This document shows positions 1-53,470 of a DNA stretch of 53,470 nucleotides, one piece after another; the first letter of the stretch is position 1, and every line of letters begins with the position of its first letter. The notes below the pieces were generated by a model that saw only the letters and a program-made list of their open reading frames with translations, was not told where the DNA came from and did no database searches. Position numbers and translations under genes: made by a program. This stretch comes from a virus. Location: positions 1-53,470 of the IMG/VR virus record IMGVR_UViG_3300023301_000001; one strand, given 5' to 3'.

Positions 1-105
1 GGCTACTTTCACTCAGATCTGAACTTGATCACCTTTGAGCAGGTGGGTGAGTATGAGTACCCCACCACCGACTTCCCGAACAAGCCTCAGGTGTTCTTCA
101 TCGGA
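1..105. repeat. Left copy of 105-bp terminal redundancy
   Basis: Bases 1-105 are identical to 53366-53470. A short exact overlap of this kind is what an assembler leaves when a circular or circularly permuted molecule is cut open. It lies inside a coding sequence, not at a packaging-type boundary, so an assembly overlap is more likely than a true phage terminal repeat. Confidence 0.95.
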
Positions 106-828
106 TGCCGTCGCTGTGGCGGCTCCGGGCACCACGACTTTGATGGTTCCTCCTCGGTGTGCTACCTGTGCGGAGACTCCTGGGATGCTCGCTTGGGTCG
201 CGAGATCGGAGACCGCGCCGCCGCAGAGAAGCACTTCGCGAGCCGCTCGCGCGCTCTCGCTCTCCGCCTCGCCAAGAAGGAAGCCGAGCGCCAGGCGTAC
301 CTCGCCGAGCGCGACGTGGCGTGGGAGGCTCTGAAGGAAGCCGAGCCGGAGGTGTTCAACCTTCTCCACGAGGCTGCTACCGCTGACCAGTGGTCCTCTG
401 GATCTAGGTTCATCGACAGCATCTGCGGCCAACTATGGTCCCTTGGCGAGCGTCCCTACAGCCAGAAGCAGATCGACGCTGTCAAGCAGATCATGGAGGC
501 CAAGAAGGTCGCCGAGGCTGAGGCCGAGGCTCACCCGGTCGTGGAAGGCCGCCAAGAGATCTCCGGCGAGATCCTCTCAGCCAAGTTGAAGGAGACCGAC
601 TTTGGAATGGCCCTCAAGATCGTGGTCAAGGATGCTCGCGGCTTCCGCGTGTACGGGACGATGCAGCGCCAGATCGCCGACGCGCTGTGCGTCGATGACG
701 GCGATGACGGCTGGTTGGAAGGCGCGAAGGGTCGCGAGGTCAAGTTCACCGCGACCGTGAAGGTGAGCGACGATGACAAGGCGTTTGGCTTCTTCTCTCG
801 CCCGGTCAAGGGCGAGGTGATCCGCTAG
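1..828 (+). CDS. Zinc-ribbon protein with C-terminal OB-like segment (3' part; start lies across the circle join at 53360)
   Basis: The frame is open from base 1 and continues the ATG at 53360, giving about 311 residues in all (MPGYFHSDLNL...). A TTG at 25 is only an internal codon. Near the N-terminus there are two CxxC pairs, CRRCGGSG and CYLCG, spaced as in a DnaJ-type zinc ribbon. A long Ala/Glu/Lys helical region follows (about nt 200-540). The last 90 residues are beta-rich (GMALKIVVKDARGFRVYG... GREVKFTATVKV) and look like an OB or single-strand-binding fold. Inferred role: nucleic-acid-binding protein of the early/replication block. No family is firmly recognised. It follows 53172-53360 with a TGATG overlap. 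Confidence 0.85.
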   Translation, partial: GYFHSDLNLITFEQVGEYEYPTTDFPNKPQVFFIGCRRCGGSGHHDFDGSSSVCYLCGDSWDARLGREIGDRAAAEKHFASRSRALALRLAKKEAERQAYLAERDVAWEALKEAEPEVFNLLHEAATADQWSSGSRFIDSICGQLWSLGERPYSQKQIDAVKQIMEAKKVAEAEAEAHPVVEGRQEISGEILSAKLKETDFGMALKIVVKDARGFRVYGTMQRQIADALCVDDGDDGWLEGAKGREVKFTATVKVSDDDKAFGFFSRPVKGEVIR

Positions 829-832
829 GCGG

Positions 833-868
833 TACGATTGAGGACCCGGGCGGGAAGGCTCGCCCGGG
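833..868 (+). promoter_or_regulatory. Leader hairpin with possible -10 box
   Basis: TACGAT at 833-838 fits a TAnnnT -10 box, without a clear -35. It is followed by a perfect 8-bp inverted repeat, CCCGGGCG at 845-852 with CGCCCGGG at 861-868. The AAGGAG ribosome site for the gene at 888 comes next. The same order (box, GC hairpin, ribosome site) recurs upstream of several other genes in this genome. Confidence 0.35.
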
Positions 869-887
869 CTCGCGACAAGGAGAGGTC

Positions 888-1055
888 ATGAGAGGCGCAT
901 TTCTGGGAGAAGCATTCGTCAAAGGGTTCGGGCTCGCCCGAGTATTTGAGGACCTGTACTACACAGACCAGTTCTACATCATCGGAATCAAGCACGACCG
1001 CCGAGGATGGGTCAACCGGCGCAAACTCGGCTGGCGCAAGCCGGTCAAGCGCTGA
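888..1055 (+). CDS. Small basic hypothetical protein, 55 aa
   Basis: ATG at 888 has an AAGGAG ribosome site just upstream (GACAAGGAGAGGTC). The product begins MRGAFLGEAFVKGFG and ends with the strongly basic WVNRRKLGWRKPVKR, with an aromatic central part (YYTDQFYIIG). I recognise no family. Its TGA (1053-1055) overlaps the ATG of the helicase gene at 1055, so translation of the two is probably coupled. This supports 1055, rather than an upstream in-frame ATG at 1007, as the helicase start. Confidence 0.7.
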   Translation: MRGAFLGEAFVKGFGLARVFEDLYYTDQFYIIGIKHDRRGWVNRRKLGWRKPVKR

Positions 1056-2947
1056 TGGCGGAAGCGGACCTGGACCTGGTTGGCAAACGGATTCTGGTCA
1101 GGATCTCGTGGTCGCCATCGGTCGTGGATTTGTGCAAGAGCGTTCCGGGCTACAACTGGTCACCGACCAAGGGTGCGTGGACCTATCCCGCAAGCCTCGG
1201 GATCTATGGGCGGCTGGAGGAGGCGTTCTCCGGTGAGTTTGAGCCCACCCCGGCACTCCGGGAGTGGGTAGGGGCCGAGAGGGCGCGAGGCGCCATCCTC
1301 GCCACGCTCGCGAGGCGCTCGGATGCGATCCTCCGGCGAGTTCCGGAGAGTCACCCCGAGATCGCCGCCGCGATGGACTCCCGGACCTACCAACGCGTGG
1401 GCGGGAGGTTCGGGGCTCGCGCGCTCTCATATTGCCTCGCCGATGATCCGGGGCTCGGCAAGACCGTCCAATATCTCGCCGGGCTGATTGAGGCCGACCT
1501 CTGGCGAGGCGACCACCTCGTGATCGCGCCCAAGACCTCCCTGGAGTCGACATGGGGTGACCAGATCATCAAGTGGGCTCCCGACGCCGAGGTGATGGCC
1601 ATGCCAGAGGGAGCCGCCGCGCGCCAAGACGCATGGGAGAAGTTTCTGGAGTTGGACCAGCCGCGCTTCCTCGCAATCAACCCCGCTATGATCCGCAGAA
1701 TCTACGGGAAGTGGTGCCCGAAGTGCAAGCAGTGGGCGACCAAGAGCGAGAGCGACTGGCCCACAGAGCATCTCCTCCAGGCCCACAAGACTCGCCGCAA
1801 GATCCAGACCGAGGACTGGCCCGAGATCCTCAACCACGAGTGGGAGACCGTCGCGCTGGATGAGTCCCATGAACTCCTCGCGGCGTACAAGCCGAGCAAC
1901 GTCACACAGCAAGTTGCCGGGCTCCTCGACATCCAAGCCGGGAAGCGAGTGGCCCTGACCGGGACTCCCATCCGAGGATCTGAGGAGCGGCTCTGGGGAA
2001 TGCTCGACTGGCTCGGAGTCCAAACGGGCGGATACTGGGCATGGATCGACACCTACTTTGATGTGTCGTCAAATGGGTTCGGGAAGGACATCAACGGGCT
2101 CCGGCCCGAGCGCCTCGCGGAGTTTCACAAGTCGCTTGACTCGGTGATTCTGCGGAGGAGCCGGGCAGAGGCTCGCCCGGATCTCCCCATGGGTCGGCGT
2201 GAGGATGTTCTGGTGCGGATGATTCCGAAGCAGCGGAAGCAATATGAGGAGTTCCAAGCCATGGGTGAGGCTGTCTTGGAGTCCGGGATCTTGACGGCCA
2301 TGGGAGCGCTCGCGGAGATCACGCGGCTCAAGCAACTCGCATTCGGAGTTTGGGACCGGATGGGCACCACGAGACCTCTGCCAACGGGAGCCTCGCCGAA
2401 GGTCGACTGGCTCATGCAATTTCTGAAGTCGCGCGGAGTTACGGGCAAGAAGGTCTCCGACTTCTACCCGGAGTCAGACGGCTACAAATACGTCATCGTG
2501 TCTCAGTTCACGGCGGTCCTGGTTGCCATCTCAGGAGTCCTTGACAAGGCCGGTATTGAGCACCTCCAGATATCTGGAATGGTTACCGGGAAGAAGCGCA
2601 CCGCCGCCCAACGGACCTTCCAAAGCGATGACCGGCGCTACCGCGTCATGCTCCTCAACACCAAGGCCGGAGGAGTCTCCTTGGACCTTGATGCGTGGTG
2701 TGATGAGATGGTCATCCTGGATGAGACGTACATCGCCGATGACCAAGTCCAGGTGGAGGGTCGGAACAACAACCGCTCAGGCCGGGTGGCTCCACGCACA
2801 TGGTGGTACGTCCGGACCGCCGACACCGTGGAGCAGACCATCGCTGAGAGTAACTTTGACCAGCACAAACTTGAGCACGCGCTACTGGACGCGCGCCGAG
2901 GAGTCACGCGGGCACTACACTTGATCCGTGGAGAGGAGATCTCATGA
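1055..2947 (+). CDS. SNF2-like superfamily 2 DNA helicase/translocase
   Basis: The 630-residue product carries the SF2 motif series: Walker A DPGLGKT near residue 133, DEAH-type box DESH near 269, motif III LTGTP near 301, a C-terminal RecA domain with VSQFTAVL, then LLNTKAGGVSLDL (motif V) and the motif VI-like segment VQVEGRNNNRSGR near 567-577. The N-terminal 45 residues (RILVRISWSP...YNWSPTKGAW) resemble the HARP-like segment that precedes SNF2 domains in SMARCAL1-type proteins; this is a visual similarity only. A CPKCKQW-type cysteine pair lies in the insert between Walker A and DESH. Family knowledge: ATP-driven DNA translocation or fork remodelling. Start chosen by the TGATG overlap with the gene before it; the next gene overlaps by ATGA. 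Confidence 0.9.
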   Translation: MAEADLDLVGKRILVRISWSPSVVDLCKSVPGYNWSPTKGAWTYPASLGIYGRLEEAFSGEFEPTPALREWVGAERARGAILATLARRSDAILRRVPESHPEIAAAMDSRTYQRVGGRFGARALSYCLADDPGLGKTVQYLAGLIEADLWRGDHLVIAPKTSLESTWGDQIIKWAPDAEVMAMPEGAAARQDAWEKFLELDQPRFLAINPAMIRRIYGKWCPKCKQWATKSESDWPTEHLLQAHKTRRKIQTEDWPEILNHEWETVALDESHELLAAYKPSNVTQQVAGLLDIQAGKRVALTGTPIRGSEERLWGMLDWLGVQTGGYWAWIDTYFDVSSNGFGKDINGLRPERLAEFHKSLDSVILRRSRAEARPDLPMGRREDVLVRMIPKQRKQYEEFQAMGEAVLESGILTAMGALAEITRLKQLAFGVWDRMGTTRPLPTGASPKVDWLMQFLKSRGVTGKKVSDFYPESDGYKYVIVSQFTAVLVAISGVLDKAGIEHLQISGMVTGKKRTAAQRTFQSDDRRYRVMLLNTKAGGVSLDLDAWCDEMVILDETYIADDQVQVEGRNNNRSGRVAPRTWWYVRTADTVEQTIAESNFDQHKLEHALLDARRGVTRALHLIRGEEIS

Positions 2948-3201
2948 CCATCGCTGAGGCCGTTCTGACGGCGTTCATAGTAGGGCTCGGGCTCGGAGGG
3001 CTCGCCGGATTGCTCACCGCAGGGTGGCGACCGCCGTGGATGCGAGCCGAGAGCCCCGAGCCCATGCCGGCTCCAGATCTCCGGCCCCATGCGATTCGCA
3101 CAGAAGCGTCATATGCCAAGCCGGAGCGCGGAGTCACCCGCGTCACGCGAGGCCGGATGCCGCCACGCAGAAGAGGAGGATGGAAGTCAGAGGAAAGTTG
3201 A
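2944..3201 (+). CDS. Small membrane-anchored protein, 85 aa
   Basis: ATGA overlap with the helicase stop. Residues about 3-28 (IAEAVLTAFIVGLGLGGLAG) form one hydrophobic transmembrane segment. A proline-rich and then strongly Arg/Lys-rich tail (RVTRGRMPPRRRGG) is probably cytoplasmic. No family recognised. It is the last gene of the 53172-3201 run; a promoter candidate follows. Confidence 0.7.
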   Translation: MTIAEAVLTAFIVGLGLGGLAGLLTAGWRPPWMRAESPEPMPAPDLRPHAIRTEASYAKPERGVTRVTRGRMPPRRRGGWKSEES

Positions 3202-3208
3202 TACAAAG

Positions 3209-3238
3209 TTAGACTTTTCATAAGAGATGTTGTAGGGT
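3209..3238 (+). promoter_or_regulatory. Promoter candidate upstream of the H1-like gene
   Basis: TTAGAC at 3209-3214 and TAGGGT at 3233-3238 are separated by 18 bases. The spacer ends in GAGATGTTG, close to the spacer end of the TTGCAA-type promoters elsewhere in this genome. The stretch is AT-rich compared with its flanks and lies between two genes with no overlap. The TAGGGTTG box is repeated at 10303. Confidence 0.5.
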
Positions 3239-3281
3239 TGATAGCACGTGCAAGAACGAACCGAAACAAGGAGAGATTGAA

Positions 3282-3755
3282 ATGGCTACTACCGCCAAGA
3301 ACAAGATCAAGACCGATGCGGCAGGACGCCGCGTGAAGACCAAGGGCGAGGCGCCTCTGGCCTACTACTTGGACAAGCCCACCAGCGACGTGTCCGCCCG
3401 CTTTGCCGCATTCGTGCTGGAGCAGACCGGCCTGGAATGCGACCCTCAGGTGCTGCAGTTGTCGCACACCCTCCGCTCGCGCTTCCAGCAGGACCCGCGT
3501 GAGCAGGATCTCCGCGCCAGCCGCAAGACCGAGTTGGAGGATGTCGCCGAGGCGAAGGCCGAGCGCAAGACCGCTCGCGAGGAGAAGCGAGCCGCCAAGG
3601 CCGCCAAGCCCGCAAAGGCAGAGGCCAAGACGGCTCCCTCCAAGGCAGCCGCCAAGCCCGCAACCAAGAAGGCCTCCGCCAAGGCTCCGGCGAAGAAGGC
3701 GACCGCTACGCGCCGCCGCCCCGCCGCCAAGCCCGCAGTCCAGGAGGAGTTCTAG
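3282..3755 (+). CDS. Histone H1-like basic DNA-binding protein
   Basis: 157 residues. The first ~90 form a compact region (LAYYLDKPTSDVSARFAAFVLEQTG...), followed by a Glu/Arg/Lys helix. From about residue 95 there is a low-complexity Lys/Ala/Pro tail with AKKA, APAKKA and ATKK units, like the C-terminal tails of histone H1 and actinobacterial HupB. Inferred role: coating or compacting phage DNA, or tethering a partner to DNA. Good ribosome site (AAGGAG) upstream and its own promoter candidate. A strong hairpin follows, so it may be a separately transcribed, abundant protein. The N-terminal domain is not assigned to a family. Confidence 0.75.
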   Translation: MATTAKNKIKTDAAGRRVKTKGEAPLAYYLDKPTSDVSARFAAFVLEQTGLECDPQVLQLSHTLRSRFQQDPREQDLRASRKTELEDVAEAKAERKTAREEKRAAKAAKPAKAEAKTAPSKAAAKPATKKASAKAPAKKATATRRRPAAKPAVQEEF

Positions 3756-3765
3756 CACTGGTTCC

Positions 3766-3801
3766 GCCCGCCGTCTTGAGGTCTGACCTCGGGCGGCGGG
3801 C
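3766..3801 (+). terminator. Bipartite GC hairpin after the H1-like gene
   Basis: GCCCGCCG (3766-3773) pairs with CGGCGGGC (3794-3801). Inside the loop GAGGT (3778-3782) pairs with ACCTC (3786-3790). There is no T-run, which is usual for actinobacterial terminators. It could instead be an RNA-stabilising or processing element for the following gene. Confidence 0.5.
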
Positions 3802-3822
3802 CAACGGCTCCAAGGAGGAACC

Positions 3823-4944
3823 ATGCTGGAAATGAGAACAAGCGAACGGCGCGACCTCAAGACCTGCCCACAGCGGTGGTACTGGTCTCAGGTGGAAGGT
3901 CTCCGACCTCTCCGAGCCGCCAACCCGCTCTGGTTCGGGAGCGCGGTCCATGAGGGCCTCGCGGGGTGGTACATCCCCGGGACCAAGCGAGGAACGCACC
4001 CATCCGAGACCTTTGACAAGTACCTCGCCGGGAACCGCCGCATGCTCGTCACGAATGATGATGAGGAGACCGAGTACCAGGACGCGCGAGCGCTTGGGAT
4101 TGACATGCTTGACCGTTACGTGGAGCGTTGGGGCGAGGAGCCCGAGCGCGACGTCATCGCCTCTGAAAGGGAGTTCCAAGTGGTCCTCCCGAGGCCCGAG
4201 ATGGTCTTGTTCGGGAGGCATCGGCCCGCCGAGCGCCGCTGGCTCCGCTATGTGGGGACCTGGGATGGAGTCCACCGAGATCTCATCACCGGAGAGATCC
4301 GACTGGCGGAGCACAAGACGGCTGCGAGCATATGGGCAGACCACCTTCCGCTTGATGACCAGGCTGGCTCATATTGGGCCGTCGCTTCCAAGGTCCTAGA
4401 GAAGCAAGGGGTGCTGAAGGCGGGCGAGGAGATCGCTGGTATTGAGTACAACTTCCTGCGCAAGGCGCTCGGCGACACGAGGCCGGTCAACGCCGACGGG
4501 CTCCGGACTAACAAGCCGACCAAGACCGACTTTGTGGAGGCCATCGACAAGCACGGCGTTGAGGAGTTGCCCGGGCCGCTCGCGAAGTTGAAGGTGGTTG
4601 ACCTTGAGGCGCTCGCGGAGGAACTCGGGCTGACCGTATTTGGAGAGCCGAGCGCGCTCCAGCCACCGGCTTACTTTGAGCGTTTCATGGTCTACCGCTC
4701 GCGAGCCGAGCGCGGGCAGATGATCCGCCGCATCCAGGATGAGGCCGTGTTCGCCGAGGCTTACCGGAAGGGATGGCTGCCTGTTGTCAAGGCTCCAGAC
4801 CTACAGAAGTGCCGGGGTTGCCAATTCCGCCGAATGTGCGAGTTGGATGAGTCCGGCGACGCGCTCGCGGTGGAGGAGTTCAAGGAGATCCAGTTCACCA
4901 AAACAGACCCATACGCGGCGCACAGGAAGGATGTGAAGAAGTGA
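3823..4944 (+). CDS. Cas4/RecB-like PD-(D/E)XK exonuclease with Fe-S cysteine pattern
   Basis: 373 residues. Motifs in order: Cys15 (KTCPQRW), the FGSAVHEGL histidine motif near 40-46, an aspartate in GTWDGV, the catalytic E-x-K as LAEHKTA near 163-165, and a C-terminal CRGCQFRRMC (CX2CX5C) near 330-339. One N-terminal cysteine plus three C-terminal ones is the 4Fe-4S arrangement known from Cas4 and AddB nucleases. Family role: end resection that makes single strands. It is followed directly by Sak4-like and SSB-like genes, so it most likely supplies the nuclease of a phage recombination system. There is no CRISPR array or other cas gene here. Start ATG with an AAGGAGGAACC ribosome site. Confidence 0.88.
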   Translation: MLEMRTSERRDLKTCPQRWYWSQVEGLRPLRAANPLWFGSAVHEGLAGWYIPGTKRGTHPSETFDKYLAGNRRMLVTNDDEETEYQDARALGIDMLDRYVERWGEEPERDVIASEREFQVVLPRPEMVLFGRHRPAERRWLRYVGTWDGVHRDLITGEIRLAEHKTAASIWADHLPLDDQAGSYWAVASKVLEKQGVLKAGEEIAGIEYNFLRKALGDTRPVNADGLRTNKPTKTDFVEAIDKHGVEELPGPLAKLKVVDLEALAEELGLTVFGEPSALQPPAYFERFMVYRSRAERGQMIRRIQDEAVFAEAYRKGWLPVVKAPDLQKCRGCQFRRMCELDESGDALAVEEFKEIQFTKTDPYAAHRKDVKK

Positions 4945-5123
4945 AGGGCATGAAGGGCCTCGGGCGAGAGGATGCGGAGCGGATCAAGCGCCGCGCGCTC
5001 CGGTCGCAGGCCATGGGAAGGATCTCCGAGAGCGATGCCGCGTACATCACGCGACGGGCTGAGGAGATCATCGCACGGATTGTCTCAATGAAGGAGACCG
5101 GAACAGATGAGAGGGAGTTCTGA
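4941..5123 (+). CDS. Small helical hypothetical protein, 60 aa
   Basis: GTG start overlapping the nuclease stop (GTGA); an ATG at 4950 is the alternative. The product is rich in Arg, Glu and Ala (EDAERIKRRALRSQAM, YITRRAEEIIARIVSM) and should be two amphipathic helices. No family recognised. Its position between the Cas4-like nuclease and the Sak4-like ATPase, overlapping the latter by one base, suggests an accessory subunit of the recombination set. That is inference from position only. Confidence 0.65.
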   Translation: MKGMKGLGREDAERIKRRALRSQAMGRISESDAAYITRRAEEIIARIVSMKETGTDEREF

Positions 5124-5959
5124 TGGCAGTACCAGAACAGATTGGTAGCATTGGCCAAAACGCCAACTACATGCATATGCTGATCGTCGGCGACTCGGGA
5201 TTTGGCAAGACGGTATTTGCCGGCACCGCGCAGAATGCGCTATTCCTGACGACAGACCCGGAAGGAACTACATCAGCGATGATGATGGGGTCGACCGCGA
5301 AGGAATGGAAGATTGGGCATTGGCGCGAACTCAACGAGGCATTCCGATACCTCCGCGACGGCGGCATTGAGGAGATGGGCCTGGAGTGGCTGATCATCGA
5401 CAACATCTCTGCGGCTCAGAACTTCGGGATGGAGGCGACGATGGAATTGGCAAGGGAGAACAACTCCAAACTTGATGAGTTCATCTCCTCTCAGCAGGAT
5501 TATCTCCGGAGCCAGAACATGCTCCGCCAGATGGTCAAGACCTTCCAAGACCTTCCGGTCAATATCATTTGGACCTCATGGCAAGCGGTCCAAGAGAATC
5601 CGGACACCGGCGAGATCTACTTTGCGCCCGCTATTCACGGGCAGAAGGGCTCGCTGGCGCAGGAAGTCGCAGGGTACATGAACGTGGTCGGCTACGGCGA
5701 GGTGGTGAAGGACACCAAAGGCAACGAGGTCCGCCGCATTTGGTTCACGTTCAACGACGCATTCCGGGGCAAGGATCGCTTTGTCTGCCTCGGCGCATAC
5801 CAGGACAGGCTAACGGTTCCGAAGATGCACCGAATGGTTGAGGAAGCGAAGAAGGCCGCCATGTCCAGCAAGAAGGGATCCACCGGCGCCAAGGCCGGTA
5901 GGCCCGCAGTCAAGAAGGCTCCGGCAACACGCCGGACCGCTACAAGGAAGAAGGCATAA
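5123..5959 (+). CDS. Sak4-like RecA-family ATPase (recombinase)
   Basis: 278 residues. Walker A GDSGFGKT at residues 23-30 and Walker B WLIIDN near 90-94 in a short RecA-like core, typical of the phage Sak4 / AAA_24 single-strand annealing ATPases. A ~35-residue Lys/Ala/Thr/Arg tail (SSKKGSTGAKAG... ATRRTATRKKA) follows the core and resembles the tail of the H1-like protein at 3282. It lies between the Cas4-like nuclease and the SSB-like gene; Sak4 genes are commonly paired with SSB genes. Inferred role: ATP-stimulated strand annealing. Start by TGATG overlap. Confidence 0.85.
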   Translation: MAVPEQIGSIGQNANYMHMLIVGDSGFGKTVFAGTAQNALFLTTDPEGTTSAMMMGSTAKEWKIGHWRELNEAFRYLRDGGIEEMGLEWLIIDNISAAQNFGMEATMELARENNSKLDEFISSQQDYLRSQNMLRQMVKTFQDLPVNIIWTSWQAVQENPDTGEIYFAPAIHGQKGSLAQEVAGYMNVVGYGEVVKDTKGNEVRRIWFTFNDAFRGKDRFVCLGAYQDRLTVPKMHRMVEEAKKAAMSSKKGSTGAKAGRPAVKKAPATRRTATRKKA

Positions 5960-6909
5960 TGCCCAGCATCAAGAGGTCCAACGTCAAGGCCGAAGAAGTC
6001 AAGACTGGCTTTGAGGCGTATGACGGTCCTACTCCGACCAAGCGTGGGATGTACCGCGCGATCATCAAGCAGTTCAACTTCAAGGAGTTCCGCTCCGGCC
6101 GCACCGGCTTCTCCATCCTCGTGGAGTTGGAAGCGGCGGCGGGAGATCCGCACAACCACGAGCAGTTTGACGGCTTCCCGATCTGGAGCAACATCGTGTT
6201 CGGCGAGGAGGAAGCGCTCATGGCGCGGGAGTCCAACTTGTACGCCGCACTCGGCGCTGGCGACGGGCCGACGATCACCCATGATGAAGGCAACCCCACG
6301 ACCGGCGTGAAGGTCAAGAAGGTCGGCGGCAAGGACCCGATTGACAAGGCCGTATCGGTCGACATCAAGCAAGGCAAGTATGAGGGTGAAGTCCGGCCCG
6401 AGGTCGACGGCATCTACAAGATCGCCGGAGCCGCCTCTGCCGGGAAGGCGAAGGCAACCGCCGACGCTCCCGAGCCCGAAGAGGAGGACACAGCCGAAGA
6501 TGCCGGAGCCCGCGAGCGCGAGTTGAAGGCGCTCAAGGTCTCTGATCTCCGCGAGATCGCCGATGAACTCGGTCTGGAGACCGACGGCGTGAAGAAGGCC
6601 GACCTGATCAGCAGCATCCTTGAGGAGGAGTTTGGCGCCGAGTTTGCCGAGCCCTCCGAGGATGACGAGGATGAGGAGGATGAGGACGAGGAGGACGAGG
6701 AGGAAGATGACGAGGAGGATGAGGAAGATGACGAGGAGGATGAAGAGGCAGAACGCCGCGCCGACCTCGCCGGAGTCTCTCGCATCGAACTCAAGAAGGT
6801 CCTGAAGGAACTGGACCCTGACGCGAAGGTTCTGAAGAAGATGACCGATGAGGACATCGTGGACGCGATCATCGCCGAGGAATTTGAGAGCGATGAGCCT
6901 CCCTTCTAA
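5959..6909 (+). CDS. SSB-like protein with SAP segment and long acidic run
   Basis: 316 residues. Residues 1-150 are beta-rich (GMYRAIIKQFNFKEF... FSILVELEAAAGDPHNHEQF... IWSNIVFGEE) and fit an OB-fold single-strand binder of the kind next to Sak4. Residues about 192-225 (ALKVSDLREIADELGLET... ADLISSILEEE) match a SAP/Rho-N-like helix-extended-helix. Residues about 230-268 (nt 6649-6760) are an almost unbroken Asp/Glu run. A second SAP-like segment (RIELKKVLKELDPDAKVLKKM) ends the protein. Acidic tails on SSBs recruit partners; here the neighbour Sak4-like protein has a basic tail. Family assignment is by fold pattern and context. Confidence 0.72.
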   Translation: MPSIKRSNVKAEEVKTGFEAYDGPTPTKRGMYRAIIKQFNFKEFRSGRTGFSILVELEAAAGDPHNHEQFDGFPIWSNIVFGEEEALMARESNLYAALGAGDGPTITHDEGNPTTGVKVKKVGGKDPIDKAVSVDIKQGKYEGEVRPEVDGIYKIAGAASAGKAKATADAPEPEEEDTAEDAGARERELKALKVSDLREIADELGLETDGVKKADLISSILEEEFGAEFAEPSEDDEDEEDEDEEDEEEDDEEDEEDDEEDEEAERRADLAGVSRIELKKVLKELDPDAKVLKKMTDEDIVDAIIAEEFESDEPPF

Positions 6910-6936
6910 TCATCACCTCCATGGCTCGGTGGGGCT

Positions 6937-7019
6937 CTCCGCGTGCGCGAGTGCGCGGAGGGTCCCTCCGGTCCCGGCCCGGGGCTTTCATCACGTTAGG
7001 CGTGGAGAGAGCCCCGGGC
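6937..7019 (+). terminator. Double GC hairpin ending the recombination operon
   Basis: CTCCGCG (6937-6943) pairs with CGCGGAG (6954-6960). GCCCGGGGCT (6977-6986) pairs perfectly with AGCCCCGGGC (7010-7019). There is no T-run. It lies just after the SSB-like stop and before the phased-repeat region, so it probably separates two transcription units. From here to about 7425 there is no gene. Confidence 0.55.
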
Positions 7020-7090
7020 TGCGTTGAAGGGGCGAGGATCTCCTGCGGCTATGGGGCGGGAAGGCCCGAGCCGCGAGCGCCCAAGGGGTA

Positions 7091-7250
7091 TAGGGGTCAG
7101 CACAAGGTCACACAATCGACACAATATTCACACAATCGCTCTCCAATTTAACACAATCGACTTCTCCACTTCACACAATAAATGTGAGATGCCCTACACA
7201 ATCGGGGCTGTGAATTGTGTGAAGATTGTGTGGAATGTGTGAGTGTGAAA
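7091..7250. repeat. Phased ACACAAT repeat array, copy 1 (operator or origin candidate)
   Basis: Direct copies of ACACAAT start at 7110, 7119, 7130, 7151, 7173 and 7196. Inverted copies (ATTGTGT/AATGTGT) start at 7214, 7225 and 7234. Spacings are 9, 11, 21, 22 and 23, then 11 and 9, so the copies face the same side of the helix at one or two turns. The array is preceded by TAGGGGTCA and followed by GTGAAAG. Bases 7215-7241 are identical to 29533-29559. Short, phased, oriented repeats are typical of multi-site protein binding (iterons, operators). It lies just upstream of the primase-helicase. Function is inferred. Confidence 0.8.
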
Positions 7251-7332
7251 GATCTCGTGAGAATCTCGGAGGGTGCTAGGCGGGCTAGGGTAAAGAGCCC
7301 CGGAACAAGGAGAGGAAAGACTATATCAACAG

Positions 7333-7374
7333 TTTCTTCTTCTTCTTCTTCTGTTCTCCCTATATAGGTGTTTT
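7333..7374 (+). promoter_or_regulatory. TTC-triplet tract and TATATA promoter candidate, copy 1
   Basis: Six TTC triplets (about 7333-7351) are followed by TATATAGGTGTTTT at 7361-7374. The same order occurs at 29661-29692. TATATA is a good -10 box; no standard -35 is obvious, so activation by a protein bound to the upstream repeats is plausible. The leader up to the start codon carries GGTAGGGGA and then AAGGAG. Confidence 0.5.
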
Positions 7375-7425
7375 TGGTGGGTAGGGGATTTGAACAAGGC
7401 TTTGCAAGGCAAACAAGGAGACAAG

Positions 7426-10281
7426 GTGGCTGACAAGAAGTACAAGCCCGATACCGTGCGCGCAGCATTCAGCAAGTACGCGGTCGGCGATGAGAATGAC
7501 GGCGAGCAGAGGATGTTCTGTCCGATCTGCGAGAGCCCGGACTCAAGCAAGAGCCCGAGCGCGTCGATGAATGCTGACTCCGGAGTTTGGAATTGCCTAA
7601 AGGGCAACCACGGCGGTTCCATCGCATGGCTCGTGAGAGACTTGACCAATGAGCGCGGATTCAACATCCGTGCGGAAGCGATGCGAGGAAGGCACTTAGA
7701 CCAGACTTTCAGATCCGCCGCTGTCACCCGGCTCAACTCGGGCTCGCCGCTCCCGGATCCGGCGCAGATCTCAAAGTGGACCGAGGCTCTGATGGGCAAC
7801 AAGAAGGTCCTGGGCTTGATGATGGAGACTCGCGGGCTTGACCGGCGAACAATCATTGAATGGGAACTCGGCTGGGATGGCTCGCGCTACACCATCCCGG
7901 TACGCGACATCGGCGGCGAGTTGCTCAACGTCCGGCGCTACAAATTGAACGCCGGAGTGACGGACAAAATGCTCAACCTTCCCGGTCACGGCACAGCGCA
8001 GATATATCGCCCCGACATCCTCGCCAGCAACGAGGAGATCGTGATCACCGAAGGCGAGATGGATTGCATCATCCTCAACCAGTACGGCATCCCTGCGGTG
8101 ACGCATACGGCGGGCGCGGCGACCTTTCGACCTAACTGGGCGGGCATGTTCATCGGCAAGACGGTCTGGGTGGCGTATGACAATGATGACGCGGGCCGGA
8201 AGGGCTCCAAGAAGGTGGAGCAGATCCTCACCGCGTTTGCCGAGCGCGTGTACATCATGGAGATCCCGATACCTGTGAAGGGAGCCGATGTCACGGACTT
8301 CCTCCACAAGGAGGGGCACTCCGCTTCCGACTTCCGAGCGCTTATGCAAGTTGCACAGGAATCGGCATCGACCGGCTCGCTGAAGTCCGCCCCGCTCGCC
8401 GAGGCCGGAGAGCGGTTCAACCTCCAGTCATCGATGTCCCAAGCGAACCAAGCCAAGACCATGGAACTGATTGTGTCGATCTCCGGGAAGCAAGCCGAGC
8501 CCTACACCGCCCCAAAACGGATAACGGCGACGTGTGACATGTCCAAAGGAGCCGCCTGTGAGATGTGCCCCATTGCGGCGCGTAACGGGCAAGCCGAGAT
8601 TGATGTGAGAGAAGATGATGATCAGATTCTCCGCTTTGTCGATGTAACGGAACAAAGGCATAAGCAATTGCTCAGAGACATCACCGGCGCTCGCTGCTCC
8701 GACCGCGTGGAGTTTGAGGTTGATGAGAACTATCACATTGAGGAATTGCTTGTTCAGCCGAGCGTTGATGACCGCCAAGACGGCGAGACACAGCAGCCTA
8801 TCCGCCGCACCGCATTCTCGGTCTCCACCCACGCATCGACGGTCAACAGCAAGGTCCGGCTTGTCGGCAAGAACGTCTCAGACCCCAAGAGCGGGCGGCT
8901 GCGTTGGATGTCGTGGGTCAACCAGCCGGTGGAACTTGACATTGACAAGTTCACGCTCACTCCGGGACTCCGCGAGCGCCTGGAGACCTTTCAGCCAGTC
9001 GGCGGTCAATCGCCGCTAGACAAGGCGCTGGAGATCGCGAACGACATGGCGAGTAACGTCACGCATATCTATGGCCGTGATCTCCTCCACGTCGGCTATG
9101 ACCTTGTCTGGCATTCGCCGGTCTCATTCAAGATCCACGACATGACTATCCCCAAGGGCTGGCTGGAAATGCTCGTGGTTGGCGACACAAGAACGGGCAA
9201 GAGCGAGGCCGCCACCCGGCTCGCGAAGCACTACCGCTCCGGGATTGTCCAGTCGTGTGAGGGCATGTCCTTCCCGGGCCTTGTTGGAGGAGTCCAGCAA
9301 GTCGACGGGCGATGGCACATGACCTGGGGCGTGATCCCCATGAATGACCGGCGCTTGGTGGTCCTGGATGAGGTCTCGGGACTCAAGGAGAAGAATGTCA
9401 TTGAACAGATGTCTTCCATCCGCTCCTCGGGCATCGCGCAGGTCACCAAGATCGCCGCCGAGGAGACATCCGCCCGGACCCGGCTCGTCTGGATCGCCAA
9501 CCCCGCTGACGGGTCGATGATCCGCGACTCGCCGACCGCAGGCATGGGTGCTATGCGAACCGTCGTGGAGCACGCCGAGGACATCGCGCGTTTTGACTTT
9601 GTGATGGCAACCGCCAAGGGCGACGTTGACACGAGACTGATCAACGCTTCCTTCTCCGAGGTCCACAACCCGTCATACTCCTCAGAGGATTGCGAGGCGC
9701 TCGCGAAGTGGGCTTGGTCGCTCACTCGGGATGACGTCGTGATCTCTGACGCCGCCGCAGATGCCGCTGTCAAAGCGGCTATCAACCTCGGCGAGCGGTA
9801 CATGTCAGACCCGCCTCTCATCCAGTCTGAAAATGCCCGGTTCAAGGTCTTGCGAGTGGCAGCGGCGCTCGCGGCTCGCACCTTCTCAGTCTCCAAGCGG
9901 GGCAAACTCCAAGTAGGCCGGGAGCACGTCCATGATGCCGTCCGCTTCTTGGACATGATCTACGGCGAGAGCGCGATGGGTTACGCCACCGCCTCGGGCC
10001 GCTACTTGGAGAATGAGCGGCGAGCGGTAAGCAAGAAGGAGCAAGCCCGGGCCTACCTCCGCGAGCACCAGGATGACATCCTGCTAACACTCCGGATGGT
10101 CGGCGGCAACAACTTCCGAACTCGCGACTTTGCAGACTTTGGAGGGATGGATATTGCCGATGCGAAGCAGGTTGTTCACACGCTCCTGAAGTGGCAGTTG
10201 GTCTACACCAAGACGCGCGGCGACATCGGCATGAGCCCGATCCTCCAAGACGTCATCCGCGAACTGGAGATGGATGAGTAG
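7426..10281 (+). CDS. Bifunctional primase / MCM-like AAA+ helicase
   Basis: 951 residues. N-terminal CHC2-type zinc finger (FCPICESP near 31-38, WNCLKGNHGG near 56-65). Toprim domain about 205-270 with ITEGEMDC and the YDNDDAGRKG acidic motif. A middle region has cysteine pairs (CDMSKGAACEMCPI). The AAA+ domain has Walker A GDTRTGKS near 586 and Walker B LVVLDEVSG near 645. It is followed by GIAQVTKIAAEE and SARTRLVWIANP, which closely follow the MCM pre-sensor/sensor-1 pattern. A C-terminal winged-helix-like part follows. Inferred role: primer synthesis and fork unwinding in one chain. GTG at 7426 is chosen for its AAGGAG ribosome site; a TTG at 7390 is the alternative. A phased-repeat region lies immediately upstream. 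Confidence 0.87.
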   Translation: MADKKYKPDTVRAAFSKYAVGDENDGEQRMFCPICESPDSSKSPSASMNADSGVWNCLKGNHGGSIAWLVRDLTNERGFNIRAEAMRGRHLDQTFRSAAVTRLNSGSPLPDPAQISKWTEALMGNKKVLGLMMETRGLDRRTIIEWELGWDGSRYTIPVRDIGGELLNVRRYKLNAGVTDKMLNLPGHGTAQIYRPDILASNEEIVITEGEMDCIILNQYGIPAVTHTAGAATFRPNWAGMFIGKTVWVAYDNDDAGRKGSKKVEQILTAFAERVYIMEIPIPVKGADVTDFLHKEGHSASDFRALMQVAQESASTGSLKSAPLAEAGERFNLQSSMSQANQAKTMELIVSISGKQAEPYTAPKRITATCDMSKGAACEMCPIAARNGQAEIDVREDDDQILRFVDVTEQRHKQLLRDITGARCSDRVEFEVDENYHIEELLVQPSVDDRQDGETQQPIRRTAFSVSTHASTVNSKVRLVGKNVSDPKSGRLRWMSWVNQPVELDIDKFTLTPGLRERLETFQPVGGQSPLDKALEIANDMASNVTHIYGRDLLHVGYDLVWHSPVSFKIHDMTIPKGWLEMLVVGDTRTGKSEAATRLAKHYRSGIVQSCEGMSFPGLVGGVQQVDGRWHMTWGVIPMNDRRLVVLDEVSGLKEKNVIEQMSSIRSSGIAQVTKIAAEETSARTRLVWIANPADGSMIRDSPTAGMGAMRTVVEHAEDIARFDFVMATAKGDVDTRLINASFSEVHNPSYSSEDCEALAKWAWSLTRDDVVISDAAADAAVKAAINLGERYMSDPPLIQSENARFKVLRVAAALAARTFSVSKRGKLQVGREHVHDAVRFLDMIYGESAMGYATASGRYLENERRAVSKKEQARAYLREHQDDILLTLRMVGGNNFRTRDFADFGGMDIADAKQVVHTLLKWQLVYTKTRGDIGMSPILQDVIRELEMDE

Positions 10282-10302
10282 CGAATGCGCATTAATGTAC
10301 GG

Positions 10303-10333
10303 TAGGGTTGAGGCGAGCCCGGGAGGACCGGGC
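10303..10333 (+). promoter_or_regulatory. Promoter box and leader hairpin before 10363
   Basis: TAGGGT at 10303-10308 (the box also seen at 3233) is followed by a perfect 6-bp hairpin, GCCCGG at 10317-10322 with CCGGGC at 10328-10333, loop GAGGA. The -35 region is weak. The ribosome site GAGAGGA follows about 25 bases later. This is the shared box-hairpin-ribosome-site layout of the genome. Confidence 0.45.
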
Positions 10334-10362
10334 CGAACTAGACACGGGAGAGGACCCCGAAG

Positions 10363-11070
10363 ATGACAAACTTTGCAATCGTGCTAGCCTCGCTGCTAGC
10401 GGTCAGCATAGCGTTGAACTGGTTTCAGCGGAAGAAGCATGACGAGATCCTAGTGGTCAAGGACAAGGGCTGGCGCCGGGCTGATGATGTAGTGACCGAG
10501 TTGCGCAAGGCCGAGATCAACCATGAGCAGTGGTCCAGGGAGTCCGCCGAGGAGTGGAAGAGCCACAGCGCCGAGATGTCCGACATGACGTACAAACTCC
10601 GGACAGAGGAGACTCGCAGCCGCTCCCTGCAAAACACGGTCGCTCGCCGTGACGTGGTGATTGAGGGTGCGCTTGGGCTCCTCCTTGACCTTGGTATCGT
10701 CATGGGCGCTTCCGGCGTGAAAACTGGCGATGAGTTTGCTGACAACCTCGGAAGCAATTACATCACCGCCGCGCTCGGCTACGGGATTTGGAAGGCGACC
10801 GAGGACAAGCACCCGGAGTTTGAGATCATCGGCGAGCCCCGAGAGTCCAAGTTTGGTCGGCTTCCGCTCGGCTCCCGAGTCACCCGCGCAGACGGCGTGA
10901 TTTGGGAGCGCGTCAAGGCCAACGCCGCCAAGCAGACCTGGGCCCGCATGGACATCGGTCGCGGCGTTATCCGAGAGACCACCAAGGGCATGTCTGGCCA
11001 CGGCTACTTCACCATGGGGCCTCCCGAGCCCAAGGAAATCCCCGAGCCCGAGAGCGAGCCGGAAGCGTGA
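10363..11070 (+). CDS. Membrane-anchored coiled-coil hypothetical protein, 235 aa
   Basis: N-terminal transmembrane or signal-anchor segment (FAIVLASLLAVSIALNWF), then about 70 residues of charged helix likely to form a coiled coil (VVTELRKAEINHEQWSRESAEEWKSH...). A globular part and a C-terminal Pro/Glu tail follow. No family recognised. First gene after the promoter at 10303; it overlaps the next gene by TGATG. Could be a membrane tether for replication or a superinfection factor; neither is shown by the sequence. Confidence 0.72.
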   Translation: MTNFAIVLASLLAVSIALNWFQRKKHDEILVVKDKGWRRADDVVTELRKAEINHEQWSRESAEEWKSHSAEMSDMTYKLRTEETRSRSLQNTVARRDVVIEGALGLLLDLGIVMGASGVKTGDEFADNLGSNYITAALGYGIWKATEDKHPEFEIIGEPRESKFGRLPLGSRVTRADGVIWERVKANAAKQTWARMDIGRGVIRETTKGMSGHGYFTMGPPEPKEIPEPESEPEA

Positions 11071-11255
11071 TGGCCAAGATCGCGATGGCGGTCCTGTTTG
11101 TGTCCGCTCTCGCCCAAGCGCCGCACCTCGGCGAGAGCGGTCCGGGCCGGGCTGTATTCATGGCTCTCCTGGCACTAGCCTTCATCGGCGTCGCCGTCTC
11201 CCACTTTGGAGCGAAGGAGCGCGAGAGCGCCCAAGGAGGGCCGGAGGATGCCTGA
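11070..11255 (+). CDS. Small two-helix membrane protein, 61 aa
   Basis: ATG overlaps the preceding stop (TGATG). Two hydrophobic segments, AKIAMAVLFVSALAQAP and AVFMALLALAFIGVAVSHF, joined by a short polar loop, with a charged C-terminus (GAKERESAQGGPEDA). No family recognised. It overlaps the next gene by 8 bases. Confidence 0.65.
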   Translation: MAKIAMAVLFVSALAQAPHLGESGPGRAVFMALLALAFIGVAVSHFGAKERESAQGGPEDA

Positions 11256-11550
11256 TTTGCCGTACACCTCGCTGGTCAAGCCCAAGCGCCTCGCGCTCCG
11301 CCATGATCTCACCGGAGTGATGCCAGATCCGAGCCCAAAAGCACGCAAGCCGGTCGCGGCTCGCGGGCCGCTCCGCGCAGAGATCTATGTGTGGGTCTCG
11401 GGCTGGATGGTGCAGGCGTTCCCGGCTGGCTTCCCGATTGAGACCGCGTATGTCGGGCACTCCAACGCGCTTCTCTCGGGCCGGTACTTTGACCGGGCCG
11501 TGTACCGTGCGGTGATCGACATGCTACGTGACGAGGAGGCATCATGCTGA
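11248..11550 (+). CDS. Hypothetical protein, 100 aa
   Basis: ATG at 11248 has a GGAGG ribosome site (GGGCCGGAGG) inside the end of the previous gene. The product is basic at the N-terminus (SLVKPKRLALRHDLTG), then has a small alpha/beta segment (AEIYVWVSGWMVQAF... AYVGHSNALLSGRYF... AVIDMLRDEE). No family recognised. It overlaps the next gene by 7 bases. Confidence 0.65.
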   Translation: MPDLPYTSLVKPKRLALRHDLTGVMPDPSPKARKPVAARGPLRAEIYVWVSGWMVQAFPAGFPIETAYVGHSNALLSGRYFDRAVYRAVIDMLRDEEASC

Positions 11551-12074
11551 CCTGGATGACGCGGGCATCGTTCCTTGACTCCGCTCGGGATCTTGATGAT
11601 GACCTTCTGACGCTCACGGCACAGCAGTCGGCTCGGCTCCTTGACGCGATGACGGGCGGCGAGCCGCTCCCGAAGTCGACGCCGCTGGAGTCGATGTGGG
11701 CCAGTTATGAGGTCGGGCTTGCCGGTTATTCGCTCGCGCTCATGGCCGAGGCCGGGCTGCGCGGCATCGTCATCTTCCAGAGCCGCGACGTGCTCCAGAT
11801 TGCCGAGGAACTCGGCGGAGAGTTCGTGAGGCCGCCATGGGTTGATGACACCGCCGTGCTACGCTCACACCGGAGTAACGCTGTGCGCCGCTGGCCCGGA
11901 AAGTACAAGAAGGTCTGGGGTCCCAAGACTCCGAAGGCATGGCCGTACCTGTGGCCGATTGTCGATGATGAAGGAGGCTATGAGATCCGCCTGTCAAAGC
12001 ATGACAAGGGTCTCCTCAAGTCGGGCGCGAGGAGTTTGCCCGACGATGTTTTGGAAAGGATCGCCAGCCAATGA
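11544..12074 (+). CDS. MSMEG_6728-like protein (pyrimidine-dimer glycosylase-related fold)
   Basis: 176 residues. The order of signature pieces (SFLDSARDLDDDLLTL, ESMWASYEVGLAGYSL, RPPWVDD, LRSHRSNAVRRWPGKY, WPYLWPI) follows actinobacterial MSMEG_6728-family proteins. These are, as I recall, related to the T4 endonuclease V type pyrimidine-dimer DNA glycosylases. A DNA repair role is therefore possible but the catalytic N-terminal Thr of endonuclease V is not evident here. Overlapped at both ends by neighbours in the nucleotide-metabolism operon. Confidence 0.6.
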   Translation: MLTWMTRASFLDSARDLDDDLLTLTAQQSARLLDAMTGGEPLPKSTPLESMWASYEVGLAGYSLALMAEAGLRGIVIFQSRDVLQIAEELGGEFVRPPWVDDTAVLRSHRSNAVRRWPGKYKKVWGPKTPKAWPYLWPIVDDEGGYEIRLSKHDKGLLKSGARSLPDDVLERIASQ

Positions 12075-12850
12075 ATGTATCAATCCTGGGGTGTGGACCG
12101 GCTGGAATGTTTGCCGCTCACGCCGCCTCGGAAGCAGGTCATGACGTCGTGATCTACAGCAAGCCGAGGAAGTCGAACATGCGCGGCGCTCAGTACCTTC
12201 ACCGGCCCATCCCGGGGCTGTCGGGCTCGCCATTCCTCATCGACTACCGGCTGACCGGCGAGGTCGCAGGATACCGGGAGAAGGTCTATGGGAACATGCT
12301 TGACATTGAGGTCTCGCCGGAGATGATTCTGGGAATACGGGAGGCATGGGACATCCGCGAGGCTTACGATGCCGCATGGCGCTTGTACTCCGACCTCATC
12401 ACCCCGTGGGATGCCTTGGAGGACCACTCCTATGCAGAGTTGGAGAACATCATCCTTGACTCAGACCTCGTCATCTCGACTGTGCCTGCTCACCTCCTTT
12501 GCGAGAGCGAGGAGCACGTGTTTGACTCGGAGGTGATTTGGGCCACGGATCTCGTCAAGCCGACCAACATCCCGGGCTCCGAGGACAACGTGGTGATCTG
12601 CTCCGGCGATGAACGCGACTGGTGGTACAGGGTCTCCAGAATCCAGGGCTGGGAGAACACCGAATATCCTCAAGACCGGAAGCCGCCGAGCGGCGTGTGG
12701 CAGATCTGGGAAGTGGAGAAGCCGATCAGCACGACGTGCGTTTGTCACCCGCAAATTCTGCGCCAAGGCCGGTACGGGAGATGGACAAAGGGAGTTCTGT
12801 CAGATGAGTCCTATTATGCTGTGAGAGAGGAATTACCAGATGCCAAATAG
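12071..12850 (+). CDS. FAD/NAD(P)-binding Rossmann protein, putative oxidoreductase
   Basis: 259 residues starting with a dinucleotide-binding glycine motif, VSILGCGPAGMFAAHAA at residues 3-19, and an acidic/basic end of strand 2 (VVIYSKPRK). Conserved-looking stretches RGAQYLHRPIPG and ISTVPAHLLC follow. It resembles FAD-dependent oxidoreductases annotated in actinophages, at about half the length of host flavoenzymes; substrate unknown. ATGA overlap with the preceding gene and 11-base overlap with the HAD gene. ThyX, another flavoenzyme, is in the same operon. Confidence 0.7.
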   Translation: MNVSILGCGPAGMFAAHAASEAGHDVVIYSKPRKSNMRGAQYLHRPIPGLSGSPFLIDYRLTGEVAGYREKVYGNMLDIEVSPEMILGIREAWDIREAYDAAWRLYSDLITPWDALEDHSYAELENIILDSDLVISTVPAHLLCESEEHVFDSEVIWATDLVKPTNIPGSEDNVVICSGDERDWWYRVSRIQGWENTEYPQDRKPPSGVWQIWEVEKPISTTCVCHPQILRQGRYGRWTKGVLSDESYYAVREELPDAK

Positions 12851-13478
12851 CATCCGCGTTCACCCGCTCGCTCCCGTGGTCGCTCTCGACATTGACGGGA
12901 CGCTGGGCGACTACTATGATCACTTCCGATGGTTTGCCGAATTGTACAAGCAGGAGCCGGTCGCGATTGACTGGGAGATCTCGGATGAATTCTCCGAGGC
13001 TCTCCAGATGGGCAAAGAGGAATACCGTGACATCAAACTCGCTTACCGCCAAGGCGGGATGAAGCGGAGCCTGCCCCTGCTTGACAACTTTGTTGAGCAC
13101 CTCGTGCCGGCAATTCGTGGCGGCTTTGGATTCCAAGTTTGGATCTGTACCACGAGGCCCTGGCAAAGGCTAGACAACATCGACCCAGACACGCAATTCT
13201 GGATCAACAAGAACCTCGGGAAGGTCGATGGCGTCATTTACGGTGAGGACAAGTACCTTGACCTGATTGACATCGTCGGGCTTGACCGAATAGTCGGCGT
13301 GTTTGATGACCTCCCGGAGAATATTGAAAGGGCCAACGCGCTCGGTCTCCGGGCTCGGCTCCGCGATGGCGGACACAACCGGCGCGGCGACCATGCCGCG
13401 CTCCTGAGAGTAGACAACAGCAGAGACATGATGGCACTGATTCGCCATTGGTCGACTGAGAAGAAGTCAGAAGCATGA
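12840..13478 (+). CDS. HAD-superfamily phosphatase, probable 5'(3')-deoxyribonucleotidase type
   Basis: 212 residues. HAD motif I VALDIDGTLGD near residue 17, motif II CTTRP near 102, motif III lysine in GEDKYLDL and motif IV acidic VFDDLPENIERA. The long cap insert and the TTRP form fit the deoxyribonucleotidase-like branch of HAD enzymes. Inferred role: dephosphorylating nucleoside monophosphates to shape the dNTP pool, in line with ThyX and the DUF1599-like gene downstream. ATGA overlap with the methyltransferase gene. Confidence 0.8.
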   Translation: MPNSIRVHPLAPVVALDIDGTLGDYYDHFRWFAELYKQEPVAIDWEISDEFSEALQMGKEEYRDIKLAYRQGGMKRSLPLLDNFVEHLVPAIRGGFGFQVWICTTRPWQRLDNIDPDTQFWINKNLGKVDGVIYGEDKYLDLIDIVGLDRIVGVFDDLPENIERANALGLRARLRDGGHNRRGDHAALLRVDNSRDMMALIRHWSTEKKSEA

Positions 13479-14965
13479 GTGGCCAGGTAACTCGGAGAGA
13501 GCGAGCCATTCGCACAATACCCTTCCCGCGACTGGTGGAGACCGTGAAGGAGTTGGAGGACTTGTCCAATTACACGGTTATTCGCGATTCAATGCATAAG
13601 ATTCTTCAAGCCTGTGATGAGGCTCCCGGCACTCGACTTTGGGAGCAAATGGGAGATCCAAGGCGTTTCCATTCTGCATCCGTAACGCTCCCCGCCGTTA
13701 TTCTTTCAATCAATGCTGCGGAGTTGAGCGCTCACTATCAAGATGACGCCGTGACGCTGTATCACAGCGATTGCCTTGATGCGCTGCGTAATCTTCCTGA
13801 CAACTCGGTCCACGCCATCGTCACCGATCCGCCGTATGGGTTGGCAAACACAGATCCGGTACACGTCACAAAAACGTTGCTCAAGTGGAGCAACGGCGAG
13901 CGCGACTACATACCGGGCGGTGCCGGATTTATGGGAAAGGCATGGGACTCTTTTGTGCCTCCGGTTGCTGTGTGGGATGAGTGTCTGCGGGTGCTGAAAC
14001 CGGGCGGGCACCTACTGGCATTCGCAGGATCTCGGACTCACGACCTCATGGGGCTCAGCATCCGCATGGCAGGCTTTGAGATCCGCGACTCAATCGCGTG
14101 GCTGTATGGGTCTGGCTTCCCGAAATCCTTGGATGTGTCCAAGGCGATTGACAAGGCGGCAGGGGCGATGCGGGGTGTCGTGGGCTCCAAGTTGGGGCAG
14201 CCCGGATACTCACTAGCCCCAAGCACGGGGGAAAATCTCTACGCGGGATCATTCGGTGGCACTGGCGACCCAGAGAAGGAGTCGCAGATCACGGCCCCGT
14301 CAACCCCCGACGCCGTCACCTGGCAGGGCTGGGGGACGGCACTCAAGCCCGCCCATGAGCCCATCGTCGTCGGACGTAAGCCATTTGCGGGAACTGTCGC
14401 CGCCAACGTCCTTGCACACGGGACCGGAGGAATCAACGTGGACGGGTGCCGGGTGCAGTATGTGAACGATGCCGACCGCGAGCAGACCCGCGTGCCAGAG
14501 CCAATTCAGCACAACGATGCGCGTGGCGTCTATCAGGCTGGCAATGGAGTCGGGCGCACTGGCTCTATCTTTGAGCCTGCCACCGCTGGCCGCTGGCCTC
14601 CGAATGTGGTCCTGGACGGCTCACAAGCAGACACGCTCGATGACATGACAAAAGGCCAGGGCGGCGCATCCCGGTTCTTCCCCGTGTTCCGTTACGGGCC
14701 CAAAGCGCCAAAGAGCGAGCGACCAGAGGTTGACGGCGTGAAACACCCAACCGTCAAACCTCTGGACCTCATGCGCTGGCTCGTGCGACTCGTCACGCCG
14801 CCTGGCGGGACTGTGCTGGACCCATTCGCCGGAAGCGGGACGACGGCAGAGGCGTGCGTCATCGAAGGCTTCAAGTGCATCGTCATCGAACGTGAAGCCG
14901 AATATCTGCCTTTGATCGTGCAACGAATTACAAAGCCATCATTACAAACAAGGAGAGAAACATGA
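13475..14965 (+). CDS. DNA methyltransferase (amino-methylating, DPPY ... FAGSGTT order)
   Basis: 496 residues. Catalytic motif IV is TDPPYGL near residue 117; SAM-binding motif I is DPFAGSGTT near 449-457. DPPY before FxGxG is the beta-class permutation of N6-adenine/N4-cytosine methyltransferases. HPTVKPLDLMRW before motif I is the usual motif X segment. About 90 residues precede the catalytic domain and are not assigned. No restriction endonuclease gene lies next to it, so it is probably an orphan protecting phage DNA or marking it. The 5' part is more AT-rich than its neighbours, which may reflect transfer. Confidence 0.9.
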   Translation: MSGQVTRRERAIRTIPFPRLVETVKELEDLSNYTVIRDSMHKILQACDEAPGTRLWEQMGDPRRFHSASVTLPAVILSINAAELSAHYQDDAVTLYHSDCLDALRNLPDNSVHAIVTDPPYGLANTDPVHVTKTLLKWSNGERDYIPGGAGFMGKAWDSFVPPVAVWDECLRVLKPGGHLLAFAGSRTHDLMGLSIRMAGFEIRDSIAWLYGSGFPKSLDVSKAIDKAAGAMRGVVGSKLGQPGYSLAPSTGENLYAGSFGGTGDPEKESQITAPSTPDAVTWQGWGTALKPAHEPIVVGRKPFAGTVAANVLAHGTGGINVDGCRVQYVNDADREQTRVPEPIQHNDARGVYQAGNGVGRTGSIFEPATAGRWPPNVVLDGSQADTLDDMTKGQGGASRFFPVFRYGPKAPKSERPEVDGVKHPTVKPLDLMRWLVRLVTPPGGTVLDPFAGSGTTAEACVIEGFKCIVIEREAEYLPLIVQRITKPSLQTRRET

Positions 14966-15180
14966 GTGACAAAGCGCCAAGCCCGATAATCCCCACCCAG
15001 CATTACGTCTCAGCAACCGGCGTTGTTACCGGGACGCCAGATGCGGTATTTGCGAAGTTGGAGGTCATCATCGCAGAGCGATTCCCTGGCAAGATGTTCC
15101 GCATCGTCGGGACTAACACCACCACTTTCAGAGACGGTAGGAACTGGACCGTGTCAGCCGTTATTGAGGAGCAAGCATGA
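14962..15180 (+). CDS. Hypothetical protein, 72 aa
   Basis: ATG overlaps the methyltransferase stop (ATGA) and has its own AAGGAG site (CAAGGAGAGAAAC). The product is a small alpha/beta protein (VFAKLEVIIAERFPG... FRIVGTNTTTFRDGRNWTV). No family recognised. The end GAGCAAGCATGA is repeated at the end of the next gene, a possible sign of local duplication. Confidence 0.62.
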   Translation: MSDKAPSPIIPTQHYVSATGVVTGTPDAVFAKLEVIIAERFPGKMFRIVGTNTTTFRDGRNWTVSAVIEEQA

Positions 15181-15410
15181 ATGATTTGAAAGAGCAAGCA
15201 TACCGCCATGTTGCTTGGGTATTGGGGGATCATGTGAACGGGTATCAACCGGGCGGATTTACTACCGCATTGCTTAGTGCTTGGGAGCGCGCCGACCCAC
15301 AGAACAATGCCAAATTGTGCCAGGCATTCCCTGAACTTGGTGAAGCAATTTCAATCGCCAAGTCTTACGGAACCGCCACGCTGGTTAAGATACTCAAGGA
15401 GCAAGCATGA
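15177..15410 (+). CDS. Hypothetical protein, 77 aa
   Basis: ATGA overlaps on both sides. All-helical sequence (YRHVAWVLGDHVNG... GGFTTALLSAWERADPQNNAKL... EAISIAKSYGTATLVKIL) typical of small phage helical-bundle proteins. No family recognised. The two flanking gene junctions share GAGCAAGCATGAATGA. Confidence 0.65.
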   Translation: MNDLKEQAYRHVAWVLGDHVNGYQPGGFTTALLSAWERADPQNNAKLCQAFPELGEAISIAKSYGTATLVKILKEQA

Positions 15411-16429
15411 ATGACAAGTACACGCCGAGCCGCGATGCCGGTGACCTCCGCCAGACCAACCTCCTGCGGGATGTAGCGTTCAACCGCCAGTCGATGAACG
15501 ATGGGCACCACGTGAGCCCGCTAGACAACGGGAAGGTCAACGTGGGAGCCGACGGCATCAACGTCCGGCTTGTCCAGCCCATCCAAGAGGAGATGTTCAA
15601 GCGGGTCATGTCGATGGCTACCCGGGCGACAATCGGGCTGGACCTTGAGGAGCGTCCGGGCTACATCGACCCGCTCGCGGAGGCGGACTCCGAGGACTGG
15701 GAGGAGATGCTCAAGGGAGGTCTCCAAACAGTCCTTGAGACCCAGACGATCATCTTTGCGGTCTCGGGAGTTTCAAGGACTTGCACGCATCAGTTAGTCC
15801 GGAGCCGCAAGGCCGCATTCCATCAGCAAAGTCAGCGCGCTTCCTACTACGGCGACAGGCCGGAAGTCCGCATGCCCGAGTCAATCTGGCTCAATCCGCG
15901 AGCGCGAGCCGCTTACATGAAGGCTGTAGAAGCGTCGCATGAGGCGTACCGGATCGCGACCGCAGAGGACATCTCATACCAGGATGCCCGGTTCATCCTC
16001 CCGGAAGGAACTGACAACTACATCCTCCTGGAGTACAGCGTGCGCGAGTTCATGAACGTGTATGCCTATCGCGGCTGCTCCATGTTCTCTTGGGAGATCG
16101 TGCACGTGATGCGGGAGTGCCGCCGACTCCTCATTGAGGCCCACCCGTGGCTCGCTCCCTATGTCAAGATCTCATGCCAGGACGGGCCTTGCCCTAACTG
16201 CCTCGGGACCGGCGCTGAAGAAGGCTATGTGGTTCAGAACTTCTCTGGGGATGAGGTTCGCAACGTTCCTACGGCTCGCTGTGAGAAGTGCGCAGGCACC
16301 GGCATGGTCGGCTCGCGGTGTACCTTCCAAGGATGGGAGACCGTGGAGGGACAATGCGAGTTCCCATGGGCCAAGGAGGAGAACCGGACATTCAAGCCTT
16401 TGCATCACAAGATTGAGCGGAAGCAATAG
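15407..16429 (+). CDS. thyX: Flavin-dependent thymidylate synthase (ThyX) with altered RHR motif
   Basis: 340 residues. The ThyX signature RHRX7S appears as RSR-KAAFHQQ-S at residues 132-142, so the central His is replaced by Ser. Downstream ThyX features are present: DARFILPEG, YSVREFMNVYAYRGCSMFSWEI and RRLLIEAHPWLAPYV. Two CxxC pairs, CPNCLGTG near 261 and CEKCAGTG near 294, form a zinc-ribbon-like insert not usual in ThyX, and a third cysteine-rich stretch follows. Family reaction: dUMP to dTMP using methylene-tetrahydrofolate, FAD and NADPH. The motif change may alter flavin or substrate handling. ATGA overlap with the previous gene. Confidence 0.88.
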   Translation: MNDKYTPSRDAGDLRQTNLLRDVAFNRQSMNDGHHVSPLDNGKVNVGADGINVRLVQPIQEEMFKRVMSMATRATIGLDLEERPGYIDPLAEADSEDWEEMLKGGLQTVLETQTIIFAVSGVSRTCTHQLVRSRKAAFHQQSQRASYYGDRPEVRMPESIWLNPRARAAYMKAVEASHEAYRIATAEDISYQDARFILPEGTDNYILLEYSVREFMNVYAYRGCSMFSWEIVHVMRECRRLLIEAHPWLAPYVKISCQDGPCPNCLGTGAEEGYVVQNFSGDEVRNVPTARCEKCAGTGMVGSRCTFQGWETVEGQCEFPWAKEENRTFKPLHHKIERKQ

Positions 16430-17037
16430 TGGATGTCGGGCGCTTGTTCGGGAAGGAGCCGCCCCGTGAGGAAATGACATCGCTCCGCGCGATTGTCGAT
16501 GACTTCCGGTGGCGGTTCCCGAGAGAGAAGCGGGACATGGTTGTGGTGTACTGCGAGGAGGCCGCGACGCTCCGCCAGGCCATCAAGCGGGCATGCGCCT
16601 CGCGAGCCGCGAACGGGAAGATGTCCAACCATCAGTCGCGAGTTCCGGAAGCGGTCCGCCAGACGTTCAAGCGGGCTCTGCTGGATGTCGTTGACGAGAT
16701 CGCGAGCGCGCCGGACTTTGATGCGCTTCACGAGATCGCCGACCGGGTGAAGCCTCCGGGCATCGGGCCGGTCACGCTGTATGACGTGTCAACCCGCATC
16801 GCCGCTCGGCTGGCGCTAGAGCCAACGTCCCTATACCTCCACGCGGGAGTGGCCCAGGGCCTCCGAGCGTTGGAGAGGGCCACAGGGAGCGCCGCGCGTG
16901 CCACGGACGGCATCATTCTCGCGGTCGACCTCCACGACGTATGGCCCGAGTTCGCGAGCCTCACGCCGGATGAGACTGAGGACCTGATTTGCACCTATCG
17001 GGAAGTGTTCCCGAGACTTGGAGAGGAACCAGAATGA
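16429..17037 (+). CDS. Hypothetical protein with helix-hairpin-helix-like motif, 202 aa
   Basis: GTG start overlapping the thyX TAG. Mostly helical and charged. The segment RVKPPGIGPVTLYDVSTRIAARL near residues 104-126 contains a PxGIGP turn between helices, as in helix-hairpin-helix DNA-binding motifs. No family recognised. It sits between thyX and the clamp-like gene, overlapping the latter by 4 bases, so a DNA-related role is plausible. Confidence 0.65.
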   Translation: MDVGRLFGKEPPREEMTSLRAIVDDFRWRFPREKRDMVVVYCEEAATLRQAIKRACASRAANGKMSNHQSRVPEAVRQTFKRALLDVVDEIASAPDFDALHEIADRVKPPGIGPVTLYDVSTRIAARLALEPTSLYLHAGVAQGLRALERATGSAARATDGIILAVDLHDVWPEFASLTPDETEDLICTYREVFPRLGEEPE

Positions 17038-17543
17038 CTATGAACCTACAAGAAGCAATCAAGGCAGCGGTGCCACACGTCAACAAAAGCGACACGGTAC
17101 CTGCGATAATCGGGCTCAAGATCGCAGGTGGCATTCTCTACGCGACCGACCGCTACACTGCAGTCCGGATTGAGGTGCCGGGTGTCGATGACGCTTGGGT
17201 TCCTTTAGGTGTGGCAAAGCAAGGCGTTGTGTCAATTTCTGACAACGCAGCAACGCTGAAGACGGGCGCGACGATGAACCTCCCGGCGCAGGAGGAGTGG
17301 CCCGACTATCCGAACATCGAGCGCCTGTTTGAAGGGTTCAAGCCTTGGAACACAAGTAGCCCAGACCCGCTCGCGTTTGGTCTGAACCCGGCCATGTTTG
17401 AGAAGTTCCTGCCCAGGCACTTCCCGCGTGACGCAGTCTCGGTGAAGGTTGAAATTGGTGAAACGCTAACCAAGCCGCTACGGATCACGCTCCCGGGATT
17501 CCCGGAGTTTGTGGCTCTGTGGGTCCCTATGATCATATCATGA
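17034..17543 (+). CDS. DnaN-like sliding clamp (short form), 169 aa
   Basis: The segment KIAGGILYATDRYTAVRIEV matches the conserved xATDxxR element of bacterial beta clamps. The C-terminal part, with DYPNIERLFEGFKPW, AFGLNPAMFEKF and a final PLRITLPGFPEFVALWVPM, parallels clamp segments ending in the VMPxR tail. Bacterial DnaN is about 370-400 residues with three domains; this has the size of about one and a half, as in other small phage clamps. Inferred role: processivity factor for the DnaE encoded downstream. ATG at 17034 has a GAGAGGA ribosome site. Confidence 0.68.
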   Translation: MTMNLQEAIKAAVPHVNKSDTVPAIIGLKIAGGILYATDRYTAVRIEVPGVDDAWVPLGVAKQGVVSISDNAATLKTGATMNLPAQEEWPDYPNIERLFEGFKPWNTSSPDPLAFGLNPAMFEKFLPRHFPRDAVSVKVEIGETLTKPLRITLPGFPEFVALWVPMIIS

Positions 17544-17680
17544 GTGACATGACTGACTGGCCTCAAGAATGCACCTGCAAAAGCGAGCCCATAAACCCAT
17601 CCGGACGCTGGATCAACTACTCATGCCCGATTCACGGTGGCCGCGAGGCCGTCACAACGGTAATCAAGGAGGACTCATGA
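17540..17680 (+). CDS. Small zinc-binding-type protein, 46 aa
   Basis: ATGA overlaps with both neighbours. The product has ECTCKSEP and then YSCPIHGG, giving a CxC-x(n)-CxxH pattern suited to one zinc ion. No family recognised. The overlap geometry is the main reason to accept it as a gene. Confidence 0.6.
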   Translation: MSDMTDWPQECTCKSEPINPSGRWINYSCPIHGGREAVTTVIKEDS

Positions 17681-18030
17681 AGATCAGCGTCAACACTCAA
17701 GGCAAGGGCGAACTCATCATCACCCCGGAGGAGAGCGACTCCGAGGAACTCGCCGGAATCATCCGGCAAGACTTCCCGATATGGCTGGCGGCGTTTGCCG
17801 CGAAGAATGCCGAATATCAAGATGGCATCGGGACCGCCTTCACGCTCGGCGAGCGCGGTCAATTCTCGGACATCTACCGGAAGGTGATGAAACTCAAAGT
17901 GGCTCTCTGGGACGGTCACGAGGAGCGGCTCACGTCAGAGGGCGTGGTTGAGATCCTCCGGGATCTCGTGGGCCACCTATTCCTCGCGCTGTACATGCGC
18001 CGGACTCGGAACCACAGCAAGCCGCTCTGA
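17677..18030 (+). CDS. DUF1599/MazG-like all-alpha nucleotide protein, 117 aa
   Basis: The core KNAEYQDGIGTAFTLGERGQ plus IYRKVMKLKVALWDG and VVEILRDLVGHLFLAL follows the DUF1599 ('nucleotide modification associated') / MazG-like pattern: K-N-x-x-Y, G-x-G-x-F, R-K-x-x-x-L and a D-L-x-x-H/Y helix. Relatives bind or hydrolyse nucleotides and often occur beside nucleotide-modifying genes. Here it lies with thyX, a HAD nucleotidase and a methyltransferase. Assignment is by pattern. The ATG at 17677 has an AAGGAGGACTC ribosome site. Confidence 0.6.
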   Translation: MKISVNTQGKGELIITPEESDSEELAGIIRQDFPIWLAAFAAKNAEYQDGIGTAFTLGERGQFSDIYRKVMKLKVALWDGHEERLTSEGVVEILRDLVGHLFLALYMRRTRNHSKPL

Positions 18031-18437
18031 TGGAGTACACATTCACCGATGCGATTGGTAAGAAGTATCACACGCCGCCAGGGCGCAAAGAGACTCCTGT
18101 GGAAATTAGGATATGGCCAAATGTGGACAAGTCCGCTCCGGCTCCTTCTGATAAGCCCTATCTTGGAAACTGCTGGGTGTGGACCGGCATCGTCAATCCT
18201 CAGCATGGTTATGTTTCCGTTTGGTACAAGAAGAAATATTGGAGGCTACATAGACTTGTGTATCACCTTATAAACGGGCCGATTGCAAAAGGGATGGTCA
18301 TCGGGCATAAATGCAACGTCAAGCATTGCTGTAGGCCTGAGCACCTTGAGGAAGTTACACAAGGGCAGAATACAAGAGACGCAATCAAAGATGGCTTGCG
18401 CAAGGCTGGCCTTTATTCTAAGGAGGTGATGTCATGA
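18030..18437 (+). CDS. Free-standing HNH homing-type endonuclease
   Basis: 135 residues with the usual phage HNH layout: CWVWTGIVNPQHGYVSV, then LHRLVYHLINGPIAKGMVIGH with KCNVKHCCRPEHL, then QNTRDAI. Catalytic His and Asn residues and the zinc cysteines are in place, so it looks intact. The gene is clearly more AT-rich than the genome, with A/T-ended codons, consistent with recent arrival as a mobile gene. It lies directly upstream of, and overlaps, dnaE; homing endonucleases often sit beside the conserved gene they cut. Confidence 0.88.
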   Translation: MEYTFTDAIGKKYHTPPGRKETPVEIRIWPNVDKSAPAPSDKPYLGNCWVWTGIVNPQHGYVSVWYKKKYWRLHRLVYHLINGPIAKGMVIGHKCNVKHCCRPEHLEEVTQGQNTRDAIKDGLRKAGLYSKEVMS

Positions 18438-18571
18438 CTCGGTCAATGGATTACGTTTCAATTCACAGCCACTCAACTTACAGTTACATGGATGGATATG
18501 GTTTACCAGAAGCGCACGTCCAGCGAATTGTCGATTTAGGAATGTCGGCGCTCGCATTGACCGAGCATTGA
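18434..18571 (+). CDS. dnaE: DnaE N-terminal PHP segment ending at an in-frame TGA
   Basis: ATG with an AGGAGG site at 18421. The 45 residues contain the PHP metal motif SIHSHSTYSYMDG and run to ALTEH, where family members continue HGN. Instead the sequence reads GAG CAT TGA CAT GGC AAT: six extra bases, TGACAT, with the stop at 18569-18571. The same frame then continues the PHP domain. By hand count this segment is about 46% GC, far below the following sequence. It is either the start of a read-through product, a broken gene end, or carries a sequence error. No other PHP start is available upstream. Confidence 0.7.
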   Translation: MTRSMDYVSIHSHSTYSYMDGYGLPEAHVQRIVDLGMSALALTEH

Positions 18572-18598
18572 CATGGCAATGTCAGTTCTCACGTCAAG

Positions 18599-19390
18599 TT
18601 GGAGCAGGCCGCGCAAGCCCACGGGATCAAGCCGCTGTTTGGTGTGGAGGCGTACACCGCGCCGGAGGATATGCGCGAGACCAAGAACCAGCGGAAGTGG
18701 CACCTGACCATCCTCGCGATGGACGGCGAAGGCTACCAGAACCTCATGAAGATGGTGACGAGATCCTGGGATGAGGACTTCTACCGATGGCCAACGATTC
18801 TGGGGTCCAACCTCAAGGAGAACAACGCCGGGCTCATCGTCGCGAGCGGCTGCTCAGACTCCCATTTGGCATGCTCGCTCCTCGGAGGGAAGGGCATTGA
18901 GGTCGGCGACTACCGCGCCGCAGTGAAGGTGCTGAAGCGGTACAAACGGCTGCTTGGGGATCGCTACTATTTGGAGGTGCAGCGCTTCCCGAAGTTGGAG
19001 CGCACGAGGATCTTGAACCGGCAATATGCGGCCTGGTCAAAGGAGTTCGGCATCCCATTGGTCGTGACCTCGGATGTCCACTACCCGTTCCCGGAACAGA
19101 ATGAGATGCAGAAAATCCTACACGCTGCGGGACGCGGCACGGGAACGGTCGCGGCGGCGGAAGCCGAATGGGAGTATGACATCCTCATGACCTACCCACA
19201 ATCAGACGCCGAGGTGTTGGAGGACTTAATCAAGACGGGCCTCAAGAAGTCAGAAGCCCAAGGAGCCATCGCGAGCACCGCCGAGATCGCCGAGCGCTGC
19301 ACGGTAACGCTCCCGAAGATGGACCGCATCCGCTACCCAGGAACAAGAAGGGATCTGGCACCATGGCCCGCAAAAAGAAGAAGCGCCTGA
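18599..19390 (+). CDS. dnaE: DnaE PHP-domain remainder (frame continues from 18572; ends by frame change)
   Basis: Homology in this frame begins at 18572 (HGNVSSHVKLEQAAQ), but the first possible start codon is TTG 18599, without a good ribosome site. Typical DnaE pieces follow in order: GIKPLFGVEAYTAPE, WHLTILAMDGEGYQNL, GLIVASGC, YLEVQRFPKLE, VTSDVHYPFPEQ and LPKMDRIRYP. These are well conserved, so loss of function would be recent. The frame ends at a TGA at 19388-19390, 28 bases after the start of the polymerase-core frame. The two frames meet around 19340-19390 near CGCAAAAAGAAGAAG. Confidence 0.7.
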   Translation: MEQAAQAHGIKPLFGVEAYTAPEDMRETKNQRKWHLTILAMDGEGYQNLMKMVTRSWDEDFYRWPTILGSNLKENNAGLIVASGCSDSHLACSLLGGKGIEVGDYRAAVKVLKRYKRLLGDRYYLEVQRFPKLERTRILNRQYAAWSKEFGIPLVVTSDVHYPFPEQNEMQKILHAAGRGTGTVAAAEAEWEYDILMTYPQSDAEVLEDLIKTGLKKSEAQGAIASTAEIAERCTVTLPKMDRIRYPGTRRDLAPWPAKRRSA

Positions 19391-21639
19391 GCGACCCTCT
19401 GGATGCTCCGGTCGACAGCATCGAACTCCTCTGGGAGTGGTGCCGACTTGGATGGAAGTATCGCGGGCTGAACTCGCTCCCGAGAGCCAAGCGGAAGGAG
19501 TACGGCGAGCGCGTCAAGTATGAGATGGATCTGATCATCAGCAAGGACTTTGTCGACTACTTCCTGGTGCTCTCCGACGTGGTGCGAGCAGCGAAGGATC
19601 GCGGCGTTGCTGTGGGACCTGCCCGAGGCTCTGCCGCAGCATCTCTGGTTTGCTACCTGACGCGCATCACCGAGGTCGACCCGCTCCAATTCCCGCTCAT
19701 GCTGTTTGAGCGTTTCATCGACCCCAACCGCCACGACCTCCCAGATGTCGACTTGGACTTTGAGGATGAGCGCCGGGATGAGGTGCGACAGATCATGGTC
19801 GACAAGTACGGCGATGACCGGGTGGGCAACATCGGGACCTTCACAAGGTATCGCGGCAAGAACGCCATCATTGACGTCGCGCGTGTCTTCAGCATCCCGC
19901 CATATGAGGTAGCGCGAGCCAAGGAGTTCATGCTGGAGCGCTCGGGAGGCGACTCCCGGTTTGACGCGAGCATCATGGATACCGTGGAGATGTTCCCAGA
20001 GGTCAAGGAAGTCTTTGACAAGTATCCGGACCTGTACAAGAGCATCGAACTGGAGGGCAACTACAAGGCGTTCGGAGTCCACGCCGCTGGCCTCGTGATT
20101 GGCGCCGAGCCGCTATGGAATTACGTGGCGACCTACTCCAAGAGCAACGTGGGCAAGAACCACAACACGGTCAAAGTCCTCTCAGTCGACAAGTTTGACG
20201 GCGAGCACCTCGGGCTCATGAAGTTGGACGCGCTCGGGCTCTCGACCATGGGCATGATCGCTCGCGCGCTCCGCATGGTCGGCATGACGCTGGATGACTT
20301 GTACGACATCCCGCTGGATGACGCCGAGACTCTCCAGGCATTCAACGACGGCGACGTCATCGGCATCTTTCAGTTTGAAGGCCGGACGATGAAGATGGTC
20401 TGTGAGGAGTTGAAGCCAGAGACCTTCATGGACCTCGCCGCTGTCAACGCGCTCGCGAGGCCGGGGCCATTCCATTCGGGCTCCACGGCGGAGTACATCG
20501 CCATTCGCCGAGGCCAGAAGGAGGCCGACGTGATCCACCCCATCGTGTCCAAGATCTGCGAGGCGACCGAAGGCCAAATCATCTACCAGGAGCAGATCCT
20601 GAAGATCACCCGCGATGTCGGGCAGTTCCCGTGGACGCACGCCGCCGCCATCCGCAAGATCATCTCGGCTCGGAAGGGCGAGAGCGCGTTCAACGCCATG
20701 TGGGATGAGTTCAAGGTCGGCGCGGCTTCCATCGATATTGACGAGCACACCGCGATGGAGATTTGGAAGCGGATGGCGACGGCAGGAACCTACGCATTCA
20801 ACATCGCGCACTGCGTCTCATACTCCATGCTTGGCTTCTGGGCGATGTGGCTCAAGGTCCACTATCCTCTGGAGTTCTATGCCGCCCAACTTCACAAAGC
20901 GGCGGATGAGGAGAAGAAGGTGGCCATCATGCGCGACATGCACTCAGAGAAGTTCGGGCGCACGTATGACGTCCTCCCTCCGGACCCGCAGGAGAGTAGC
21001 GAGACATGGGTGCCGGTCTCTGGAGGAGTCCGGGCCGGGTGGCTACAACTACCGGGTGTCGGTGAACTCCGAGCCGAGGACATCACCGCGCTCGCGACCT
21101 CGGGCGAACTAGAGACATGGGCCGACCTGGAGAAGGTCAAAGGGCTCGGAGTCAAGACCGTAGAGAAGGTGGAGGAGTTCTGCGGGCTCGCCGACCCATT
21201 CGGCATCAACGAGATCCGCGACCAGACTAACGCCATCAAGGCCGCCATCCGCTCGGGCGCTCTCCCGGGACTCCCGTACCCGCACAACGTATCTGATGAG
21301 ATTCCGTATGAGGCCAAGCGCTGGCGCGGAGTCCTCCTTGCGAGAATTCGTGACCTTGACCTCCACGACTTGTTTGAGGACCACCGCGCGCGAGTCGGTG
21401 AGGACTTGGACCCGGATACGATCAAGGACCCGCACCTGAAGGAGTCGCTCAACGTGTACTCGGAGGATGTCGCCGGGCGGCTGACCATCAAGTTGTCGCG
21501 CTATGACTACCAGAGGTTCATGGCCGATATTTGGGACGCCAAGACGGGCCATGACTACATCCTCGCCGACGTGTTCAAGTGGCCCAACTCGGGCAAGAAC
21601 GTCACCGCCCGCCGCATCTGGGTCATCGACCCTGACTGA
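19363..21639 (+). CDS. dnaE: DNA polymerase III alpha subunit, catalytic core and C-terminal domains
   Basis: 758 residues in frame 1, after the PHP part in frame 2. Polymerase motifs: VGPARGSAAASLVCY, PDVDLDFEDERR (two catalytic Asp) near 127, LMKLDALGL (third catalytic Asp), GIFQFEG, ARPGPFHSG, EGQIIYQEQ and NIAHCVSYSMLGFWAMWLK. Then come a helix-hairpin-helix segment (LEKVKGLGVKTVEKVEEFCG) and an OB-like end. Joined with the PHP parts the protein would be about 1,080 residues, a normal DnaE length. It could be translated alone from ATG 19363, which has AAGGGA 9 bases upstream, giving a split polymerase, or by a -1 frameshift. Nuclease proofreading is not encoded here. Confidence 0.92.
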   Translation: MARKKKKRLSDPLDAPVDSIELLWEWCRLGWKYRGLNSLPRAKRKEYGERVKYEMDLIISKDFVDYFLVLSDVVRAAKDRGVAVGPARGSAAASLVCYLTRITEVDPLQFPLMLFERFIDPNRHDLPDVDLDFEDERRDEVRQIMVDKYGDDRVGNIGTFTRYRGKNAIIDVARVFSIPPYEVARAKEFMLERSGGDSRFDASIMDTVEMFPEVKEVFDKYPDLYKSIELEGNYKAFGVHAAGLVIGAEPLWNYVATYSKSNVGKNHNTVKVLSVDKFDGEHLGLMKLDALGLSTMGMIARALRMVGMTLDDLYDIPLDDAETLQAFNDGDVIGIFQFEGRTMKMVCEELKPETFMDLAAVNALARPGPFHSGSTAEYIAIRRGQKEADVIHPIVSKICEATEGQIIYQEQILKITRDVGQFPWTHAAAIRKIISARKGESAFNAMWDEFKVGAASIDIDEHTAMEIWKRMATAGTYAFNIAHCVSYSMLGFWAMWLKVHYPLEFYAAQLHKAADEEKKVAIMRDMHSEKFGRTYDVLPPDPQESSETWVPVSGGVRAGWLQLPGVGELRAEDITALATSGELETWADLEKVKGLGVKTVEKVEEFCGLADPFGINEIRDQTNAIKAAIRSGALPGLPYPHNVSDEIPYEAKRWRGVLLARIRDLDLHDLFEDHRARVGEDLDPDTIKDPHLKESLNVYSEDVAGRLTIKLSRYDYQRFMADIWDAKTGHDYILADVFKWPNSGKNVTARRIWVIDPD

Positions 21640-21647
21640 CGTCGATT

Positions 21648-21713
21648 TTGCAATCTCCAGAAGATGTTGTACCGTAGGAAGTATGGCGCCGGGAGGTCCG
21701 GGCCGGAGAGGTA
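21648..21713 (+). promoter_or_regulatory. TTGCAA-N16-TAnnnT promoter and leader, copy A
   Basis: TTGCAA at 21648-21653, 16-base spacer TCTCCAGAAGATGTTG, TACCGT at 21670-21675. The leader has CCGG/CCGG around GAGGT (21689-21701) and then GGAGAGG as ribosome site. It matches copies at 22210, 23887 and 53103. Confidence 0.75.
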
Positions 21714-21716
21714 AGA

Positions 21717-21923
21717 ATGGCTCAGTTCACTTTGACCGAGACCGAGAAGGCCTGTGCCGACGGCTACGGGATCTGGCACTGCAAGGCCGCGACCGCCATG
21801 GACGCTCGCGGCGCAATCCTGGATGAACTGGAGGAGCGCGGCGATGCGACTCCCGGCGAGTATGACGTTGAGATCGCGCCGTGCCCGGTCGACCTCGGAT
21901 GCTGGGTGGAGGTGACCGGCTAA
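21717..21923 (+). CDS. Hypothetical protein, 68 aa
   Basis: Follows promoter copy A with a GGAGAGG ribosome site. Acidic alpha/beta protein (QFTLTETEKACADGYGIW... AILDELEERGDATPG... VEIAPCPVDLGCWVEV). No family recognised. Its TAA overlaps the next ATG by one base. Confidence 0.68.
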   Translation: MAQFTLTETEKACADGYGIWHCKAATAMDARGAILDELEERGDATPGEYDVEIAPCPVDLGCWVEVTG

Positions 21924-22192
21924 TGGCCATGGATCGCGCGAGCCTCGTGCGGGCCTACCGTGCCGGCAAGAAGTCCAGCCTGACAAGCGCCGACTCGGAC
22001 GATGCGGCGGCGAGGTGGTCGACGCGCCACTGCCGGCATGATCCGGTCGGCGTGTGCTCGCGGGAGCACGCCTGGTGGGATGGCTTTGGTTGGGACTGCC
22101 GAGACCTCCCGGCATACATGGTCCCTAGGATCTCCGACCGAGCGCTGTTTCAGATGGACTCGGATGGCGTCTGGACCGAGGTCGCGCAGTAG
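21923..22192 (+). CDS. Hypothetical protein, 89 aa
   Basis: ATG overlaps the preceding TAA (TAATG). The central part has HCRHDPVGVCSREHAWWDGFGWDC, rich in His, Cys and Trp, which could bind a metal. The N-terminus is basic (LVRAYRAGKKSSL). No family recognised. A new promoter follows directly. Confidence 0.62.
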   Translation: MAMDRASLVRAYRAGKKSSLTSADSDDAAARWSTRHCRHDPVGVCSREHAWWDGFGWDCRDLPAYMVPRISDRALFQMDSDGVWTEVAQ

Positions 22193-22209
22193 CGGCTCGC
22201 CGCCCGATT

Positions 22210-22275
22210 TTGCAATCACCAGAGGATGTGTTAGGTTAGAGATATTGAGGCCGGGTGGTCCGGTCCGATGAGAGG
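22210..22275 (+). promoter_or_regulatory. TTGCAA-N16-TAnnnT promoter and leader, copy B
   Basis: TTGCAA at 22210-22215, spacer TCACCAGAGGATGTGT, TAGGTT at 22232-22237. The leader contains CCGGGTGGTCCGG and then GAGAGGAAATT before ATG 22281. Nearly identical to copy D at 23887. Confidence 0.78.
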
Positions 22276-22280
22276 AAATT

Positions 22281-22700
22281 ATGAAGAACGCTGAACTGAC
22301 CAAGGGTCTCGAATTCACCGTCAACATGATCGGCGGGAACCTCCGCAAGGAGGTGCTGGAGAACGTCGCGAATGACGGGCTGATGGTCACCTCCTTTGAC
22401 ATGGATGCCATCCTTGAGTCCTCTGCCAAGAAGAACGTCCGGGGCCACTTCAAGTACCTCGTGTCTTTGGTTGATGACGAGAACTCTCCGAGCGTGACCG
22501 AGGAGAACATCTTGGACGAGATCACCGAGTTCGGCATGAACGTGATCATGCGCAACGCTCGCCACGTCACCCGCAACACTTCCTTCACCGCCAAGATCCT
22601 TGAGGACCTTGAGGGCGAGGCCTGGGCGCAGATCGTAGAGAGCCTCAAGAGCCTCAAGAGGAACATCGCCCGCCACGCGCTCAAGGCAGCCGGGAACTAG
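22281..22700 (+). CDS. Hypothetical protein, 139 aa
   Basis: Starts MKNAELTKGLEFTVNMIGG after promoter copy B. Helical, with FDMDAILESSAKKNVRGHFKY and a long C-terminal helix (ILEDLEGEAWAQIVESLKSLKR). No family recognised. It precedes the DUF2786 gene by 30 bases and probably shares its transcript. Confidence 0.7.
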   Translation: MKNAELTKGLEFTVNMIGGNLRKEVLENVANDGLMVTSFDMDAILESSAKKNVRGHFKYLVSLVDDENSPSVTEENILDEITEFGMNVIMRNARHVTRNTSFTAKILEDLEGEAWAQIVESLKSLKRNIARHALKAAGN

Positions 22701-22730
22701 GCCGGGGCTCGGCGAGGAGGAGAGGAAATC

Positions 22731-23864
22731 ATGGAGAAGTCTGACAAGATTCTGAACCGGGTCCGGGATCTGCTAGCGATAGCAGATCACCCGGGCACCC
22801 CGGTCGCGGAAGCCGAGACCGCGTTGATGATGGCGAACAGCCTCATGGCCCGCCACGCGATCAACGAGGTGCTCGCCCGAGCGAAGGAGACCAAGGAGGA
22901 CCGCTCCGCGCCGACTAGCATTGATATCACGGTCGGCACCGGCGACGGGTGGGAGGCCGCTCCCTACTTGCGGACCATCCTCCAGTCCATCGCCGCCGCA
23001 AACCGTTGTGCCTCGGTCATGAGCAGTTACAACGTCATCCGCGTGTACGGGATTGGCGGAGATCCGGCCTGGGTGGAGTCGCTCTTCACACGCGTGTACT
23101 TTGATCTGGTCAGCAAGATCAACCCCAAGTATGACGCCGGGAAGTCCTACGATGAGAGCGTGTACAACTTCCGCGTATCCGGCATGGCGTGGCCCGACAT
23201 CGACGCCGCGATCACCAAGGCGGGCGGACCTTCCAAGGAGTCGACCAAGAGCCGCGAGCGCCACGAGCACTGGGCAGAGTACGGCTCCGGATGGATGAAG
23301 GAGCCCAAGCGCGAGGTGAGCAAGTCGATCATCGCCGCGTACCGTCGTCACGCAGAACTCATCGGCGATGAGAACCTGGTCACCACCGGCCAGCACGGGA
23401 CCTACCGCCGAGGCTTCATGGAAGGCTTCCGCGACCGCGTTTGCCGCAGAGTTCACGAGATGCGGGAAGCCGCAAACCACGAGACCTCCGGGAGCGGAGC
23501 CGAGGTGGCACTGCGGGATGCGATGGAGGACATCCTAGGAGCCATCGGGCGAGACTTCCCGGGCCTATCTCCCGAGGAGCGCGCCGAGGCCGCGAGAAGG
23601 GCCAAGGAGGCCCGCGAGCGTGAGGCCCGCGAGCGCGAGGAGATGTTGGACGCGATGACCGACAAGCAGCGCGAGGCATTCCTGGAGAAGGAGGAGCGCA
23701 AGCACCGCAAGGAGTCAGCCCGCAACGCTCGCTACTGGAGCGACCTGGAGGGCAAGCGCGACTCCTCCGCAATCCGCCGAGGAGCCCGTGCCGGCGATGA
23801 GGTCGACCTGTCCAAGACCGACCGCGTCAAGACCGAGACCGCCACCCGGACGCTCCACGGGTAG
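22731..23864 (+). CDS. DUF2786 protein with charged C-terminal helix
   Basis: 377 residues. Residues 1-45 (ILNRVRDLLAIADHPGTPVAEAETALMMA...) fit the DUF2786 pattern: K/R-V-x-x-LL-x-x-A, then EAE-x-A-x-x-x-A-x-x-L. A middle alpha/beta region (VYGIGGDPAWVESLF) follows, as in DUF2786 proteins of actinobacteria and their phages. From about 285 a long Glu/Arg/Ala helix (EEREAARRAKEAREREARERE-like) should form a coiled coil. Molecular function unknown. AGGAGGAGAGGAAATC is a strong ribosome site. Confidence 0.78.
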   Translation: MEKSDKILNRVRDLLAIADHPGTPVAEAETALMMANSLMARHAINEVLARAKETKEDRSAPTSIDITVGTGDGWEAAPYLRTILQSIAAANRCASVMSSYNVIRVYGIGGDPAWVESLFTRVYFDLVSKINPKYDAGKSYDESVYNFRVSGMAWPDIDAAITKAGGPSKESTKSRERHEHWAEYGSGWMKEPKREVSKSIIAAYRRHAELIGDENLVTTGQHGTYRRGFMEGFRDRVCRRVHEMREAANHETSGSGAEVALRDAMEDILGAIGRDFPGLSPEERAEAARRAKEAREREAREREEMLDAMTDKQREAFLEKEERKHRKESARNARYWSDLEGKRDSSAIRRGARAGDEVDLSKTDRVKTETATRTLHG

Positions 23865-23886
23865 CAGGCTCGGTTCGCCGCCGATT

Positions 23887-23952
23887 TTGCAATCACCAGA
23901 AGATGTGTTAGGTTAGAAGTGTTGGCGCCGGGAGGTCCGGAGCCGGGAGAGG
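23887..23952 (+). promoter_or_regulatory. TTGCAA-N16-TAnnnT promoter and leader, copy C
   Basis: TTGCAA at 23887-23892, spacer TCACCAGAAGATGTGT, TAGGTT at 23909-23914. The leader has CCGGGAGGTCCGG and then GAGAGGAAATT before ATG 23958. From CCGATTTTGC to AGGTTAGA it is almost base-for-base the same as copy B. Confidence 0.78.
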
Positions 23953-23957
23953 AAATT

Positions 23958-24242
23958 ATGACTGAAATCCAGAAGGCGAATTTGATCAAGGCCGCTGTCA
24001 ACTTGAAGCCGGGCGATGTCGTGATGAGCGACCACGGCGGCGCGGATTCCATCGTGGAGTCGACCAAGGTCACCCTGAAGGGATCGATCACCATCCGATT
24101 CGTCGCCGAGATCGGCGCGCACCGGGTCACCCGGAAGGCCACCGAGCGCTTCATGGTCCGGACCGGCGTGAACCCGTGCCGTGGCCACGAGGCGTATGGC
24201 CGGACCACTACCTGCGGCGGTCAGTGCGAGGCTGGAGCGTAA
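23958..24242 (+). CDS. Hypothetical protein, 94 aa
   Basis: ATG 23958 chosen because it follows the GAGAGGAAATT ribosome site of the leader cassette; an upstream in-frame TTG at 23919 lies in the leader. Beta-rich and basic (LKPGDVVMSDHGGADSIVES... GSITIRFVAEIGAHRVTRKATERF), with a Cys-containing C-terminus (NPCRGHEAYGRTTTCGGQCEA) possibly binding a metal. No family recognised. Confidence 0.68.
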   Translation: MTEIQKANLIKAAVNLKPGDVVMSDHGGADSIVESTKVTLKGSITIRFVAEIGAHRVTRKATERFMVRTGVNPCRGHEAYGRTTTCGGQCEAGA

Positions 24243-24325
24243 GGGCTCGCCGGGGCTCGGGCCTAGCGCTCGGGCCTCGGCGCGACTCGCCGCCCGGAGA
24301 AGTCGACGGGAGCCGAGATGCACGC

Positions 24326-24360
24326 TAGAGTATTCACATAGGCCTGGACGGTCCGGGCGC
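24326..24360 (+). promoter_or_regulatory. Weak promoter box and leader before 24377
   Basis: TAGAGT at 24326-24331 fits TAnnnT but has no convincing -35. The leader AGGCCTGGACGGTCCGGGC holds a CCTGGACGGTCCGGG-type hairpin related to the other leaders, and GGGAGAGGACC follows as ribosome site, as at 10343. The 134 bases between 24242 and 24377 are otherwise very GC-rich with several CTCGG/CCGAG repeats and no gene. Confidence 0.35.
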
Positions 24361-24376
24361 GATGGGAGAGGACCCC

Positions 24377-24625
24377 ATGATGAAAGACACGAGCACTGCC
24401 GACTTGAACTGGATCGGCGACGCTGTTGAAGCGCTCCGCGAGTTGTACACGTTAGGCGACGTCATCACCCTGGAGGACGGCTTGCCCGTCGCTCTCGGGA
24501 TCTCGCTTGGAACCCAGGAGGCCCGGCTGCGGAAGATGACCAACCTTGGCGTGCTCCGCATGGAGGCCGTCTGGATGGGCGGCGACTTCTCACACTATGC
24601 TTGGTCACTCCGGACATCGGCGTGA
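24377..24625 (+). CDS. Small winged-helix-like protein, 82 aa
   Basis: Start ATG 24377 (or 24380) after GGAGAGGACCCC. Residues about 15-65 (AVEALRELYTLGDVITLED... EARLRKMTNLGVLRMEAVW) have helix-turn-helix-wing spacing, as in small DNA-binding regulators. It could be a candidate ligand for one of the repeated control sites, but this is speculation. No family firmly recognised. Confidence 0.6.
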   Translation: MMKDTSTADLNWIGDAVEALRELYTLGDVITLEDGLPVALGISLGTQEARLRKMTNLGVLRMEAVWMGGDFSHYAWSLRTSA

Positions 24626-24637
24626 TCTACAAATCCG

Positions 24638-24676
24638 CCTCCCGGGCCTCTGGTAAAGGAGCCGGAGCCCGGGAGG
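24638..24676 (+). terminator. Perfect 10-bp GC hairpin
   Basis: CCTCCCGGGC (24638-24647) pairs with GCCCGGGAGG (24667-24676), with a 19-base loop. No T-run. It stands between two genes, just ahead of the GAAGGAG ribosome site of 24701, so it may end the upstream transcript or act as a leader hairpin. Confidence 0.45.
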
Positions 24677-24700
24677 TCCACCCAACAGAAGGAGAACAAA

Positions 24701-24985
24701 ATGCCGACCGTCGCTGATGTCATCGTATCGCTCCAGCAGTACCCGCTCGGGGCTGACATGGTTGTCGCAATCCCGGACGTGGAGGATGGCGGGCTCCTCG
24801 GGATGAACTTTGAGCCGGTCCGGGGCTTTGTCCAGACCACCGTCAACGCCATCAACGAGGAGGGCGCGGTGGTCCGCGAGGCCGTCGTGATCATCTTTGA
24901 TCCTCGGATGAGCGAGGCCCTGACCAACTCCGATGAGGTCCAGAGCGAGCGAGCGCCGAGCGCGGAGCCGGAGGACTTCTCATGA
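24701..24985 (+). CDS. Hypothetical protein, 94 aa
   Basis: Good ribosome site (GAAGGAGAACAAA). N-terminal VADVIVSLQQYPLGADMVVAIPD and a strand-rich middle; this resembles small phage proteins of the DUF6225 type, which I recall only loosely. The C-terminus is acidic. It heads a long chain of ATGA-overlapping genes that runs to 29301. Confidence 0.65.
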   Translation: MPTVADVIVSLQQYPLGADMVVAIPDVEDGGLLGMNFEPVRGFVQTTVNAINEEGAVVREAVVIIFDPRMSEALTNSDEVQSERAPSAEPEDFS

Positions 24986-25389
24986 CCGATGCCGAGCCGC
25001 TCGCGGTCGCAGACCTGTTCAGGATCTCCGACTGGTTTGATGGCGACACGCATTTCATTGAGGGGCTCATCTCACCGCGCGAACTCGGCGCGACTGTCGG
25101 CGCTCTCTCGGAGATGGACGGCGAGGACCTGGACCCATATGAGACGCCGACCACGCAGGTGGAGTACATCTCTGCGGCAGGCGCGACGTTGAAGCGGAAG
25201 ATGACGCACGCGCTGGAGGAGTTGGCATGGTCCAGATTCGTCATCCCGCTCGGCTACCTCTCCAAGGTTGTCGGCGGCTCCTTCAAAGGCTATCAACGCG
25301 GCTTCTCAGACATGGCCGCTCACCCGGCATCATTCCAGTGGCAGTACCTTCCCGGAGACTCCGGGATGAAGGCAGGAGACCGACTATGA
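24982..25389 (+). CDS. Hypothetical protein, 135 aa
   Basis: ATGA overlap at both ends. Begins MTDAEPLAVADLFRISDWFDGDTHF. The middle is acidic and the last third aromatic and basic (SKVVGGSFKGYQRGFSDMAAHPASFQW). No family recognised. Confidence 0.65.
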   Translation: MTDAEPLAVADLFRISDWFDGDTHFIEGLISPRELGATVGALSEMDGEDLDPYETPTTQVEYISAAGATLKRKMTHALEELAWSRFVIPLGYLSKVVGGSFKGYQRGFSDMAAHPASFQWQYLPGDSGMKAGDRL

Positions 25390-25733
25390 CAGACCCAATC
25401 GACCTCAAGAAGGTCCGGGCGCCGGAGGCGCTCGCGATTGCCAAGCGAGCGAACACCGCCATCGACGCGCTCCAGGCGAGGAACGACAAGCAGAAGGAGG
25501 CCGTTGACCGGCTCTCGGGCCGGAACACGCGAGCGCTGGAGATCCTCACGACGGCTCGGCGCTCGGGAAGTGGCGAGCGGGATCTCCGCGACGCCGTGGT
25601 CAAGGCGTTGGATGAGTTGGACCCGCTATCCCTCGTGACGCGAGACTCCGCGTGGGCCAAACCTGTTGCGGAGCGTGGGGACGTTGGCGCCTCCCCACCC
25701 GAGCCTTCAACCCGGGCTAGGGAGGAGGGCTGA
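25386..25733 (+). CDS. Helical hypothetical protein, 115 aa
   Basis: ATGA overlap with the preceding gene. Residues 10-75 are a long charged helix (APEALAIAKRANTAIDALQARNDKQK...) likely to be coiled coil, with Arg-rich turns (RRSGSGERDLRD). The C-terminus is Pro/Glu-rich. No family recognised. Confidence 0.65.
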   Translation: MTDPIDLKKVRAPEALAIAKRANTAIDALQARNDKQKEAVDRLSGRNTRALEILTTARRSGSGERDLRDAVVKALDELDPLSLVTRDSAWAKPVAERGDVGASPPEPSTRAREEG

Positions 25734-25805
25734 ATGGCTCTCAACACAGGAGGCGGGCTCCTACGGGCTCCGGGTGGGAGAGCGGGGCGACATGTCGGAA
25801 CTTGA
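25734..25805 (+). CDS. Possible 23-aa leader or microprotein
   Basis: The ATG follows the preceding TGA directly and has a strong ribosome site (GGGAGGAGGGCTGA). The product begins MALNTGGGLLRAPGG and ends RAGRHVGT; it is basic and glycine-rich. Its stop lies 11 bases inside the start of the resolvase-like gene (25792), so it could couple translation to that gene. It may be a leader peptide rather than a functional protein. Confidence 0.4.
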   Translation: MALNTGGGLLRAPGGRAGRHVGT

Positions 25806-26430
25806 TATGGGCGACCTGGTCATCCCGGTCAAGGTCCTGGACACGGGCGACCGCTGGAGCGAGGCGAATGCTGATGAGATCCTTTGGTGGCCTCGCATTC
25901 TGTGGATCGACCCGGGCACGGTCTCGGGCGTAGCGGTGGTTTGGTTTGATCCTCGGGCCGTACTCGGAGAGCAGAGGCTGGCCAAGCAGATACTCGCCTA
26001 CAGCGAGATCATGCTGACCGGCCCGGAGATCGGGCCAAGTGGAGTCGCGGAACGCTTCATGCTACTCGCTCGGCTCCTCAGCGCAGAGGGCTCTCCGGGG
26101 CTCGCGGTCGGATCTGAGTCATTCATCCCGAGGCAGATGAACATGTCCAGTGAGTTCCTCTCGCCGGTCCGGATCACGGCCATGATTTCATACGGCTTGT
26201 CGATGGAGCCGGAGCCCTTCCGCAAGCCGCTGTACAAGCAGAGCCCTTCTGACGCTCTGGGTTCATTCGGCAATGATAGGCTCCGGCCTCTGCGGATGTA
26301 CACCCCGGGACCGGACCACATGAATGACGCCAAGCGGCACTGCCTCCTCTGGGTCCGGAAACTCAGCGGTCTCACACAAGAAGAATTGGAACAGCGCCAT
26401 GGCGCGGAATCAGGATGGTGGGAAGAATGA
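25792..26430 (+). CDS. RuvC-like Holliday junction resolvase / RNase H-fold nuclease
   Basis: 212 residues from ATG 25792. RNase H-fold acidic residues appear in RuvC order: LWIDPGTVSGVAVVW (first Asp, strand 1) near residue 36, LAVGSESFI (Glu, strand 4) near 105, and the C-terminal HMNDAKRHCLLW (His/Asp) near 186. Inferred role: resolving recombination intermediates or branched DNA before packaging. The assignment is by motif spacing. An upstream ATG in this frame is absent; longer versions start at non-ATG codons inside the previous gene. Confidence 0.72.
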   Translation: MSELDMGDLVIPVKVLDTGDRWSEANADEILWWPRILWIDPGTVSGVAVVWFDPRAVLGEQRLAKQILAYSEIMLTGPEIGPSGVAERFMLLARLLSAEGSPGLAVGSESFIPRQMNMSSEFLSPVRITAMISYGLSMEPEPFRKPLYKQSPSDALGSFGNDRLRPLRMYTPGPDHMNDAKRHCLLWVRKLSGLTQEELEQRHGAESGWWEE

Positions 26431-26585
26431 GCAAGCAGTTTGAGGTCACGTTTGCCCTCCAAGCCGAGGATGGGCTATCGGCAAAGTCCATCGGGAGCGC
26501 TCTCAGTCTGCTGGTGAATCCGCCGACGCTCCCGCCCGGGCTCGCCATCATTTCGCAAGTCACCAAGGAGATCTCTGATGAGTAA
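26427..26585 (+). CDS. Hypothetical protein, 52 aa
   Basis: ATGA overlap with the resolvase-like gene and an 8-base overlap with the next gene. MSKQFEVTFALQAEDGLSAK... LLVNPPTLPPGLAI: small alpha/beta protein. No family recognised; accepted on overlap geometry and codon use. Confidence 0.55.
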   Translation: MSKQFEVTFALQAEDGLSAKSIGSALSLLVNPPTLPPGLAIISQVTKEISDE

Positions 26586-26796
26586 GCGCAAGCGGGTACC
26601 GGGCGAATTTGACACCCCGATTTGGTGGCACGATATCCCGACCGGCTTGATGGTCAGAGAGCGCGTGAAGCACTACATCATCAGCGACGGGCTCGGCGTA
26701 TTCGTGTTTGCCCGGAAGGACAACGAGGAGACTATGCGAGCCTACGCGGAGACCGTCAGCCGCTACAAGGAGTTCCAAGCAGGTTCAAGCGCATGA
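26578..26796 (+). CDS. Hypothetical protein, 72 aa
   Basis: ATG preceded by AAGGAGATCTCTG. Basic N-terminus (SKRKRVPGEF) then WWHDIPTGLMVRERVKHYI and YAETVSRYKEF. No family recognised. ATGA overlap with the next gene. Confidence 0.62.
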   Translation: MSKRKRVPGEFDTPIWWHDIPTGLMVRERVKHYIISDGLGVFVFARKDNEETMRAYAETVSRYKEFQAGSSA

Positions 26797-27035
26797 GCCT
26801 AAGCATCGGAGCCGGCATCGGGGTCTTGCTCACCGTGCTCGGGCTCATCGCCGGGAACTTCAGCGATGCGTATGAGTTCCCGCGACCGGGCAAGCACTTC
26901 AGCGAGAGCGCAAGAACCAAGTTTGACCAAATGTCGGCGTTTTGGGCCGTGGCTTCATTCATCCTGATCTCTGTAGGGCTGTTGGCTCTCCTGGGGTCGG
27001 GAATCAACTACATCATAAAGGAGATAGCATCATGA
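26793..27035 (+). CDS. Two-segment membrane protein, 80 aa
   Basis: Two transmembrane segments, LSIGAGIGVLLTVLGLIAG and AFWAVASFILISVGLLALL, flank a 35-residue polar loop (NFSDAYEFPRPGKHF...). The size fits a holin, but it is far from the endolysin (51236), so another membrane role is as likely. ATGA overlaps on both sides. Confidence 0.65.
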   Translation: MSLSIGAGIGVLLTVLGLIAGNFSDAYEFPRPGKHFSESARTKFDQMSAFWAVASFILISVGLLALLGSGINYIIKEIAS

Positions 27036-28096
27036 CAGATCAGAAGTGCGGAGCGGTCTCACCCGGAGTTAGCGATGAGACCTGCGAGTTCAAAGAAGGT
27101 CACCAAGGCCCGCATGTCGGGAACTCGGGCAACCACTGGATGGAATCCGGGCACGCTGCTCCTGCTAAGGCCCCGCCGACGCGCGGCGACCTTGCCAAGC
27201 AGTTCACCGAGTGGAAGCGCCTCGGCGTGACTTCTCAGTCTATCCGCTACGCGCTCGCACAGGCGTTTCACGAGGGCTCCACCTCGCTCCCGAAGATCCA
27301 GCAGGCCGTTCAAGAAGGTCTCGGAGCCGCGAGCGTTTGTTGGGATGCGGATGGCGTGTTCATGTCCGAGCGAGCGCTGGAGATCTCCGACAAGATCATG
27401 GGAGTGATCCTCCCGGCGCTCCGGGAAGGAGTCATCGCTGACAAGGCCCGGAATGATGGCAAGTGGGGTGAGGAGTCGATGGCCCGGTTCATCCTCCCGC
27501 ATGGGTTCGTGGTCACCGCCGACGGCTGGACCGCGCAGAGGTTCGGACCTGACTTGCGCTTCCGCCAGGAGGATGCCGAGACCTCATACATGCTCCAGGA
27601 GGAGAAGGGCGTGACAGACGCTTCCATCGCAGGGAACTACCTCAAAGGGCTCCTTGGCGAGACCGAGCGCCGGTACAGCATCCGACGCCGGCAAATGCGG
27701 CTCCAGATCGGCTGGGTCAAGGACATCGCCGAGGTCATCGACTCCCGAGTTGGCGAGGTTGTCGCGGTATGGGAGCGCCAGCGCCAAGCGACCGACTTGC
27801 CAGAGTCCATCGTGTGGCCTGCTCGCGTGTCTGGCGGGCTCGCTGGCGGCTCTGAATTCCGGTGGGCTTGGAGGGTGATTCAGTTTGACACGCTTCTCCC
27901 TCACCTCGCAGAGGGCCGAGCCCGCGAACTTCAAGCCGAGCAGATTGTCGGTCAGTCTGCGCTCAACGCCGCGCTCGGCGAGGTGGCCAGCAACGGCGAC
28001 AGCGGCCAGTACCGGGGTCAAGCGGCGCTTGACGCGGTGGACGGTCCGCCGGTCAAGGTCGACTCCGACCGGATGGACCGGGGCGACCTCTCATGA
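27032..28096 (+). CDS. Hypothetical protein, 354 aa
   Basis: N-terminal Cys/His-containing segment (CGAVSPGVSDETCEFKEGHQGPH) resembles the short zinc-like modules of small phage proteins. It is followed by a helical region with WKRLGVTSQSIRYALAQAF and a large mixed domain. No family recognised. It is the largest unknown of the 24701-29301 operon. Start ATG 27032 overlaps the preceding stop. Confidence 0.7.
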   Translation: MTDQKCGAVSPGVSDETCEFKEGHQGPHVGNSGNHWMESGHAAPAKAPPTRGDLAKQFTEWKRLGVTSQSIRYALAQAFHEGSTSLPKIQQAVQEGLGAASVCWDADGVFMSERALEISDKIMGVILPALREGVIADKARNDGKWGEESMARFILPHGFVVTADGWTAQRFGPDLRFRQEDAETSYMLQEEKGVTDASIAGNYLKGLLGETERRYSIRRRQMRLQIGWVKDIAEVIDSRVGEVVAVWERQRQATDLPESIVWPARVSGGLAGGSEFRWAWRVIQFDTLLPHLAEGRARELQAEQIVGQSALNAALGEVASNGDSGQYRGQAALDAVDGPPVKVDSDRMDRGDLS

Positions 28097-28284
28097 GCGA
28101 TGACAAGATCTTGATCATCAAGAAGGTGATCAGAGACCACCGTGCCAGAGGATCTCGCGGGATGGTTGCTGTGTGCGACTGCGGCTGGCGCGGTGATACC
28201 TTTGACAGACGAGGCGACCACGAGCGCCACGTTGCCTTTGAGGTTGAGAAGGCGCTAGAGACACTGAGCGAGGCCGGACGATGA
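28093..28284 (+). CDS. Small zinc-finger-like protein, 63 aa
   Basis: ATGA overlaps on both sides. VAVCDCGWRGDTFDRRGDHERHVAFEV gives CxC...H...H, suited to zinc binding. A comparable CSCGWE segment occurs in the protein at 31879. No family recognised. Confidence 0.62.
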   Translation: MSDDKILIIKKVIRDHRARGSRGMVAVCDCGWRGDTFDRRGDHERHVAFEVEKALETLSEAGR

Positions 28285-28469
28285 GCGCCCGTGAGAATGC
28301 GGGCGCACCACTACCGCGCCTAGACGCCGACGTACTCGCTGAGGTGAGGGCGCTACGGGCATTCGCGGAGGCGGTGCGCTTGGCCAGTCTTGACCCGCTC
28401 AACTGGGTGGAGTTCGGTGCACGAGTGGAAAAGGCGCTCGCCATCCTCGACGAGGAGGCCAGACGATGA
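28281..28469 (+). CDS. Hypothetical protein, 62 aa
   Basis: ATGA overlaps on both sides. Helical, LDADVLAEVRALRAFAEAVRLAS and ARVEKALAILDEEARR. No family recognised. Confidence 0.58.
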   Translation: MSARENAGAPLPRLDADVLAEVRALRAFAEAVRLASLDPLNWVEFGARVEKALAILDEEARR

Positions 28470-28831
28470 AGCGCACAGACGAGATGCAGGGTCGGAGATT
28501 GCCTGACGTTGATGCCCGCGAAGGCGCAACCAACATCATCCCCCGCATGAGCCCTGGCGACTACGTGAAGGTGCTGAACTTCCCAGGTGTTCCACCCGCG
28601 TCGAACCTGACCGGAGGCACGTGGTACGTCAAGACACCGAATGGACTGTCCGGGAATCTTCACGCACACACCGTCCGTGAGGAGGTTGACGGGTCGATCA
28701 CCGTAAAGCCCGGCGACGGGTCGAGTAACTCTATCCTCGTCAACGGTGGCGACCGGGGCTCCTGGCACGGGTATATCACTCGTGGCCTTTGGTGGAGTCT
28801 CACGTCCCTCGACCCCGAGGCCGGACGATGA
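28466..28831 (+). CDS. Hypothetical beta-rich protein, 121 aa
   Basis: ATGA overlaps on both sides. The C-terminal half (TWYVKTPNGLSGNLHAHTV, VDGSITVKPGDGSSNSIL, SWHGYITRGLWW) resembles phage/prophage proteins ending SILV...WHGYLxxGxW, a family of unknown function that I recall as DUF6527-like. That name is uncertain. Confidence 0.62.
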   Translation: MKRTDEMQGRRLPDVDAREGATNIIPRMSPGDYVKVLNFPGVPPASNLTGGTWYVKTPNGLSGNLHAHTVREEVDGSITVKPGDGSSNSILVNGGDRGSWHGYITRGLWWSLTSLDPEAGR

Positions 28832-29301
28832 GCGGCGGGCGATGCCCGGAATGCCGAGCCGGGAAGCACGGAAACTGCACCGGCTGGGCGCTCGGTCCGG
28901 ATGACGAGATGGTGGCGTGCCCGTGTGAATGCCAAGACGGTCTCGGCGAGATCCGGGACTTTGGGCAGATCGCGACCAAGGCCGCAGAGAACATGCGCCA
29001 GAGCATGGAGCGCTTTAACCGGGAGCGGAGCAAGAAGGTCCGCCCGGGCTCGCTCCTCGGGCACCTTGATGACGGTCTGAATGCTGGCTTCCCGGCTGGT
29101 GTTATCTCGGCGCTACCTCTCGGAGATCTCCCGAGCGCTCCCGAGATCCCGCGCTGGGATTCGCCCGAGGGCCTGCGGAAAGCGGCTGAGGGATGGCCGC
29201 GCCTGCTCCGCGCTATGGATGCCAAGCCGATGTCTCCGGAGGCTTGGGCGGCCATGCTCGGGACACCTCCCGATGCCGAGCCTCCGCCAGACGGGCCATA
29301 A
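28828..29301 (+). CDS. Zinc-ribbon-like hypothetical protein, 157 aa
   Basis: ATG 28828 overlaps the previous stop (ATGA). N-terminal CPECRAGKHGNCTGWALG and MVACPCECQDG supply six cysteines and a His, enough for two zinc sites. The rest is helical and proline-rich. No family recognised. Last gene before the second control region. Confidence 0.65.
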   Translation: MSGGRCPECRAGKHGNCTGWALGPDDEMVACPCECQDGLGEIRDFGQIATKAAENMRQSMERFNRERSKKVRPGSLLGHLDDGLNAGFPAGVISALPLGDLPSAPEIPRWDSPEGLRKAAEGWPRLLRAMDAKPMSPEAWAAMLGTPPDAEPPPDGP

Positions 29302-29410
29302 ATCCATTTTGTTTCGGCGGAATGGGTTCACACTAATTCACCAGAAATCCTGTGCATTTCCCCATAGCGCTGCAATAAAAGCAGCCCGCGCCGGAGCCGG
29401 GCAAGGGTCT

Positions 29411-29565
29411 AGGGGTCAACACACATCCACACATTCCACACATTTTCACACAATCGTTCCTCAGATCTCACACAATATTGTGGGGGAACTCACACAATAA
29501 TGGAAAAGGCCCTCAGGAAACTCACACATTTATTGTGTGAAGATTGTGTGGAATGTGTGGCCGTG
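29411..29565. repeat. Phased ACACAAT repeat array, copy 2
   Basis: ACACA(A/T)T-type copies start at about 29421 (variant), 29429, 29438, 29448, 29470, 29492 and 29524. Inverted copies start at 29532, 29543 and 29552. Spacings of 8, 9, 10, 22, 22 and 32, then 11 and 9, again follow the helical turn. CACAATATTGTG at 29471-29482 is a perfect palindrome made of two copies. The array is preceded by TAGGGGTCA, as in copy 1, and 29533-29559 is identical to 7215-7241. Bases 29302-29410 hold no gene; a short GCTGC/GCAGC hairpin lies near 29370-29390. Confidence 0.8.
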
Positions 29566-29660
29566 AAAGTTCGGGAGGATCTCGGGGAGCCGGCAGGCGG
29601 GCGTATCGGAAACAACCCGGGAAATTGTAAGGTAAAAGGTATATAAGCAGTTTGTATAGT

Positions 29661-29692
29661 CTTCTTCTTCTTCTTCTGTATATAGGTGTTTT
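29661..29692 (+). promoter_or_regulatory. TTC-triplet tract and TATATA promoter candidate, copy 2
   Basis: CTTCTTCTTCTTCTTCTG at 29661-29678 runs straight into TATATAGGTGTTTT at 29679-29692, the same two elements as at 7333-7374. Other -10-like words (TATATAAG at 29640, TATAGT at 29655) lie upstream. A strong GAGGAGGGGG ribosome site follows at 29696-29705. Confidence 0.5.
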
Positions 29693-29710
29693 GTTGAGGA
29701 GGGGGTCAAT

Positions 29711-29734
29711 GTGAATTCTCCGGTAGACTCGTGA
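29711..29734 (+). CDS. Possible 7-codon leader peptide coupled to 29731
   Basis: GTG 29711 lies 5 bases after GAGGAGGGGG and encodes MNSPVDS; its TGA (29732-29734) overlaps the GTG start of the next gene as GTGA. The real ribosome site is thus placed for the leader, while 29731 has none of its own. This makes coupled translation, or attenuation, plausible. Confidence 0.4.
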   Translation: MNSPVDS

Positions 29735-30042
29735 ATATGAAAAGCATCTATGAGGATCTGTTCGGGGTCCGGCATCGCGGTCCGGGTCGACCGGGAACTG
29801 AGACCATGTTCCCGGGTGCTGGGGTATCTCGGCTGATTGCGGATGTCGCTCGGCGACGCGCGTATGCCGTGGTCCATGAGGAGGAGAAGGAGCGTCTGAT
29901 GGAGGTGTTCGCCGTGGAGCGCGAAGTGCTCAAGGCTCGCGGCGTTGAAAGGGTAATGAAGGACATCGGCAAAGGCGCGGAAGTGCCCTTGCCTGGCGAA
30001 GGCAAAGGCGCGGAAGCGTCTGGGCCTGAGAAGGGAGCCTGA
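29731..30042 (+). CDS. Hypothetical protein, 103 aa, first gene of the virion operon
   Basis: GTG 29731 or ATG 29737. N-terminus MNMKSIYEDLFGVRHRGPGRPG, then a helix with VARRRAYAVVHEEEKERL and a C-terminal repeat of GKGAE units. No family recognised. Its place directly before the JAMM-like and terminase genes suggests a role in packaging or early virion assembly, but nothing in the sequence proves this. Confidence 0.65.
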   Translation: MNMKSIYEDLFGVRHRGPGRPGTETMFPGAGVSRLIADVARRRAYAVVHEEEKERLMEVFAVEREVLKARGVERVMKDIGKGAEVPLPGEGKGAEASGPEKGA

Positions 30043-30043
30043 C

Positions 30044-30259
30044 ATGGCAACAGGACGGTATGAGACTGAGTACGGTGGCGGGCCGGGAATCCATGAGTCA
30101 GATCCGGACGGCAACCCGCGCAAACTCTCGGTCGGTGAGGAGGCCCTCAAGATCCGCATGGCCGGTATCCGTGACCACGGCATTCTGGAGGCTCCGAGCG
30201 TTGTCCATGAGTTGGGCTCGCCGGGCGGACCGTTTGGAGAGGTTATTGATGATGCGTGA
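30044..30259 (+). CDS. Hypothetical protein, 71 aa
   Basis: ATG has AAGGGAGCCTGAC upstream. MATGRYETEYGGGPGIHES is glycine-rich, followed by a helix (SVGEEALKIRMAGIRDHGIL). No family recognised. It overlaps the next gene by 11 bases. Confidence 0.62.
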   Translation: MATGRYETEYGGGPGIHESDPDGNPRKLSVGEEALKIRMAGIRDHGILEAPSVVHELGSPGGPFGEVIDDA

Positions 30260-30899
30260 TTTCCTGAGGAATGGCGGCGTGGTGCGGTATCGGCGAGGCG
30301 AGCGGCGAGCGAACGCTCTGGTGATGGACATGCTTCTGGGCGATGGAGGCGAGGATGGCGGCGAGGAGACCGATGTCCAATTCTATGAGATGGTTGCGCT
30401 CGGCTTTGACCTTGATACGGTCGCGAACGCCGACACGCGGATTGCGGACTTGCTGCAGTCGACTGTTCGCGACACCGTAGGCCAGGGCTTGGGTGTTGAG
30501 CCGGTTGTGGTTGATGATGAGACGCTCTCGGCGCGTATCGGAATGACCGTTGAGAGAAGTGCTGGCGCTGCTGGCTTGGTTCCTGGTTTGGTTTCTGGTG
30601 CTGGTTTGATCTGGGCTGATATGCGGAACTCGGCTGCTGATCCTCGGCGAGACTTTACGGTCTCGGGCGCAGTGGTCCGGGCTGCTATTGTCGATCTCGG
30701 ATGTAAGCCGGTGGTGGTTTGGCACTCGCATTTGCAGAAGGTCGGGCCGAGCGATGAGGATGTGATGAATTTCCCGGGCTGGCTCGCCGAGCGGGGCTCC
30801 ATCTATACGGTCCGAAGCAACGTCACAACCATGTACGGCAATTCTGTCGCCAAATCCTCCGCTAGTCCAGAGCAAGCAGAAGGCTCGCGACATGGGTAG
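30249..30899 (+). CDS. JAB/MPN (JAMM)-like protein, putative metallopeptidase
   Basis: 216 residues. Near the C-terminus CKPVVVWHSHLQKVGPSDED gives HxH-x6-SxxD, close to the JAMM zinc motif (HxH-x7-SxxD) of RadC/JAB proteins, but one residue shorter. An upstream VERSAG, with Glu before a glycine-containing strand, could be the catalytic Glu. JAB proteins are known in phage virion regions, where they may process structural proteins. The N-terminal 90 residues are unassigned. T-ended codons (GCT, GGT, CTG/TTG) around 30540-30650 differ from the neighbours. Start ATG 30249 with GGAGAGG. Confidence 0.58.
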   Translation: MMRDFLRNGGVVRYRRGERRANALVMDMLLGDGGEDGGEETDVQFYEMVALGFDLDTVANADTRIADLLQSTVRDTVGQGLGVEPVVVDDETLSARIGMTVERSAGAAGLVPGLVSGAGLIWADMRNSAADPRRDFTVSGAVVRAAIVDLGCKPVVVWHSHLQKVGPSDEDVMNFPGWLAERGSIYTVRSNVTTMYGNSVAKSSASPEQAEGSRHG

Positions 30900-31380
30900 T
30901 GTGAGCCGACGGCGACCAGATCAGAGGCCGTTGACCAGGCGCGTGTCGACCAAGGTCCCGGACCGCTACCTGATGTTCATCGCTGGCGAGATCTCGGTGG
31001 AGGATCTGGACGATGAGGAGATCTTCAGAGGCCAACTCCGCAACAAGTCAGGATCATTCGCAGGCCGTCCACCAAATTACGTTCCGCGCGAGTTCGCCAT
31101 CGCAGTACAGCACGAGGCCGCGCGGCGCTTCATGGCCGAGATCGGCGGGCTGGTTCCCGAGAGCCTCGCCGCAGTGCAGCGCGTCCTGGAGAAGCGGCAC
31201 CCGCAGCCCGGCGACGGCGCGACGGTACAAGCCGCCTTCAAAGTCTTGGAGCGGTTCGCAGGGCGAGTTCCTGAGACGCTCCGGCTGGACACCGGGAAGG
31301 TCTCCAAGTGGGATGAGTCGGTGCAGCAGGTCATCCAAGAGGAGATCATCGACGCCGAGATTGTGGAGGAGGAACCATGA
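30892..31380 (+). CDS. Probable terminase small subunit, 162 aa
   Basis: Basic N-terminus (SRRRPDQRPLTRRVSTKVP), helical DNA-binding-like middle (EDLDDEEIFRGQLRNKSG), then a helix rich in Ala/Glu (REFAIAVQHEAARRFMAEIGGLVPES) and a charged C-terminus. Size and place upstream of the large subunit fit a small terminase. No specific family motif is evident, and three small genes intervene. ATG overlaps the end of the preceding gene. Confidence 0.55.
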   Translation: MGSVSRRRPDQRPLTRRVSTKVPDRYLMFIAGEISVEDLDDEEIFRGQLRNKSGSFAGRPPNYVPREFAIAVQHEAARRFMAEIGGLVPESLAAVQRVLEKRHPQPGDGATVQAAFKVLERFAGRVPETLRLDTGKVSKWDESVQQVIQEEIIDAEIVEEEP

Positions 31381-31601
31381 GCCAGATGCGCTTGTCGATC
31401 ACTACAGAGCCGAGCCCGGAGAAGAACACGCCGCCAGAGGTCCGGATCTCATTTGACCCACGGGAGGATGGCAATGTGGAGGTCGCTCTCCACTCGGTCG
31501 GCTTCACAGACAGCGGCGCGCTCTCCCGGGCGCTCCGAGCGGTCGCCGACGCAATCCCTGGCGAGGAGTCCGGGCGGCGCTTCCGACCGAGGCCGCTGTG
31601 A
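31377..31601 (+). CDS. Hypothetical protein, 74 aa
   Basis: ATGA overlap with the previous gene; GAGGAGGAACC ribosome site. Strand-helix protein (VRISFDPREDGNVEVALHSVGF, LSRALRAVADAIPG). No family recognised. GTGA overlap with the next gene. Confidence 0.6.
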   Translation: MSQMRLSITTEPSPEKNTPPEVRISFDPREDGNVEVALHSVGFTDSGALSRALRAVADAIPGEESGRRFRPRPL

Positions 31602-31882
31602 GCGAGCCCGAGGCCGACACGCTAGTGGCGATTGACGCCGCTATCAAGGCCCATGTCAAGGCCATGTTTGAACGGGATGACAGCATCGATGTCCTCTCTC
31701 TGGTGACCGGCTGGGCAGTTGCCTTTGAGGTCCAGTCTCTGGAGGCGGGCGTGGTGGTCTGGGGCAACGACTATGCGGTTGCTGAGACTACCTCGCTCAA
31801 CTCCTCGGTCGGGCTCGCGGTCTGGCTGGCTGATGAGTTGCGCGAGATCCGAGCCGACGCGAATGAGGAGGATGACGAATGA
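31598..31882 (+). CDS. Hypothetical protein, 94 aa, paralogue of 31879
   Basis: GTG start in a GTGA overlap. The C-terminal stretch VTGWAVAFEVQSLE... NDYAVAETTSLNSSVGLAVW parallels VLGWAVALEYSTIA... NIHIVAESQAFATSVGLFTM of the next gene, so the two are tandem duplicates of one unknown family. Helical and acidic. Confidence 0.62.
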   Translation: MSEPEADTLVAIDAAIKAHVKAMFERDDSIDVLSLVTGWAVAFEVQSLEAGVVVWGNDYAVAETTSLNSSVGLAVWLADELREIRADANEEDDE

Positions 31883-32325
31883 TGAACGTATCGGAGTTAC
31901 TGAAGGCGCACGAGATCCACGGCATCACCTGCTCTTGCGGATGGGAGGTCGTGGCCCTGGGGAAGTCCATCGCGAAGGAGTACCGCAAGCACCTGATGGA
32001 GGTCGCTGAGGAGAATGGCCAGGAGCCCGAGGCTGGCAAAGAAGCCGCACGCGCCGAGGTAGGCCGGGCCATCTCCGCATACGCCGCCATAGTGGTCCGG
32101 GAGCGCTCTGAGGACGCTCACGAGCACGACTGTGAGGAGCCGGAGTGCGAGGAGGGCGTGGACTATGGGCCGGATGCGTTCGTGCTTGGTTGGGCGGTCG
32201 CTCTGGAGTACAGCACCATCGCTCTGGAGAAGGCCACAAAGTCCGGGAACATCCACATCGTCGCCGAGTCACAGGCGTTTGCCACCTCGGTCGGGCTGTT
32301 CACGATGGCCGCTCGGGAGTTCTGA
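31879..32325 (+). CDS. Hypothetical protein, 148 aa, paralogue of 31598, with CxC motif
   Basis: ATGATG start overlapping the preceding stop. N-terminus HEIHGITCSCGWEVVALGK carries a possible zinc site (also seen at 28093). The middle has acidic HEHDCEEPECEEG. The C-terminal ~50 residues match the previous protein. Its TGA overlaps the terminase ATG by one base. Confidence 0.62.
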   Translation: MMNVSELLKAHEIHGITCSCGWEVVALGKSIAKEYRKHLMEVAEENGQEPEAGKEAARAEVGRAISAYAAIVVRERSEDAHEHDCEEPECEEGVDYGPDAFVLGWAVALEYSTIALEKATKSGNIHIVAESQAFATSVGLFTMAAREF

Positions 32326-33734
32326 TGGACGAGAGCCGAGTGCTGAAGGTCTCTCAGTCTGAGGCGTTTGAGATCGCACGATACACGCCGCACGAGATCC
32401 AGAGGCGAGCCCACGCCGCTCGCGCCACGTCCCGCTTCCGGGTGATGGACGCCGGTCGACGGTTCGGCAAGTCCGTAGTGGGTGGCCACGATCTCTATGC
32501 CGCTGCCTTTGATGCGTACGCTCGCCGGGCCGAATATGAGCCAAAGGGCAAGCGCGCGGAGTACTGGATCGTGGGACCGGAGTACACGGATGCAGAGAAG
32601 GAGTTCAGGGTGCTGTACAACGCGCTCCTCCGCTCCGGCGCAGAGTTTGACAAGCCCGGAACCTACTATGACGTGGGCGGCGGGAACATGCACATCTCGC
32701 TGTTCGGCGGGCGCTACCAAGTCCACGCCAAGTCCGCCAAGTACCCGGACACGCTGGTTGGAGAAGGGCTCCACGGAATCATCATCGCCGAGGCCGCCAA
32801 GATGAAGGCGAGCGTCTGGCCAAAGTACCTCCGGCCTATGCTTGCCGACTATCGCGGGTGGGCGCTGATGGCGTCGACCCCGGAAGGCCGCAACTGGTTC
32901 TATGACTCCTTCATGCGGGGCCAAGATCCCGAGCAGCCGAACTGGTGGAGCGTCCGGGCTCCGGCGTGGGCCAACCCTCACTTGTTCCCGCTAGGCCGGA
33001 TGGACCCCGAGATCCTCGACATGGAAGGCGACATGCCAGAGGAGAAGTTCAAGCAGGAGATCGGCGCGGAGTTCACCGAGTTTGTCGGGCGGGTGTTCAA
33101 GGACTTTGACGAGGAGACCCACGTTGGCAACTATCGCTACAACCCGCGCTGGCCTCTGGTGATCGCGACAGACTATGGATTCACCAACCCCAACGTCGCG
33201 CTATTCATGCAGTGGGACAACTGGGACAACGTCTGGATCTGCGCCGAGTATTACGCGCACAACCGGACCTCGCACGAGTTCGCTGAGGACATCCTCAAGG
33301 ACCCCATCCTGGCTCCGCTCGCCCGAGCCGCCACGCTCCTGTACCCAGACCCGGAGGACCCGGGAGCGACCGCGACCATCGCCAAGGCCTGGGGCGTAAC
33401 ACCGCGAGGCAACACCGGAGGGCTCCTCAAGGACCGTCTGGACCTAATCCGCCGATGGCTCCGACCGCAGCCCTTAGAATTGGAGGACGGGCACCCGGAG
33501 AAACTGCCCAAACTCCACGTCGACTTCTCCTGCCGGAACACCATCCGCGAGATGAGCGAGTACCGCTACCCGGAGACCCGGGATGAGGTCCGCAATCCCG
33601 TGGAGAATCCCGTCAAGAAGGATGACCACACGACAGAAGCGCTCACCCGCTTCTTTGGCGGCCATTACGGCAAGAAGGCCGGAGTGTCTGTGCCAGCCAA
33701 GGTATCATCCGCGCGCATCAGGCGGGCGCGGTAG
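32325..33734 (+). CDS. terL: Terminase large subunit
   Basis: 469 residues. ATPase domain: Walker A variant AGRRFGKS near 43-49, Walker B IIIAEAAKM near 152, and a coupling-type LMASTPEGRNWFY. Nuclease domain: VIATDYGFTNPNVALF near 281 (catalytic Asp), and the late acidic residue in KKDDHTTEALTRFF near 432. Typical phage TerL that drives DNA into the prohead and cuts it. ATG 32325 overlaps the previous TGA; a longer in-frame reading back to 32145 has no ribosome site and is not used. Confidence 0.93.
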   Translation: MDESRVLKVSQSEAFEIARYTPHEIQRRAHAARATSRFRVMDAGRRFGKSVVGGHDLYAAAFDAYARRAEYEPKGKRAEYWIVGPEYTDAEKEFRVLYNALLRSGAEFDKPGTYYDVGGGNMHISLFGGRYQVHAKSAKYPDTLVGEGLHGIIIAEAAKMKASVWPKYLRPMLADYRGWALMASTPEGRNWFYDSFMRGQDPEQPNWWSVRAPAWANPHLFPLGRMDPEILDMEGDMPEEKFKQEIGAEFTEFVGRVFKDFDEETHVGNYRYNPRWPLVIATDYGFTNPNVALFMQWDNWDNVWICAEYYAHNRTSHEFAEDILKDPILAPLARAATLLYPDPEDPGATATIAKAWGVTPRGNTGGLLKDRLDLIRRWLRPQPLELEDGHPEKLPKLHVDFSCRNTIREMSEYRYPETRDEVRNPVENPVKKDDHTTEALTRFFGGHYGKKAGVSVPAKVSSARIRRAR

Positions 33735-33760
33735 GATCGACACAGAACAGGAGGCTGATC

Positions 33761-33820
33761 ATGGGCGGCAAACCAAGTAAGGGAACCAAGCGCGATAAGC
33801 GACTCAAGGAGAACAAGTAA
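33761..33820 (+). CDS. 19-aa basic microprotein between terL and portal
   Basis: ATG with a perfect CAGGAGG ribosome site. The complete product is MGGKPSKGTKRDKRLKENK. Its TAA overlaps the portal ATG by one base, so it couples portal translation. Short K-P-x-x-G-T-x-x-D-x-R-L-x-x-N-K peptides occur at the same place in other actinophages as far as I recall, which suggests a conserved gene rather than a leader. TAGGAT at 33732-33737 may be a -10 box for this unit. Confidence 0.65.
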   Translation: MGGKPSKGTKRDKRLKENK

Positions 33821-35391
33821 TGGCAACAGCGACCTTCAAGAGCCCATACTCATCGGCGCTCCCGTTTGTCTCTCAGGCGAGTATCGCGACGTGGTTGCCC
33901 GAGTATGACGCATACCGGACCGCTGCATATGGGCTGTATGATGACTTCTACTTCAACAGCCTGGACTCCTCCTCCACGCTCATCCGAGGCACCGATGACA
34001 AGCCGGTACTTGTGCCGACCGCCAAGCGGCTCATCAAGACGCTCTCGCGGTACATCGGGCGCAACTGGGGCTTCTCCATTCGACAGGCGCCAAACGTCGG
34101 CGCGGAGGTCGCTCCGACCTTGGATGACGCGACCCGGGAGGAACTCGCTGGCATCCTCTCGGCGCTCTGGGTCCGGGAGAACTTGGAGCAGAAGTTCACA
34201 ACCGGGAAGCGCTCCATGCTCCGGCGAGGCGACTGGATCTGGTACGTGCACGCCGACCCGCTCAAGCCTCCCGGCTCCCGGATCTCCATCGACGTCATCG
34301 ACCCGTCGACCTTCTTTGTGATCCTCTCGGAGGAGGACCCCACCAACGTCACCGGCGTACAGATCGTGGAGCAGTTCACGCTTGATGACGGCGAGACCGT
34401 CGTGGCCAAGGTCCAGCGCTGGCTCAAGACCTCGCACCCGGAGCACCCGGCCTACACCGAGGAGGGCGAGCCCGCATCCCGGGACATCGCCTATGACGTT
34501 CTGGCGTGGGAGCCTGAGGCGTGGTATGCTCCGGAGGATCGGAAGGCTGTGAGCGTCCCTTGGCAGGCCGCTCTGGAGGTCATCCCGGGCATCACCGCGC
34601 TCCCTCTGTACCACATCAAGAATGACCCCGCCGAGGGCGACCCGTATGGCCACTCGGAACTCTCCGGAGCCGAAAGCATTCTGGCGGCGATCAACCAAGG
34701 GATCTCTGACGAGGATCTCGCGCTGGCCATCTCCGGGCTCGGCATGTTCTGGACCGACTCCGGAGCGCCGGTGGACGCGGAAGGCAACGCGACCGACTGG
34801 GTGCTAGGCCCTCAGCGCGTCATCGAAATCGGCAACGGGAACAAGTTTGCGAGAGTCGACGGCATCACCTCGGTCAAGCCCTCTCAAGAGCACGTTGCCT
34901 ATCTGGAGGGCTCCGCGTTCGGAACGTCCGGCGTGAATGACGTCGCGCTCGGCAAGACCTCGGGTAACACCAAGTCCGGCATCGCGCTCGCCATCGAAAT
35001 GCAGCCGTTGTTCGACTACGCGGATGAGAAGGATGCCGTGATCAACGGCGTTCTGTCGCAGATGTTCCACGACCTCGTGACGATGTGGCTCCCGACCTAT
35101 GAGGGCGGCGAATGGCCAGGCGCGGCGGTGCTCTCGGTCTCGGAGTCCGGCGACCGGCTCCCATTTGACCGCGAGGCCCGATTCAAGGAACTGACCGAAG
35201 GCTACTTGTCTGGCATTCTGCCTCTCGGTTACGTGCTCCGGAAACTCCGCGAGGAGTTCGGCTATGACTTCACCGAGGATGAGGTCAAGGCCGCGCTTGC
35301 CGCCAAGGCGAATACCGACGCCACGAGTGCCGACCCCTACGCCGACCGCGTGACCCAGGAGAGCGCGGATGGCGACGCCCAAACCACCTAG
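33820..35391 (+). CDS. Portal protein
   Basis: 523 residues directly after terL. Portal-type pieces: PTAKRLIKTLSRYIGRNW near 60, a long central region with GDPYGHSELSGAESILAAINQGISDEDLA and SGIALAIEMQPLFDYADEKDAVINGVL, and a helical C-terminus. Length and order match SPP1-gp6-type portals. It would form the dodecameric packaging vertex that TerL docks on. The next gene starts 23 bases before its stop. Confidence 0.9.
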   Translation: MATATFKSPYSSALPFVSQASIATWLPEYDAYRTAAYGLYDDFYFNSLDSSSTLIRGTDDKPVLVPTAKRLIKTLSRYIGRNWGFSIRQAPNVGAEVAPTLDDATREELAGILSALWVRENLEQKFTTGKRSMLRRGDWIWYVHADPLKPPGSRISIDVIDPSTFFVILSEEDPTNVTGVQIVEQFTLDDGETVVAKVQRWLKTSHPEHPAYTEEGEPASRDIAYDVLAWEPEAWYAPEDRKAVSVPWQAALEVIPGITALPLYHIKNDPAEGDPYGHSELSGAESILAAINQGISDEDLALAISGLGMFWTDSGAPVDAEGNATDWVLGPQRVIEIGNGNKFARVDGITSVKPSQEHVAYLEGSAFGTSGVNDVALGKTSGNTKSGIALAIEMQPLFDYADEKDAVINGVLSQMFHDLVTMWLPTYEGGEWPGAAVLSVSESGDRLPFDREARFKELTEGYLSGILPLGYVLRKLREEFGYDFTEDEVKAALAAKANTDATSADPYADRVTQESADGDAQTT

Positions 35392-36244
35392 CAGTGCGAA
35401 CTATCCGCTGACCCAGTACCTCAAGGTGGAGCAGAAGTTCATGCCGGAGGTCAACGCCGCTCTCCAGACCTCCCGGGCTCAAATCGCAGATCGGCTCTCC
35501 TCCTCCACGCGTCCGCTCTCGGATCTCTCGCGGGCTCGCCTCCAGGCTGAACTTGAGGCAGTCAAGGCGCTCTCCAATTCCGCGTTTGACACAATCGGAA
35601 GCGTCGTGACTCGCGGGCAAGGAGCGGCGATGAGCGCGGCGTATGACACCATCCACGACTATGCCAGGCCGCTCCTCTCCACGACGATGTCGGCAGAGGT
35701 CATGGAGGCATTCTTCCAAGGAGAGAGCCGACGGGCGGCGGCGGGAATCCGGACCTACATGGACCGGCTCGGCGGCTCATACGTCCCGCTGTCAGATTCG
35801 GTCTACAACTCCAAGGCGTGGGTCAACAATCAAATCAACAAACGGGTCGATGTTGCGCTAGTTCGCGGGCTCTCCGCTCGGGAGTTCGCGGGCTCGGTGG
35901 TGGATCTTGTCAACCCAAACACGCCGGGCGGCGCAAGGTACGCCGCAAACCGGCTCGCCCGCACCGAGATCAACAATGCGTTCCACGTCGGCTCGGTCCG
36001 GGCGATGAATGAGAGCGGCGTTGTTGAATTGGTCGATTGGAAACTCTCCGGGAGCCACCCAAAGCCAGACCAGTGCAATGAGTATGCCGGTGACGGGCCG
36101 TATGAGGTGAACCGCGTCCCGAGTAAGCCGCACCCGCAGTGCTTCTGCTTCATCGTGCCGAACCTCCCGAGCCCGGAGGAGTTCCGGGCCAATCTCCTCT
36201 CGGGACGCTATGATGACACCTCGTGGGCAAATCTCGCTATATAG
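35369..36244 (+). CDS. MuF-like head morphogenesis / minor capsid protein
   Basis: 291 residues. The C-terminal domain has the MuF signature: RLARTEINNAFHVGSVRAMN near 190, then WKLSGSHPKPDQCNEY and PHPQCFCFIVP near 260, with its Cys/His residues. The N-terminal ~180 residues are helical. MuF-like proteins bind the portal and prohead. Start ATG 35369 overlaps the portal end. Confidence 0.88.
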   Translation: MATPKPPSSANYPLTQYLKVEQKFMPEVNAALQTSRAQIADRLSSSTRPLSDLSRARLQAELEAVKALSNSAFDTIGSVVTRGQGAAMSAAYDTIHDYARPLLSTTMSAEVMEAFFQGESRRAAAGIRTYMDRLGGSYVPLSDSVYNSKAWVNNQINKRVDVALVRGLSAREFAGSVVDLVNPNTPGGARYAANRLARTEINNAFHVGSVRAMNESGVVELVDWKLSGSHPKPDQCNEYAGDGPYEVNRVPSKPHPQCFCFIVPNLPSPEEFRANLLSGRYDDTSWANLAI

Positions 36245-36344
36245 CGTTTGTCAATATTTCCCGGCATTTGGTCCGGGCGAGGTTCCATTGCGCGGCTTTG
36301 ATTTCAGGTACGCTCGGAAGCGATATGACCCAAGGAGGGTAACT

Positions 36345-37061
36345 ATGAACAAGAGCAATGAGGACGCGATGTCCGACCTGCTTGACCGTGATGTGAGCGC
36401 GATGCTGCTGATCGGATCTGAAGGCGATGAGGACGAATCCGCGACGGATGAGGACTCGGATGACCTCCAGGATGACGGCGACGGCGACCCCAAGGGCGAT
36501 AAATCCAAGGACGGCGACGGCACCGAGGATGATGGCCAGGAAGATGATGCCGCGACGGCAAAGTTGAAGCGGACCATTACCAATTTGGAAGAGGAGCGCG
36601 GCAGGAACGCTGACAAGCGTGTTGCTGCGGAGAAGCGGGCGGAGAAGGCTGAAGGTGAATTGGCGGCGCTCAAAGCGAGCGGTGCCGGCGAGCCCGAAGC
36701 CAAGCAAGCCCTTGCGACTCTCACGGAAGAAGCGAACGGGCTGCGCGACCGAGTGCACGACATGGCTCTGGAAAACGCATTCCTGAAGGACAACGGACAC
36801 GAGTGGCAGGACGCCAGCGCGGCGCTCCGGCTCGCCGATCTCAAAGGTGTAGAGATCGATGAGGATGGAAGCGTTCACGGCCTGGATCTTGCCCTTGAGA
36901 AGTTGGCCAAGGCTTCCCCATGGCTCCTGCGTGAGGCCAAGACCAAGACCGCGCCGAAGAAGTCCGGGAGCCCGAGCGGCTCCAAGACCAATCAGCAAAA
37001 GTCGGGCGATGCCGAGCGCAAGCGCAAGTACACATCCAAGTACCCGGGGCTGCGGCGCTAG
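36345..37061 (+). CDS. Scaffolding protein
   Basis: 238 residues with the usual scaffold composition: an acidic disordered N-terminal part (GDEDESATDEDSDDLQ...), a central coiled coil (ITNLEEERGRNADKRVAAEKR... and LEEANGLRDRV-like), and a basic C-terminus (KRKYTSKYPGLRR) that would contact the capsid. Strong AAGGAGGG ribosome site. The 100 bases before it have no gene; TACGCT at 36309 is a weak -10-like word, so a capsid-unit promoter there is possible. Confidence 0.85.
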   Translation: MNKSNEDAMSDLLDRDVSAMLLIGSEGDEDESATDEDSDDLQDDGDGDPKGDKSKDGDGTEDDGQEDDAATAKLKRTITNLEEERGRNADKRVAAEKRAEKAEGELAALKASGAGEPEAKQALATLTEEANGLRDRVHDMALENAFLKDNGHEWQDASAALRLADLKGVEIDEDGSVHGLDLALEKLAKASPWLLREAKTKTAPKKSGSPSGSKTNQQKSGDAERKRKYTSKYPGLRR

Positions 37062-37097
37062 TCGCTCCCCAATACATCACGGAAGGCAGGAGCAATA

Positions 37098-37463
37098 ATG
37101 GCTCGTGTGGACAAGACGGATAGCGCCATCGGCGTCACCCGCGCAATCCTCAGCGCCGATATCGCACCCGCCGACTATGGCATTCCTGTAGGCGTTTCAC
37201 TCAACGCCTCGGGCCTTGTCGTGGTTGGCGGAGGCGGTCAGACGGCCATCATCGGGATCTTGGTCCCGAACAAGTACGCGGCCACCCAGGGAGATCCCGT
37301 TGACATCATTCGCCACGGCGAGTTGGTCGACGTTGTCGGGCTCTCGGCTGGTACGGACATCTACGTTGACGCGACCACGGGCGCTCTCACGGAAGTGGCC
37401 ACGGCTAACGTCGCGACCGGCTTCACCGTTGAGGCCGACCGACTCGTGCTGACCGGATTCTAG
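37098..37463 (+). CDS. Capsid decoration protein candidate, 121 aa
   Basis: Small beta-rich protein between scaffold and capsid genes (GIPVGVSLNASGLVVVGGGG, QGDPVDIIRHGELVDVVGLSAG, YVDATTGALTEVA). This is the pattern of DUF2190-like or gpD-like trimeric head decoration proteins. Good ribosome site (GGCAGGAGCAATA). Capsid gene follows after 12 bases. Confidence 0.75.
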   Translation: MARVDKTDSAIGVTRAILSADIAPADYGIPVGVSLNASGLVVVGGGGQTAIIGILVPNKYAATQGDPVDIIRHGELVDVVGLSAGTDIYVDATTGALTEVATANVATGFTVEADRLVLTGF

Positions 37464-37475
37464 GAGGAACCGGAA

Positions 37476-38630
37476 ATGAGCAACCTCATCACCCTTCCGG
37501 GCGGCATGATCCTCCCGAACCTTCACGGATCTGAGGGCGGCTTTAACCAGCAGTCTGACGTGCTCGTGAACCAGACCCTTGATGGGGTCGACTACAACGC
37601 GATGTGGGCCGAGTTCCAGGACACCATCGCCATCGGCAACGCGGAGCGAACGGCCATCGTGTCATTCCTCTCCTTTGGCGTGACCAAGAACATCGAACAG
37701 GTCACCCAACTCTCCGGCGCGGCGTTTGAGCGTGCCTCTGAGTACGGCGAGCCGCGCGGCATCCGTCAGACCCCGAGTTCCTTCAACATGGGGTATGACT
37801 TCCAGTGGTATGACCTGGCCATCCGCTACACGTGGCGGTTCCTCGCTGAGGCAGAATCTGCTCAGGTTGAGGCGCTTCACGCGGCGGCTCTGGAGGCCGA
37901 CAACCAACTGCTGTTTAAGTTGGTCATGAAGTCCCTGTTCAACCCGGTCAACCGCACCGCCGAGATCTCCGGCCAGGACGTGAACGTGTACGCCTTGTAC
38001 AACAATGACGGAACTGTTCCGCCTGCGTTCAAGTCGAACACGTTTGACGGTACTCACTCGCACTACCTCGCGAGCGGAGCCGCCACGGTCGACTCGGGCG
38101 ACCTGGACGCCATGATGGAGCACCTCCGCCACCACGGTTACTCCAAGGTCAACGGGCTGCAGCAGGTGATCGCCATGAACTCCTCGGAGGGCTCGGTGGT
38201 CACAGGGTTCCGGATCGCGAATGCGGACAAGTTTGACTTCATCCCCTCGCAGGCGAATGCCACGGCTCTGATTTTGGAGCCTGGCCAGTCTGTGTCCGGT
38301 GGTCAGCCCGCTTCCATGTACAAGGGTCTCAACGTCATCGGCTCCTACGGTGAAGCCCTCATCGTGGAAGATGACTTGTTCCCGGTCGGCTACATGACCG
38401 CGATTGCTACCGGAGGCCGCGACAACCTCGCCAACCCGGTCGGCATCCGCGAGCACGCGAACACCTCTTTGCGAGGCTTGCGCCTCGTGAAGGGTGCTGA
38501 CAACGATTACCCTCTGGTGGATTCCTTCTACCAGCGCGGTGCCGGCACGGGTATCCGTCACCGTGGTGGCTCGGTCGTCATGCAAATCACGGTGGGCGCT
38601 TACGCCGCGCCGACCCTGTACGACATCTAA
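37476..38630 (+). CDS. Major capsid protein (HK97-fold expected)
   Basis: 384 residues, very strong ribosome site (TAGGAGGAACCGGAA), strongly biased codons. Sequence NAMWAEFQDTIAIGNAERTAIVSFLSFGVTK... and a C-terminal GVRQRG-like NPVGIREHANTSLRGLRLVKG fit actinophage capsid proteins. Position after scaffold and decoration genes, and the following strong hairpin, agree. No separate protease gene is evident, apart from the JAMM-like candidate at 30249. Confidence 0.88.
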   Translation: MSNLITLPGGMILPNLHGSEGGFNQQSDVLVNQTLDGVDYNAMWAEFQDTIAIGNAERTAIVSFLSFGVTKNIEQVTQLSGAAFERASEYGEPRGIRQTPSSFNMGYDFQWYDLAIRYTWRFLAEAESAQVEALHAAALEADNQLLFKLVMKSLFNPVNRTAEISGQDVNVYALYNNDGTVPPAFKSNTFDGTHSHYLASGAATVDSGDLDAMMEHLRHHGYSKVNGLQQVIAMNSSEGSVVTGFRIANADKFDFIPSQANATALILEPGQSVSGGQPASMYKGLNVIGSYGEALIVEDDLFPVGYMTAIATGGRDNLANPVGIREHANTSLRGLRLVKGADNDYPLVDSFYQRGAGTGIRHRGGSVVMQITVGAYAAPTLYDI

Positions 38631-38636
38631 CAAGCC

Positions 38637-38684
38637 GGACCGGAGCGGGCGGGCAATGCCTCTCCTTGGCGCTCGCTCCGGTCC
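38637..38684 (+). terminator. Strong hairpin after the capsid gene
   Basis: GGACCGGAGCG (38637-38647) pairs perfectly with CGCTCCGGTCC (38674-38684), 11 bp, 26-base loop. No T-run. Such a hairpin can partly stop transcription or protect the 3' end of the capsid mRNA, lowering the output of downstream connector genes relative to capsid. Confidence 0.6.
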
Positions 38685-38704
38685 TCCCACCAAGGAGTAG
38701 GAAC

Positions 38705-39103
38705 ATGTCAAGAGAAATTGATTTCACCAGTCCGCTCAGCCCCTCTGATGCGCGTTACGCGGCGAGCCGCCCCTGGCTCGTGGACCGCTACCAGCGCGCG
38801 ACCGGCGAGACCGTCACCTATGAGGCCGAGGACGGCTCTGAGATGGCTTCTCCTGTGCCGGAGACCCCTGAGGGCTCCTCGCCTACCGGGAATGCCACTC
38901 CGAGTGGCGAGAGCACACAGGACGGGCCGGAGGATGAGACCTATGAGGACTGGAATGTTGCCGGACTCAAGGCCGAGATCCGAGCCCGCAACGAGCAGAT
39001 GGACGAGGATGACCAGATTGAGCCCGCTTCCGAGCGGAAGGTCGACCTCATCGCCGCCTTGGAGGCGGATGACGCCACCGCCGAGGATGACACAGACGCC
39101 TAG
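38705..39103 (+). CDS. Head-region protein with SAP/HeH-like C-terminus, 132 aa
   Basis: N-terminus SPLSPSDARYAASRPWLVDRYQ, a disordered Thr/Pro/Ser/Glu middle, and a C-terminal DWNVAGLKAEIRARNEQMD... SERKVDLIAALEAD, matching the helix-extended-helix (SAP/HeH) pattern. Similar small proteins follow capsid genes in actinophages. Could be a head-tail or DNA-contacting minor head protein. AAGGAGTAGGAAC ribosome site. Confidence 0.65.
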   Translation: MSREIDFTSPLSPSDARYAASRPWLVDRYQRATGETVTYEAEDGSEMASPVPETPEGSSPTGNATPSGESTQDGPEDETYEDWNVAGLKAEIRARNEQMDEDDQIEPASERKVDLIAALEADDATAEDDTDA

Positions 39104-39108
39104 CACCT

Positions 39109-39146
39109 CCCGGCCCGAGCCTCTGCTGAGGCGGGCTCGGTCCGGG
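39109..39146 (+). terminator. GC hairpin before the connector genes
   Basis: CCCGG-C-CCGAGCC (39109-39121) pairs with GGCTCGG-T-CCGGG (39134-39146): 12 pairs with one mismatch, 12-base loop. Same unterminated-hairpin type as at 38637. Confidence 0.5.
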
Positions 39147-39171
39147 AACCGCTGGCAGAAGGAAGGATGAA

Positions 39172-39483
39172 ATGGCGACTGCAGCAGAGATCCTTGCCCT
39201 GAGGCGCTACATCAACCAAGAGACCAACACCGAGCCTTGGACTGATGAGACTCTCGGCGCCATGGTTGACGCCTCCGGCTCCTCCCGGCTCGCCGCCTCT
39301 CAATGGTGGGAAGGCGAGGCCGCAAAGGTCGCTCACCTCGTGGATATCTCGGAGGGCGGCTCCTCGCGGAAGATGTCCGAGGTCCACACCAACTACCTCG
39401 CACAGGCGGCGCGCTATGCAGGACCGGCTGGCGGCGAGATCCAGACCGCCGCAAGTCGCACGAGGCTCGCCACCCGGTACTGA
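39172..39483 (+). CDS. Head-tail connector (adaptor) protein, 103 aa
   Basis: Helical, MATAAEILALRRYINQETNTEPWTDETLGAMVD... WEGEAAKVAHLVD, typical of the gp6-like adaptor that follows capsid genes. Assignment rests on order and helical pattern. AAGGAAGGATGAA ribosome site. Confidence 0.65.
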   Translation: MATAAEILALRRYINQETNTEPWTDETLGAMVDASGSSRLAASQWWEGEAAKVAHLVDISEGGSSRKMSEVHTNYLAQAARYAGPAGGEIQTAASRTRLATRY

Positions 39484-39484
39484 A

Positions 39485-39859
39485 ATGGACGCCACCGAAC
39501 TCGCCATCCACAGAGCGAACACCATCGCGTTCATCGCCGAGAATCCGACCGCCGTCACGCTCATCCCGAAGGTCGGCAAAGTCCGCATCCCGTCGGGCGG
39601 GTGGAGGGATGAGGATGCCATCCCGCGTTTGCCGCAGAGCCTCCGCATCATCGAACTCGGGAGCCGCTCAAACCCTCCAACCTTCCGCGCTCAAGACGGC
39701 TCGGTGCGTGAGGTCCATTTCTGGCTCCTCGGCACTTACGATGCCGACATGGAGCCGGGCGACCACTGGCAGGGAGCGACGGGCCGCCAATGGGAAGTCG
39801 CTGATGTAATTCGGTTCAACCACTATGAGGTCCGTGGCCTAGTTGTGGAGTATGGCTGA
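39485..39859 (+). CDS. Head-tail stopper-like protein, 124 aa
   Basis: ATG 39485, just after the preceding TGA. Beta-rich (TAVTLIPKVGKVRIPSGGW, REVHFWLLGTYDADMEPGDHW, WEVADVIRFNHYEVRGLVV), a pattern of head-closure (stopper) proteins. One-base overlap with the next gene. Confidence 0.68.
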   Translation: MDATELAIHRANTIAFIAENPTAVTLIPKVGKVRIPSGGWRDEDAIPRLPQSLRIIELGSRSNPPTFRAQDGSVREVHFWLLGTYDADMEPGDHWQGATGRQWEVADVIRFNHYEVRGLVVEYG

Positions 39860-40257
39860 TGGCCAGAAGCATGATGTCAACGCGGAGCGGATTCCATTGG
39901 ACATCCGATGAGATCTCGCCGTCGCTCGGGGCTGCCAAAGTCAAGGCGCTCTTGTACATGGACAAGATCACCAAATTCCACGGACAAGCAGCGGTACGCT
40001 ATGCGCGGCTCAACGCTCCTTGGAATGACATAACCGGCAATGCCAGAGAAGGTCTGGATGTGTCAACGCGGTCCAACCCCGCAGCCGGCAATTGGCAGAT
40101 TGAGTTGTACCACAAGATGAATTACGGCATCTGGCTTGAGATCCGATGGGCCGGACGTTACGCGATCATCGTCCCGACAATTGAGCACGAGGCTCCTCTG
40201 TACTTTGAGTCGGCGGCGGACATCCTCAACGCTATGTTCCCGGGAGGCAAACTGTGA
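39859..40257 (+). CDS. Tail-completion / HK97 gp10-like protein, 132 aa
   Basis: The middle segment RYARLNAPWNDITGNAREGLDVS and the following ELYHKMNYGIWLEIRWAGRYAII are typical of HK97-gp10-like neck proteins. Overlaps preceding and next genes by 1 and 4 bases. Confidence 0.7.
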   Translation: MARSMMSTRSGFHWTSDEISPSLGAAKVKALLYMDKITKFHGQAAVRYARLNAPWNDITGNAREGLDVSTRSNPAAGNWQIELYHKMNYGIWLEIRWAGRYAIIVPTIEHEAPLYFESAADILNAMFPGGKL

Positions 40258-40667
40258 GTAACGTTCGCGAGACTATCGCCGAGGCGCTCAACACCGACGC
40301 CATCCTGCGGGCTCTCGGGCTCCCTCTGAATGCCGTGTACCAGGCTGACACGATGGACTCGCCGACCGTGTTCCCGTTCATCGTTCTGCGGTGGACCGAT
40401 ACGCTGCTAGGGATCGCCGATATCACCCGCAGGCCGTTTGAGATCTGGTGCTATGGCGGAGAAGGCGACATCACCGGCGCGGAGGATATCGGGCACCGCG
40501 CGCTATCTGTTGTCAACGCCATCTCTGGTCAAGCGGTGGATAATGGGATTATCTTGGCGGTGGAGATCCGGGGCAACGCGCTCGGGCGAGGTCGCGACAT
40601 GTTTGATGACGGGTTCAATTCTCTCGTCATCCCGTTCCGGGCGCTTGCTGTGGCCCGGGGCGTGTAA
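40254..40667 (+). CDS. Tail terminator protein, 137 aa
   Basis: GTG start in a GTGA overlap. VYQADTMDSPTVFPFIVLRW, then beta strands RRPFEIWCYGGEGD and AVEIRGNALGRGRDMFDDGFNSLVIPF. Position just before the tail tube gene and the strand pattern fit a tail terminator. TAGGAT at 40672-40677 after it may start a new tail transcript. Confidence 0.68.
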   Translation: MSNVRETIAEALNTDAILRALGLPLNAVYQADTMDSPTVFPFIVLRWTDTLLGIADITRRPFEIWCYGGEGDITGAEDIGHRALSVVNAISGQAVDNGIILAVEIRGNALGRGRDMFDDGFNSLVIPFRALAVARGV

Positions 40668-40700
40668 CGGGTAGGATCAAACCAAGAGAGAGGAATGGAA

Positions 40701-40958
40701 ATGGCTGAGAAGAAGTCAGAAGCCCCAAAGGCGGAAGCACCAAAGGCGACCGTCAGCGAGGCTCGCGGGATCAGTTGGAAGGGAGTTGCCACCCGGCGCG
40801 TAATGACCGCCGCAAACCTGGAGGCGCTTGGGCTCAAGGGAGTCTCCAAGGATCTGGAATGGAACCGCGCCAATAAGTTCTTCATCTCGGATGAGGACAT
40901 GGGCGGTCCCTCGGTCGGCGACGCGCTCGCAGAGCACGCCGGATTCACGCGGGTCTGA
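40701..40958 (+). CDS. Hypothetical tail-region protein, 85 aa
   Basis: ATG 40701 with AGAGAGGAATGGAA upstream; ATG 40695 is in frame and possible. Lys/Ala/Pro-rich N-terminus (EKKSEAPKAEAPKATVS), then an alpha/beta part (VMTAANLEALGLKGVSKDLEW). No family recognised. Confidence 0.62.
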   Translation: MAEKKSEAPKAEAPKATVSEARGISWKGVATRRVMTAANLEALGLKGVSKDLEWNRANKFFISDEDMGGPSVGDALAEHAGFTRV

Positions 40959-40959
40959 T

Positions 40960-41145
40960 ATGGAACTCCGCTGCTCCTCAAAGAAGCACGGCGTCATGCT
41001 ATCTGACTCTCTGTTTGAGGTCAAGTGTGACTCGCGCTTTTGCGGGGCTCGGCGAGGCGTGGTTGTCCTTCACCGGATTGACATCAAGAGCGGTGAAATG
41101 ATCTCCACGGTCAAGTACAAAAATCCAAATAGCAGGAAGGAATAA
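40960..41145 (+). CDS. Small Cys-containing protein, 61 aa
   Basis: ATG overlaps the preceding TGA region (CTGATATGG). MELRCSSKKHGVMLSD, then FEVKCDSRFCGARRGVVVLHR: three cysteines and a His, C-x(n)-CxxxxC, suggest a zinc ribbon, similar to small phage proteins beginning with ELRC. No family recognised. Confidence 0.6.
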   Translation: MELRCSSKKHGVMLSDSLFEVKCDSRFCGARRGVVVLHRIDIKSGEMISTVKYKNPNSRKE

Positions 41146-41150
41146 ACGAC

Positions 41151-41687
41151 ATGGGAACTCCACTGCCTTACGGTCTCCGCGACATCAAGTTGACGGCATA
41201 CACCGATATGGCCGGTACGATTCTGGATGTGGCCGGAATCGACCTCCCCAACGCAAGAACGCTCTCATTCTCCGAGGTGGAGGACTTTCAGGAACTCCGA
41301 GGCGATGACCGCGTGGTCGCACAGCACGGCTCCGGACCCACCGTTGAGTGGGACATGGAGTCTGGCGGACTCCCGTTTGAGGCGTTCCAACTCATGGCGG
41401 GCGGCGAGGTCACCGAGACCGGAACCGCTCCGGACACCGTGGTCACCTACGCCAAGAAGTCGACGGATGCAAGGCCCTGGTTCAAGATTGAGGGCCAAGC
41501 AATCTCCGACAGCGGCGGCGACGTCCACTGCATCATCTACAAGGCAAAGGCCACCGGAGATCTCTCCGGCGAGTTCACGGATGGCGACTTCTTCCTGACG
41601 TCGGCTTCCGGCCTCGGCATCGGTGATGCCGACGACAAGTTGTACGATTTCGTGAACAACGTTGCGGCACCTGTCGCAAGCGTTTAG
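41151..41687 (+). CDS. Major tail (tube) protein, 178 aa
   Basis: Beta-rich (RDIKLTAYTDMAGTILDVAGIDLP, TLSFSEVEDFQELRGDDRVVAQHG, TVEWDMESGGLPFEAF), a tail-tube-like fold, directly before the chaperones and tape measure. AAGGAATAAACGAC ribosome site. Codon use is strongly biased, as for abundant virion proteins. Confidence 0.85.
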   Translation: MGTPLPYGLRDIKLTAYTDMAGTILDVAGIDLPNARTLSFSEVEDFQELRGDDRVVAQHGSGPTVEWDMESGGLPFEAFQLMAGGEVTETGTAPDTVVTYAKKSTDARPWFKIEGQAISDSGGDVHCIIYKAKATGDLSGEFTDGDFFLTSASGLGIGDADDKLYDFVNNVAAPVASV

Positions 41688-41718
41688 TTCACAAAGGTAG
41701 CGTGAAAGGAGCACTAGG

Positions 41719-42312
41719 ATGCCTGCTACTGATTCTGCCCCAAAGGGTGGAGCGAAGAAGAACAAGAACAAAAACACAAGCGGCTCGCAAGGATTTGGCC
41801 GCCAGAAGTTCATCATCCAACTCAAGGTCCCTTCCGGATCGACAATTGGCGTTATCCGGCCCGGGGTCCAGGGCTTGATGAAGGCTGGGATCTTGGAGAG
41901 CCTTGACACGCTCACCGGGATTGTCCAGTCAGAGACCATCCCGAAGGCGGAAGGCAAGAAGGCCGACGCGGCGGGCAAGGGATTCATGGCAGATCCGGAA
42001 GCGGTCGCCAAGATGTTCACGATGGTCGACAAGATCGCCGTGCACGTCGTGCGCGAGCCCCGGTTGCTCCCGGTCCCTACGCAGGAGGACCTTGACGCCT
42101 ACAACGCCGAGCACGAGGATGCGCCGCTGGAGGACCCGGATGACCTCCGGGAGGATCGCGCCTATGTCGACTATGTTGACGAAATGGACAAGATGTTCAT
42201 TATGCAATACGTTGTCGGAGGCTCTGCCGACTTGGCGAAGTTTCGCAAGGAGTCCAAGACTGCTTTGGGAGGCATTCTCGCTGGCCAAGCAGATGAGGAT
42301 CAGACCGAGTAG
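41719..42312 (+). CDS. Tail assembly chaperone, short form
   Basis: 197 residues between tail tube and tape measure. Lys-rich start (KGGAKKNKNKNTSGSQG), then a helical domain and an acidic C-terminus (VDEMDKMFIMQYVVGGSADLAKFRKESK). Position identifies it as the G-type chaperone that binds the tape measure. A second frame overlaps its 3' end and continues to 42553. Confidence 0.82.
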   Translation: MPATDSAPKGGAKKNKNKNTSGSQGFGRQKFIIQLKVPSGSTIGVIRPGVQGLMKAGILESLDTLTGIVQSETIPKAEGKKADAAGKGFMADPEAVAKMFTMVDKIAVHVVREPRLLPVPTQEDLDAYNAEHEDAPLEDPDDLREDRAYVDYVDEMDKMFIMQYVVGGSADLAKFRKESKTALGGILAGQADEDQTE

Positions 42313-42553
42313 CCTGTATGGAATCGATGAGGAGTTGACGGCATGGAGTTTCGACCGCGCGGTGCAGACCTTTGGGAATGCGCTGGAGTCGAAACTCCAA
42401 TTGACTGCTCGCTCCGCAAAGAAGCAAAAGGAAGCCGAGCGCCGTGTGGACCGCGAGTTGTCCAAATGGCTCACCTCTGCCGACGGGCCGGAAACATCAG
42501 CGAGCAAAGGAAGGTATGCCGACCCTGCGTTGGCCATGAGACCCCGGAGGTGA
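42299..42553 (+). CDS. Frameshift extension of the tail assembly chaperone (GT-type product)
   Basis: Frame 2 is open across the end of 41719-42312 and continues SSLYGIDEELTAWSFDRAVQTFGNALES..., ending in a charged helix and KGRYADPALAMRPRR. It has no start codon with a ribosome site near the stop of the first frame, as expected of a frameshift extension. The offset from frame 1 to frame 2 needs a +1 or -2 slip, not the common -1. The exact slip site is not clear; the window is upstream of GACCGAGTAGCC at 42303-42314. Confidence 0.7.
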   Translation: MRPSSLYGIDEELTAWSFDRAVQTFGNALESKLQLTARSAKKQKEAERRVDRELSKWLTSADGPETSASKGRYADPALAMRPRR

Positions 42554-42559
42554 TGCGCC

Positions 42560-45526
42560 ATGGCTGATCTTGGCGAGGCAAAAGGCAAGATTGTAATTGA
42601 CGCCGACACCTCTGGCCTCAAAAGAGGCGCGGCAGGGATGGATACATTCGGGAGGCAAGCATCCCAGGCGGGCGGGAAGGTCAAGAGGGACCTTGGCCCG
42701 GCGCTCTCCGGGATTGCCACTACAGCCGCCATAGCCGGTGCCGCTCTCGCGGCGGCATTCGGCTTGGCCATCAAGGCCGCGTCTGACTTTGAGTTCCGGC
42801 TCTCCGCTATCCAGGCAGTATCGGGCGGGACCGAGGAAGCCATGGCGGCAATCTCGGAGAAGGCGCTACAGATTGGTCGTGACACCGCGTATGGCGCGGG
42901 TGATGCGGCGGGCGCCATGGAGGATCTCGCCAAGGCCGGTCTGTCGCTTGATGACATCATGAACGGCGCGGCTGACGCCACCGTCGCGCTCGCGGCGGCG
43001 GGCGAGGTGGAGTTGTCCGACGCGGCGACAATCGCGTCCAATGCCATGAACCAATTCGGCTTGACCGCCGAGGACATGGCGAACGTCGCCAACAAGATCT
43101 CCGGCGCGGCGAACTCCTCCGCAATCAACGTGAACAACTTTGGGAAGTCGCTGACCCAAGTCGGCGCGGTCGCAAACCTTGCTGGAGCATCGTTTGATGA
43201 CACGGCGGTTGCGATTGCCCTAATGGGTAACGCGGGTATCAAGGGAGGCGACGCGGGAACCTCGCTCAAGTCGATGTTCTTGAGGCTCAACCCGGAGTCT
43301 GCCAAGGCCAAGGATTTGATGAAGGAACTCGGGCTGATCACCGCAGACGGTGCCAACCAGTTCTATGACGCCGAGGGCAGCATGAAGTCCATGTCGGAGG
43401 TCTCTCAAGTCCTCCAGGACTCGCTCGCCGGAATGACCAAGCAGCAGCAGCAAGCGACCCTAACCACCCTGTTTGGATCTGACGCCATCCGTGGTGCGGC
43501 GGTCCTAGCCGAGAATGGCGCGGCTGGATTTGACAAGATGGCCGCCAGCGTCGGATCTGTCGATGCCGGCGAGGTCGCGGCGGGACGCTTGGACAACCTC
43601 TCGGGCTCCATTACAATCATGAAGGGCTCGCTGGAGACTGCCGCCATCACCCTTGGGATGAACTTCACGCCGGCAATTAAGGAACTTGTCGACAAGGCAA
43701 CCTTGGCGATCAATATGTTTGGGTCTCTCGACAAGTCGACTCAGAAACAAATCGGGCTCTGGGTTGCGGGCGGAGCCGGAGCCGCCTTGCTTACCGCAGC
43801 AATTGCCAAGATGGCTTTGTCTGCGATGAAGATGCGGACTAACATCCTCCTGGCGAGCGGCGCGCAGACTGTCTTTGGCAAGACCGGCGCTATCATGACG
43901 AGCGTTACAAAGTCAATGGCGGTCGCTCAAAAGATCTACAACTCTGCGATGAACGCCAACCCAATTCTGAGAGTCGTGACGATTGTCCTTGCGCTGATTG
44001 CGGTGCTGATCACGCTCGCCGGAGGATGGGATGAGGTTAAGGCTTCATTTGAGCCGGTGATGGCGCAACTGGAAGATGCGATGACGCAACTCCAGCCGGT
44101 CATCAAGGAACTCCTTGACGTGTTCATGGAATTGGTCACCGGGATTGTTGCGGAGTTGCTCCCGATAATCATGGAATTGGCCCAGCAACTATTCCCGCTG
44201 ATCATGGATGTCATCCTCGCGCTAGTTCCGATCATCTCGCAACTCGTGACGGTCATGGCCGACATCCTCGGGCCGGTCCTCCAACTTGTTGCCATACTCC
44301 TCGCCGCGCTCGCTCCGGTCATCAGTCTCCTCCTCGCCGCGCTGACGCCTCTCATCAACCTTCTTCTCATGGTACTCGTGCCGGTCATCAATGCCGTCGT
44401 GTGGGTCCTGGACAAACTCACTCAAGGGATTGGCTGGGTGATCGACAAGGTCAAGGCATTCTTCACCTCCACCGATGAGGCGACCTCGGGAGCGAGTAGC
44501 GCGTGGGAATCCTTCATGGCTATTGTGCAGCCGGTCATCGACTGGTTCACGGATGTTGTATGGCCAGCGATCAAATCCGTCATCGATTGGATAGTGGACG
44601 CATTCCAAGTCTGGCTGGAATCCGTAACTGGCGCGTGGAATGCGGTCTGGGATGTTATCAAATCGTTCCTGACTTGGTGGGATGAGAATGTCGCGCCGCT
44701 CATCCAAGCCGTTGTTGACCTTGTGGTTGCAATATTCAACCTATGGTGGGCGGTAGTCAGCGCCGTTTGGAATGCGGTCTGGGACCTGATTGAATCGTTC
44801 GTGGAGTGGTTCCAGAGGAATGTCCAGCCGCCAATCAGCAGGGTTGTCAATCTCGTCATCGGCGTATTCAAGACGATGCGCAATTTCGTTACCGGAGTGT
44901 TTAGTGCGATTTGGTCCAAGATCAAGGAAGTTGTCGGATGGGTAGTTGACAGGATCACTACCTCATGGAACACGCTCACCGGGATTGTCTCTGGCATCTT
45001 CACGACGGTTCAGGACAAGATTGAAGAGCCGCTCCAAAAGGCTCTCGACTTCATCGGGACGATCAAGGACAAGGTTGTTGACGCTTTCAGAAATGCCGGC
45101 ACCTGGCTTAAAGATGCTGGAGCGAAGATTATCAACGGCCTCAAAGAAGGAATTGAGAACACGATTGGTAGGGTCAAGGACACTTTGACAGACCTCACCG
45201 ACAAGATCGTGGGATGGAAGGGTCCGCCCAAGCGCGATGCACTCCTACTTGAGCAGAATGGTGAGTTGATTATGAAGGGCCTCATGTCCGGCATCCAGTC
45301 TCAAGTCGGGAACCTCCACGGGCTCCTCGGCGGGATGAATGTAAGCATCCCTGCCGCTTTGAACGGGAGTATGCTTGGCGGAGGAGTGGGCGGCGGAAGT
45401 ACGGATGCCCGGCAGTTCAACTTTGACTACAAGGCCGCGCCGGGCTCGGCGCAGATTAGCGGAGAGGATGAACTGATGCGAGCAATGCGACGTGCCCGTG
45501 TAACGGTTCCTGGGTGGGCAGCATGA
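42560..45526 (+). CDS. Tape measure protein
   Basis: 988 residues, the longest gene. N-terminal phage tail tape measure domain (FEFRLSAIQAVSGGTEEAM... AKAGLSLDDIMNGAADATVALAAAGE... NAMNQFGLTAEDMANVANKIS). The middle has long hydrophobic stretches (about 445-640: ILRVVTIVLALIAVLITLAGG; LVTVMADILGPVLQLVAILL) and Trp-rich repeats (WNAVWDVIKSFLTWW; WNAVWDLIESFVEWF). Length about 988 residues predicts a tail of roughly 150 nm by the usual 1.5 Å per residue rule. GGAGGTGATGCGCC ribosome site. Confidence 0.95.
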   Translation: MADLGEAKGKIVIDADTSGLKRGAAGMDTFGRQASQAGGKVKRDLGPALSGIATTAAIAGAALAAAFGLAIKAASDFEFRLSAIQAVSGGTEEAMAAISEKALQIGRDTAYGAGDAAGAMEDLAKAGLSLDDIMNGAADATVALAAAGEVELSDAATIASNAMNQFGLTAEDMANVANKISGAANSSAINVNNFGKSLTQVGAVANLAGASFDDTAVAIALMGNAGIKGGDAGTSLKSMFLRLNPESAKAKDLMKELGLITADGANQFYDAEGSMKSMSEVSQVLQDSLAGMTKQQQQATLTTLFGSDAIRGAAVLAENGAAGFDKMAASVGSVDAGEVAAGRLDNLSGSITIMKGSLETAAITLGMNFTPAIKELVDKATLAINMFGSLDKSTQKQIGLWVAGGAGAALLTAAIAKMALSAMKMRTNILLASGAQTVFGKTGAIMTSVTKSMAVAQKIYNSAMNANPILRVVTIVLALIAVLITLAGGWDEVKASFEPVMAQLEDAMTQLQPVIKELLDVFMELVTGIVAELLPIIMELAQQLFPLIMDVILALVPIISQLVTVMADILGPVLQLVAILLAALAPVISLLLAALTPLINLLLMVLVPVINAVVWVLDKLTQGIGWVIDKVKAFFTSTDEATSGASSAWESFMAIVQPVIDWFTDVVWPAIKSVIDWIVDAFQVWLESVTGAWNAVWDVIKSFLTWWDENVAPLIQAVVDLVVAIFNLWWAVVSAVWNAVWDLIESFVEWFQRNVQPPISRVVNLVIGVFKTMRNFVTGVFSAIWSKIKEVVGWVVDRITTSWNTLTGIVSGIFTTVQDKIEEPLQKALDFIGTIKDKVVDAFRNAGTWLKDAGAKIINGLKEGIENTIGRVKDTLTDLTDKIVGWKGPPKRDALLLEQNGELIMKGLMSGIQSQVGNLHGLLGGMNVSIPAALNGSMLGGGVGGGSTDARQFNFDYKAAPGSAQISGEDELMRAMRRARVTVPGWAA

Positions 45527-46401
45527 CCGCGCTGAAATGGACCCTGGAGAATGCCGGGAATGTCATTGAACTGCGCGGTCGCTCGGTCCAGGATTACCTC
45601 AAAGCGGCGGGCCGACAGGGCTTTGGAGTTGCTCCGACAAAAGTGTACATGAGGGAGAGCGTCCGGGGCGGCTCCCAGCATCGCAGGACGGTGCGACAAT
45701 CTCGCGACATCGACTTGCCTCTGGTCATCTTTGGAGCGGAGCGCCAGGAGATTGAGGACCGCATGCGAGCGCTCACCCGGCTCCTCCATGACCACAAGAC
45801 CACAGCCAAGTTGGTAGCGACCTATCCGGACGGCGAGCGGGTGTTCACGCGCGTCCACTATGCCGGAGGAGCCGACCCGCAGTATGGGAGTTCTGACACC
45901 GACGCAGAGACCATGGCGCGGTGGGCGCTTGCGCTAGTCGCGCCGGACCCGTACTGGACCGCTGAGACGGCAGTCTCATACGTGTTCAAGTCCGCCAACC
46001 AAGGCCGTGGCCTGATCCTTGACGCGCCGCTCTCGCAGATGCAATTGTCGTCCTCTCAAGCACTCGGCTCGGCGACCGTGGAGAATCCGGGAGATGTCGC
46101 AGTCCAGCCGGTCTGGACTTTCACCGGACCTGCCGACACGGTCCTTGTATCGCTTGCCGATGGCTCTGAGATCCCGTACAACGCCGTCATCGCGGCGGGC
46201 GAGATTATCATCATCGACACGATCAACAAAAAGGTATATGACCAAAATGGTGATGAGGCCGTGTTCAGCAATCTCGGCGACTTCTTCCGCTTCTTTGCTA
46301 TCCCGAGCGGGAGTTCAGTTGTGTCTGTAGAAATGACAAATGTCACCTCTGACTCCCGGATTGCGCTTGTGTTCAGCCCCAAGCGGGAGTTGGTGTTCTG
46401 A
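45523..46401 (+). CDS. Distal tail protein
   Basis: 292 residues from ATG 45523 (ATGA overlap with the tape measure; a GTG at 45514 is the alternative). YMRESVRGGSQHRRTVRQSRDIDLPLVIFG, MRALTRLLHDHK, then VAPDPYWTAETAVSY and a beta-sandwich end. This is the siphovirus distal tail (Dit) layout, forming the hub to which the next proteins attach. Confidence 0.85.
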   Translation: MTALKWTLENAGNVIELRGRSVQDYLKAAGRQGFGVAPTKVYMRESVRGGSQHRRTVRQSRDIDLPLVIFGAERQEIEDRMRALTRLLHDHKTTAKLVATYPDGERVFTRVHYAGGADPQYGSSDTDAETMARWALALVAPDPYWTAETAVSYVFKSANQGRGLILDAPLSQMQLSSSQALGSATVENPGDVAVQPVWTFTGPADTVLVSLADGSEIPYNAVIAAGEIIIIDTINKKVYDQNGDEAVFSNLGDFFRFFAIPSGSSVVSVEMTNVTSDSRIALVFSPKRELVF

Positions 46402-48668
46402 TGGAGATCAAGGATATCACAATTGAGATTCGCTCAGTCAATCTTGGGCGCATCGGAGCCGTCAACCTTGATGACATTGACAAACTTCAATTCATTAAGC
46501 GATACCGCAACGTGGGCTCCTTTGCCCTAGCGCTTCCCGCAGAGTCTAACGCTGTGCCGCTCCTTGCTCAACCGGGCCGAGGCATCGTCATCCGAGGCCG
46601 CGTGGAGGACTCCGCGCCGAGCCTCATCAGCGGCGTGATCGTGCCGGCAAATCCGAACTATGGCGTGCTGTTCTCCGGGCCGGTCACGAATTGGGTCAAG
46701 AGCGAGTCTGCTGGGGACCCAATTGGCGGCTTCACATTCATGGGCTCGGATGACAACATCCATCTCGCCGACGCTCTCGCCTATGGAGATCCGGCGAATG
46801 TCGCGAGTGCACAAGCGAAGGCGTATGATGTGCGCTCCGGTGTCGCGGAGACCGTTATGCGGGACTATGTAGCGGCGAACATCGTCAGTGGCTCCTCGTT
46901 GGGTTCTCGGGCTGTTCCGGGTGTAGTCCTCAACCCCGCCGACCTCGGGAGGGGCGGAGCGGTCTCCGGGCGGGCTCGCTTTAAGGTCCTTGGCGGACTC
47001 CTCAATGAACTCGGGGTCCAGGGCGGTGTCGGATTTGACATGGTCCAGAACGGTTCCGAGATCTGGTTTGAGGTCTATGAGCCGGTTGACAAGTCCAATA
47101 CCATCGTGATGAACATTGAGAATGATCAATTGGACTCTACGGCGTATGGATTTGCAGCCCCGAGCGCGACCCGGGCGCTGGTTGCCGGGCAGGGTGAAGG
47201 CAAGGACCGGATGGTGGTTCAGAGGACCACTGCGGAGAGCCTCGCGGCGGAGGTTGACTGGGGTCGGAAGCCAGAGCGGTTCAAGGATCGCCGCGACGCT
47301 GAGTTGCTCGCCGACTTGGAGTTGGAGGGTGACACGGTAGTGACCGAGAATGGCCACGTGATCACCTCGCTCTCGGTCGCGCCGACGAATGACAGCACGA
47401 TGGACTACGGGCGCCATTGGCGCCTCGGTGACCTCGTGAAGGTGATCGTGGATGACCAGCCGCTAGTTGCCGTTGTCTCTGAGGCTCTCGTGATGCTCAC
47501 GCCGGACGGGATTGTGACCAGCGCGACCATCGGCGAGCCGACTGGATTTGACTTTGAGTCCAAGATCATCGCGAACCAGGAGCAAGCCTCAAAGAGGATC
47601 TCCAACCTTGAGGTGAACTCGCTAACCACAACCACCGACGTGTCGCCGACCGGAGGCACTTTGGCTCTCCGCGACGCGAGCGGGCGGGCTCAGTTCACAG
47701 ACCCAGTAGCGGCCCAGGATGCGGCGACAAAGGCATCTAGCGAGGCGGCGGCGGACGGTGCGCAGACGGCGGCTGAATCGTTCGCTACAGCGGCTGATAG
47801 GTCTTTCACCTTTGCGTATGACTCTGCGCCCTATACCGCCCTCAGCACGCCTGATGATTTTCCAGTGGGGATCACGGTGTTTGCGTTCGGGCCACATAGC
47901 GGGTGGCCGACTACGGGTTTTGCAACAGTAGAAACTGTGAGGATTCTCGACTACAGAACGGTGCAGCGCTACAACGACAAGAACACGGGTGATGTGTGGG
48001 TTCGTATGGGCGATAACACGGGCCTGTGGAAGCCGTGGTATCAACAAGCAGATACCGCCTACGCAGATGCGGCACAGACGGCGGCACAGTTGTTCGCTAC
48101 GAGTGCAGATGGTGCGCTAGGTGCTACAGCGGCAACAGCAAACACTCTTGCCAAGCGTGACGCCAGCGCTCGCATCAAGGCCGCTAACGGCGTTGCGGCT
48201 GGTGACGTGGCGACCAAGGGTCAGGTTGACGCCGCGCTCGTGGGCACATGGCAAGCAATCTGGATGGCAGTACGCACCACCACCCTGAGCATCCCCACCA
48301 ACATCGCCACTCTCGTGACGTGGCCAACCGCTTACTACGACCCACTCAGCCTCACCGTCAACGCTTCGGGCTACATCGAGGTCCCGACAGACGGTTACTA
48401 CCGCGCGTTCTTCCACTCGTCTTGGCAGAGTAACGCCAGCGGCACCTATCGGATCGCTTATTGGGAGACGGATCGGGCGGAGGACTCCGATTGGGGGCTA
48501 ACAATGGCACCGACCGGCGTGACGATGCGTGCGCCTTTTGTGGTGGGCGCGGTCTACCTCACAGCAGGGACCGAGGTCTCAATCTCCGTGCGACAAAACA
48601 GCGGCGCAACGCTTCAATTGGGGGCGTCAGGGCAGGCCCGCCTGGTTTTGGAACGGATGATCGGATGA
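46401..48668 (+). CDS. Tail-tip protein: Gp37-like N-part fused to a C1q/TNF-like receptor-binding end
   Basis: 755 residues. Residues 1-420 are tail-hub-like (LGRIGAVNLDDIDKLQFIKRYR... FEVYEPVDKSNTIVMNIENDQLDS... VDWGRKPERFKDRRD), similar to the Siphovirus ReqiPepy6 Gp37-like family. A linker with Ala-rich repeats follows (AADGAQTAAESFATAADRS; YADAAQTAAQLFATSADGA). A segment FPVGITVFAFGPHSGWP...TVQRYNDKNTGDVWVRMG looks like a short fibre domain. The last 130 residues (TTLSIPTNIATLVTW... DGYYRAFFHSSWQSN... TEVSISVRQNSGATLQL) have a C1q/TNF-like pattern. Codon use changes from about 47640, suggesting a domain swap in the host-recognition end. Confidence 0.85.
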   Translation: MEIKDITIEIRSVNLGRIGAVNLDDIDKLQFIKRYRNVGSFALALPAESNAVPLLAQPGRGIVIRGRVEDSAPSLISGVIVPANPNYGVLFSGPVTNWVKSESAGDPIGGFTFMGSDDNIHLADALAYGDPANVASAQAKAYDVRSGVAETVMRDYVAANIVSGSSLGSRAVPGVVLNPADLGRGGAVSGRARFKVLGGLLNELGVQGGVGFDMVQNGSEIWFEVYEPVDKSNTIVMNIENDQLDSTAYGFAAPSATRALVAGQGEGKDRMVVQRTTAESLAAEVDWGRKPERFKDRRDAELLADLELEGDTVVTENGHVITSLSVAPTNDSTMDYGRHWRLGDLVKVIVDDQPLVAVVSEALVMLTPDGIVTSATIGEPTGFDFESKIIANQEQASKRISNLEVNSLTTTTDVSPTGGTLALRDASGRAQFTDPVAAQDAATKASSEAAADGAQTAAESFATAADRSFTFAYDSAPYTALSTPDDFPVGITVFAFGPHSGWPTTGFATVETVRILDYRTVQRYNDKNTGDVWVRMGDNTGLWKPWYQQADTAYADAAQTAAQLFATSADGALGATAATANTLAKRDASARIKAANGVAAGDVATKGQVDAALVGTWQAIWMAVRTTTLSIPTNIATLVTWPTAYYDPLSLTVNASGYIEVPTDGYYRAFFHSSWQSNASGTYRIAYWETDRAEDSDWGLTMAPTGVTMRAPFVVGAVYLTAGTEVSISVRQNSGATLQLGASGQARLVLERMIG

Positions 48669-48739
48669 CCGGCACGATCAAGGCGGTGAAGGTCGCATGA
48701 CCAAAGCACGTACAATAGAAATGATGGAAGGAGCGAATC

Positions 48740-49432
48740 ATGGCTGAGAGTTCATATCCGTTTGATAATGCGAACACGACAGAGACCCAATACTCAGAAT
48801 TGTTCAAGAGGCTTCAGGATTCTGGCGTGTGGGCCGGAAGCGACGTTGATGAACTCAAGGTCACTCCGGACACCGGCCTAGCGCTCACCGTCAATCCTGG
48901 TTTTGGATACGTTCGCGGGCACGTGTACATCAATGATGCCGCTCTGAGCGTCGCGGTCGACGCGGGCGGGGCCAACCCCCGAATCGACTTGATCATCCTC
49001 CGGCTGGACCCCACGGCAAACTCGGTCATCGCGACGGTCCTGAAGGGCTCGCCGCTCGCCTCGCCGGTCGCTCCGGCTCTCACACAGACTGACGCGGGAA
49101 TCTATGAGATGGAGTTGGCCCGCGTCGCGGTCGCGGCCTCGGCGGCTTCTATCTCGGCGGGAGACATCACCGACCGCCGACCCTACATGGGAACCGCTAA
49201 CGGCTTCTGGACCACCTCGCGCCGCCCGGCCTCGCCGAGGCTCGGCAAGCAGGGCTTCAACGTCACGCTCGGTTACTCAGAGGAGTGGGACGGGACGGCA
49301 TGGAAGCCAGCCGGTCAGCCTGACGCAATCGACGCGACCACGCTCAACGGCCGCAAGATCTATGACGGGACCGTCGCGCCTACCGCAGCATTCGGGAATG
49401 ACGGCGATTTGTTCGCGGTTTGGCAGGCGTAG
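48740..49432 (+). CDS. Minor tail / baseplate-type fibre protein, 230 aa
   Basis: Begins with YPFDNANTTETQYSELFKRL, then LKVTPDTGLALTVNPGFGYVRG and NPRIDLIILRLDPTANSVIATV, a pattern common in actinophage tail proteins that mount fibres. The end KIYDGTVAPTAAFGNDGDLFAVW is a typical fibre tail. TACAAT at 48710-48715 upstream is a good -10 box, so it may have its own promoter. GGAAGGAGCGAATC ribosome site. Confidence 0.75.
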   Translation: MAESSYPFDNANTTETQYSELFKRLQDSGVWAGSDVDELKVTPDTGLALTVNPGFGYVRGHVYINDAALSVAVDAGGANPRIDLIILRLDPTANSVIATVLKGSPLASPVAPALTQTDAGIYEMELARVAVAASAASISAGDITDRRPYMGTANGFWTTSRRPASPRLGKQGFNVTLGYSEEWDGTAWKPAGQPDAIDATTLNGRKIYDGTVAPTAAFGNDGDLFAVWQA

Positions 49433-49435
49433 CCC

Positions 49436-49558
49436 ATGACCCTATTCTCTGACCAATACAACGGGAGCAGGCCATATCGGCTTGATCTGATTGTCACTCG
49501 GGCCGCGCGTCGTGCGGGTCTTGACGCGCACGCAGGACTAGGAACGGTGGCTGTCTGA
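49436..49558 (+). CDS. Small tail-region protein, 40 aa
   Basis: ATG 49436 follows the previous stop by three bases; its TGA overlaps the next ATG (TGATG). Product MTLFSDQYNGSRPYRLDLIV... basic, no family recognised. Accepted mainly on coupling geometry. Confidence 0.5.
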   Translation: MTLFSDQYNGSRPYRLDLIVTRAARRAGLDAHAGLGTVAV

Positions 49559-51222
49559 TGGCTGATGCTTCAACTGGCGCGGGCGGCACTCTCCGCCTTA
49601 ATGTAAGCGAGTCCTCACCGAATGTTGCGGCTAACACGTCTGTTGTGTCGTGGTGGCTGTATCTGATTGAGGACAATACGAGTTGGTACTCCTCGTTTAA
49701 CGGTTCGGTCGTAGGAAACTCTGTTGTTGTTGATGGCTCAACTAAGTGGTCTGGGTCATTTTCATTCGACTGGCGAACGGCTAGTTATAAGTCGACGCTT
49801 ATTGATTCAGGCTCAACGACGGTCACCCACGACGCTGACGGCACGAAGTCGCTGAATGTGGTCGGCAACATGGGCAACACGGGCACGTCTGGTGCTGGTG
49901 GTCCCACGAGCGTGACGGTCAGCATGGTGCTGCCTCGCATTACTCAAAAGCCAAGCACGCCAGCGGCATCTACTGAATCTGCGGTAACGGGAAGCGGGTT
50001 CACGCTCGCCTGGCCAGACCCGGCAGATTGGGGTGGCGATAACACAAGCGACTTCCTGGTGCAAGTATCAACATCGGCAACATTCGCATCGGCTGTTGAG
50101 CAATATTCTGTCATCGGCAACACGCTAACTCTCGGGAGCCGCTCTCCAAATACGGCATACTATGAGCGGCATTATGCGGCGAATGAAGCGGGCGCTTCCG
50201 GCTGGTCCCCGACAAACACGATCACGACGCCGATTGTTGCACCGGCAACGCCGGTCAGCGCCTCTGCTAGCGGCATTAGCAGTAGTGGCGCTACCCTATC
50301 TCTGCCAGATCCTACAAGTTGGGGCGGAGAGGATACAAGCCAATTTGATGTTCTAGTCTCCACGAGTTCGGCATTCACAGGGGCCACTCCGGTATCCGTA
50401 ACTGGAAACACAAAAGCACTTTCAGGACTTGCTACCGCCACCCGGCATTACTTCAAACACCGCGCCAAGAACTCTGCCGGGCCGGGTGGATACTCGGTGG
50501 CGCAATCATTCGTGACAAGTATCGCCACGCCGAGCGCTCCGGGCGCTCCGATCATCTCCGGGGTCTCGGGAACCTCGGCGCGAGCCGACTGGGCAGACCC
50601 GGCTGACTGGGGCGGTGAAAACACGAGCCAGTTTGACCTCCTACTTGCGACTAACGCCGGGATGACCTCGCCAACCGTCATCCCGCAAGGAGACAACGAC
50701 CACACATGGACCGGCATGACTCCCGGCGACCAATACTGGGCGTCGGTCAAAGCCAAGAATGCTGCGGGCTCCGGCCCGGCATCCGTCGTGACGGGACCGT
50801 TCACGATGCTGGACTTCCCGAGCGCTCCGCAGAATCCCGTTGTGTCAAATCTCCGGGCCAAGTCTGTGACGCTTGCCGTGGACGCTCCGGCCTCCAATGG
50901 CGGCGCTACAATCACCGCCTATCGGCTCCAGATCGCTACCGATGCCGCCTTCACGGCTCTGGTCTACAACGCCACCTCCGCGTCGCTCTTGCGGGCGGTC
51001 TCGGGCCTTGATCCTTCTACAGGGTACTTCTACAGGATCGCCGCCATCAACTCGGTCGGCACAGGCGCTTATGTGGATGGAACGTTCACAACCAAGAGTG
51101 CCGCTGTGATCCAAAAGACATCGGCGGTCAAGGAGATCTCGGACATCTACATCCAGAAGTCCGGAACCCCAAAACTGGTTACGCGGCTGCTCACCAAGAG
51201 CGGCGGAGCGTGGCGAGACTAA
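49558..51222 (+). CDS. Minor tail protein with fibronectin type III repeats
   Basis: 554 residues. The N-terminal ~125 residues are Ser/Thr-rich and beta (SVVSWWLYLIEDNTSWYSSF... STTVTHDADGTKSLNVVG), like a jelly-roll tail domain. Four FN3-type units follow. Three share a DPxxWGGxNTSxF element (WPDPADWGGDNTSDF, LPDPTSWGGEDTSQF, WADPADWGGENTSQF) and are tandem duplicates. The last is SNGGATITAYRLQIATDAAF. The C-terminus (IQKTSAVKEISDIYIQKSG) may anchor it. Phage FN3 domains bind surface carbohydrate. The 5' part is more AT-rich than the rest. Confidence 0.85.
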   Translation: MADASTGAGGTLRLNVSESSPNVAANTSVVSWWLYLIEDNTSWYSSFNGSVVGNSVVVDGSTKWSGSFSFDWRTASYKSTLIDSGSTTVTHDADGTKSLNVVGNMGNTGTSGAGGPTSVTVSMVLPRITQKPSTPAASTESAVTGSGFTLAWPDPADWGGDNTSDFLVQVSTSATFASAVEQYSVIGNTLTLGSRSPNTAYYERHYAANEAGASGWSPTNTITTPIVAPATPVSASASGISSSGATLSLPDPTSWGGEDTSQFDVLVSTSSAFTGATPVSVTGNTKALSGLATATRHYFKHRAKNSAGPGGYSVAQSFVTSIATPSAPGAPIISGVSGTSARADWADPADWGGENTSQFDLLLATNAGMTSPTVIPQGDNDHTWTGMTPGDQYWASVKAKNAAGSGPASVVTGPFTMLDFPSAPQNPVVSNLRAKSVTLAVDAPASNGGATITAYRLQIATDAAFTALVYNATSASLLRAVSGLDPSTGYFYRIAAINSVGTGAYVDGTFTTKSAAVIQKTSAVKEISDIYIQKSGTPKLVTRLLTKSGGAWRD

Positions 51223-51235
51223 CAAGGAGGATCGC

Positions 51236-52240
51236 ATGTCAGATTGGATGCCCGGGGCTGTCAAGAAGCCCATCACCAAGCACTACCGGGCGCGCACCGG
51301 AGGAGCGCGAGTCAATGCGCAGATTGACCACATCGCAGTCTCCAACGCCGACTCGCTGTATGGCTTCTTCTCAGGAGCCGGAGTTTGCGCACACATGTAT
51401 GTCCGGCGCTCGGGAGTCATCGAGCAGTACATGCCCGCTTGGTCCAAGTCCAAGAGCGAGCGCGTGGGAAACAACAGGACCTTCTCAGTGGAGACCCAAG
51501 GCGGATTTGGCCAGGAGCCGTGGACCCCGCAGCAGGTCAAGTCGCTCGCCGCTATCGCGAGGTGGATGCATGATGACCACTCGGTCCCGCTCTCGCTGAT
51601 GGCGAACTCGCACACCCACACAGCCGGTATTGGCTACCACCGACTAGGCATTGACGGGAACTTCCCGCACGATGCTCTGTTTGGCGGTCGCCAGGAGCGC
51701 GGTGGCGGCGAGTCGTGGTCATTTTCACGCGGCAAGACCTGCCCCGATAACTCCGCGCGACCGGCTGACAGCGTGTCACGTATCGCGCAGATGCCCGAGA
51801 TCATCGCCTTGGCTATTGAAGGGCATGTTGGATTCCCGCCGACCAATCCTGGCACGCCGAGCGTTCCGGGTGGATACGGCTTGGACCTTGACGGGTGGTG
51901 GGGATCGCTCACAACGTTCGCTCTCCAGGATTACCTCTCCACAGAGGAGGATGGCGTTGTCTCTCGCCAGGGCCGCGTGAACCGAGCAAGGAACCCGGGA
52001 TTGACATCCGGTTGGGACTGGACCGGGAGGTTCTGGGACAATGGTTCGCTGGTCATCCGGGCTCTCCAGAGCCACCTCCTGAGCAAGGGTTTCAGCCCGG
52101 GCCGGATCGACGGCAGAATTGGCCCGAACACCATCCGGGCTCTCCAGAGGTATCTCGGCACAAATGCTGATGGAGAACTTTGGGACCAATCTCCCGCAAT
52201 CGCCGCGCTGCAAGCACGACTCAACGCGGCAACCCTATAA
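51236..52240 (+). CDS. Endolysin: N-acetylmuramoyl-L-alanine amidase with peptidoglycan-binding repeats
   Basis: 334 residues. Amidase_2/PGRP domain 1-200: HIAVSNADSLYGFFSG (zinc His), SVETQGGFGQEPWT, the IGYHRLGIDG region and GKTCPDNSA (zinc Cys). Two PG_binding_1-like repeats follow: LDGWWGSLTTFALQDYL near 220 and SPGRIDGRIGPNTIRALQRYL near 290. It cuts the bond between muramic acid and the stem peptide. Strong AAGGAGGATCGC ribosome site; small membrane proteins follow. No separate mycolyl esterase (LysB) is present, which argues against a mycolate-walled host. Confidence 0.93.
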   Translation: MSDWMPGAVKKPITKHYRARTGGARVNAQIDHIAVSNADSLYGFFSGAGVCAHMYVRRSGVIEQYMPAWSKSKSERVGNNRTFSVETQGGFGQEPWTPQQVKSLAAIARWMHDDHSVPLSLMANSHTHTAGIGYHRLGIDGNFPHDALFGGRQERGGGESWSFSRGKTCPDNSARPADSVSRIAQMPEIIALAIEGHVGFPPTNPGTPSVPGGYGLDLDGWWGSLTTFALQDYLSTEEDGVVSRQGRVNRARNPGLTSGWDWTGRFWDNGSLVIRALQSHLLSKGFSPGRIDGRIGPNTIRALQRYLGTNADGELWDQSPAIAALQARLNAATL

Positions 52241-52257
52241 GAAGAGAAGGGAACGAC

Positions 52258-52461
52258 ATGACAGCACCAATCCAGGGCGAGTACAAGCCCATCATCCCGC
52301 CCATCGTTCGCACGGTGGTCTACTATCTCGGAGTTGCTGCGGGCGCGGTCGGCATCGTCCTCGTGGGCAATCCTACGGTGGCACGGGTAGCACTTGCCAT
52401 CGGCTTCATCGCCGGATCTCTCGGCGTGGCCTACCGGCCCACCAAGGCTGTAGCGAAGTAA
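52258..52461 (+). CDS. Holin candidate, 67 aa
   Basis: ATG 52258 after AAGAGAAGGGAACGAC. Two transmembrane segments, VRTVVYYLGVAAGAVGIVLV and VARVALAIGFIAGSLGVAY, short polar ends and a Lys tail. Size, topology and position right after the endolysin fit a class II holin. Confidence 0.75.
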   Translation: MTAPIQGEYKPIIPPIVRTVVYYLGVAAGAVGIVLVGNPTVARVALAIGFIAGSLGVAYRPTKAVAK

Positions 52462-52538
52462 CCGGATGCCGGGTTGTCGATGGTCGCTACGGTGGTCACC
52501 GAGAGCCCGGCTCCTTACTGCCAGAAAGGAATGAGCGC

Positions 52539-52943
52539 ATGACCGAGCCCGACCCTAACGCTGTGCCGCTCCGCGAGTATGTGGAGGCCATGCTCCGCCA
52601 GCGGGACAAGCATATTGATCAGGCTATCCAAGCAGCGGCTATCGCAACAACAAAGGCTGAGGCTGCTACTGAGAGACGGTTTGAGGGCGTCAACGAGTTC
52701 CGGGCGGCGCTCAGCGACCTCGCAGCGCTACAGGTTCCGCGCGCTGAGTTCACACTCGCGCTTAGCCAAATCAATTCTAAGATCGAAGACCTCAAGATTG
52801 CCACCGATACCAAAATCTCTGACCTCCGAGGATCGAACCGGGCCGGAGCCTCAGCCCTGTGGGGGTACATCGTCGGCGCAGGCGGCTTCCTCTCGACAAT
52901 CATCACCGTCGTGGTCTTACTCTCTCGGAGCGGAGCGAACTGA
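52539..52943 (+). CDS. Coiled-coil membrane protein of the lysis module (XhlA-like), 134 aa
   Basis: ATG 52539 with AAAGGA upstream. Residues 1-100 are charged and helical (REYVEAMLRQRDKHIDQAIQAAAIATTKAEAAT...; FTLALSQINSKIEDLKI). One C-terminal transmembrane segment follows (LWGYIVGAGGFLSTIITVVVLL). This matches XhlA-type haemolysin/holin partner proteins. The 77 bases between 52462 and 52538 show no gene. Confidence 0.7.
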   Translation: MTEPDPNAVPLREYVEAMLRQRDKHIDQAIQAAAIATTKAEAATERRFEGVNEFRAALSDLAALQVPRAEFTLALSQINSKIEDLKIATDTKISDLRGSNRAGASALWGYIVGAGGFLSTIITVVVLLSRSGAN

Positions 52944-53092
52944 TGCCTGAGTCTGTCATGCTTGTAGTGCTGGGTGGCCTGTTTGGGTTCCTCCTCGGCA
53001 AGACTCTCGACGCGGCTCCGAGGTGGGCGACGTGGGCGGTGCTTGCCGCGTTCGTGGTCCTGGCCATCATCACTTTCAGGCCTACCATGTAG
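52943..53092 (+). CDS. Small two-segment membrane protein, 49 aa
   Basis: TGATG overlap. VMLVVLGGLFGFLLGKTL and WATWAVLAAFVVLAIITF are two transmembrane segments. Third membrane protein of the lysis module, possibly a holin partner or antiholin; no family recognised. Confidence 0.65.
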   Translation: MPESVMLVVLGGLFGFLLGKTLDAAPRWATWAVLAAFVVLAIITFRPTM

Positions 53093-53102
53093 CGTCCCGA
53101 TT

Positions 53103-53157
53103 TTGCAATCTCCAGAAGATGTTGTAACGTAGTTCATAGGAGCCCGGGCGGTCCGGG
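53103..53157 (+). promoter_or_regulatory. TTGCAA-N16-TAnnnT promoter and leader, copy D
   Basis: TTGCAA at 53103-53108, spacer TCTCCAGAAGATGTTG (identical to copy A), TAACGT at 53125-53130. Leader hairpin CCCGG (53143-53147) with CCGGG (53153-53157). The ribosome site GAGAGGATGAA precedes ATG 53172. It drives the first gene of the early block across the circle join. Confidence 0.78.
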
Positions 53158-53171
53158 ACCGAGAGGATGAA

Positions 53172-53360
53172 ATGGACGATTTCACCGAAGAATATGATGA
53201 ACTGGATGATGCTCCTTGCTGCTCAATCTGCGACGGCGTAGGTCACGGATACCCGGGCGGAGGACCTTGCCCCTTGGAGAACCGTGGCGCCTGGGACTCC
53301 TTCCGCGATGAAGAGGCCGAGCGCGAGGCCCTGATGGCGTTTGGTCCGGAGGGATTCTGA
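53172..53360 (+). CDS. Small acidic zinc-binding-type protein, 62 aa
   Basis: MDDFTEEYDELDDAPCCSICDGVGHGYPGGGPCPLE: CxxC with a glycine-rich turn, like one half of a DnaJ zinc ribbon and related to CRRCGGSG of the next protein. No family recognised. Its TGA overlaps the ATG of the gene that crosses the join. Confidence 0.7.
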   Translation: MDDFTEEYDELDDAPCCSICDGVGHGYPGGGPCPLENRGAWDSFRDEEAEREALMAFGPEGF

Positions 53361-53470
53361 TGCCCGGCTACTTTCACTCAGATCTGAACTTGATCACCTT
53401 TGAGCAGGTGGGTGAGTATGAGTACCCCACCACCGACTTCCCGAACAAGCCTCAGGTGTTCTTCATCGGA
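53360..53470 (+). CDS. 5' end of the zinc-ribbon/OB-like gene (continues at base 1)
   Basis: ATG at 53360 (TGATG overlap with the preceding gene) opens the frame MPGYFHSDLNLITFEQVG, which continues without break into 1-828 once the 105-base overlap is collapsed. The full gene is about 311 codons. Confidence 0.88.
   Translation, partial: MPGYFHSDLNLITFEQVGEYEYPTTDFPNKPQVFFIG
53366..53470. repeat. Right copy of 105-bp terminal redundancy
   Basis: Identical to bases 1-105. Collapsing the two copies closes the molecule into a circle of about 53,365 bp and completes one gene, so the window covers the whole genome. Confidence 0.95.

Follow-up and report, generated by a model that had tools for sequence, protein, structure and literature searches.

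A six-base inverted copy places an in-frame stop in the PHP gene of a phage dnaE, directly downstream of a free-standing HNH endonuclease gene

The window, that is, the whole stretch of DNA analysed here, consists of the 53,470 bases of one IMG/VR virus record. By its main proteins this is a tailed phage, with terminase, portal, capsid, tape measure, tail and endolysin proteins alongside a helicase, a primase and an exonuclease. The source virus is actinophage-like and, around dnaE, stands nearest to the Microbacterium phages of the Krampus/Rie18 group and to the Arthrobacter phage Wollypog. Because no tyrosine-type integrase or resolvase-type recombinase is found in the 53,470-base record, which may be incomplete, the phage looks virulent. 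The replication region includes a DNA methylase gene (N6_N4_Mtase, 13475-14965), and the stretch at 16989-17543, just upstream of the dnaE genes, weakly resembles phrog_947, a DNA polymerase processivity factor (sliding clamp) of phages. The genes that follow all lie on the plus strand. The first of them (17569-18030) is a MazG-like or nucleotide-metabolism gene with a weak match to phrog_10271; it occupies the position of gene 55 of Rie18, and such a gene precedes dnaE-PHP in the relatives. It is followed by a free-standing HNH endonuclease gene of low GC content (18030-18437, 135 aa), by the gene for the PHP domain of DnaE (dnaE-PHP, 18434-19390), and by the polymerase part of dnaE (19363-21639, 758 aa; Pfam DNA_pol3_alpha and DNA_pol3_finger), an intact and separate gene.

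The dnaE-PHP frame opens with ATG at 18434, is closed by TGA at 18569, directly after codon 45, and reopens at 18572 to run as far as its final stop codon at 19388-19390, so that the uninterrupted frame of a DnaE1-type PHP exonuclease is not found here. Direct reading of codons 44-48 gives GAG CAT TGA CAT GGC, with first bases at 18563, 18566, 18569, 18572 and 18575, respectively, followed by AAT at 18578. Six bases are in excess, TGACAT at 18569-18574 or, equivalently, the shifted placements TTGACA, ATTGAC and CATTGA; they supply the in-frame stop and a second CAT codon. The first CAT (18566-18568) encodes the conserved metal-ligand histidine of motif II. Taken together, the two pieces of the frame hold 9 of the 9 metal-ligand positions of the PHP domain (H7, H9, D16, H41, E66, H84, C134, D208 and H210 in alignment numbering), the mapping of which onto Mtb residues is in part our assumption. 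The nine-ligand metal site of the PHP exonuclease is described in PMC5636811. Downstream of the TGA the gene is undamaged: the piece at 18572-19390 matches Pfam PHP with 82.6 bits, is 72% identical to gene 56 of Rie18 and keeps the remaining metal ligands, and the polymerase gene is intact too. A second lesion at 19390 is ruled out, as close relatives likewise encode PHP and polymerase separately. The earlier note had described six extra bases creating a stop inside a frame conserved on both sides, and had concluded that the interruption is recent, read through or an error; the codons, the two open pieces and the retained ligands bear out the description, and the conclusion follows soundly from six extra bases in a conserved frame.

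Comparison with the closest relatives, which the earlier note had proposed, covers 48 fetched loci with the motif, corresponding to 42 distinct contigs or records, since six were fetched twice; locus L028, having no motif match, was excluded. All of them read T(E/D)HGN with no stop at this point, and none of the 42 carries the insert. The family motif had been given as ALTDHGN, which does not hold for this subfamily: nearly all of the relatives read ALTEHGN, and D-H-G-N is found in one of them (AITDHGN). A degenerate scan for H-stop-H-G-N in viral_contigs returns 0 other cases, and the same scan in genome_contigs returns 12 matches, none of which is PHP-like in context and which are attributed to chance only. 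The Rfam search over 17400-19600 gives one chance-level match elsewhere and, at the insert itself, neither a group I intron nor any other known structured RNA, and an element of this kind at the insert is accordingly ruled out.

Reverse-complemented, the inserted TGACAT gives exactly the ATGTCA that stands at 18579-18584, four bases downstream, with GGCA between the two. The insert thereby forms a hairpin at 18563-18590 (arms GAGCATTGACAT and ATGTCAGTTCTC, loop GGCA), which encloses both CAT codons and the stop; the arms are of 12 bases, of which 11 are paired when G-U is counted. Folded in silico as RNA, this hairpin reaches -12.8 kcal/mol with a z of -3.96, and the same segment in four relatives gives -5.5 to -8.3 with z about 0, like shuffled sequence. 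An inverted copy of bases only four nucleotides away points to a mutational mechanism of the fold-back or template-switch type. A second inverted repeat, complementary at 17 of 20 positions, connects 18429-18448, over the dnaE start, with 18555-18574, the last base of which is also that of the insert; in an RNA fold made in isolation, the start region pairs with the insert region. Inverted repeats of such quality within 150 nt number only 3 in the whole window; repeats matching at 18 of 20 positions are seen at 7116-7234, between two major ORFs, and at 29422-29565, at the end of a small ORF, both being possible terminators. The left arm at the dnaE start also contains four extra N-terminal codons, MTRS (18434-18445), which are lacking in the relatives, whose PHP proteins begin MKYVS or MHYVS.

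The HNH gene lies directly 5' of the interrupted gene and overlaps both of its neighbours by start and stop codons (TAATG and ATGA). Its HNH_3 domain (18246-18377) scores 49.8 bits against a Pfam cut-off of 24.8, PHROG HNH families are matched with a best E of 1.6e-25, and it is the only HNH_3 gene within the record. At the junction between the MazG-like gene and dnaE-PHP it is present here and absent in the relatives. Strict-pattern searches of viral_contigs found no relatives of the HNH protein, and among the matches listed for the phage collection there are only distant HNH proteins, at ~35% identity. A distinct composition is readily apparent from the GC3 values, which are 0.54 for the HNH gene, 0.49 for the first 45 dnaE codons (18434-18568) and 0.84 for the next 45, with a genome-wide mean of 0.76. 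The change-point analysis from the HNH gene through dnaE-PHP places a single break at 18589 (0.52 to its left, 0.80 to its right, LR 38.6, 0 of 2000 permutations as good), and the insert falls inside the support interval of 18538-18601. A gene missing from this place in the relatives is accordingly flanked by a tract of foreign composition. Read most simply, the HNH gene and the start of dnaE would have entered as one tract from a lower-GC relative, ending at or near the insert.

The arrangement of a dnaE-PHP gene followed by a dnaE polymerase gene is shared with Rie18/Krampus and Wollypog, the PHP proteins being 70-72% identical, and in Rie18 the MazG-like gene 55 likewise stands directly before dnaE-PHP (gene 56). 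In contrast to the present record, these phages lack both an HNH gene ahead of PHP and a stop within PHP. Wollypog carries a NUMOD4/HNH_3 gene between PHP and polymerase, and several other relatives, e.g., L008, L019, L023 and L037, have a fused single dnaE gene. In L018, a 64.9-kb virus contig, the dnaE polymerase ORF (4747-7881) contains an intein-like segment after TYAF, with Intein_splicing below the Pfam cut-off and a CxxC/HNH-like stretch. Between PHP and polymerase the same contig has a small ORF (4421-4762) that looks HNH-like by eye (CxxC...CxxC) and has no Pfam HNH match. In this group dnaE seems to be a repeated target of homing elements, and their presence within or next to the split of both Wollypog and L018 suggests that endonuclease invasion may have caused the separation of PHP and polymerase.

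The origin favoured here, although it falls a little short of an even chance, is that the insert is real, recent and templated, and lies at or near the 3' edge of a tract that arrived with the HNH gene from a lower-GC relative. The HNH protein would be a homing endonuclease that cuts dnaE; repair of the break would have carried in the low-GC tract, and fold-back priming in the course of that repair would have written TGACAT by copying ATGTCA at 18579-18584, which would leave a genuine UGA after codon 45. Fold-back insertion during repair is the most likely origin of the six bases; synthesis that folds back at a broken or stalled end produces short inverted copies of this kind. This account draws on the HNH_3 gene directly upstream, the single GC3 change point with its interval spanning the insert, the complementarity of 6/6 inserted bases to a neighbouring segment that forms no hairpin in the relatives, the attraction of dnaE for homing elements (the Wollypog HNH gene and the L018 intein-like segment), the preservation of all PHP ligands and both flanking frames, and the lack of an integrase or resolvase-type recombinase in the record, which makes decay inside a lysogen a less than obvious cause. 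Phage homing endonucleases as a rule co-convert flanking sequence (PMC2988022). Short inverted templated fold-back insertions, mostly of ~5-34 bp and located beside the break, are known at double-strand breaks in yeast (PMC11724301). The insert resembles these events, and quasi-palindrome template switches, in that it repeats, in inverted orientation, a short stretch lying only a few nucleotides off and in having a size within the documented range; however, the cited cases come from yeast or E. coli, and the present one is deduced from one sequence.

Several points weigh against a homing origin. The insert is known from one contig, the HNH protein, at 135 aa, is short and has a putative activity and target, and the low-GC tract could be older than the insert and have no connection with it. 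For fold-back the precedent comes from end joining in yeast rather than from a phage process. Sites with a 6-bp arm and a loop of 3-6 nt are no rarity either, numbering 81 in the genome, though few of these are likely to be recent insertions. Furthermore, as lysogeny genes appear to be absent, it is hard to accept that the majority sequence would be a null allele of a gene for replication. The earlier note, which was right about the insert, the stop and the frame, had missed the HNH gene with its low-GC tract, the inverted copy and the matched CAT codons. If the insert is a homing scar, it would be a clear snapshot of an endonuclease tract that ends inside its target gene and is able to break it.

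A plain nonsense mutation, independent of the HNH gene, is possible at a distinctly lower level of probability. A template-switch replication error at the quasi-palindrome would then have broken dnaE-PHP, and the phage would be defective or do without PHP, the subunit being replaced by the host polymerase or proofreading. Quasi-palindromes are described as hot spots of template switching in PMC7202029, and with PHP and polymerase encoded by separate genes the polymerase part could still be made. Such an error leaves the coincidence with the GC3 edge unexplained. The loss of PHP should also be costly, because the relatives all keep an intact nine-ligand PHP and the metal-site mutants of Mtb DnaE1 lose stability and activity (PMC5636811).

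Slightly less probable again is an artefact of assembly, amplification or sequencing, by which the gene would be intact in the population and the six bases would come from a fold-back chimera or from a minority variant that the assembler picked. In-vitro fold-back chimeras can give such an inverted copy of adjacent bases, and the insert is found in a single virus record, with no independent contig to repeat it. The remark in the earlier note that six-base insertions are untypical as sequencing errors is fair as far as it goes, but amplification fold-back chimeras could make one. Against an artefact, a consensus error needs the insert in most reads, and the junctions of two-strain assemblies need long shared overlaps and would not yield a 6-nt inverted copy. 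The rest of dnaE-PHP and the other major genes tested, moreover, read cleanly.

If the insert is real, several translational outcomes can be considered, which cut across both accounts of a real insert; the confidences attached to origin and outcome therefore overlap and do not sum to one. Under this condition, loss or great reduction of the PHP product is the leading outcome, at just under even chances, while a +6 stop-hop from CAU to CAU has a modest probability, readthrough a similar or marginally smaller one, and other outcomes a small residue. TGA terminates 15 of the 30 likely genes of this genome and is the commonest stop, so UGA is a normal stop here; with half of the genes checked ending in TGA, its reassignment to an amino acid is ruled out.

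Since the TGA stands between two identical CAT codons, hopping is as natural a route of suppression as readthrough. In a stop-hop, the His-tRNA on CAU at 18566-18568 (the take-off codon) would detach at the UGA, re-pair with the CAU six bases on (18572-18574, the landing codon) and resume at GGC, which would yield the exact family protein; taken on its own merits, this is unlikely. Matched codons around the stop leave nine bases for one amino acid, the layout that hops in the synthetic constructs of Weiss et al. (1987; cited in PMC5009743); here it occurs in a natural phage gene, and the hop is hypothetical. The insert would then be a tolerated, translationally bypassed, HNH-linked element, in the manner of the 50 nt that are bypassed in T4 gene 60, downstream of mobA. 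As in T4, an HNH endonuclease gene lies immediately upstream of a replication-related gene, the insert falls near codon 45 (codon 46/47 in T4), the take-off and landing codons are identical with a stop directly after take-off (CAT TGA CAT, 18566-18574), and a stem-loop, in this case the hairpin predicted above, holds the take-off codon and the stop, here together with the landing codon. Of the in-frame insertions of six bases that would create a single stop here, only 0.8% leave identical codons on either side, and the gene is undamaged elsewhere.

In contrast to T4 gene 60, the gap is of 3 nt and in frame rather than of 50 nt, no KKYK-type nascent-peptide signal is present upstream (residues 1-45 contain no Lys), and the HNH protein and the target gene are different ones, with bypass and cleavage protection both putative. 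The matched codons, in addition, come automatically with a fold-back insertion at this spot, because the resident CAT already faced ATG. Synthetic stop-hops are inefficient, and the scans of viral_contigs and genome_contigs gave no second example. A shade more doubtful than the hop itself is the proposal that it would be a natural minimal stop-hop, written during HNH invasion of dnaE and possibly guarding the gene from re-cleavage, and as such the smallest endonuclease-linked bypass. If hopping does occur, it would be a natural in-frame stop-hop, of which none is known according to a major review (PMC5009743). T4 gene 60 would then no longer be alone among phages as an example of bypass linked to an HNH gene.

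Readthrough, in which a near-cognate tRNA decodes the UGA and the product reads TEH-x-HGN with two extra residues beside a metal ligand, is on the whole quite improbable. The six bases are in frame and the downstream frame is kept, and a UGA followed by C is a leaky context. However, the product would be two residues longer within a motif whose length is the same in every relative in which it was found, the codon is the commonest stop of this genome, and Rfam gives no known recoding element. A restart downstream at TTG 18599, the first in-frame start, is unlikely, with no Shine-Dalgarno-like bases just upstream and 4 of the 9 ligands lost. A hop would give the peptide IVDLGMSALALTEHGNVSSHVK and readthrough would give TEH-x-HGNVSSHVK, and a peptide reading ...ALTEHGNVSSHVK without extra residues would not be a readthrough product. 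Whether the insert is a scar of homing or is hopped by ribosomes, annotators would call dnaE-PHP here a pseudogene or set its start too late.

Follow-up and report, generated by a model that had tools for sequence, protein, structure and literature searches.

Origins of the iteron type, such as those of plasmids and phage lambda, usually occupy a single locus beside the gene for the initiator and are built of direct repeats. The Bacillus phage SPP1, a lytic phage that packages its DNA by the headful route, has two distant origins made of direct repeats and an AT-rich unwinding element, one in its replication genes and one among its late genes, and its initiator at oriR has been proposed to stall forks and start concatemer synthesis (PMC6316719, PMC3485210). 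Paired loci have also been described in the actinophage RedRock, where two parS loci carry eight direct 8-bp repeats each (PMC7157519). For the Microbacterium phages of cluster EF, the portion of the published description available to us reports lytic phages without repressor or integrase as well as SAS and ESAS motifs, and that portion does not mention the arrays presented below. The literature that we found on this phage group describes no replication origin, and we found in it no description of such paired modules.

The window analysed here, 53,470 nucleotides long, is a whole phage genome whose first and last 105 bp are identical and whose main genes all run rightward; with these identical ends (1-105 and 53366-53470), it is the contig of a circular or circularly permuted genome. 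Its identified proteins include terminase, portal, capsid, primase, Sak4-type recombinase, exonuclease and thymidylate synthase, and the primase is ~70% identical to those of the cluster EF phages (genus Krampusvirus) and 56% identical to that of Arthrobacter phage Wollypog. The virus infects actinobacteria. Two modules of similar build lie 22 kb apart, module 1 before the primase/helicase gene and module 2 before the virion block (Table 1). We read module 2 as one of two paired, SPP1-like replication-origin-like modules that double as borders of transcription units, a reading to which we give a probability of about 0.5.

The likeness to SPP1 oriL and oriR, which bind gp38, lies in a lytic, headful-packed phage with two distant, similar elements of repeats plus AT-rich DNA, one in the replication genes and one among the late genes, and in the presence of genes for an exonuclease, a recombinase, an SSB and a Holliday-junction resolvase. 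In SPP1, however, oriL sits inside gene 38, the boxes are direct repeats and the origins are 12-13 kb apart, whereas here both copies are intergenic, their arms are mirrored and the arrays are separated by 22-24 kb in the window and the EF phages. Pfam and PHROGs scans recognised no homologue of gp38, gp39 or DnaB, the helicase here being MCM-like. We do not assign the modules to the SPP1 system, as its initiator, loader and helicase were not recognised in this genome. With iteron-type origins the modules share phased short repeats beside an AT-rich, strand-asymmetric candidate melting element, but the arms are opposed and there are two loci. Like the SAS and ESAS motifs of cluster EF and K phages, they are conserved, intergenic and found in the same phages; those motifs are instead short, located at ribosome-binding sites and present in about ten copies.

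The two loci with short-repeat arrays also recall parS-L and parS-R of RedRock-type cluster A mycobacteriophages, and the first-pass annotation had proposed a DNA-bridging or partition-like site. On such a reading a ParB-like protein would bind both arrays and pair or segregate genomes. RedRock sets a precedent for this, and arrays of short phased sites would suit ParB, ParR or omega-like proteins; yet the RedRock-type direct repeats flank a parAB cassette in temperate phages, while the present arrays, 22-24 kb apart, flank no par cassette. A scan of the encoded proteins (not every small ORF) turned up no parA, parB, integrase or repressor, and the closest studied relatives are described as lytic and free of integrase and repressor. 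We consider a centromere very improbable.

Two copies of one module in the window and its relatives

Positions 29533-29559 had been noted in the first pass as identical to 7215-7241; the identity is exact and extends to a maximal repeat of 28 bp (29532-29559 and 7214-7241, the right end of each array), which is one of the two longest repeats in the 53-kb genome once the contig-end repeat is excluded. The claimed order of elements also holds, since TAGGGGTCA, array, core, TTC tract and TATATAGGTGTTTT recur in both copies. The distance from TAGGGGTCA to TATATAGG is 270 bp in module 1 and 269 bp in module 2, and that from TAGGGGTCA to the core 131 and 130 bp, so the spacing of elements is held within 1 bp over 270 bp though the bases in between differ. 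All ten CACACAAT sites of the window fall inside the two modules (shuffles: 0.71 on average, 3 at most), and TATATAGGTGTTTT with up to 2 mismatches has two matches in the window against 0.03 expected. The two copies are 61% alike, more than either resembles the module of any other phage.

That the same module stands twice, ahead of the replication and the structural blocks, is true of relatives as well: the Microbacterium phages AnnaSerena, Sparcetus and MortySmith, and also Wollypog, have long intergenic gaps with a like array at the same two borders. Clusters of CACAAT/ATTGTG number exactly two per complete genome in the window, AnnaSerena, Sparcetus and MortySmith, both at the modules, and the Wollypog arrays are more degenerate than those of the Microbacterium phages. 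IMG/VR contigs L122-L125 and L151 have copy 1, and L125 and L151 also have copy 2. Relatives at 34-41% primase identity lack the copy 1 module upstream of the primase and have coding sequence there instead. Where the exact core occurs elsewhere in IMG/VR, the matching record is a near-identical fragment of this phage, and a genome-contig scan for relatives found none. A DNA search with the copy 2 region gave no match in phages, because conservation is limited to the sites.

Table 1. Coordinates of both modules and of neighbouring genes in the window
Feature	Position	Strand	Remark
TAGGGGTCA box at which module 2 begins on the left (in relatives, C/TTAGGG box)	29410..29418	+	position conserved in 15 modules
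Module 2 site array, mirror symmetric, helically phased	29418..29559	.	conserved in relatives
Module 2 forward CACA[A/T]T-type sites	29430, 29439, 29449, 29471, 29493, 29525
Module 2 reverse ATTGTG/AATGTG sites	29477, 29532, 29543, 29552
GC-rich block between array 2 and AT-rich segment	29587..29618	+	TCGGCTCGGC block with hairpin in relatives; weak in window copy 2
Lowest-stability 80-bp duplex of whole genome, candidate DNA unwinding element	29621..29700	.	includes TTC tract 29660-29677
TATATAGGTGTTTT, conserved CTATATAG end of module 2	29679..29692	+
TAGACT, -10-like hexamer adjoining first codon of virion-block gene	29724..29729	+	possible leaderless start
First virion-block gene, function not assigned, conserved in cluster EF	29731..30042	+
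SSB-like protein preceding array 1, with OB fold, SAP/Rho_N domain and an acidic tail (last residues DEPPF)	5959..6909	+
TAGGGGTCA box of module 1	7091..7099	+
Module 1 site array	7109..7241	.
Module 1 forward sites	7111, 7120, 7131, 7152, 7174, 7197
Module 1 reverse sites	7181, 7214, 7225, 7234
TAGGGT, -10-like hexamer after array 1	7286..7291	+
Second-lowest-stability 80-bp duplex of genome, candidate unwinding element of module 1	7315..7394	.	TTC tract 7334-7351, TATATAGGTGTTTT 7361-7374
Fusion of a DnaG/TOPRIM primase with an MCM-like AAA+ helicase, following array 1	7390..10281	+	probable real start GTG 7426

Mirror symmetry, phasing and constraint in the arrays

An alignment of 15 modules (window and relatives) gave the general anatomy. 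From the left, a GC-rich block with C/TTAGGG is followed by forward CACAAT-type sites, reverse ATTGTG-type sites, a TCGGCTCGGC block (in some phages reverse-complementary to the left GC block), then ACTAACT, the purine/pyrimidine tract and finally CTATATAG. The array is a mirror in which CACAAT sites oppose ATTGTG sites. Its phasing is close to 11 bp (R=0.76; the 99.9% null is 0.35, a test that is optimistic with related modules). The phased repeats recorded in the first pass are borne out by same-strand spacings that group at 9-11, 20-23 and 32-33 bp, and several modules have a 9-bp and then an 11-bp step inward from both outer ends. Site flanks vary by phage (CACACAAT in the window, CCACAAT in EF), the pattern that co-evolution of one binding protein with all its sites would produce, and because both arrays of a genome have the same site type, a single shared DNA-binding factor is the simplest account, in agreement with the earlier proposal of one regulator for both copies. 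The TTC tract and the 27-mer, listed there as parts of the module, are present in both window copies and are particular to this phage; relatives retain the site array, ACTAACT and TATATAG, without the TTC triplet as such.

Further identities for the modules were rejected. The CACAAT sites are unlike the host DnaA box TTNTCCACA by eye and change with the phage, and a DnaA-trio-like reading of the GAA tract fails because the strand of the tract switches between modules. A packaging site would not be expected in two copies, one of them 22 kb away from the terminase genes. Operators or stoperators of an immunity repressor do not fit with proteins scanned in which no repressor or integrase was found, nor with EF relatives that are described as lytic.

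Footprinting of copy 2 in ten EF phages found variable positions to be rare in the arms (0 of 35 on the left, 5 of 74 on the right) and frequent at the centre of symmetry (4 of 6). The left GC block and TAACTCACTAACTGATC are 12% variable, the flanks 40% upstream and 60% just after the array; in the purine/pyrimidine tract 67% of positions vary, base composition nevertheless being retained. The suggestion that selection acts on the sites is supported by these counts, with the correction that in close relatives nearly all array positions, not the sites alone, are frozen except the symmetry centre.

This pattern bears on a structural explanation, in which the array would form a long hairpin or cruciform, as RNA or DNA, with the inverted sites as its stem. 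The variation falls at the loop position, in most phages the arrays, taken as single strands, give much stronger folds than their dinucleotide-shuffled versions (z -3 to -9.5), and the spacers of L122, L123 and AnnaSerena copy 2 are complementary beyond the sites. Once the shuffles keep the sites and the half-specific composition, however, the excess shrinks to a modest overall level (mean z -1.6), and about half of the modules lack it. A hairpin or cruciform as the main function, which then has only partial support, was rejected; moreover, neither Wollypog array has a stable fold, and Rfam contains no match that would indicate a structured RNA family. A gain in complementarity of this size, which reaches significance in about half of the modules, leaves the mirrored sites rather than a universal stem as the common denominator, and we regard a structured nucleic acid as improbable. 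A separate GAGGCTG..CAGCCTC hairpin lies after array 2 of AnnaSerena (56492-56548), its stem constant and its loop and length differing among EF phages.

Duplex stability and promoter signals

Duplex stability was computed from nearest-neighbour energies, with segment sizes of 60, 80 and 100, across the window, AnnaSerena, Sparcetus, MortySmith and Wollypog. The tail of module 2 is the lowest-stability segment and the tail of module 1 the second lowest in all five genomes and at all three sizes, which places beside each array, as in SPP1, an AT-rich candidate unwinding element. The promoter-like D1 repeats of the window are not extreme in stability. Low duplex stability is nonetheless usual for promoters as well; since promoters can be rich in AT too, the module tails give the origin reading support, not proof. 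An 81-bp promoter-like repeat (TTTTGCAATC..AGAAGATGT..TAG) occurs in four copies (21642, 22204, 23881 and 53097), each preceding a gene in a layout reminiscent of the ESAS/SAS of cluster EF.

The main rival to paired origins is a shared operator array, in which a phage regulator bound to both arrays would jointly activate or repress the replication-block and virion-block promoters, and the AT-rich tail would serve as core promoter or as unstructured leader. Each module stands at the head of a transcription unit, a rightward gene block, as an operator-promoter would; GC hairpins before the modules in relatives could terminate the upstream unit, TATATAG is similar to a -10 element, and the arrays of one genome share their site type. 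By inspection of the alignment, most copy 1 modules have a TAGGNT/TAGACT hexamer 29-35 bp past the last ATTGTG-type site, a distance of ~30 bp that suits a promoter. In copy 2 modules, on the other hand, TANACT-like hexamers stand beside the first gene, which in the window puts the hexamer ~165 bp away from the array. L122 and L124 have no TANNNT hexamer after the array. A simple sigma70 scan detected no -35/-10 pair around copy 2, and no -35 was found there; the starts just after TATATAGGTGTTTT predicted in the first pass are thus not upheld, the best -10-like hexamers lying elsewhere.

The position of the promoter therefore differs between the copies while the module does not, and this lack of a fixed register between module and promoter weakens a plain operator reading. 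It fits less well because the promoter-like -10 of copy 2 is ~165 bp beyond the array, across fast-evolving DNA, the stretch directly after the array being 60% variable in EF phages. No repressor is reported for cluster EF. We hold a shared operator-promoter to be possible but somewhat doubtful; even as no more than an operator pair, the modules would probably be the sites of master control for the entire genus. A distance of 1-7 nt separates a -10-like TAGACT/TAGAAT from the first codon of the virion-block gene (window 29724-29737; L234:1024-1047), which may indicate a leaderless mRNA.

Proposed paired origins and the proteins around the modules

In favour of origins, module 1 lies between the genes of the SSB-like protein and the primase/MCM helicase. 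The OB fold of the former has PrgE as its best PDB match (E 1.8e-5), and the latter scores above the Pfam cut-off for MCM and matches DnaG and MCM2 in the PDB. Further genes specify a split DNA polymerase III alpha and a RuvC-like resolvase, the resolvase being assigned by its homology to annotated EF genes. Against origins, GC skew at 4-fold sites does not switch at the modules, and the scan of the proteins revealed neither an initiator nor a helicase loader; the same scan (not every small ORF) recognised no sigma factor, ParA/ParB, integrase or repressor.

If the modules are paired origins, a phage-encoded origin-binding protein may coat both array arms in a symmetric complex that opens the adjacent AT-rich element. 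The opened element could then load the primase/MCM-like helicase, whose gene directly follows copy 1, together with the SSB, whose gene directly precedes it. The copy before the replication genes would start early replication, and the copy before the virion genes may serve as another origin or as a barrier to forks, thereby feeding the synthesis of concatemers by recombination, as proposed for SPP1 oriL/oriR; exonuclease, Sak4-type recombinase, SSB and RuvC-like resolvase are all encoded. Array occupancy may additionally set transcription of both blocks. The full scheme, in which a lytic actinophage clade replicates from two mirror-symmetric origins, a phage initiator loads the DnaG-primase/MCM-like helicase and the second origin at the virion-block border couples the switch to concatemer synthesis with late gene expression, is tentative and, taken whole, rather unlikely. 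If the modules are indeed paired origins, they would add a second lineage of two-origin lytic phages, with replication proteins unrelated to those of SPP1, and provide an entry point to MCM-like helicase loading in a bacterial virus as well as testable sequence coordinates in the culturable phages AnnaSerena, Krampus and Wollypog.

A candidate binder of the arrays is the small helical protein at 3282-3755, which has a Lys/Ala-rich disordered tail, resembles nucleoid-associated proteins and occurs in all array-bearing phages checked, though it is weakly present in one array-less relative too; its AlphaFold model has low confidence and no fold match. The SSB-like protein (5959-6909) has a long acidic linker and is annotated as hypothetical in the relatives checked. 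The primase-MCM-like fusion is conserved in Krampusvirus and Wollypog, where its GenBank label is only DNA primase or primase/helicase.
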